From the IMG/VR virus record IMGVR_UViG_3300046170_000511, positions 1-24,349 of that record: a stretch of DNA of 24,349 nucleotides, one strand, 5' to 3'. The DNA is from a virus. This document shows positions 1-24,349 of this stretch, one piece after another (the stretch's first letter is position 1; the number at the start of each line of letters is the position of its first letter). The notes under the pieces are model-generated. The model ran no database searches. It had not been told where the DNA came from and was given only the letters and a program-made list of their open reading frames with translations. The translations under genes and the position numbers were made by a program.

Positions 1-78
1 TTTAAACAATTTTAAAAGATAGTCTACCATATGACTACCATCTTGTCCTGTGACTCCTGTTACAACGATTTTTTTCAT
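1..78 (-). CDS. gmd: GDP-mannose 4,6-dehydratase, N-terminal fragment (runs off window)
   Basis: Only the first 26 codons are present; the gene continues beyond base 1. The translation begins MKKIVVTGVTGQDGSHMVDY. This carries the GxxGxxG Rossmann motif in the form GVTGQDGS, which is characteristic of GDP-mannose 4,6-dehydratase, the enzyme converting GDP-mannose to GDP-4-keto-6-deoxymannose on the way to GDP-fucose and related sugars. It is the gene downstream of a GT11 fucosyltransferase-like gene, separated by 28 nt, so a GDP-fucose pathway is a natural reading. The GDP-fucose synthase would have to lie further left. A TATAAT at 84-89, 5 nt before the ATG, could be a -10 box, but there is no recognisable -35. 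The family call rests on the N-terminal motif only. Confidence 0.75.
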   Translation of the reverse strand, partial: MKKIVVTGVTGQDGSHMVDYLLKLFK

Positions 79-106
79 ATAATATTATATCTTGATGTTT
101 AAAAAA

Positions 107-907
107 TTAAATAACAATCCATTCTTCAGGCCTAACTGTTTGATAATCGACATTATTCCCATACCAAACTTTTGGTGAGACGACTTTTTTTTGTGGATTT
201 TGATTGAGCCACGCCCCCATCCAACTGAAAGAACTATTAGCTATTATGTTATTGTGGCACATAGTCATTAGTTTTAAATCATCTATATTCGAATTGTTTT
301 CCATAAAAATCATATTTTCAAATTCAAGGTTTTGCTTGCACCACGCGATATCATCAGAAAATACAAATAAATTACCTTTAGGTTTTATTATCTCTAAAGC
401 TTTTTGATAATATGTAATATCTAAAACAGGATGATAGCCATTCGATTTTAAATAGTCTCCTCTCCTGACATGTAAAGAACAGGAGTCTGTAAAGTCAAGA
501 TTATGATTTAAATCTAAATCTAAGCAAGATATAATTTCGCTTCTATAATCTTTTATGTATTTTTCGTTCTGCCAATAACCATCAAAATAATAAAAAAATT
601 TTTTATCATATTCAATTTGTATAAAAGACCCATTGGACGGTTCTTGTATAAATTTTTGAGCCCCGTCTCGATACGCTTTAGAATGAAATTGATCTATTGC
701 ATCTTGAGTTAGTATTGGAATTTTTATATTTAATAAGTCAGGCAAACAAAACTCTCTAGCATCTGTATATCCCACGCGATTAGCTCCGCTAGTATAAAAA
801 CTAATATCATAATAATCTTTAACACCAAATCTTTTAGATAATGAGCGGCCAAAAGCCCATTGAAATAATTGATTACAAAGGCCACCTTGCATTTTTATAA
901 TAATCAT
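107..907 (-). CDS. GT11-family glycosyltransferase (alpha-1,2-fucosyltransferase-like)
   Basis: This 266-aa protein has the hallmarks of CAZy family GT11. The N-terminal MQGGLCNQLFQWAFG (residues 6-20) matches the family's GGLGNQLFQ start. HVRRGDY at 146-152 is the GDP-fucose-binding motif. FSDD lies at 183-186, and NSSFSWMGAWL at 224-234 is the family's NSSFSWW block, with Met in place of the second Trp. Known members transfer L-fucose from GDP-fucose to galactose in alpha-1,2 linkage. The length is slightly short for GT11 but complete. No signal peptide or membrane segment is visible, so it should be cytosolic. It starts 2 nt after the stop of the GT4 gene and is followed by gmd, which would supply the GDP-fucose route. 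Acceptor and exact linkage cannot be read from sequence. Confidence 0.88.
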   Translation of the reverse strand: MIIIKMQGGLCNQLFQWAFGRSLSKRFGVKDYYDISFYTSGANRVGYTDAREFCLPDLLNIKIPILTQDAIDQFHSKAYRDGAQKFIQEPSNGSFIQIEYDKKFFYYFDGYWQNEKYIKDYRSEIISCLDLDLNHNLDFTDSCSLHVRRGDYLKSNGYHPVLDITYYQKALEIIKPKGNLFVFSDDIAWCKQNLEFENMIFMENNSNIDDLKLMTMCHNNIIANSSFSWMGAWLNQNPQKKVVSPKVWYGNNVDYQTVRPEEWIVI

Positions 908-909
908 TT

Positions 910-2022
910 TTAAAAGATTTTTTTTGAAGCATCTTGTAATATTTTAATAATTTTTTCTATTTGAGAATCTAGAGAGTATTCTTTTTTATATCTTTCGTAG
1001 GCTAACTTTGATTTTTCGCAATAATATTTTTTTTCATTTTTTAATTTCAACATTTCTAAAGAATAACCTTCTATATCGGACCTAGAAAAACATTTCCCAG
1101 AATCACCTATGACTTCAACATGTCCATTTGCGAAAGACGTGTGACTTATGCAAGGTTTTTTGTGATACATGGCTTCTGTAAAAACAGCGCCAAAGGTTTC
1201 TCCATCGTTTCTGCCGTGACTAAAAACATCTATCGTTTCTAAAAACGAATGTATCGCATCAGAATCACCTGTATGCGGTAATGATATGAAATTTTTTAAA
1301 CACAATTCTTTAGCTTGATTATTATAATCGTCATGCCCGCCTAATAAGATGAAGCAAGTATCATCAGTTTCGATTTGCTTATACGCATTAAGAGGTACTT
1401 CTGAGAACAAGCCACTTGAATTACGTTGGTGAAATCCGTAGACGAACTTATCACTGACGCCTAATTCCTCACGCATATTCGTGAATGGTGGTTCTGGCAT
1501 TTCTTGGATAACTGGCACAATCTCTAATCTACTAGCGTCACCACCCTGTTTAATCCATTGTTGACCGCACCAGTTGGTTATGTGGAATGATTTAAATATA
1601 TTCCTTTGATTATCTACACCAGCATTTAGCGCTAAGATATTGATTAATGGTGTTTTAGTTATCATGTGAAATGGGAACTCTGGGTGGCCAGCTCTACCCC
1701 CAAGAACAACATCGTAATTATCTTCACTAAATAAGTCCCATAAGTTAGTGTTAACCCATGGATGTAACCTATCTCTAACATCCTTGAATTCAACTTCCAC
1801 CTTAATTAAGTTAACATTCTTACTCTCCATATATTTCTTTCTATCTGGGTCCGTATCTGGATGTTGCCAGTCAGAACCCAAATATGGTGCAGCATCTGTA
1901 TAGTAGTAATCAACCTCAAATATATCTTGTGGTAAATTACCAGCTATTGCATGTAAAAATCTTTCTGTACCACCAGCAGAAAGTCCACCAAATTTTATAA
2001 ATGCAACTCTTATCTTATTCAT
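910..2022 (-). CDS. GT4-type (GT-B) glycosyltransferase
   Basis: This 370-aa protein has a two-Rossmann GT-B layout. The N-terminal FGGLSAGGTERFLHAIA (11-27) is the GG-x-E/R loop usual in GT4 enzymes. The C-terminal GETFGAVFTEAM (274-285) is the EX7E element that binds the nucleotide-sugar donor; it is followed by a conserved-looking CISH..FANGHVEVI stretch. GT4 members are retaining enzymes using UDP- or GDP-sugars; donor and acceptor here are unknown. No membrane segment is seen. The ATG overlaps the end of the upstream GT2 gene by 8 nt, indicating translational coupling. The C-terminal third (about 910-1400) is visibly richer in poly-A/T runs than the N-terminal half, so the gene may be mosaic. 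Confidence 0.85.
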   Translation of the reverse strand: MNKIRVAFIKFGGLSAGGTERFLHAIAGNLPQDIFEVDYYYTDAAPYLGSDWQHPDTDPDRKKYMESKNVNLIKVEVEFKDVRDRLHPWVNTNLWDLFSEDNYDVVLGGRAGHPEFPFHMITKTPLINILALNAGVDNQRNIFKSFHITNWCGQQWIKQGGDASRLEIVPVIQEMPEPPFTNMREELGVSDKFVYGFHQRNSSGLFSEVPLNAYKQIETDDTCFILLGGHDDYNNQAKELCLKNFISLPHTGDSDAIHSFLETIDVFSHGRNDGETFGAVFTEAMYHKKPCISHTSFANGHVEVIGDSGKCFSRSDIEGYSLEMLKLKNEKKYYCEKSKLAYERYKKEYSLDSQIEKIIKILQDASKKIF

Positions 2023-2866
2023 TTCTCAAATTGTTTATATCTGCAACATGCCAAATGTTTAAATCTTTAAAATAATCTAAACCATGATGTTTTATCCATT
2101 CTTCAATCTCTTTTATTCTCCATAATGTGTTTTGATATATTTTATCCAAATCAGGAAGAACAACTCCTTCGTACCACTCTTCTGGCGCTTTTCTTAAATG
2201 ACAATTTTTATCATCAAGAGTTATAGAATAAGTTTTATTTATTTGTCCTATAGACTTATTTGGATTACTGACCCTTTCTAAACATCTATACCAAGATTGT
2301 TTAATTTGAAAGGCTTCCCATGAAGAAAATTGAAAATGAAAAACACCCCCAATATCAGTAGGAATTTGTTTTGTAGGTTTTACTATTGGTAATCTAGGCT
2401 CATGAATCCAGTTTCCTGAATAATTGATTTTACCATCATCGCAAATTATAAAATCCTTAAAACTATTAGACCAAGCACTATTGTCTTGTCTGTATTCGTA
2501 TAAAGATTTCCACATTGGAAGCCAATGTAAAGTGCATCTCTCTCCTGGTTTAATTGATGATGCAATGATATCAAAATTTTTTATTGCATTTGCTGTAAAA
2601 GCTTCGTCAGCATCTAATCCTACAATATGAGTAGGAGAGTATTCTCTAGCTAAATTAAACAAATGAGACCTCTTAGAACCCCAGCCATCATTATTCTTTA
2701 ATTCTACAATTTCTATTTTATCATATTTCTTTAATAACTCTACTGAATTATCAGTTGAGCCATCATCTAAAACAATGACTTTATCGCAAACTTGTGTGGC
2801 TGATGAAGCAAAAGAATCAATAAAAGCTGATTCGTTTTTTATTGGCGTAATTCCAACTATTTTCAT
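2015..2866 (-). CDS. GT2-family glycosyltransferase
   Basis: This 283-aa protein has a GT-A fold of the GT2 type. It opens with a beta-strand and donor loop (VGITPIKNES, 4-13). DDGSTDNS at 34-41 is the nucleotide-binding motif, and GLDADE at 83-88 contains the DxD metal site. The remainder, rich in Trp and His (for example GNWIHEPRLP), is presumably acceptor-binding. Similar proteins are annotated as glycosyltransferases of the WaaE/KdtX type, which act in the cytosol on LPS or other glycans. The substrate cannot be inferred. The start codon overlaps the stop of the methyltransferase-sulfotransferase gene by 4 nt (ATGA), and its own 3' end overlaps the GT4 gene by 8 nt, so the three genes are translated as a coupled set. 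Confidence 0.85.
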   Translation of the reverse strand: MKIVGITPIKNESAFIDSFASSATQVCDKVIVLDDGSTDNSVELLKKYDKIEIVELKNNDGWGSKRSHLFNLAREYSPTHIVGLDADEAFTANAIKNFDIIASSIKPGERCTLHWLPMWKSLYEYRQDNSAWSNSFKDFIICDDGKINYSGNWIHEPRLPIVKPTKQIPTDIGGVFHFQFSSWEAFQIKQSWYRCLERVSNPNKSIGQINKTYSITLDDKNCHLRKAPEEWYEGVVLPDLDKIYQNTLWRIKEIEEWIKHHGLDYFKDLNIWHVADINNLRNE

Positions 2867-4080
2867 AATGAATTGTAAATTTTTATATCTTCTTTATATA
2901 ACCCTTCAATCTTTGACACAAACTTATCTTCTTTTAGAAATTTTAATAACTTTTTTTTGACAGCATTATTACTTGTTCGATTTAAATTAGGAGCCTTTCC
3001 AAGACCAAGGTCTTTAGATAATTGGTCTAAATTTTCCATTTTATAAATCTTAAACCTATCATCATTATTCAAATAAAAAGATTGAGGGAATGTATGAGGT
3101 TCAAAAAAGCCGTTTTCTATAATATATTCGGTAAAAGACTTAAACTTTTCTATATCATCTAATATTTTATTGATATTGTCCAAATCGTTTATTACATCAT
3201 TTGACAAATTTAAATTATGATGATATCTACACTTTGGATAATCTGGAGCTGGGTACATGACTTCAATGAAGCCAGAAACGTATCTTTCTACAGGCTCTCT
3301 TATTACAGTAAAACCATTATAATCTTCTGGTATATCTGTATCTGAAAGAGTGTTGCACCCAGTGAAAACTCTTAATGTAGTTGATGCACATTTGGGTATT
3401 CCTAAAAACCCTAACTTTCTATCATGATTATACCATATTACAATATCAGCGTTTGCCATTTTATTTTTAAATTTAAACAATCCAAAACCAGTCTCATGGC
3501 ACCAATTTCCCATACTATACTTTTCTCCTTCCCACTCTTCGTAAAATCTTCCTTTATCATTTAATTTTATATCATCCATAAAGATTATAGAATTATTTTT
3601 TAACTTATTTTTATAGGCTTTAAATTCACTATCAACTTGCTTGTAATAATGAATAGTATCTGAAAACAAAAAATCTATTGACTCATTTTCAAATAACGAA
3701 ACTATGCCATCACTAACACAATCACCATAAATGACATTTACTCTACCATCATCAAAGAAAGATTTTGGCATAACACGAAGATCTTTTATTATATCTATTG
3801 TATAGAATTTTTGATTATCCTTTAAGGCATCATATATGGCCAACGTGCTCATTCCCTCTCTGTTGCCCAATTCAACTATTATCGCATCATCTGGTAGGCT
3901 TTTAACTACATTGTGAATTAATGTGAAATAGCCATGAACCTTTCCTTTATTGGGAAAAGTTTCATTGTTTAGGTAAGACTTTAGTGCGGGTTCAATCGCA
4001 TTTAAATGCTCCTTGTGAGCCGTCCATTTAATCGTTGGATTGTTTTTTGTTTTTTCTATTAAATTTTTTAAGTTTGTCAT
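2863..4080 (-). CDS. Fusion: SAM-dependent methyltransferase + sulfotransferase
   Basis: This 405-aa protein has two catalytic-looking halves. Residues about 45-205 form a class I methyltransferase: motif I is IIVELGNREGMSTLAI (67-82), the acidic strand-2 end is TIDI (94-97), and FLFSDTIHYYKQVDSEF plus IIFMDDI follow, as in the Methyltransf_24/cephalosporin-hydroxylase-like group. Residues about 222-405 resemble a carbohydrate sulfotransferase. LGIPKCASTTLR (226-237) is the 5'-phosphosulfate loop of PAPS-binding enzymes, and FTVIREPVERYVSGF (257-271) is the 3'-phosphate motif. The likely activity is methylation and O-sulfation of a glycan or its precursor (inference). The gene follows the GT2 gene by 26 nt and overlaps the next GT2 by 4 nt. 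No frameshift or stop separates the halves. Either half could be catalytically altered; that cannot be judged by eye. Confidence 0.8.
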   Translation of the reverse strand: MTNLKNLIEKTKNNPTIKWTAHKEHLNAIEPALKSYLNNETFPNKGKVHGYFTLIHNVVKSLPDDAIIVELGNREGMSTLAIYDALKDNQKFYTIDIIKDLRVMPKSFFDDGRVNVIYGDCVSDGIVSLFENESIDFLFSDTIHYYKQVDSEFKAYKNKLKNNSIIFMDDIKLNDKGRFYEEWEGEKYSMGNWCHETGFGLFKFKNKMANADIVIWYNHDRKLGFLGIPKCASTTLRVFTGCNTLSDTDIPEDYNGFTVIREPVERYVSGFIEVMYPAPDYPKCRYHHNLNLSNDVINDLDNINKILDDIEKFKSFTEYIIENGFFEPHTFPQSFYLNNDDRFKIYKMENLDQLSKDLGLGKAPNLNRTSNNAVKKKLLKFLKEDKFVSKIEGLYKEDIKIYNSL

Positions 4081-4106
4081 GTTGTATGTATTTTTGGATT
4101 GGCTTT

Positions 4107-4913
4107 TTATTGGGTATTGATGTAATTAGTGTATTTGGTTTTTTTTTGAAAACTAGTGATATTTTCAACATCATATTCCATGGCTTTATCCATGAATATA
4201 TGACATCTTTCACGATCTATTTTATCATGAATACCATATCTAACATAAATGAATGTCTTCTCTATTGGTTGTAAATCACCGCTCGTACTAGCGCCTTTCC
4301 CTTCGTCTAGATAATAACCGCCATTACCCTCCGAAAACATCACATCGCCATTATGAGCTAATCTAATAGCGAAGTCAAAATCAGCGCCAGATTTAAGTTG
4401 CTCATCAAAGTATCCAGCTTTGAGACATATTGATTTTCTGAACATAAAGAATGGCCCTAAAACCATTCCTCTCTTATATTCTGATTCATCATATTTTCTA
4501 TGGTCAATCTGTCTGCCAGCTTTAGCTCCAAATGAATTAACTATTTGAAAATTGGTGTTGACGATATCCACACCTTCATTTTCATCTAACACTTTCATTT
4601 GACTTTCAAGTGATTCTGGGGTTCTTAAATCGTCTATATTCCAAATCGTTAAGTATTCGCCAGAAGCTTCCTTAATGCATGTGTTCATTGAAACACCGAT
4701 TGGGTCTACTGGTTTTGTAATGATATGTTTGATAACACCATCTGGGTATTTCTCAATATATGATTGAACCAGTTCCACTTCCCAATCTTCTGGGTCGTTA
4801 TGATCTAACACAACTTCGAAGTTTGGGAATAGTGTTTGTTGTTCTAATTCTTCTAAGAACTTTGGGAGATATTCTCCCATCTTATAGCATGGTGTAATTG
4901 TACTGACTTTCAT
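4107..4913 (-). CDS. GT2-family glycosyltransferase
   Basis: This 268-aa protein is a GT-A glycosyltransferase. VSTITPCYKMGEYLPKFLEE (3-22) is the classic GT2 start. NIDD at 92-95 occupies the DxD position, and an acceptor-side block with GADFDFAIRLAHNGD follows, where the Asp cluster is probably the catalytic base region. The closest functional label is 'GT2, substrate unknown'. The last 20 residues are basic and of low complexity. Upstream lies the 50-codon FkbM remnant, whose TAA ends 6 nt before this ATG. The octamer TATAAATA at 4921-4928, 7 nt before the ATG, equals the T4-type late-promoter core but also overlaps the remnant's end, so it may be coincidence. Confidence 0.83.
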   Translation of the reverse strand: MKVSTITPCYKMGEYLPKFLEELEQQTLFPNFEVVLDHNDPEDWEVELVQSYIEKYPDGVIKHIITKPVDPIGVSMNTCIKEASGEYLTIWNIDDLRTPESLESQMKVLDENEGVDIVNTNFQIVNSFGAKAGRQIDHRKYDESEYKRGMVLGPFFMFRKSICLKAGYFDEQLKSGADFDFAIRLAHNGDVMFSEGNGGYYLDEGKGASTSGDLQPIEKTFIYVRYGIHDKIDRERCHIFMDKAMEYDVENITSFQKKTKYTNYINTQ

Positions 4914-4919
4914 ATTCTT

Positions 4920-5072
4920 TTATTTATAAAACAAAACGTCCCTCTGAAAAACTTCACCTTTCTGAAATAGTCCATGGAACTCACCAACATTAGCACCAAT
5001 ATCTAATATTTTCTTAGGTTTAAACCCTTGATTACTTAACTTTACTAATCTGTTTTTAACTCCGCTACTCAT
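4920..5072 (-). pseudogene. FkbM-family methyltransferase remnant with internal deletion
   Basis: This 50-codon reading frame starts with an ATG overlapping the stop of the adjacent SDR gene (ATGAGTAG). Its first part, KPKKILDIGANVGEF (18-32), is the SAM-binding motif I of FkbM methyltransferases. Its last part, GEVFQRDVLFYK (39-50), resembles the C-terminal strand with which FkbM enzymes end. The roughly 150-200 residues expected between them are missing, yet the frame stays open. The simplest explanation is an in-frame internal deletion that joined the two ends of a once full-length gene. It cannot be an active methyltransferase. An intact FkbM gene lies at 7614-8237, so homologous or replacement gene turnover in this cluster is plausible. 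The motif-I match is strong; the C-terminal match is short and less certain. Confidence 0.65.
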
Positions 5073-5856
5073 GTTTAAACTCTTTTACCATTCTTGTTAA
5101 GCCTTCTTTTAGGAAAACACTTGGCTCCCAACCAGGAACAAAGTCTTTATTATCGATTAATAGACTATCACCTAATTTTTCACCCCTGACAACCTTACAA
5201 TCTGTAATTTCACTTATTAGAAGCGCTAAATCAATTAATTTAACCCACTCACCAGTTGATAGATCATATGTCTTGCTCCTGTCCTTAATGTCAAATGCTT
5301 TAACTAACCCATTACACACATCGTCTATGTGAATATATTGTCTAAATTCTTCACCCATTGTGAGCATGTTAATTTCCTTATTAGTCATTGCTTGAAATAT
5401 GAAGTCAGAAACTACATGACTTCTTTCTGTGAAATCCTCATTATAACCGTAAATGTTCCATAGCCTAACAGCTATACCATGCTTTGATAGTTTGGTCCAC
5501 ACTTCACCCATTTGTTTCTGTACACCATAAACAGTGTCAGTAACATCTGCTAATTGGGATGAAATAAACACAAACGGAATATCCATGATTTGTTTAAACA
5601 CATTAAGCATTAACTCATTATTCCATGTCATTTGTGTTTCTTGACTACCCTCTTTGTAAAGATATTTAGAACCACCAACATCCCACGCTAAGAAATAAAC
5701 TCTATTAACACCGTCTAATGGTAATTCTCCAAGCCTAGCGTCTTGCGTAACACTATTCTTTATATCATATTCTATAACTTGATCCCCAAGGTCTCTTAAG
5801 TGCCTACATAACTGCGTACCTAAGAAACCTCCAGAACCTATTACTAAATTTTTCAT
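5065..5856 (-). CDS. NAD(P)-dependent epimerase/dehydratase (extended SDR)
   Basis: This 263-aa protein is an extended short-chain dehydrogenase/reductase. GSGGFLG (7-13) is the dinucleotide-binding GxxGxxG. ISSQLADV (98-105) supplies the Ser of the catalytic triad, and YGVQK (110-114) is the YxxxK pair. QYIHIDDVCNGLVKAF is the usual C-terminal signature of sugar-nucleotide epimerases. At 263 aa it is shorter than GalE (about 340), with an unusually short segment between the first strand and the active site. It probably modifies an NDP-sugar in the cytosol. The ATG shares one base with the stop of the upstream SDR (TAATG), and a GAGG at about 6 nt from the ATG is one of few Shine-Dalgarno-like sites in the window. 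Substrate unknown. Confidence 0.83.
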   Translation of the reverse strand: MKNLVIGSGGFLGTQLCRHLRDLGDQVIEYDIKNSVTQDARLGELPLDGVNRVYFLAWDVGGSKYLYKEGSQETQMTWNNELMLNVFKQIMDIPFVFISSQLADVTDTVYGVQKQMGEVWTKLSKHGIAVRLWNIYGYNEDFTERSHVVSDFIFQAMTNKEINMLTMGEEFRQYIHIDDVCNGLVKAFDIKDRSKTYDLSTGEWVKLIDLALLISEITDCKVVRGEKLGDSLLIDNKDFVPGWEPSVFLKEGLTRMVKEFKHE

Positions 5857-6782
5857 TATAACCTCGCTTTATACCATTCAATAGTCTTACTTAGACCTTC
5901 TTTGAATGTGTGAGTCTTAGTCCAGCCTAAGCCTTTTAATTTATCAGCCGACATATATTGGAATGGAATCTCAATAAAGTCCTTATCAGCAATTTCATAC
6001 CCACCTTTATATTCCATTATTTCTGAGATAATTTCTACTACTTCTTGAATCGTATAGAATTCACAATCACCAATATTGTAAATCTCACCTGGAACACCGT
6101 TATCAGCCATTAATAGGTAAGCGTCAACTACATCTTCAATGAAAACAAATTCACGTTTGAATTCTAATACCCCAGAATAAATCCTAGGCTTCGTTCCGTT
6201 CTTAATATTTCTAATCGTGTTTGGTATAATCCTAGATAAGTTCATATCTCTAGGGCCGTAGATGTTAGCACATCTAATCACATTCACGTTTAAGTTATAT
6301 GTTTTGTTGTAGGATTGTGCGATTAAGTCAGAACATGCTTTGGATGTTGAGTATGGGTCATCTGGCTGTAATTTCATATCCTCGGTATACGGTAATTTAT
6401 CGTGAGTACCATAAGCTTTATCAGATGAAGCCATAACCACTTTAATTAAAGGATTAATCTTTCTGACTCCATCCAATATATTAATCGTACCTATGACATT
6501 ACTCATATAACAATTTAATGGATTCTTATCAGCAATCTTAACAATTGACATTGCAGCTAGGTGATAGATTAAATCAACCTCATAATCGGCAATAACCCTA
6601 TCAATGAGTTGCGTATTAGTTATATCGCCATATATAATAGTACATTTATCTAAGATATCTTTTTGGCTCTTTCTGTTGATATCCCTAACGATTCCAATTA
6701 CATTGTTACCTCTTTCTAATTCTCGTTTGGCTATCGAAGACCCAACAAAACCGTTTATACCTGTTATTAAAACATTCTTCAT
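5856..6782 (-). CDS. Extended-SDR NDP-sugar 4,6-dehydratase-like enzyme
   Basis: This 308-aa protein has TGINGFVGSSIA (7-18) as the NAD-binding turn, YGDITN at 51-56, HLAA at 74-77 and the YSTSK catalytic pair (Tyr144, Lys148). The triad strand reads ASSDKAYG (118-125). A Ser-Asp-Lys at this place is typical of CDP-glucose 4,6-dehydratases, whereas RmlB has Thr-Asp-Glu and GMD has Thr-Glu. NIYGPRD (193-199) and REFVFIEDVVDAYL follow, as in the dehydratase/epimerase superfamily. The likely role is making a 4-keto-6-deoxy sugar nucleotide, with the neighbouring 263-aa SDR as a possible next step (inference). It is tightly coupled on both sides, with a 4-nt ATGA overlap to the upstream GT-B gene. 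A 4-epimerase activity cannot be excluded. Confidence 0.8.
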   Translation of the reverse strand: MKNVLITGINGFVGSSIAKRELERGNNVIGIVRDINRKSQKDILDKCTIIYGDITNTQLIDRVIADYEVDLIYHLAAMSIVKIADKNPLNCYMSNVIGTINILDGVRKINPLIKVVMASSDKAYGTHDKLPYTEDMKLQPDDPYSTSKACSDLIAQSYNKTYNLNVNVIRCANIYGPRDMNLSRIIPNTIRNIKNGTKPRIYSGVLEFKREFVFIEDVVDAYLLMADNGVPGEIYNIGDCEFYTIQEVVEIISEIMEYKGGYEIADKDFIEIPFQYMSADKLKGLGWTKTHTFKEGLSKTIEWYKARL

Positions 6783-7621
6783 AATAAGTTCATTATTGTT
6801 AAAATATTATTTGTAGCTTTCTCTATTGATAAATTTTCCATCACATATTCCCTTGGTTTATAATTTGACAGATTCTCGGTTAAGTCATTATAAGCTTTTT
6901 CTAAATCTTCGCCATTGTCAAAATTAATACCACATCTTTCGTCCCAGTAAGGTATTGAGGTTGCCTTAATCTTGTATTTTTCACCTCTATCAACCCAATG
7001 AGTTACATCCCAAACTAAAAGTGGTAAATTACAACTCATCATTTCTTGAATTGCTATACCCTGACTTTCTGTGTTGTCTAAAATTATTCCATATTTGCTT
7101 TTTGTAATAACGTCTATAAATTGAGCCTCATTATATTTCCCGTATTCCACAAGAACAAAAGATTGTTTTTTTTCTTTTAAAAAATTTTTGATTATATTTA
7201 ATTCTTCAGAACTTCTTCTTTTGAAATAAATTAAACAGTCGTTAGTTTTTTCATTATTAGATTTGTCAGAAAAAAGGTCGGTATCTATACCAACCGCCCA
7301 AGTGCATATTTTCTCTGCTGGTATCCATTTTGAATAAAGATTTTTAACCCATTTGGAGGGGACGATAGTTTTTTGATATTTCTGTTCCATCATTATCCTG
7401 TCATCAATAGGTAGAACACAGATGTTTGGCCCTACAAAAGAATTGTTTATTAGATTCGATTGAATAGAATTGTGTTTATTTAAAAATACTGTAACAAACC
7501 CATTTTTTGGGTTCGGATCATTGTGAGAATAATTAACCCCCAAGGATTCTAAACCTTTTTGTAGGTTATTATAGACTTTTTGTGGGCCCATAGAGCAATG
7601 ATTATAGCAAAGATTAATCAT
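6779..7621 (-). CDS. GT-B glycosyltransferase, probably GT4-like
   Basis: This 280-aa protein has no strong N-terminal motif, but TIVPSKWVKNLYSKW (84-98) and the adjacent KICTWAVGIDTDLF are the linker and second-Rossmann entry found in GT4 and related GT-B enzymes. The later block, LDNTESQGIAIQEMMSCNLP, corresponds to the EX7E donor-binding element in a divergent form, with Glu before SQG and Glu before MMS. At 280 aa it is short for GT4 (350-400), with a reduced N-terminal domain. No membrane segment is visible. It is coupled by an 8-nt overlap to the FkbM gene upstream and a 4-nt overlap to the SDR gene downstream. Donor and acceptor are not predictable. Confidence 0.72.
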   Translation of the reverse strand: MINLCYNHCSMGPQKVYNNLQKGLESLGVNYSHNDPNPKNGFVTVFLNKHNSIQSNLINNSFVGPNICVLPIDDRIMMEQKYQKTIVPSKWVKNLYSKWIPAEKICTWAVGIDTDLFSDKSNNEKTNDCLIYFKRRSSEELNIIKNFLKEKKQSFVLVEYGKYNEAQFIDVITKSKYGIILDNTESQGIAIQEMMSCNLPLLVWDVTHWVDRGEKYKIKATSIPYWDERCGINFDNGEDLEKAYNDLTENLSNYKPREYVMENLSIEKATNNILTIMNLL

Positions 7622-8237
7622 TTTGTTTTATGTACAAAGCATCCCCCCATTCGTATTTAGTCATTGCTGTTGCAACTCGTTTAAATTCATACTTTTCTAA
7701 ATATTCATCTATTTGCGAAACCAACGCACAATCTTTATACAAAAAATTAGTATTTACTTCTGTGTAAATATATTTGACTGATCGCAAGCAATCACCGAAA
7801 CCTTTTAATGCTAAAAGTTCCGCGCCTTGGATATCGATATTAACAAAATCATAATCTTGAATGTTAATAGAGTTCTCTTTAATTAAAGTGTCGATTCTGC
7901 TTGATTTCACTTTTATGGTTTCAGTCACATGTATATGCGGATGATGGGTTTTGTGTAAATCCAGATCTAGTATTGAGCTAGATTCTCCATTATTAGTTAT
8001 ATTGAAATCGTAAATTTTATTATCTACATCTGAGACCGCACATCCAAAAACACTTTCCAGAGGAGATGTTAATGATTGATTGCGCTTAACAAGTTCAGGG
8101 TTGGCTTCGATCCATATAATGTCCTTAATGCCACTCGCTAGATAATCTTCGCGCTCTTCCATTTTGTGAGCGCCAATATGGATGATCCCTTTTGGCTTTC
8201 CGTATTTAGCTACTATATCTTTGAATTTTATTAACAT
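7614..8237 (-). CDS. FkbM-family SAM-dependent methyltransferase
   Basis: This 207-aa protein is complete. IIHIGAHKMEEREDYLASG (18-36) is motif I. IWIEANPE (41-48) holds the acidic residue at the end of strand 2 that binds the ribose of SAM. DFVNIDIQGAELLALKG (130-146) is the FkbM signature, IYTEVNTNFLY follows, and EWGDALYIK closes the fold. Family members O-methylate sugars or other small hydroxylated groups; in a glycan cluster, sugar O-methylation is likely (inference). The ATG overlaps the preceding GT25 gene by 7 nt and the stop overlaps the GT-B gene by 8 nt. A deletion-collapsed relative sits at 4920-5072. Confidence 0.88.
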   Translation of the reverse strand: MLIKFKDIVAKYGKPKGIIHIGAHKMEEREDYLASGIKDIIWIEANPELVKRNQSLTSPLESVFGCAVSDVDNKIYDFNITNNGESSSILDLDLHKTHHPHIHVTETIKVKSSRIDTLIKENSINIQDYDFVNIDIQGAELLALKGFGDCLRSVKYIYTEVNTNFLYKDCALVSQIDEYLEKYEFKRVATAMTKYEWGDALYIKQND

Positions 8238-8869
8238 TGGTAATTTACGAACCTTTTTTCTAAGTCACTATAATCTGCGCGCTGATAGCCGCATCTTTTT
8301 AATTGAAACCATTTATTATCTTGTGTTTGAAATTTCTTCCAGGCTTGATCGTATGCAAATAAGGAATGACAACCTTCTTTGGAGAGTTGCTCGATAGACT
8401 CTTTGATGTGAGTTATAATTTTTTTTGCAAAATTAATTTTTATAATATAAGCGGATGCAGTCTGAGAATTGTCGCAAAAGTAAACTAAACCTGAGTCATC
8501 GAGTTGGATGGCTGGTTTTATATTATTATAGCTTATTTGACATAAGTTAAAATCTGCAAAGTTTTCAGTGAAATAATTCCACCTGGAATTAAATTCAAAA
8601 GAATCTACCAAAGGATAAAAGTCGTCTTCTAAAATTAATACATAATTATAGTTTTTTGCTATAGCCTCTTCGAGCACTCCTAGATGAGACTTTGCGCAAC
8701 CAACACTCCTCGAAGAGAGAGTTTTTTCGTGCGAAGTATTTACTCCAGAAAATCTAGTATACTCTTCCTTAGAGAAACCGAAAAAAGGCATTACCTTATC
8801 TTTCATCACTTGATTCCTATCAGTTCTGTGATCAAGATTTATATAATAACAATGGTTTATAAGTTTCAT
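8231..8869 (-). CDS. GT25-family glycosyltransferase
   Basis: This 212-aa protein matches GT25 (LPS-type beta-galactosyltransferases and collagen galactosyltransferase relatives). CYYINLDHRTDRNQVM (7-22) is the family opening. GCAKSHLGVLEEAI (57-70) is the conserved GC-x-SH block, and VLILEDDF (77-84) carries the acidic EDD metal/donor site. The C-terminal SLFAYDQAW has the late Asp usually conserved. Members use UDP-galactose or UDP-glucose and act in the cytosol on lipooligosaccharide. The gene starts 1 nt after the stop of the GT31-like gene. Its ATG lies behind GGGTAAC, not a convincing ribosome-binding site, so coupling probably drives translation. Confidence 0.87.
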   Translation of the reverse strand: MKLINHCYYINLDHRTDRNQVMKDKVMPFFGFSKEEYTRFSGVNTSHEKTLSSRSVGCAKSHLGVLEEAIAKNYNYVLILEDDFYPLVDSFEFNSRWNYFTENFADFNLCQISYNNIKPAIQLDDSGLVYFCDNSQTASAYIIKINFAKKIITHIKESIEQLSKEGCHSLFAYDQAWKKFQTQDNKWFQLKRCGYQRADYSDLEKRFVNYQC

Positions 8870-8870
8870 G

Positions 8871-9527
8871 TTACCCTATTAAAGCTGAGGCGACAGCCAT
8901 GTCCTCGCAGCCCCCCATTAAGTTTTTAAATTTTTGAAATAATTTTTTTTGAGCAATAACTTTTTGTATAGATTTTTGCCCTAAACAATAACAACCACCA
9001 GCCCAATAGTTCGTAGCCCATTTGCTTTCTCCTATTTCAGAGATTAAAACTTCTGGCATAACAAAGAGTTTTTTTGATGAAGCCCAATTTCTAAATTGTT
9101 CGACAGTATTTCCTTGAATTGGAGTCAACCCATTATATTCACCAAAAACTCCTTCGTTATAAAATTTTTTCAAAAAATACTCAAAAGAAAACAACATGCT
9201 AGTTTTATTATGGCGATTTTTAATTATATTACTATCTATTTTAAGTAAATGATCAAAATCAAAGAGTTTGCTGCATGCATCTATCATGTTATATGTTTTC
9301 ATACATAGATTATCGTAAGATTCTTCAGTTTTTAAAGTTAAAATATTATTTTTAAAAGAATACTCTTCTTTGATTGAGGGATCTGCCAGAACTTCAATAA
9401 TTTCAAAATTATCTCTAGAAGACACATCTTTAAACCAATCCGTGTCCTTTAATTCTGCGACAGATTCAGCGTCTTGTGCGCAAGTATAAATGCACACTAA
9501 TATTTTACTTGTGGATAAAGTAGACAT
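8871..9527 (-). CDS. GT31-like glycosyltransferase, possibly C-terminally short
   Basis: From the ATG at 9527 this gives 218 aa. The frame is open further upstream, but only to a GTG at 9656 that would overlap the preceding gene by 152 nt. The ATG at 9527 is preceded by AAAGAGAAG and overlaps by only 23 nt, so it is preferred; an ATG at 9539 is the alternative. The protein has features of Galactosyl_T/GT31: ESYDNLCMKTYNMI, then LLKIDSNI at the DxD position (here DSN, so degenerate), YWAGGCYCLGQKSIQKV (the family's GGGY..S block), and EDMAVASAL at the EDV catalytic-base motif. The protein ends two residues after this block, whereas typical members continue. Probable role: transfer of a hexose to a glycan. 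The degenerate metal site and short end lower confidence in activity. Confidence 0.65.
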   Translation of the reverse strand: MSTLSTSKILVCIYTCAQDAESVAELKDTDWFKDVSSRDNFEIIEVLADPSIKEEYSFKNNILTLKTEESYDNLCMKTYNMIDACSKLFDFDHLLKIDSNIIKNRHNKTSMLFSFEYFLKKFYNEGVFGEYNGLTPIQGNTVEQFRNWASSKKLFVMPEVLISEIGESKWATNYWAGGCYCLGQKSIQKVIAQKKLFQKFKNLMGGCEDMAVASALIG

Positions 9528-10260
9528 CTTCTCTTTCATTTTGGTATTGTTTAAATTCACTACAAACAGGTTCGCCCATAATAAAATTTTTATCTTTAAA
9601 TTGTGATCTAAGTAAATACTGGCAAAGCCACATATCTGAATTAAATTCTGGAACACCCATAGATTCCCTAACCTCTACAAATTTAGAATAAAAGTTAGAC
9701 ATGTCTTCATGAGTTCCGCCAACTACTCCCATATTAATTAAATCCCACGAATCAATGTTTAGCATAAACATCATTTTATCCTCGAAATTAAATTTGTCAT
9801 GAACATTTAAATAATCGCCAAAATGCTTAAGCTTAATGCTGTCTTTACATGCGAAGTAAGATATGTCGGGATGATCCTTGATTAAGTTCACTGGGTTCTT
9901 TACAACCTTTACATCTGAAGCATCAGCATGAAAAACGTAATTAAATTTATTCTCTTTTAAAAAATCATTGAAACAAAAAAACCGATAATCATTATTTGAG
10001 TATTCGAAGTCTCCTACTTTTATAAATTTTATATCTTCTGTTGTATATTGCTCAACAAAAGCGTCAGAAAGATTATCGTGAAATATAAAACCTTTTAATT
10101 TTAATTTATCAACTGATTCATACCAAGGTTTAATGTATTCAATTTCATTGTTCTGCACTTTACCATCCGCAGCCCTTCCTACGACATAAGCATCAGTTGG
10201 GCTATTTGGGTGTTTCTTTTTAGAAAAATAAGAAGTTAGAATAGCTATTGAATCTGACAT
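9505..10260 (-). CDS. GT-A-fold glycosyltransferase-like protein, first gene of the glycan operon
   Basis: This 251-aa protein has an N-terminal strand and donor loop (IAILTSYFSKKKHPNS, 5-20). FHADASDVKVVKNP (110-123) is a DxxD acidic motif where GT-A enzymes bind metal and nucleotide. NMGVVGG (176-182) is the usual acceptor-loop block, and the C-terminus ends YFIHK, reminiscent of the His-Lys ending of metal-dependent galactosyltransferases. It most resembles phage and bacterial proteins annotated only as glycosyltransferase-like. It is the promoter-proximal gene of the sugar cluster, lying 36 nt downstream of the terminator of the previous operon. TATAAT lies 6 nt before the ATG. Family-level identity is uncertain; the GT-A assignment is by motif pattern. 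Confidence 0.62.
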   Translation of the reverse strand: MSDSIAILTSYFSKKKHPNSPTDAYVVGRAADGKVQNNEIEYIKPWYESVDKLKLKGFIFHDNLSDAFVEQYTTEDIKFIKVGDFEYSNNDYRFFCFNDFLKENKFNYVFHADASDVKVVKNPVNLIKDHPDISYFACKDSIKLKHFGDYLNVHDKFNFEDKMMFMLNIDSWDLINMGVVGGTHEDMSNFYSKFVEVRESMGVPEFNSDMWLCQYLLRSQFKDKNFIMGEPVCSEFKQYQNEREDVYFIHK

Positions 10261-10266
10261 TATATT

Positions 10267-10272
10267 ATTATA
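10267..10272 (-). promoter_or_regulatory. Possible -10 box of the glycan operon
   Basis: TATAAT on the minus strand lies 6 nt before the ATG at 10260, the same geometry as the two strong promoters at 13846-13874 and 16369-16397. There is no good -35 at 16-18 bp; the hexamers there read like ATGGAT and overlap the end of the terminator region. It may need an activator or phage sigma factor, or be chance in AT-rich DNA. Confidence 0.3.
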
Positions 10273-10295
10273 TATTAACTTAGATAAAAATCCAT

Positions 10296-10319
10296 GAAAA
10301 AGGGGCGCAAAGCGCCCCT
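10296..10319 (-). terminator. Rho-independent terminator of the 16361-10347 operon
   Basis: On the minus strand an 8-bp stem (AGGGGCGC / GCGCCCCT, 10301-10319) with a TTT loop is followed directly by a T-run (10296-10300). On the plus strand the downstream bases are AAATT, so it works for leftward transcription only. It lies 27 nt after the stop of the holin-like gene and 36 nt before the start of the glycan operon. It is by far the most G+C-rich element in the intergenic DNA. Confidence 0.92.
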
Positions 10320-10346
10320 AAATTAAACTCAATAAAGAGTTAGTTG

Positions 10347-10589
10347 TTACTTATCAGGACTTGTAGATTTCTGGAATAAGGCAACAATTAGCAAAAGTGT
10401 AATAACTCCTGCAAGACTTGCGCCTTGTCCTACAAATCCAGTAACTACTTCTTGAAGGTTTCCAATTACATCAATTGGAGCTCCAGTACCGAATACAACT
10501 TGAGCGACAACAAGAAGCCCAATTAGCGTTAATAACAAGCTAGTGACTCCACCAGCATAAGTTTTGATTATTTCTAACGTATTTTTCAT
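10347..10589 (-). CDS. Small two-TM membrane protein (holin-like)
   Basis: This 80-aa protein has two clear hydrophobic segments, about residues 13-33 (GGVTSLLLTLIGLLVVAQVV) and about 52-73 (FVGQGASLAGVITLLLIVAL). They are separated by a short loop, with a charged N-terminus and a Lys/Asp C-terminus. This size and two-TM layout fit class II holins, which form lesions in the inner membrane for lysis, but no endolysin or spanin was recognised beside it, so the role is unproven. It is the last gene of its operon, right before the terminator, and starts 6 nt after the stop of the outer-membrane protein gene. Other possibilities are a small envelope protein or a virion membrane protein. No Shine-Dalgarno is visible upstream. 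Confidence 0.75.
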   Translation of the reverse strand: MKNTLEIIKTYAGGVTSLLLTLIGLLVVAQVVFGTGAPIDVIGNLQEVVTGFVGQGASLAGVITLLLIVALFQKSTSPDK

Positions 10590-10594
10590 AATAA

Positions 10595-11248
10595 TTAAAA
10601 TTTAACAGTTAAAGCAGTTCCGAACACAAATTCGCGCTCATCCAAGTCATCTGCATCTACATAATCTACTCCGACAGAGAGTTCTGCATTTTCCGAAATA
10701 CTTTTGGAGATGTCAGCTCCAGCGGCATAATATGTTCGATCTGTACTGTTTGTTAAATCTGTATTACCAACTGCGGCTGACAAGTCGAGAGAGGCAATCG
10801 ACAGATCGAAAGAATGACCTACTCCTAGCTCTACAGTATACAAAGACTCATCAAAGTCTCTATAGACTGAAACAGATGGATTTAGCGCTACATTTGAAGA
10901 GACTCTAACCTGAAATTCAGAGAGAGCATCTCCAGGGCGATCTTCGAAATGATTTACTCCAGCATAAACAGATAGCAAGCCGTCCGAGAAAGATTTGCCT
11001 ACTCCTGCTCCAAGATTATAACTATCTACTCCTGTATCAACAGATTGGTTCGTGCAAGCATGAGCGCTTAAATCCACACCTCCAAGCGCTGAACCAAGTT
11101 TTACGGAAGATTGAACTGATTGTTCTGCCTTTTGAGCTCCTCTGTAAAAGAAGTCAGATGCGTAACCTACTTTCGCAGAGTTGCCAGAAAAGGCGGCGTT
11201 AGTTGTAAGCCCTAAGGCTAGTAATAATGATACGATTTTTGTTTTCAT
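10595..11248 (-). CDS. Outer-membrane beta-barrel protein (TIGR02001-like)
   Basis: This 217-aa protein has a clear Sec signal peptide: MKTKIVSLLLALGLTTNAAFS (1-21), with cleavage probably after Ala or Ser around 19-21. The mature part alternates hydrophobic and polar residues in beta-strands and ends in LTVKF, the terminal Phe that the BAM machinery recognises. KVGYASDFFYRGAQKAEQSV resembles the start of the TIGR02001 family of bacterial outer-membrane proteins (function unknown). A phage-encoded outer-membrane protein could change host permeability or block receptor use by competing phages (inference). Upstream of the ATG is TATAAAAAATATATG, AT-rich with no Shine-Dalgarno. It is the gene before the holin-like protein. 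Confidence 0.82.
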   Translation of the reverse strand: MKTKIVSLLLALGLTTNAAFSGNSAKVGYASDFFYRGAQKAEQSVQSSVKLGSALGGVDLSAHACTNQSVDTGVDSYNLGAGVGKSFSDGLLSVYAGVNHFEDRPGDALSEFQVRVSSNVALNPSVSVYRDFDESLYTVELGVGHSFDLSIASLDLSAAVGNTDLTNSTDRTYYAAGADISKSISENAELSVGVDYVDADDLDEREFVFGTALTVKF

Positions 11249-11267
11249 ATATTTTTTATAATTAAAT

Positions 11268-11813
11268 TTATTTTATTCTAATTTCTTTCCAGCCTACTTT
11301 TTTGTCTTTGATTAAATCCCTTACTCTTCTTTGATTATTGTTTAATTGACTGTTTCCGCTTTTTACTTCTATAAAGGTAATTTCTTCTTCGCCGAATGAT
11401 ATATAATCTATGGGTTTTCCTAAAAATGTACAAGCTTCTGGATCGAATTCAAATTGATCGAGGAAAGGAGCTAGAGTTTCTGCGATATGGCCAAGCCTTA
11501 CTTCGCTACTCTTTTTTTGTGATGTGACTTTCTTTTTTGCTTCTTTTTCTTTAGCTAATTGTATTTCTAAATCATTTAAAGTTAAAACTATACCTTTCTC
11601 TTTTTTATCTAATTCAATTTTTCGTTCTTGAATAATTTCTTGTTCACGTTTTAATGATGCGTTAAGTTCAGATATTGTTGTATTTAATTGATCCTCTCTA
11701 GTTTTTAATAATTTATTTTCAGATGATAATAAACTGACGTTGTTTTTATATTGAGATTGAAAGTATAAACTTGCTATTAGTATAATTATAGATATAAAAG
11801 CGATAATTTCCAT
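11268..11813 (-). CDS. Membrane-anchored Holliday-junction-resolvase-like endonuclease (Endonuc_Holl-like)
   Basis: This 181-aa protein has an N-terminal transmembrane segment (MEIIAFISIIILIASLYF, 1-18). A Lys/Glu-rich coiled coil covers about 25-105, and a compact nuclease domain covers about 105-181. The nuclease part matches the Pfam Endonuc_Holl family (related to archaeal Holliday junction resolvases): APFLDQFEFDPEACTFLG, then PIDYISF with Asp136, then FIEVKSG with Glu149 and Lys151, a standard PD-(D/E)xK core. The C-terminal RVRDLIKDKKVGWKEIRIK matches the family end. It should cut branched or damaged DNA at the membrane. The TM-plus-coiled-coil layout is seen in cellular members too. 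It starts 7 nt after the stop of the upstream gene. Confidence 0.82.
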   Translation of the reverse strand: MEIIAFISIIILIASLYFQSQYKNNVSLLSSENKLLKTREDQLNTTISELNASLKREQEIIQERKIELDKKEKGIVLTLNDLEIQLAKEKEAKKKVTSQKKSSEVRLGHIAETLAPFLDQFEFDPEACTFLGKPIDYISFGEEEITFIEVKSGNSQLNNNQRRVRDLIKDKKVGWKEIRIK

Positions 11814-11820
11814 ATTTTTT

Positions 11821-12363
11821 TTAGTTTGATCTTAGAAAGAGAGTTAAATCTCTGTCTTTTCCTAGAATATTAACCTCATTTTTGAGCTCACACTCTACCT
11901 CTAAATAACCTTTTTTAACTAGAGTATGACACATTCTTAATGATTGAACATTATCATTAACGACAAAAGCTCTTAATTTTTTGCATTGAAAAATTTCTCT
12001 GAATTTATCCACTAAATAAAAATATGTAGGCACAGCTCTAATAAATTCTATTCCGTTAATGCCTGAGTTTGGGGGATTAAATACATCTAATGTCCACGCA
12101 TTGTTGAAGTCTTGAGGTTTATTGAATAACCAATACATTTTATTATTGTTTTTGCTGAAGCTGAAACCTTTTGTTGTGAAAGATTTTAATTTAAAAAATA
12201 ATTCTCCATCAGTCTGATCCCAAAACATAAGCTTTCTGGATTCTTTGTCTAGGTCTCTTAAATCTTTTAAGAAATTATCTACCCACAATGTTGATGGGGA
12301 GATTTTAAATCCTTTATGCTGATATGTTTTTTGAGAATTTGACGGATCAAATTCGCCAATCAC
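11821..12363 (-). CDS. Unknown phage protein, possibly GNAT-fold
   Basis: This 180-aa protein starts at a GTG whose first bases overlap the stop of the 62-aa gene (GTGA); the next Met is residue 46, so the GTG is accepted. No family is recognised with certainty. A possible acetyltransferase (GNAT) look comes from the C-terminal half: LRAFVVNDNVQSLRMCHTLV with KKGYLEVECE is like the N-x-x-S-x-x-x-h-x-x-h-G-F motif of GNATs, and some phage internal virion proteins carry such a fold. The acetyl-CoA-binding R/Q-x-x-G-x-G/A loop is not visible. No signal peptide or TM segment. Neighbours are the small 62-aa protein and the membrane nuclease. Confidence 0.6.
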   Translation of the reverse strand: MIGEFDPSNSQKTYQHKGFKISPSTLWVDNFLKDLRDLDKESRKLMFWDQTDGELFFKLKSFTTKGFSFSKNNNKMYWLFNKPQDFNNAWTLDVFNPPNSGINGIEFIRAVPTYFYLVDKFREIFQCKKLRAFVVNDNVQSLRMCHTLVKKGYLEVECELKNEVNILGKDRDLTLFLRSN

Positions 12364-12548
12364 TTAATTAAATGAGGCTTTTCAGTTTCTACTACTTCTA
12401 CTTTATTCCTGTCTTTATCTTTCCATTTTTTTAAAGTAGTTATAAGAGAATCTGCTCTCTTAAGCGCTCTGTCTTTAGTCCAATAGTCTTTCTCTTCTAC
12501 TCTACGACCATTTCGTGTTACAACATAGAATTTATCTTGATTATTCAT
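12360..12548 (-). CDS. Small hypothetical phage protein
   Basis: This 62-aa basic protein (FYVVTRNGRRVEEKDYWTKDRA at its N-terminus, Lys-rich C-terminus) is not assignable to a function. The pattern 'Y-V-V-T-R-N-G-R-R-V ... K-D-x-A-x-x-x-A' occurs in small phage accessory proteins. The frame is supported by its setting: its ATG overlaps the stop of the newly noted 57-aa membrane protein by 8 nt, and its stop overlaps the GTG of the next gene by 4 nt. Confidence 0.7.
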   Translation of the reverse strand: MNNQDKFYVVTRNGRRVEEKDYWTKDRALKRADSLITTLKKWKDKDRNKVEVVETEKPHLIK

Positions 12549-12714
12549 ATAGTTTTGATTTGATTATTTTTAATAAGTTTGATGATTGTAGCTGTTTATT
12601 CCTAAAGTAAACACTCACTGGTAATGATATTGCTAATCCAATAGTAATAATTAATACAATAGTTCCAAAAAAATGCCACACATTAAAAAGCGCGACTTCT
12701 AATAAATTACTCAT
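12541..12714 (-). CDS. Small single-TM membrane protein
   Basis: This 57-aa frame begins MSNLLEVALFNVWHFF. It continues with a strongly hydrophobic span (about 15-34, including GTIVLIITIGLAISLPVSV) and ends in a basic tail (FRNKQLQSSNLLKIIKSK). The positive-inside rule suggests a cytoplasmic C-terminus. Its ATG overlaps the stop of the 160-aa gene (ATGAGTAA, 8 nt) and its stop overlaps the ATG of the 62-aa gene by 8 nt, so it exactly fills what would otherwise be a 158-nt hole in a gene-dense operon. No homology is recognised. Candidates are a lysis accessory protein or a membrane-active host-takeover peptide. Confidence 0.7.
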   Translation of the reverse strand: MSNLLEVALFNVWHFFGTIVLIITIGLAISLPVSVYFRNKQLQSSNLLKIIKSKLYE

Positions 12715-13189
12715 ATTTTTTCCAAACTTGTACAGATTTTAATTTTAATAAATCATGCGTTTTGATTTGAGTCAAAGTTTCTTTTGTCTGAGGTCTTCTG
12801 AAGACTCTATATTTAGCCTTCCAAGGTTGATCTACGAAAGGGAGATCAAAGCGAGCTACATTTGTTCTCTGTAAAAATTCGGCAAGCTCAGATCTATTTA
12901 CTAGAATAAAAGAGTCTGCTGTTTCGAAAGCGATAAATTTCGCCCTACCATAAACCCATCCTTTTCTGCCATGCTTGTCTGCAAATTCAATCCAAATCCA
13001 TTTATCAAAAGATTTATTTTTAAAACGTTTTTTAGTTTTTAAATCTACCTCAATATCTTTATGGGTCGGCGTTTGAAATAGAAATTGCACATTTTCTTTT
13101 TTTAAAGAAGTGGTGGCTCTTTTAGGTCTATATCCTTTTTTTTCTGCTAAATCTTGAAACACGGAGAATGGGGTTGGGTTTTTATCCAT
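12707..13189 (-). CDS. Unknown phage protein, possibly nuclease-like
   Basis: This 160-aa basic protein has a distinctive centre: DIEVDLKTKKRF followed by KWIWIEFADKHGRKGW and VYGRAKFIAFET. The combination of 'Asp/Glu-rich strand, W-x-W-I-E, G-x-x-G-W-x-x-G-x-A, I-A-F' occurs in phage proteins that I associate with a restriction-endonuclease-like fold, but I cannot confirm the PD-(D/E)xK lysine. No TM or signal. The start lies 1 nt after the stop of the lipoprotein gene and its end overlaps the small membrane gene. Alternatives include a DNA-binding or host-factor-binding protein. Confidence 0.6.
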   Translation of the reverse strand: MDKNPTPFSVFQDLAEKKGYRPKRATTSLKKENVQFLFQTPTHKDIEVDLKTKKRFKNKSFDKWIWIEFADKHGRKGWVYGRAKFIAFETADSFILVNRSELAEFLQRTNVARFDLPFVDQPWKAKYRVFRRPQTKETLTQIKTHDLLKLKSVQVWKKYE

Positions 13190-13190
13190 A

Positions 13191-13610
13191 TCAAAGGCCT
13201 AGTAAAAATCGTTTTTTATGATTTTGTTGAAAGCCTGAAGGATCTTTTATGTTTGAGTTAATATAATCAATTATATTCATTGATTGAGATTTTTCAATAT
13301 TTTCGACATCGAAAGTTACATAATTTTCGACATACTGTTCTTCGGCATAATCATATTCATATATGTGTGGGGGCTGATCCCACTTGTTGATCATTTTAAG
13401 TCTGCTACCACTGACTAAAGGCATGTGATAAAGCTTTACTCGCACAGGGACCGACTCTTTAAGAGCGTCTCCAGCTTCTCCAATTTCTCTGATGATCGGC
13501 GGGTCGAATTCTCTGACGAGTTCATTATTTTGCCCTTTATGGATTTTTGTGATTGAACTGGAGCAGCCAATTGAATAAAAAAAGATTGTTGCAAGTAAAA
13601 TTTTAGACAT
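13191..13610 (-). CDS. Putative phage lipoprotein
   Basis: This 139-aa protein has a short signal sequence MSKILLATIFFYSIGCSSS: one Lys, a hydrophobic core and a lipobox-like SIGC with Cys16 as the acylated residue. The -3 residue is Ser rather than the usual Leu, so it is slightly atypical, but the CSSS that follows is common for lipoproteins. The mature region is unfamiliar, with acidic and aromatic residues (YEYDYAEEQY). Phage lipoproteins often exclude superinfecting phages by masking receptors (for example T5 Llp); a similar role here is inference. A GTGTAA-CAAATACTT motif lies 3 nt before the ATG. Confidence 0.7.
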   Translation of the reverse strand: MSKILLATIFFYSIGCSSSITKIHKGQNNELVREFDPPIIREIGEAGDALKESVPVRVKLYHMPLVSGSRLKMINKWDQPPHIYEYDYAEEQYVENYVTFDVENIEKSQSMNIIDYINSNIKDPSGFQQNHKKRFLLGL

Positions 13611-13613
13611 TGT

Positions 13614-13629
13614 AAGTATTTGTTACACA
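13614..13629 (-). promoter_or_regulatory. Start-proximal AT-rich motif (variant copy)
   Basis: Minus strand TGTGTAACAAATACTT ends 3 nt before the lipoprotein ATG. It is a variant of the AGTGTAAATACTT element at 16043-16055 and 17538-17550, with three extra bases between GTGTAA and AATACTT. Probably a phage promoter -10 region; a role in translation initiation is the alternative. Confidence 0.35.
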
Positions 13630-13633
13630 ATTA

Positions 13634-13837
13634 TTAAAGCTTTTTTTGAGTGTACTTTTCGATTTGTTCTTTAGTATAGATATCAAAACCTAATTGTTCT
13701 AGCCACGACTTATGAACAGGAACCAAAGTTTCGGCGCCAACAAATTTACCTAAGTCTTTATAAGTTAAATGAGTGAAAGATGTAGAGCCTTTTTTTCTTC
13801 CTCTTTTAGTAGAGTTTGAGTTGTTTTCAATTTTCAT
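13634..13837 (-). CDS. Small basic phage protein with AT-hook-like motif
   Basis: This 67-aa protein has a basic N-terminal KRGRKKGST (11-19), close to the R-G-R-P core of AT-hooks. FTHLTYKDLGKFVG and a helix-forming stretch with TLVPVHKSWLEQLGF follow. Similar 'RGRKKGSTSF' proteins occur in marine phages, generally without known function; DNA binding is the natural guess. It is the first gene after a consensus sigma70 promoter, whose -10 box ends 8 nt before the ATG, so its message should be leaderless or nearly so. Strong promoter plus small basic protein suggests an early regulatory product (inference). Confidence 0.72.
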   Translation of the reverse strand: MKIENNSNSTKRGRKKGSTSFTHLTYKDLGKFVGAETLVPVHKSWLEQLGFDIYTKEQIEKYTQKKL

Positions 13838-13845
13838 ATATATAG

Positions 13846-13874
13846 ATTATATTTTAAAAGTATTAAAATGTCAA
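13846..13874 (-). promoter_or_regulatory. Consensus sigma70 promoter, leaderless geometry
   Basis: Minus strand: TTGACA at 13869-13874, a 17-bp spacer, then TATAAT at 13846-13851; both boxes match the consensus in all six positions. Only 8 nt separate the -10 from the ATG at 13837, so the start site falls at or within 1-2 nt of the codon. It sits in the short gap between the 343-aa gene and the 67-aa gene, and should drive the 13837-10347 gene set. Confidence 0.85.
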
Positions 13875-13887
13875 TAAAAAAATAATT

Positions 13888-14919
13888 TTATATCATTGAT
13901 ATAGAAATCATGTTTGCAAAATTAACACCATTTTTGTTCACTAAGTCAAGGTCTGGATGCATTGCGCTGAGAAAAAAGTTTTGTGGGAAATGTTCGGCAA
14001 GATAATATTTATTTTCATATGCAATCTCATCATACAACGGAAATAAAAAACTTCCATCGAGCATAGAAAAGTCTAAATAATTAATTAATTTATTATTTGG
14101 AGGGTTTTTAAATTTTATTGTAGTTGTATTATCTATTTTATTGACTTCATCAATAACTAATTTAATTTTAGAATCTGTGTCTTGTATTCCTGTTTCTGCG
14201 TAAATTAATTTACTGTTGTTATTAACGCTGAAAGATTCTGAAATATTTAGAGATGGCGCGGAATCAATTGACCTAAAATACTTTGTGATATCTGTCGAAT
14301 TATCGGGAGATCGAAAAGTTATGATTTTTAATCTTAAAAAATCTGATAATTCTTTTTTTATGTTTTTATATTGCTTCTCAAGTGCCGTGGATATAATTGC
14401 ATAATTCTTTGTTATGCAAATTTCATTCAAAGAAATTTTTTGAGGTAAGTAAGTAAAGTAGGTAATCTGGTCAGGCTGATTAAATAATTGTCGGAAGTCT
14501 GTTAGATACTCTTCATGCATAAAACTATCAGATTGGGGGCAACTAATTAATTCTTGTCTGTTTCCAGTTTGGTAAAATAAATAATTTCTTGGGTTCAGAT
14601 TTAGATGTCTAATTTCATAATGATCAGGAGTATTTATAATAAGTCTGTAATCTTCAACTACATATTTTTCAGTTATTTTCAAAAACTTGTGGGGCGTAAT
14701 AACTTTAACTTTAAATAAATATTCTAAAGTCCCACAAAGATGATTAAATAATTCTATATATCTTCTTTTAATGTCGTCATTTTTAAACTGAATACAATAA
14801 GGCGTAATAAGTGAAGCTATTTTTTGATGATCTAATTTTTGATAATCATGAGACAAATTTTCATCTCTGAGGGAAATTTTTAATCTGATTAAATCAAAAT
14901 CTATTAAAGGTTTTGCCAT
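13888..14919 (-). CDS. Unknown phage protein
   Basis: I do not recognise this 343-aa protein. The frame could begin with a TTG at 14925, but the ATG at 14919 is preferred. Visible features: an N-terminal helix-rich part (to about residue 110), a middle section with many Ser/Asn/Ile and aromatic residues, and a C-terminal portion with LDGSFLFPLYDE and LAEHFPQNFFLSAMHPDLD. No signal peptide, TM span, nucleotide-binding loop or metal motif stands out. It lies 14 nt downstream of the UvdE-like gene and in the same operon, so the two may act together. The stop is 14 nt from the -35 of the downstream promoter. Confidence 0.65.
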   Translation of the reverse strand: MAKPLIDFDLIRLKISLRDENLSHDYQKLDHQKIASLITPYCIQFKNDDIKRRYIELFNHLCGTLEYLFKVKVITPHKFLKITEKYVVEDYRLIINTPDHYEIRHLNLNPRNYLFYQTGNRQELISCPQSDSFMHEEYLTDFRQLFNQPDQITYFTYLPQKISLNEICITKNYAIISTALEKQYKNIKKELSDFLRLKIITFRSPDNSTDITKYFRSIDSAPSLNISESFSVNNNSKLIYAETGIQDTDSKIKLVIDEVNKIDNTTTIKFKNPPNNKLINYLDFSMLDGSFLFPLYDEIAYENKYYLAEHFPQNFFLSAMHPDLDLVNKNGVNFANMISISMI

Positions 14920-14933
14920 ATTCAAAAACTTAT

Positions 14934-16037
14934 CTAGAACCCGTATATCGAGTTGAAGCCGCTACCACCTTTAGTTTCAAGAGCTTCTTTAATCTTTTTA
15001 TGAGCAATATCAATTTCTGTTTCGTTAATCTCGCTATCGTCAATCTCAACTTTAACTGAGAGCAAGTCATCAAAACTGCTAAGATTAAGGTTTTCATCTT
15101 TTATGACGACACCTTTCATTTGAAAAATATTCTGATCGCTATTAATACCGCAACATATCCACCCTATGTCCTTTCCAAAAGACGGTATTTCTTTCGAAAA
15201 AGCATCATCTAAAGGTTCTTCATCCCAAAAGAAGCAAGGTGTATTATTTTCTGGCCAAGTGTGTTTAAAAGCTTCGACATTCTGCTTATCAGAAACTTCT
15301 TTCCCTCCAATAACAGAAGGGTTTAATTTGTGATTTAAGTTGTTATAAACTAAAGGAAAAAACTTACCATATTCTCCACCACAATAAAGATGAAGCCATT
15401 TAAATAAATTTTGACAATTCCAGCAACCTTCTTTTTCGTTTGTAACTGAAACTCTTGATTGAGAAGATTCTGGTAGGTTTTCAAAAGAATTATAAAATTT
15501 ATCAATTACGTTTTTTAATTTTAGCTCTTCCGACTCATTAACAGAATTATTCACCTGTATAATAATCGGTGATTCCAATCCTTGATCTAGCTCAAATAAA
15601 TCAAAAATTGTAGACCATAAATTAATTAAATTTAAAGATTTTTTAATAGTTGTTTCTGTGCCTGATAATAGAACTTGCTTTCTTAACTCGACACAAATTT
15701 TAACATTAAATTTTCTAGCTATAATTCCTATTTTTTTAAGTTCTTTTATTATTGATTCATAATCAGCGAGATCTTTAATGGAGCAAGGGATCGAATCATC
15801 ATGCAATAAAGGAATTAAGTCGTTGAAGATAGAATATAGTTTAATGTTATTTTGGGCACAAAATTTAATATGGTTTTGAGCACATATTGCATTATGCATT
15901 ATGATTTGGCTAAGCTCCGAGATAGCTTCATTCAAAGGTTTTGCATTAAAAGCTTTCTTAGATAAACTTCTAAAAGAGTTTTCGCTAGACGATTGAGATA
16001 AAGTAGAGCTCGAGCTTAGTAAACCATAAGTATTCAT
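14934..16037 (-). CDS. UvdE-like TIM-barrel protein with lost active-site residues
   Basis: This 367-aa protein follows the order of a UV-damage endonuclease (UvdE/UVDE). IKFCAQNNIKLYSIFNDLIPLL (57-78) matches the 'NI-x-x-YR-S-S-D-x-x-P' block, and LADYESIIKELKKIG (90-104) follows. KICVELRKQVLL (113-124) sits where the family has 'HPG/HPD-Q'. NVIDKFYNSFENLPESSQSRV (176-196) and then VSVTNEKEG correspond to 'F-x-x-L-P-E-x-x-x-SRL-ENDD'. TWPENNTPCFFWDEE (260-274) matches 'TWP-x-x-x-P-x-HYS-E'. The catalytic His/Glu/Asp residues are replaced: HP to EL, IH to IQ161, ENDD to TNEK, YHHH to NLNH, HYSE to FWDE. It is therefore probably inactive as a repair nuclease. A Cys-rich stretch (CWNCQNLF at 205-212, CGG, ICCG) is extra. 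Family recalled from memory, no alignment run. Confidence 0.6.
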   Translation of the reverse strand: MNTYGLLSSSSTLSQSSSENSFRSLSKKAFNAKPLNEAISELSQIIMHNAICAQNHIKFCAQNNIKLYSIFNDLIPLLHDDSIPCSIKDLADYESIIKELKKIGIIARKFNVKICVELRKQVLLSGTETTIKKSLNLINLWSTIFDLFELDQGLESPIIIQVNNSVNESEELKLKNVIDKFYNSFENLPESSQSRVSVTNEKEGCWNCQNLFKWLHLYCGGEYGKFFPLVYNNLNHKLNPSVIGGKEVSDKQNVEAFKHTWPENNTPCFFWDEEPLDDAFSKEIPSFGKDIGWICCGINSDQNIFQMKGVVIKDENLNLSSFDDLLSVKVEIDDSEINETEIDIAHKKIKEALETKGGSGFNSIYGF

Positions 16038-16042
16038 AATAA

Positions 16043-16055
16043 AAGTATTTACACT
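16043..16055 (-). promoter_or_regulatory. Start-proximal motif AGTGTAAATACTT
   Basis: Minus strand copy ending 5 nt before the ATG of the UvdE-like gene and directly after the stop of the SSB-like gene. The same 13 bases occur at 17538-17550 on the plus strand. TGTAAATAC is one mismatch from the T4-type late-promoter core TATAAATAC. Likely a phage-specific promoter element. Confidence 0.45.
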
Positions 16056-16361
16056 TTAAAACAAGTTATCAGGGACTTCATCTTCAGAGCCTACAGAAGC
16101 TGCTACTGCTTGAGGTTCAACTTGTTGACTTTCTGTAACATTGTTAGGTTTAGACTTATAGATGATTAAGTCTGGAGCCCTTTCATTATCTTTTTTATTT
16201 TTGTTAGCAAAAATAACAACTTTATGGACGACTTCTTGACCAAGCTCTGTAGTCTTGAAGTGCCCTGTTAAATAGTCGGTATTACCGCTTTTGCGCCAAA
16301 GTGCCCCCATTTCTCTGGAAGACCACTCAGTAGAAGTTTTTGATTTATTTTCAGTATTCAT
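16056..16361 (-). CDS. Small SSB-like/DUF736-like protein, first gene of the leftward operon
   Basis: This is a 101-aa protein from the ATG at 16361. The frame is open to a TTG at 16397, but that would lie inside the promoter's -35 box, so it is rejected. The core (REMGALWRKSGNTDYLTGHF followed by VVIFANKNKKDNERAPDLII) follows the 'GALW-x-K ... G-x ... F-x-NK-x-K ... APD-x-x-I' pattern of small DUF736-type proteins, which have an OB-like look. The C-terminus is low complexity, then acidic and ends DEVPDNLF, similar to the acidic-aromatic tail of bacterial SSB that recruits partners. Binding of ssDNA is likely but unproven. It is first in its operon, behind a perfect TTGACA / TATGAT promoter. 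Confidence 0.65.
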   Translation of the reverse strand: MNTENKSKTSTEWSSREMGALWRKSGNTDYLTGHFKTTELGQEVVHKVVIFANKNKKDNERAPDLIIYKSKPNNVTESQQVEPQAVAASVGSEDEVPDNLF

Positions 16362-16368
16362 GTTTATG

Positions 16369-16397
16369 ATCATAATGCATATTAAGTAATTTGTCAA
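16369..16397 (-). promoter_or_regulatory. Near-consensus sigma70 promoter, leaderless geometry
   Basis: Minus strand: TTGACA at 16392-16397, a 17-bp spacer, then TATGAT at 16369-16374. The -10 lies 7 nt before the ATG at 16361, so the expected transcription start is at or next to the start codon. It sits at the edge of the 16362-16477 divergent region and should drive the leftward operon. Confidence 0.87.
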
Positions 16398-16477
16398 GTA
16401 TTATTTTTGTATATCGTCCACTATGATTTTAAATTTGTTCGAAAAAATTTTTAAGTTGTTTAAGTGTAAAAAAAAAT

Positions 16478-16789
16478 ATGGATTTAATTGTAGATGGTAG
16501 TTTGACGGCTCCGCCTAGTCAAGTATACTGTTTTAGAGACCTAAGTTTATATGTAAAATGTTTTTTAAATAAAAATTTATTAATAGAATGCCAAGAAGAG
16601 GAGATTGATTTGTATTGGTCTTGGCTGAAGCAAAATAATTCATATGATTTTGTTGACGCTATAGTAAGCAGAGACGAAGTTCAAGGTTTTTATATAGGCC
16701 CGCGCCGAAAAAGTAACTTGAAGATAGAATTAATTAATTACAATAACCAATCTTTTGTATTGAAGAAAATATTAAATAGATTAACATAA
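16478..16789 (+). CDS. Unknown 103-aa protein, weakly HAD-like
   Basis: This 103-aa protein is not securely identified. LIVDGSLTAPPS near the N-terminus recalls the DxDG(V/T)L nucleophile loop of HAD phosphatases but lacks the first Asp. LYWSWLKQNNSYDFVDAIVS followed by GFYIGPRRKSNLKI has the shape of the small-phage-HAD end ('YD-x-x ... K ... D-x-YIDDR'), but the DD is replaced by GP. If related, it is degenerate. It is the first gene of the rightward operon and ends 3 nt before the dioxygenase-like gene. Upstream is the divergent region, with AAGTGTAAAAAAAAATATG at the start codon and no Shine-Dalgarno. Confidence 0.62.
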   Translation: MDLIVDGSLTAPPSQVYCFRDLSLYVKCFLNKNLLIECQEEEIDLYWSWLKQNNSYDFVDAIVSRDEVQGFYIGPRRKSNLKIELINYNNQSFVLKKILNRLT

Positions 16790-16792
16790 AGT

Positions 16793-17539
16793 ATGTTAAA
16801 TGTTAAAAATACTGATAATATAACACATTTGTTTAAAAAAAATCAACCATTTGTTTTAAGTCATGATTTTGGATTGAGTGAAATTATCAACGTTGATAAA
16901 ATATTAAAAGATTATGGAGACCTTAAAGTTATTGTACCAGAGATAGTAGAGGGAGGTCAGTTATCAAATTTGCAAGAAATAAATCGTATAGAGATAACTA
17001 TAGAACAATATGTTAAAGAATATATAAACAAAAAAAATAACAAATATTACCTGCGTTCAGAAAATCCTTTTGGATTTGTACAACCTGAGAAAATTTTAAA
17101 ATTAGAAAAAGAAATTATTAATAAGTATAATTTTGGTAAAGTAGGAGATATATCATTATGGTGGGGAGGGAAAGGTACTACCACTCCTTTACATTACGAT
17201 TCCTATAGCTATAAAATCGACAGAACCCTTAAGCAGATTCATAAAGAAAACTTCTATAAAAAACCAATAGCTCATTCTTTGTTAAGTGTTGTGAGTGGCA
17301 GCAAAGAGGTATTGTTAATTAGCCCTCAATACAATGAATTAATAGAAAATTTAGATTTAGATCATTCTGGAGCCATGTATTCTAAGACAGAGATTTCAAA
17401 AATTTTAATTAAAAATAATATAAAACAAAATATAATAATATTAAATGAAAACCAAAGTTTAAATATACCTAGGTTTTGGTGGCATAGAATAAATAATATA
17501 AAACAAGGAATTTCAATAACTTATAATTTTAAACTATAG
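16793..17539 (+). CDS. Cupin_8/JmjC-type Fe(II)/2-oxoglutarate dioxygenase-like protein
   Basis: This 248-aa protein has the facial triad of a JmjC/cupin_8 hydroxylase: GTTTPLHYDSY with His134 and Asp136, and IPRFWWHRINN with His231. SVVSGSKEVLLISPQY (165-180) is the beta-strand that carries the 2-oxoglutarate-binding Lys region in FIH-like enzymes. WWGGKG at 123-128 precedes it. Known relatives hydroxylate Asn, His or Arg side chains in proteins (FIH, ribosomal-oxygenase type). The cytosolic substrate here is unknown. Its position directly before the tail-tip genes suggests a phage structural protein as a possible target (inference). The stop TAG overlaps the next gene's start-proximal motif. 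The start has no Shine-Dalgarno; the previous stop is 3 nt away. Confidence 0.83.
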   Translation: MLNVKNTDNITHLFKKNQPFVLSHDFGLSEIINVDKILKDYGDLKVIVPEIVEGGQLSNLQEINRIEITIEQYVKEYINKKNNKYYLRSENPFGFVQPEKILKLEKEIINKYNFGKVGDISLWWGGKGTTTPLHYDSYSYKIDRTLKQIHKENFYKKPIAHSLLSVVSGSKEVLLISPQYNELIENLDLDHSGAMYSKTEISKILIKNNIKQNIIILNENQSLNIPRFWWHRINNIKQGISITYNFKL

Positions 17540-17550
17540 TGTAAATACTT
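17538..17550 (+). promoter_or_regulatory. Start-proximal motif AGTGTAAATACTT
   Basis: Exact 13-base copy of the element at 16043-16055, located 2 nt before the ATG of the L-like tail gene and overlapping the dioxygenase stop codon. It could be the late promoter for the tail-tip genes. The very short distance to the ATG again implies a leaderless message. Confidence 0.45.
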
Positions 17551-17552
17551 AT

Positions 17553-18755
17553 ATGGAAGATTACCAGAAACAAGGATTAAATATGGAGCAAGCTTTTGGG
17601 CTAGCTCCCACAGCTTTAATTTCTTTGTACGAGATATATTATTTAGAAGGATATCAAGATGTAGATGTTTATGATAACAGAAATTATGCGCTACGCCTGT
17701 GCTCAGCCGATAACCTATCTAATATAGATGCTCAATCAGCTCAATATATACAAGAAAATGGATTGAAATGGGCAGGCTTTTCATATATGCCTATAGGCCT
17801 TCAATCTGCAAATTTTTCATCTTCTTCTCAAGGCCTGCCTAGACCTTTGATTACTATATCAAATAAAAACATATCTACATTAATAAATCAAGTTGGGCAT
17901 AAAGGTACGGTTTTAGAAACTATTTCTACTTATAATAAATATTTTAATGATATGACGAACGCAAGGGTTATGAGGAGGCAAGTATTCGCTAAATTTTTAG
18001 ATGGAGATAACTTTCCTCAAAATAATAATGTAAATCCTTGGGGAGTAAGGCCTCCTGGCCCTGGTCAAGCAGCAGATTCAGCTTATGAATTTTCTTCTAG
18101 CTTATATTTTATATCAAAAAAAGCTAATGAAACGAAAGAATCTGTTGAATATGAATTGACATCATCTTTAGATGTTGAAAACGTCACTATACCCAACAGA
18201 ACCATTTTAGGGGGATATTGCTCATGGTGTTATAGGGGAGAAGGTTGTTATTTCACTGGCCCAGCCGTAGCTACAGAGTTAGACGAAACCAACTTTATGC
18301 TAGGACCTCAAGATTCTTATGAAAATTCAGCTGCATTGTCCAGATTGAATGGAGCCAGACCAAAAAAAAGAGGCGGCAGCTCTATAATCGGCGAGTTCGA
18401 TTATACTGCTACTATTTCCGATTGGACTATAGACGTAAACTATCAAGCAGGTGATGTTGTTAAAACTCCTCCAGCTGCTGCTGGAGAAGGTTTTGTGGCT
18501 GGCACTAAACAGGTTCAGTTAACTGCTAACGGAAACCTTTCTCAACAAAATGATAAAACTATATGGGTTTGTGTTCTAGACCACTTATCTAATTTAAATA
18601 ATGCTCCAGAAAAAAAGGGTGGCCAATGGGTCGCTGACCAATGCTCTAAAAGTGTAGATGCTTGCAGATTAAGATTTAGATCTGGTTATACAAAAAACAA
18701 CACGCTGAGATTTGGAGGCTTTCCAGCTACAGAAGGTTATGACACAAATTCTTAA
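17553..18755 (+). CDS. Tail tip protein, lambda gpL-like, with carbohydrate-binding-like insertion
   Basis: This 400-aa protein resembles phage lambda tail-tip protein L. Its C-terminus has the family's Fe-S cysteine arrangement: Cys223 and Cys232 (spacing 9), then Cys364 and Cys371 (spacing 7), like the four lambda ligands, and the protein ends CRLRF ... LRFGGFPATEGY as in gpL. GGYCSWCYRGEGCYFTGPAV is the first cysteine block, with an additional Cys226. Between the pairs lie about 130 residues instead of the roughly 20 in lambda; this segment contains DWTIDVNYQAGDVVKT and TIWVCVLDH, the W-x-Y-x-GDxV pattern of CBM5/12-type carbohydrate-binding modules. It should sit in the tail tip, contacting the J-like fiber. 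Its stop overlaps the K-like gene. Confidence 0.85.
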   Translation: MEDYQKQGLNMEQAFGLAPTALISLYEIYYLEGYQDVDVYDNRNYALRLCSADNLSNIDAQSAQYIQENGLKWAGFSYMPIGLQSANFSSSSQGLPRPLITISNKNISTLINQVGHKGTVLETISTYNKYFNDMTNARVMRRQVFAKFLDGDNFPQNNNVNPWGVRPPGPGQAADSAYEFSSSLYFISKKANETKESVEYELTSSLDVENVTIPNRTILGGYCSWCYRGEGCYFTGPAVATELDETNFMLGPQDSYENSAALSRLNGARPKKRGGSSIIGEFDYTATISDWTIDVNYQAGDVVKTPPAAAGEGFVAGTKQVQLTANGNLSQQNDKTIWVCVLDHLSNLNNAPEKKGGQWVADQCSKSVDACRLRFRSGYTKNNTLRFGGFPATEGYDTNS

Positions 18756-19110
18756 AAATATAAAAATACACGCCTTAAGTAAACTTCAAGAAGAAGTTTG
18801 CGGCTTTGTTGTTGAGCTAGATAGCGAAGTTTTTATTAAGCAATGTAAAAATATTTCGACAACTCCTGAAAGCAGGTTTGAGATACATCCTGAAGCATAT
18901 CTGCAAACAAAATTAGAGTCTGATATTTTAGCTATATATCATAGCCATCCAAATTCAGAGTCTTTTTCAGAAACAGATAAATTAATATCTAGAATTAATT
19001 GTTTGCCAAATATTTTATATATAAACGAAAAGGATAAATTTGAAGCTTTTTACCCAGATCTATGCAAAGAGTATAAAATTGAAAAAATAAAGGAGATTAT
19101 TGATGGTTGA
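18739..19110 (+). CDS. Tail assembly protein K-like, JAMM/MPN domain only
   Basis: This 123-aa protein is read from the ATG at 18739, which has AGAAGG just upstream and overlaps the L-like gene by 17 nt; a longer frame would need a TTG at 18712. It is a JAMM/MPN metallopeptidase-type domain: EVCGFVVE supplies the early Glu (Glu19), and YHSHPNSESFSETD (67-80) the H-x-H-P ... S-x-x-D zinc motif. Lambda K has an MPN domain plus an NlpC/P60 domain; only the former is here. H-x-H to Ser is one residue shorter than the canonical spacing (x6 instead of x7). It is thought to process tail components during assembly. Next gene: I-like. Confidence 0.83.
   Translation: MTQILKNIKIHALSKLQEEVCGFVVELDSEVFIKQCKNISTTPESRFEIHPEAYLQTKLESDILAIYHSHPNSESFSETDKLISRINCLPNILYINEKDKFEAFYPDLCKEYKIEKIKEIIDG
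19091..19095 (+). promoter_or_regulatory. Strong Shine-Dalgarno (AGGAG) fixing the start of the I-like gene
   Basis: AGGAG lies 7 nt before the ATG at 19103, inside the K-like coding sequence. It is the clearest ribosome-binding site in the window and decides against the TTG at 19100. Confidence 0.8.
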
Positions 19111-19600
19111 AGTATATTTACATGGTATATTTGAAGAAAAATTTCGGTCAAAGTATGAATTTGAGTTAGAGTCTGTAAGTGATGTATTGAAAGCTATTGA
19201 TGCTGTCGAGTCAAATTTTATGACTTTTTTAGCGCGAAATTTTGACCAAATGGAATTTTCTATGCTAGTTGACGGAAAAGTTGCATCTTTAGAAGACGCT
19301 AACAAAAAAGATATGAAAAGAATAGATATTTTACCCGCAGCAAAAGGAGCCTTCCTTTTTACTTTTATTGTTGGGCTAGTTGTGTCAATCGGAGTAAGTG
19401 TTATAATGGCAGCTAATTCTGTTCAGGCTCCAACTATGGATAATGCATCAACACAATCAGCAAAAACATCCTCTTACTCTTTTCGCGGGGAAACTAATGT
19501 AGAAAGTCAAGGAAAGCCTGTTCCTTTAGGTTATGGTAGATTGAGGGTTGGTAGTAATGTTATAGGCAATCAGACATGGAATAGGAATTTGTTTAGATGA
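19103..19600 (+). CDS. Tail assembly protein I-like
   Basis: This 165-aa protein follows lambda gpI: an N-terminal ubiquitin-like beta-grasp domain (VEVYLHGIFEEKF, 2-14, through DGKV and ILPAAKGAF), a hydrophobic Gly/Val helix-like segment (82-103, FLFTFIVGLVVSIGVSVIM), and a C-terminal motif with SSYSFRGETNVESQGKPVPL and YGRLRVGSNVIG, the signature by which I proteins contact the J fiber. It assembles the tail tip. It overlaps the K-like gene by 8 nt; its stop (TGA, 19598-19600) overlaps the J-like ATG by 4 nt. Confidence 0.9.
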   Translation: MVEVYLHGIFEEKFRSKYEFELESVSDVLKAIDAVESNFMTFLARNFDQMEFSMLVDGKVASLEDANKKDMKRIDILPAAKGAFLFTFIVGLVVSIGVSVIMAANSVQAPTMDNASTQSAKTSSYSFRGETNVESQGKPVPLGYGRLRVGSNVIGNQTWNRNLFR

Positions 19601-22600
19601 TAAATGTAAAATTTTATGGCATTCTCAATAAAACGCTTGGGAAGAGGAAGTATAAAAATTTAGATGAATTAAAATTTTTTGTAAAGTATAATATATATCC
19701 TTGTAAAATTATTGAGCAAAAAAAAAGCTACGCAGTCCTACCATTAGTTTCTGGAGAAGGGGGAGGAAAAGGGAAAGGATCACCTCCCACTCCTTTGCTG
19801 AAACCTCCTGCTCCAGATGAAAATTCTTTACAGAGCTTTTCTCAATCTGAAACACTTGACTTAATATGCGAAGGCCCGATTGAAGGCTTTTGCGACAGTA
19901 ATGGAAATTTAGTTACTGGTACTGATATCGCAAAAGGTGTTTATTTTAACGGGACAGTAGTCCAAAACGAAAATAGCACTTATAATTATAGAAGGCTAGC
20001 TTTAAATTATGCAGTTGGAAGCCATAAAGGCATAAACCCATATTCTCGGGACGAAAAGTGGGCTCGAAGTAAAATTTATAATACCCAGTCAATTAAACAA
20101 GCTCTTGTAGGACCAAATATGGCTACAACGGATACTATGCTTGAGGAACAAAGCGCATATAATACAGAGACCTTACAAGAAGCGGCGAAAAGACCCTTCG
20201 GTTTTTTTGCATTACTTCTTCTTCAACTTGGCGGAAAAAAACTTGGATCTACATTTAATACTGCATCCTGGTTTCAAACACAAGGATCGCATATAGGCTA
20301 TTTTATAGGAGACACAAGTGGTTTGCAAAAAGCAATAGATTACGGTTATGCAGCAAGTCAAGTAGAGCATGGATCAGACATTAGGACACATACATCAACT
20401 CGAGACTTTACTGCTTGGAGTGCTGGCCATGCAGAATTTTCAGAAGGAGGATTTCCTGTTTCTCATACAATCAAAAATAGCGAAGTTGATTTTGCATACG
20501 CTACAATATCTATAGATGAGTTAAAAGATACCGTAGACCATGGAGCAGGAGCTGGCAAGGTTGGTTTAATGACAACAGCCAGGGAGCATAAAGTAGGATT
20601 CTCGATAGAAATAGGCATAAACGGACTAACTGATGAAGAAGCTCAATCTAGTGAGTTTAGAGCGTGGCTGGCACATCATGGCCTTTCTCAATCCTCATCC
20701 AATCCTCGGAAATCGATCACACGAAATTATTTTGTGCAGGGGTTGGTTGCAGGTAGTAAATATTTAATAGATGTGGGAAGAGCTAGTTTCGGAGTTGATG
20801 GAGAGGTAATTTTTGGAGAAGACAGCGATTTTGATGAAGGAATGGATGATCTTGAGAGTAAAAGAAACCCAGCAGAAGTTTTTGACGCTGAAGGCTTAAC
20901 GGCATTAAAGGAAGATCAAGCTCTTCCTCATAATTACACGTCAGATCAAACCGAACCAAATTTAGGGCTTAATCGATTTCAACAATTTGGATCAGCAGAC
21001 GCAATTAGAGAAGTTTACGAGAGTGGAATGGAAACTTTTTTTATGCCAACAGATGACGCAAATAACGCTTTTAATTGCTTCAAGCTACCACCTTCTATAG
21101 TGACTGTTAATGGAGATAAAATATCTAAAGCAAGATATCTGAAAGTGACAAAAACAGGAAGAGAATTAATATCTCCAATTATGGGTTCAAAAATTAGCTT
21201 GGAGAGTGTCACAGAAATTATAGACGAAAAAATGTCTTATCCTTACTCGGCAATTGTACAGCAATCTTTTAATTCTAGATATTTTACAGAAAAACCAGAG
21301 AGAACTTATCATTTAAAACTTAAGAAAATTTTAATACCATCTAACTATACCCCAGACAATAGATCAACAGTTGGAGCTAATGTATACGATGGAGCTTGGG
21401 ATGGTACATTTAAGTATGCTTGGTCTGATAATCCTGCATGGGTTTTATATGATTTAATGACAAATAACAGATATGGTATTGGAGCCTATTTAGATATTAA
21501 CAAAATTGATAAATGGACATTATATAAAATAGGTAGATATTGTGATGCTGTGGATGATGATGGAAACTTTGTAGGGGTTGATGATACATACAATGGTAAA
21601 GAGCCTAGATACTCAATGAACGTACTAATTTCAGAAGAAGAAGAAGCTTATGAACTTTTAAAAACTATAGCAGAAACTTTTCATGGGATAGCATATTGGG
21701 ATGGAAGGGGGGTTTCTGTCTCTATAGATGGAGGAGGTAATACCATAAAATACGAAAATTTTTCAAATTCTGCAAGTTATGTTATAGGAACAAAAGTAGA
21801 GTTTCCTCACTCCACTTTTAATATATATGAAAAAATTACAAATGGTGGTGTTGGTATTAGGCCTGGAGTAGATCAAGATTGGAAAAAATACTGGAATAAA
21901 ATTCCTGCGATTGAAATTGATGAACCTGCGATTAACTTCACCAACACAAATGTTGAAGGAGGTGTTTTCGCATATTATACAAGTTCAAAATCCACAAGAT
22001 ACACTGTTGCTAGAGTTGGTTATATGGATAAAACTGATGATTACAGAAAAAAATATGAATATGTAGAAGATAAACAAGGCGTTAAAGAATTAGGAGTAAT
22101 AAGAAAAAACATCGAGCCACTAGGATGTACATCAAGAGGTCAAGCGCGAAGAATGGGGCGTTGGTTTTTCCTGACCTCTTCTGTCAATACAGAGACAATC
22201 ACTTTTTCTACAGATTATAGAGCTTTATTTTTAAAACCAGGTAATATTATAGGAGTAAGCGATTCTCTTAAAAATACAAATCAATCAATAGGTAAAATAG
22301 TTGATGTTGAGGGTGATGAAATTTTAGTATTAACTCATCCTATTACTTTACAAACCCTTAATCAAACTACAAGACAAAATAAATATTATGATATAATATT
22401 AGGTAACATTGACCCAAGTTATAATATGGATTTTTTAGACAATAAAGGATCAGTCACTGGGCAAGATATTGCTAATTTAAATAAAGCTCAAAGATTACAA
22501 GGGTCAGTTTTTCCTGCAGATGGATCAAGCATAACTACTAATAGAATTAAAGTTAAAGACGTTAATGGGAATATTTTAAAATTTACTAGCTCTTTGTTAG

Positions 22601-24349
22601 ATAGCTACGATAATGGATATAATGTAGTATCAAAAGGAACAGATTGGGCTTTAGTTAATCCAACTGATGGTGGAACATATGCTAACGATTGGCAAGAAAG
22701 AAAATACAGAATTGTAGGTATAGAAGAAGAAGGAGAAGGTAAGTATAAAATCATAGCCACCTTATTTGACGAAGAAAAAATCTCTTCCATGGATCAAAGT
22801 TTTCCAGTAATATCTTCAAATTATGAAATAACACTAGGAGATAGTACTGAGATAGCAAATGCTACCCCACCCATTATTGAAAAATTCTCCATTGTTAGCG
22901 GATCAAATCTTTCTTTTAAAGTTAAATTTTCAACAACTATTGACGAATCCAAATTTAATAGTATAACTAATAATATTATTTTAACTGATCCATCTGGAAG
23001 TCAAGCAACATATAATAATTCAAGCAGAAATGGTGGCGGAACAAAAGAATTTACAATAAACACTGGAGTGAGTAAAACTTCTAGCTCAGTTGCTGGAGTA
23101 TGGACTATTTATGTTACAACAACAGGTATACAGTCTTCTACATCTCAATCTAAAACATCTGGAGCTGGAATAGCATCAAAACTTATATCTGACGAAAGTT
23201 ATAGTAATAGCCCGCCAGGAATTTCAGATGTAGGAGTATTAAACGAAGATGGAGTAACCAAAAGTAATTATCGCGTGGTTGAGACTGCTGGAGCAAGCTT
23301 TGATATAAGTTGGAAATATCAAGATATAAATTCATCTAGAACTATATACGACAACATCGCTGACTTACAAACTAATAGCCCTTTCTTTGAGGGATTCAGG
23401 GTAGGTTTGTGTCCCGTTGATAGGGGTGGATCAACTAATGCAAGTAGCGCTGGCAATCCTCTTACTAATAATGTAAAATGGATTTATGATAATAATAATT
23501 TATTGACTAGAATGCAATATACTTTTAATTATGAATTACGGTATAATACAACAGTTGATGATAATGGAATTCAAAGTTTTGTATATGCCAATTTACAAGA
23601 TCAAAGAGGAATAGCTGTAGTTATTCAGGGTGTGGCAAGAGCGGGCAACATTAGAAAATACAGCTCTAAGCAATCTTTTATTATGTACGACCCTCCGATC
23701 TCATACACGCCTGTAGTCTCTACACTCGTGCCAAGATTTACTCCGCATGATGATATCTTTTATGATTTAAATAAAGATAAAAAAATATCAATCATCTTAA
23801 CGGATGAAGAGGGGAATGAAACTCAATCAGAAACATCTGAGCATGGTAAAATACCTGAAAACGCAAAATTTGATTTTGTAGCAGAAGCTTCAAAAAATTC
23901 AAACGTCCCATCCAATATATATTCGTTGGAGGAGGCTCAAACATTATGGAACGAAATCAGAAATAATACTATTAATTCTAATGTTGTTAATTCGCGAAGT
24001 AGAAAAATAAGTCGATGGACAGGAGGCAATGCTCAAACAATATATATAGATATATCGTATGATAACATTAAGCTTGCTGCTGAAGCATGGGAAGAATATC
24101 AGTATATAGATCCAAAATATGGCGAACAAGTCGATACCCACTGGGAAAATTTTCCATTAGTGCATTACGCCCACTCCGAAGAAATTAGCGACAAAGAAAT
24201 GATAAATGAGTTAGGTGAATGGGGTACTGAGGATGTAATTTTTAATGACACTAATAAAACAATTTTAAGAAAAAATATTCCAGAAGGTATAGGAAGTAAC
24301 ACCTTATCAGCATTTGAATCCATAAAATTATTAGTATCTGGAAACTATA
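19597..24349 (+). CDS. Host-specificity/tail-fiber protein J-like (3' end outside window)
   Basis: This open frame is at least 1584 codons with no stop; the 3' end is missing. The N-terminal region has a Gly/Lys/Pro linker (GEGGGKGKGSPPTP, about 55-70) and SETLDLICEGPIEGF (84-98), the J-family opening. The J core is obvious: YDGAWDGTFKYAW at about 597, DNPAWVLYDLMTNNRYGIG at about 611, then DKWTLYKIGRYCD; RRMGRWFFLTSSVNTETI at about 849 follows. Downstream stretches look like Ig/FN3-type beta-sandwiches (residues about 1090-1200, Ser/Thr-rich). It forms the tail-tip hub and fiber and recognises the host receptor. Start: ATG at 19597, overlapping the I-like stop (ATGA). The C-terminal receptor-binding part cannot be described. 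Confidence 0.93.
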   Translation, partial: MINVKFYGILNKTLGKRKYKNLDELKFFVKYNIYPCKIIEQKKSYAVLPLVSGEGGGKGKGSPPTPLLKPPAPDENSLQSFSQSETLDLICEGPIEGFCDSNGNLVTGTDIAKGVYFNGTVVQNENSTYNYRRLALNYAVGSHKGINPYSRDEKWARSKIYNTQSIKQALVGPNMATTDTMLEEQSAYNTETLQEAAKRPFGFFALLLLQLGGKKLGSTFNTASWFQTQGSHIGYFIGDTSGLQKAIDYGYAASQVEHGSDIRTHTSTRDFTAWSAGHAEFSEGGFPVSHTIKNSEVDFAYATISIDELKDTVDHGAGAGKVGLMTTAREHKVGFSIEIGINGLTDEEAQSSEFRAWLAHHGLSQSSSNPRKSITRNYFVQGLVAGSKYLIDVGRASFGVDGEVIFGEDSDFDEGMDDLESKRNPAEVFDAEGLTALKEDQALPHNYTSDQTEPNLGLNRFQQFGSADAIREVYESGMETFFMPTDDANNAFNCFKLPPSIVTVNGDKISKARYLKVTKTGRELISPIMGSKISLESVTEIIDEKMSYPYSAIVQQSFNSRYFTEKPERTYHLKLKKILIPSNYTPDNRSTVGANVYDGAWDGTFKYAWSDNPAWVLYDLMTNNRYGIGAYLDINKIDKWTLYKIGRYCDAVDDDGNFVGVDDTYNGKEPRYSMNVLISEEEEAYELLKTIAETFHGIAYWDGRGVSVSIDGGGNTIKYENFSNSASYVIGTKVEFPHSTFNIYEKITNGGVGIRPGVDQDWKKYWNKIPAIEIDEPAINFTNTNVEGGVFAYYTSSKSTRYTVARVGYMDKTDDYRKKYEYVEDKQGVKELGVIRKNIEPLGCTSRGQARRMGRWFFLTSSVNTETITFSTDYRALFLKPGNIIGVSDSLKNTNQSIGKIVDVEGDEILVLTHPITLQTLNQTTRQNKYYDIILGNIDPSYNMDFLDNKGSVTGQDIANLNKAQRLQGSVFPADGSSITTNRIKVKDVNGNILKFTSSLLDSYDNGYNVVSKGTDWALVNPTDGGTYANDWQERKYRIVGIEEEGEGKYKIIATLFDEEKISSMDQSFPVISSNYEITLGDSTEIANATPPIIEKFSIVSGSNLSFKVKFSTTIDESKFNSITNNIILTDPSGSQATYNNSSRNGGGTKEFTINTGVSKTSSSVAGVWTIYVTTTGIQSSTSQSKTSGAGIASKLISDESYSNSPPGISDVGVLNEDGVTKSNYRVVETAGASFDISWKYQDINSSRTIYDNIADLQTNSPFFEGFRVGLCPVDRGGSTNASSAGNPLTNNVKWIYDNNNLLTRMQYTFNYELRYNTTVDDNGIQSFVYANLQDQRGIAVVIQGVARAGNIRKYSSKQSFIMYDPPISYTPVVSTLVPRFTPHDDIFYDLNKDKKISIILTDEEGNETQSETSEHGKIPENAKFDFVAEASKNSNVPSNIYSLEEAQTLWNEIRNNTINSNVVNSRSRKISRWTGGNAQTIYIDISYDNIKLAAEAWEEYQYIDPKYGEQVDTHWENFPLVHYAHSEEISDKEMINELGEWGTEDVIFNDTNKTILRKNIPEGIGSNTLSAFESIKLLVSGNY

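Follow-up and report, generated by a model that had tools for sequence, protein, structure and literature searches.

The window, by which we mean the whole stretch of 24,349 nucleotides analysed here, is a 24-kb viral contig. Its minus strand carries an ORF of 367 aa with an ATG start (14934-16037), which we named UvdE2. The genes and features around it are:

16369..16397, minus strand: sigma-70 promoter-like sequence TTGACA-17-TATGAT (11/12) before c3-UvdE2, a consensus match only
16056..16361, minus strand: c3, DUF736-like, 101 aa, directly upstream of UvdE2, with an acidic C-terminal tail
14934..16037, minus strand: UvdE2, 367 aa, a UvdE paralogue without the metal ligands (by profile, fold and ligand alignment)
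13888..14925, minus strand: 345-aa protein with no assigned function, the next gene after UvdE2

UvdE2 is found directly downstream of c3 in the window and in most UvdE2 loci. c3 is present in 32/40 genomes, many of them without UvdE2, which rules it out as a strict UvdE2 partner; it was not found in G018 and G021, the genomes that carry the UvdE2 copies L107 and L108. A first-pass annotation had placed UvdE2 in a strongly expressed operon beside an SSB-like protein. The 11/12 site just upstream of c3 is a strong match to the sigma-70 consensus and not a measure of expression. The SSB assignment was dropped, since c3 matched no SSB family profile and its model, of modest confidence (pLDDT 67), gave no PDB fold match at E<=0.001 and no OB-fold match; 11/15 c3 members match DUF736 instead, weakly (best 1.9e-5). 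The c3-UvdE2 unit belongs to a conserved gene cluster that also encodes nucleoside deoxyribosyltransferase-like, dCMP deaminase, dUTPase and Holliday-junction-endonuclease-like proteins (the dUTPase is what we take it to be from its sequence). Among the compared loci, the 345-aa gene is found only in the window sub-clade (L008, L009, L105 and L106).

Other genes of the neighbourhood were recorded as well. A dCMP deaminase gene (9103-9519) directly follows UvdE2 in L008, a 203-kb relative, and is absent from that place in the window. The window gene at 11268-11813 (minus strand) encodes a coiled-coil protein that is anchored in the membrane and bears an Endonuc_Holl domain (PF10107, E=2.7e-23); it is conserved in 18/19 loci. 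A Cupin_8/JmjC-like putative oxygenase is encoded at 16793-17539 (plus strand), flanked by the c9 and tail-tip genes, among the compared loci only in window-type phages (L008 and L009). About 10 kb of the minus strand (107-10260) is occupied by genes for glycosyltransferases (GT11, GT25 and GT1-like), an FkbM methyltransferase and sugar epimerases, which suggests phage-encoded glycosylation; within it, a gene at 2863-4080 (minus strand) fuses a methyltransferase (PF13578) with a sulfotransferase (PF03567).

The UvdE2 phages are uncultured, about 200 kb in size and known as metagenomic contigs. UvdE2-bearing contigs combine a lambda-type tail tip with UvsX, DnaB-like helicase, clamp loader and rIIA genes. 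The jumbo-size G008 (193.8 kb), for example, carries T4-type genes (UvsX and rIIA) and a lambda-type tail tip (phrog_18 minor tail protein and Prok-JAB). No cultured relative was found, and a phage collection gave only distant matches to the canonical UvdE (at most 30% identity). The phages are apparently marine, as judged from the closest named fold match, a virus record with the marine-style name NIOZ-UU157.

The window protein matches Pfam UvdE (PF03851) at 40.2 bits (cut-off 24, E=3.1e-10) over residues 25-267, and NCBIfam UvsE at E=9.5e-15. A profile of UvdE2 aligns with the profile of phage canonical UvdE across 311 columns (1.8e-65), and the window protein is 29% identical to the canonical UvdE of its own phage. 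AlphaFold, given a 53-row alignment, produced a model with pLDDT 85.7 and pTM 0.82, in which a tail from about residue 311 is poorly modelled (low pLDDT). In a Foldseek search of the PDB the nine best matches of the model were all UVDE chains (E 1e-14 to 1e-12), the best of them superposing with a TM-score of 0.8 by target length (E 1e-14). The earlier description of a UvdE-like TIM barrel was thus confirmed by profile and by fold, and the protein is, on the modelled structure, a TIM barrel of the UvdE fold. A single-sequence search of the PDB with the window protein gave no match, nor did searches of INPHARED phages and GTDB genomes. Orthologues with intact ORFs and 83-100% identity occur in eight further IMG/VR records, so the ligand loss described below is not a sequencing error in the window.

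The metal ligands of UVDE, which we take to be H101, H143, E175, D200, H203, H231, H244 and E269 in the numbering of the Thermus enzyme (2J6V), are invariant (8/8) in 48 canonical UvdE proteins from phages, bacteria and archaea. This list agrees with that invariance and with the PDB titles for the E175A and K229 mutants. The window protein has 0/8, with H244 falling in a gap and the other positions changed as follows:

15687..15689, minus strand: E117 at Thermus H101 (ligand alignment)
15555..15557, minus strand: Q161 at Thermus H143 (ligand alignment)
15441..15443, minus strand: T199 at Thermus E175 (ligand alignment)
15333..15344, minus strand: N232..N235, both ends Asn, at Thermus D200 and H203 (ligand alignment)
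15228..15230, minus strand: F270 at Thermus H231 (ligand alignment)
15150..15152, minus strand: C296 at Thermus E269 (ligand alignment)

Compared with the canonical paralogue, the blocks HPDQF, NIH, IENED, FDNLHH and FHWSE read ELRK, IIQ, VTNEK, YNNLNH and FFWDE; the substitutions named in the first-pass annotation, to which every catalytic block appeared to have been lost, are therefore real. Fisher tests of ligand columns against other invariant columns in the window sequence were no more than suggestive (p of about 0.05-0.08), the invariant columns being few. Gln104 and the aromatic residue at 105 (Tyr105) are the damage-probing positions of the Thermus enzyme. The window protein has K120 and Q121 there, and Gln104 is replaced by K, G or S in 19/19 UvdE2 proteins.

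Across these 19 proteins the number of ligands kept is graded from zero to four of eight. L107 and L108 retain 4/8 (H101, D200, H203 and H244) together with the changes E175D and E269D, and some metal binding may persist in them, as judged from the residues kept. L110-L116 have 1-2/8 with H143 retained, while L109, L117-L121 and the window group have 0/8. A rearranged site made of H79, D80, E117, H236 and D272 may exist in the window protein; most of these residues are not conserved across the clade. We infer from the alignments that UvdE2 is without catalysis.

The phages that carry UvdE2 also carry a canonical UvdE. Three contigs bearing window orthologues have one with a PF03851 match of about 1e-32 to 1e-36, and near-identical or 83% identical orthologues of the window protein lie on contigs reaching 194 and 203 kb. 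Relatives of the canonical UvdE were collected from 45 loci. A second UvdE-like gene of the window kind was found on 9/42 further contigs searched, and a further profile search raised the number of distinct second copies to 19. A canonical UvdE is present in 7/7 UvdE2 contigs of at least 125 kb; many phages have the canonical UvdE without UvdE2. In a tree built with the ligand columns excluded, the 19 UvdE2 proteins form one clade (SH-aLRT 97; bootstrap 100 and SH-aLRT 96 in a second tree), and its sister group is the phage canonical UvdE. A long stem leads to the window group, whose exact place within the clade is therefore unsure.

UvdE2 is under strong purifying selection: where dS could be estimated, dN/dS was 0.03-0.05 in UvdE2 versus about 0.1 in canonical pairs; for the window/L008 pair dS is close to saturation. 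A decaying pseudogene is ruled out by this ratio and by the intact ORFs throughout. The conservation in related phages, together with the UVDE fold and the absent ligands, upholds the earlier pseudoenzyme call, and the sequence comparisons support UvdE2 as a conserved, putatively non-catalytic UvdE-fold paralogue in phages. Since the site is lost yet the gene is tightly kept, UvdE2 probably has another job.

Compared with canonical UvdE, UvdE2 has 15 conserved positions of its own. Several lie on helix 208-223, LFK[YW][FL]H[VL]Y, and on helix 250-258, N[VI][GE]AF[HK], both outside the barrel mouth by the secondary structure of the AlphaFold model. The C-terminus is a new helix plus tail.

15384..15407, minus strand: LFKWLHLY, residues 211-218, a motif on a helix whose conservation sets UvdE2 apart from canonical UvdE
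14937..14957, minus strand: FNSIYGF, the C-terminal motif of the UvdE2-specific tail (about residues 311-367)

The tail motif [FY]N[AS][LI]Y occurs in 19/19 UvdE2 proteins, with N362 and Y365 invariant; the window protein ends in FNSIYGF and the other UvdE2 proteins in FNALYD or YNALYE. The canonical UvdE of the same phages has no such NALY tail. Among 837 frames of at least 100 aa in four genomes or near-genomes, the motif ends two, both UvdE2, which excludes a genome-wide targeting tag in that set.

In many phages without UvdE2, a protein of 102-194 aa is encoded at or near the UvdE2 place. A short domain at its N-terminus is followed by a charged stretch resembling a coiled coil and by a C-terminal motif. 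Of the small proteins near c3, 24/24 have [FIL]N[AGS][LI]Y followed by two last residues, and for 22/24 c3 is located no more than about 1.5 kb upstream. Pfam and PHROGs hold no family for them. In this uncharacterised family (L173-L196, e.g., L187:4001-4411), one Asn and one Tyr close to the C-terminal end are invariant. Its first 34 residues resemble the start of UvdE2.

15936..16037, minus strand: N-terminal segment, residues 1-34, common to UvdE2 and the small proteins (hhalign P=2.3e-4)

The hhalign value comes from one comparison (probability 44%); canonical UvdE gave only P=0.1, at another place. The homology between small proteins and UvdE2 rests on these 34 columns and the five-residue motif, and an HMM of the whole small protein did not find UvdE2. 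In the loci examined, no small protein was detected in UvdE2 loci and no UvdE2 in small-protein loci (some are contig fragments, where absence counts for little). Two near-complete contigs, G036 and G043, have neither. Mapping the two states on the canonical-UvdE tree takes about six changes, and they are as scattered as shuffled labels; the count is made on a gene tree that possibly recombines, and the starred branches force only two changes.

Three facts that the first-pass annotation could not draw on alter the picture of the window protein: a canonical UvdE elsewhere in the genome, a graded clade of second copies, and a small protein at the same locus with the same C-terminal motif. That related phages place a similar tail peptide on a far smaller protein at this locus suggests reuse of the dead copy as a carrier or adaptor. 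The reading we favour, with slightly better than even confidence, is that UvdE2 is a non-catalytic phage adaptor or scaffold whose barrel carries the tail peptide. The phage UvdE lineage would have split once into the canonical form, which retained the metal site, and UvdE2, from which the metal ligands and damage probe would have disappeared stepwise and in which a flexible C-terminal helix and a tail ending in [FY]N[AS][LI]Y would have been gained. The barrel may dock one component via the conserved helices after strand 5 and before strand 7, and the tail peptide may engage another, so that UvdE2 would act within the conserved c3-UvdE2 gene unit of the nucleotide- and DNA-metabolism cluster. 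We infer the adaptor role, in which the tail peptide, as the working part common to both forms, would do the binding. UvdE2 would give way, in related phages, to the coiled-coil-like protein, which has no barrel, begins in a similar way and ends in the same tail; either the barrel was lost in some lineages, or the tail and start were acquired by recombination. A wider version, which we hold tentatively and below even chances, is an adaptor with a NALY tail and an interchangeable body, either a gutted UvdE barrel or a coiled coil that keeps the first strand region and tail of UvdE2. A repair enzyme would then have become a peptide carrier and later been stripped of its fold, with repeated swaps among phages.

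The match between the two tails may instead be convergence or chance, with UvdE2 a pseudoenzyme in an unrelated role. The motif is five residues long and the N-terminal homology is modest, which leaves room for this. It is unlikely given that the motif otherwise ends none of the 837 frames, is C-terminal in all 24 small proteins at the same locus, and is accompanied by an N-terminus that matches UvdE2 and not canonical UvdE.

UvdE2 may also be a regulatory subunit that binds and tunes the canonical UvdE of the same phage, by analogy with the prozyme of AdoMetDC. Solved UVDE enzymes act as monomers. The joint presence of both copies in all seven long UvdE2 contigs would fit such a role, but canonical UvdE often occurs without UvdE2, keeps 8/8 ligands with or without it, and is encoded at a distance from it (at about 40 and 72 kb in G008); moreover, a barrel-less protein takes the place of UvdE2 at the same locus. 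We give this reading a low probability, although dead paralogues that activate a live one are documented, the trypanosome AdoMetDC prozyme being a dead paralogue that tunes the active enzyme (PMC5201418).

Somewhat less probable again is a protein that binds DNA lesions without cleavage and so marks UV damage or shields it. In favour are the fold, which belongs to an enzyme that recognises lesions, and the place of the gene in a cluster with dUTPase, dCMP deaminase and the Holliday-junction-endonuclease-like protein. On the other side, the damage probes are lost or altered (Gln104 in all 19), UvdE2 is acidic (pI 4.8-5.6 versus 5.2-7.6 in the close canonical phage set), and the protein that replaces it has no barrel. 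The binding of DNA damage or of a host nuclease proposed in the first-pass annotation gained no support. Both the tuning of canonical UvdE and lesion binding account less well for the barrel-less counterpart than an adaptor would. It is improbable that UvdE2 is an enzyme acting on another substrate through a new, rearranged active site, with or without metal: TIM barrels often change chemistry and L107/L108 and L110-L116 keep some ligands, but the window sub-clade retains none, the clade as a whole shares no new set of polar residues around the barrel mouth, and most of the newly conserved positions sit on outer helices and in the tail.

In the literature searched, no description of a phage pseudoenzyme of the UvdE family was found. 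In the UvdE2 clade, nature provides the stages between an active metal site and none at all, and a control is at hand in the live paralogue of the same genome. If UvdE2 and the small protein bind one partner via the same tail peptide, the barrel would be a mere carrier. There is also a warning for annotators, who would label UvdE2 genes as UV-damage endonuclease because they pass the Pfam UvdE cut-off.

Among known systems, UvdE/UvsE (PF03851; Thermus 2J6V, Sulfolobus 3TC3/4GLE) shares its fold and the order of conserved blocks with UvdE2, which differs in the missing catalytic ligands, the changed probe residues, the extra C-terminal tail and its own conserved helices. The canonical UvdE of the same phages (P0002, L021-L063) is the sister clade in the same genomes, and differs in having 8/8 ligands, a location elsewhere in the genome and no NALY tail. 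The TIM-barrel AP endonucleases of the Endonuclease IV (Nfo) type are a distant fold match to the window model (3AAM, E=4.6e-4), far weaker than UVDE, and the window protein is without a metal site. The AdoMetDC prozyme (PMC5201418) is, like UvdE2, an inactive paralogue kept beside an active one; unlike the prozyme, UvdE2 is replaceable by a small barrel-less protein.
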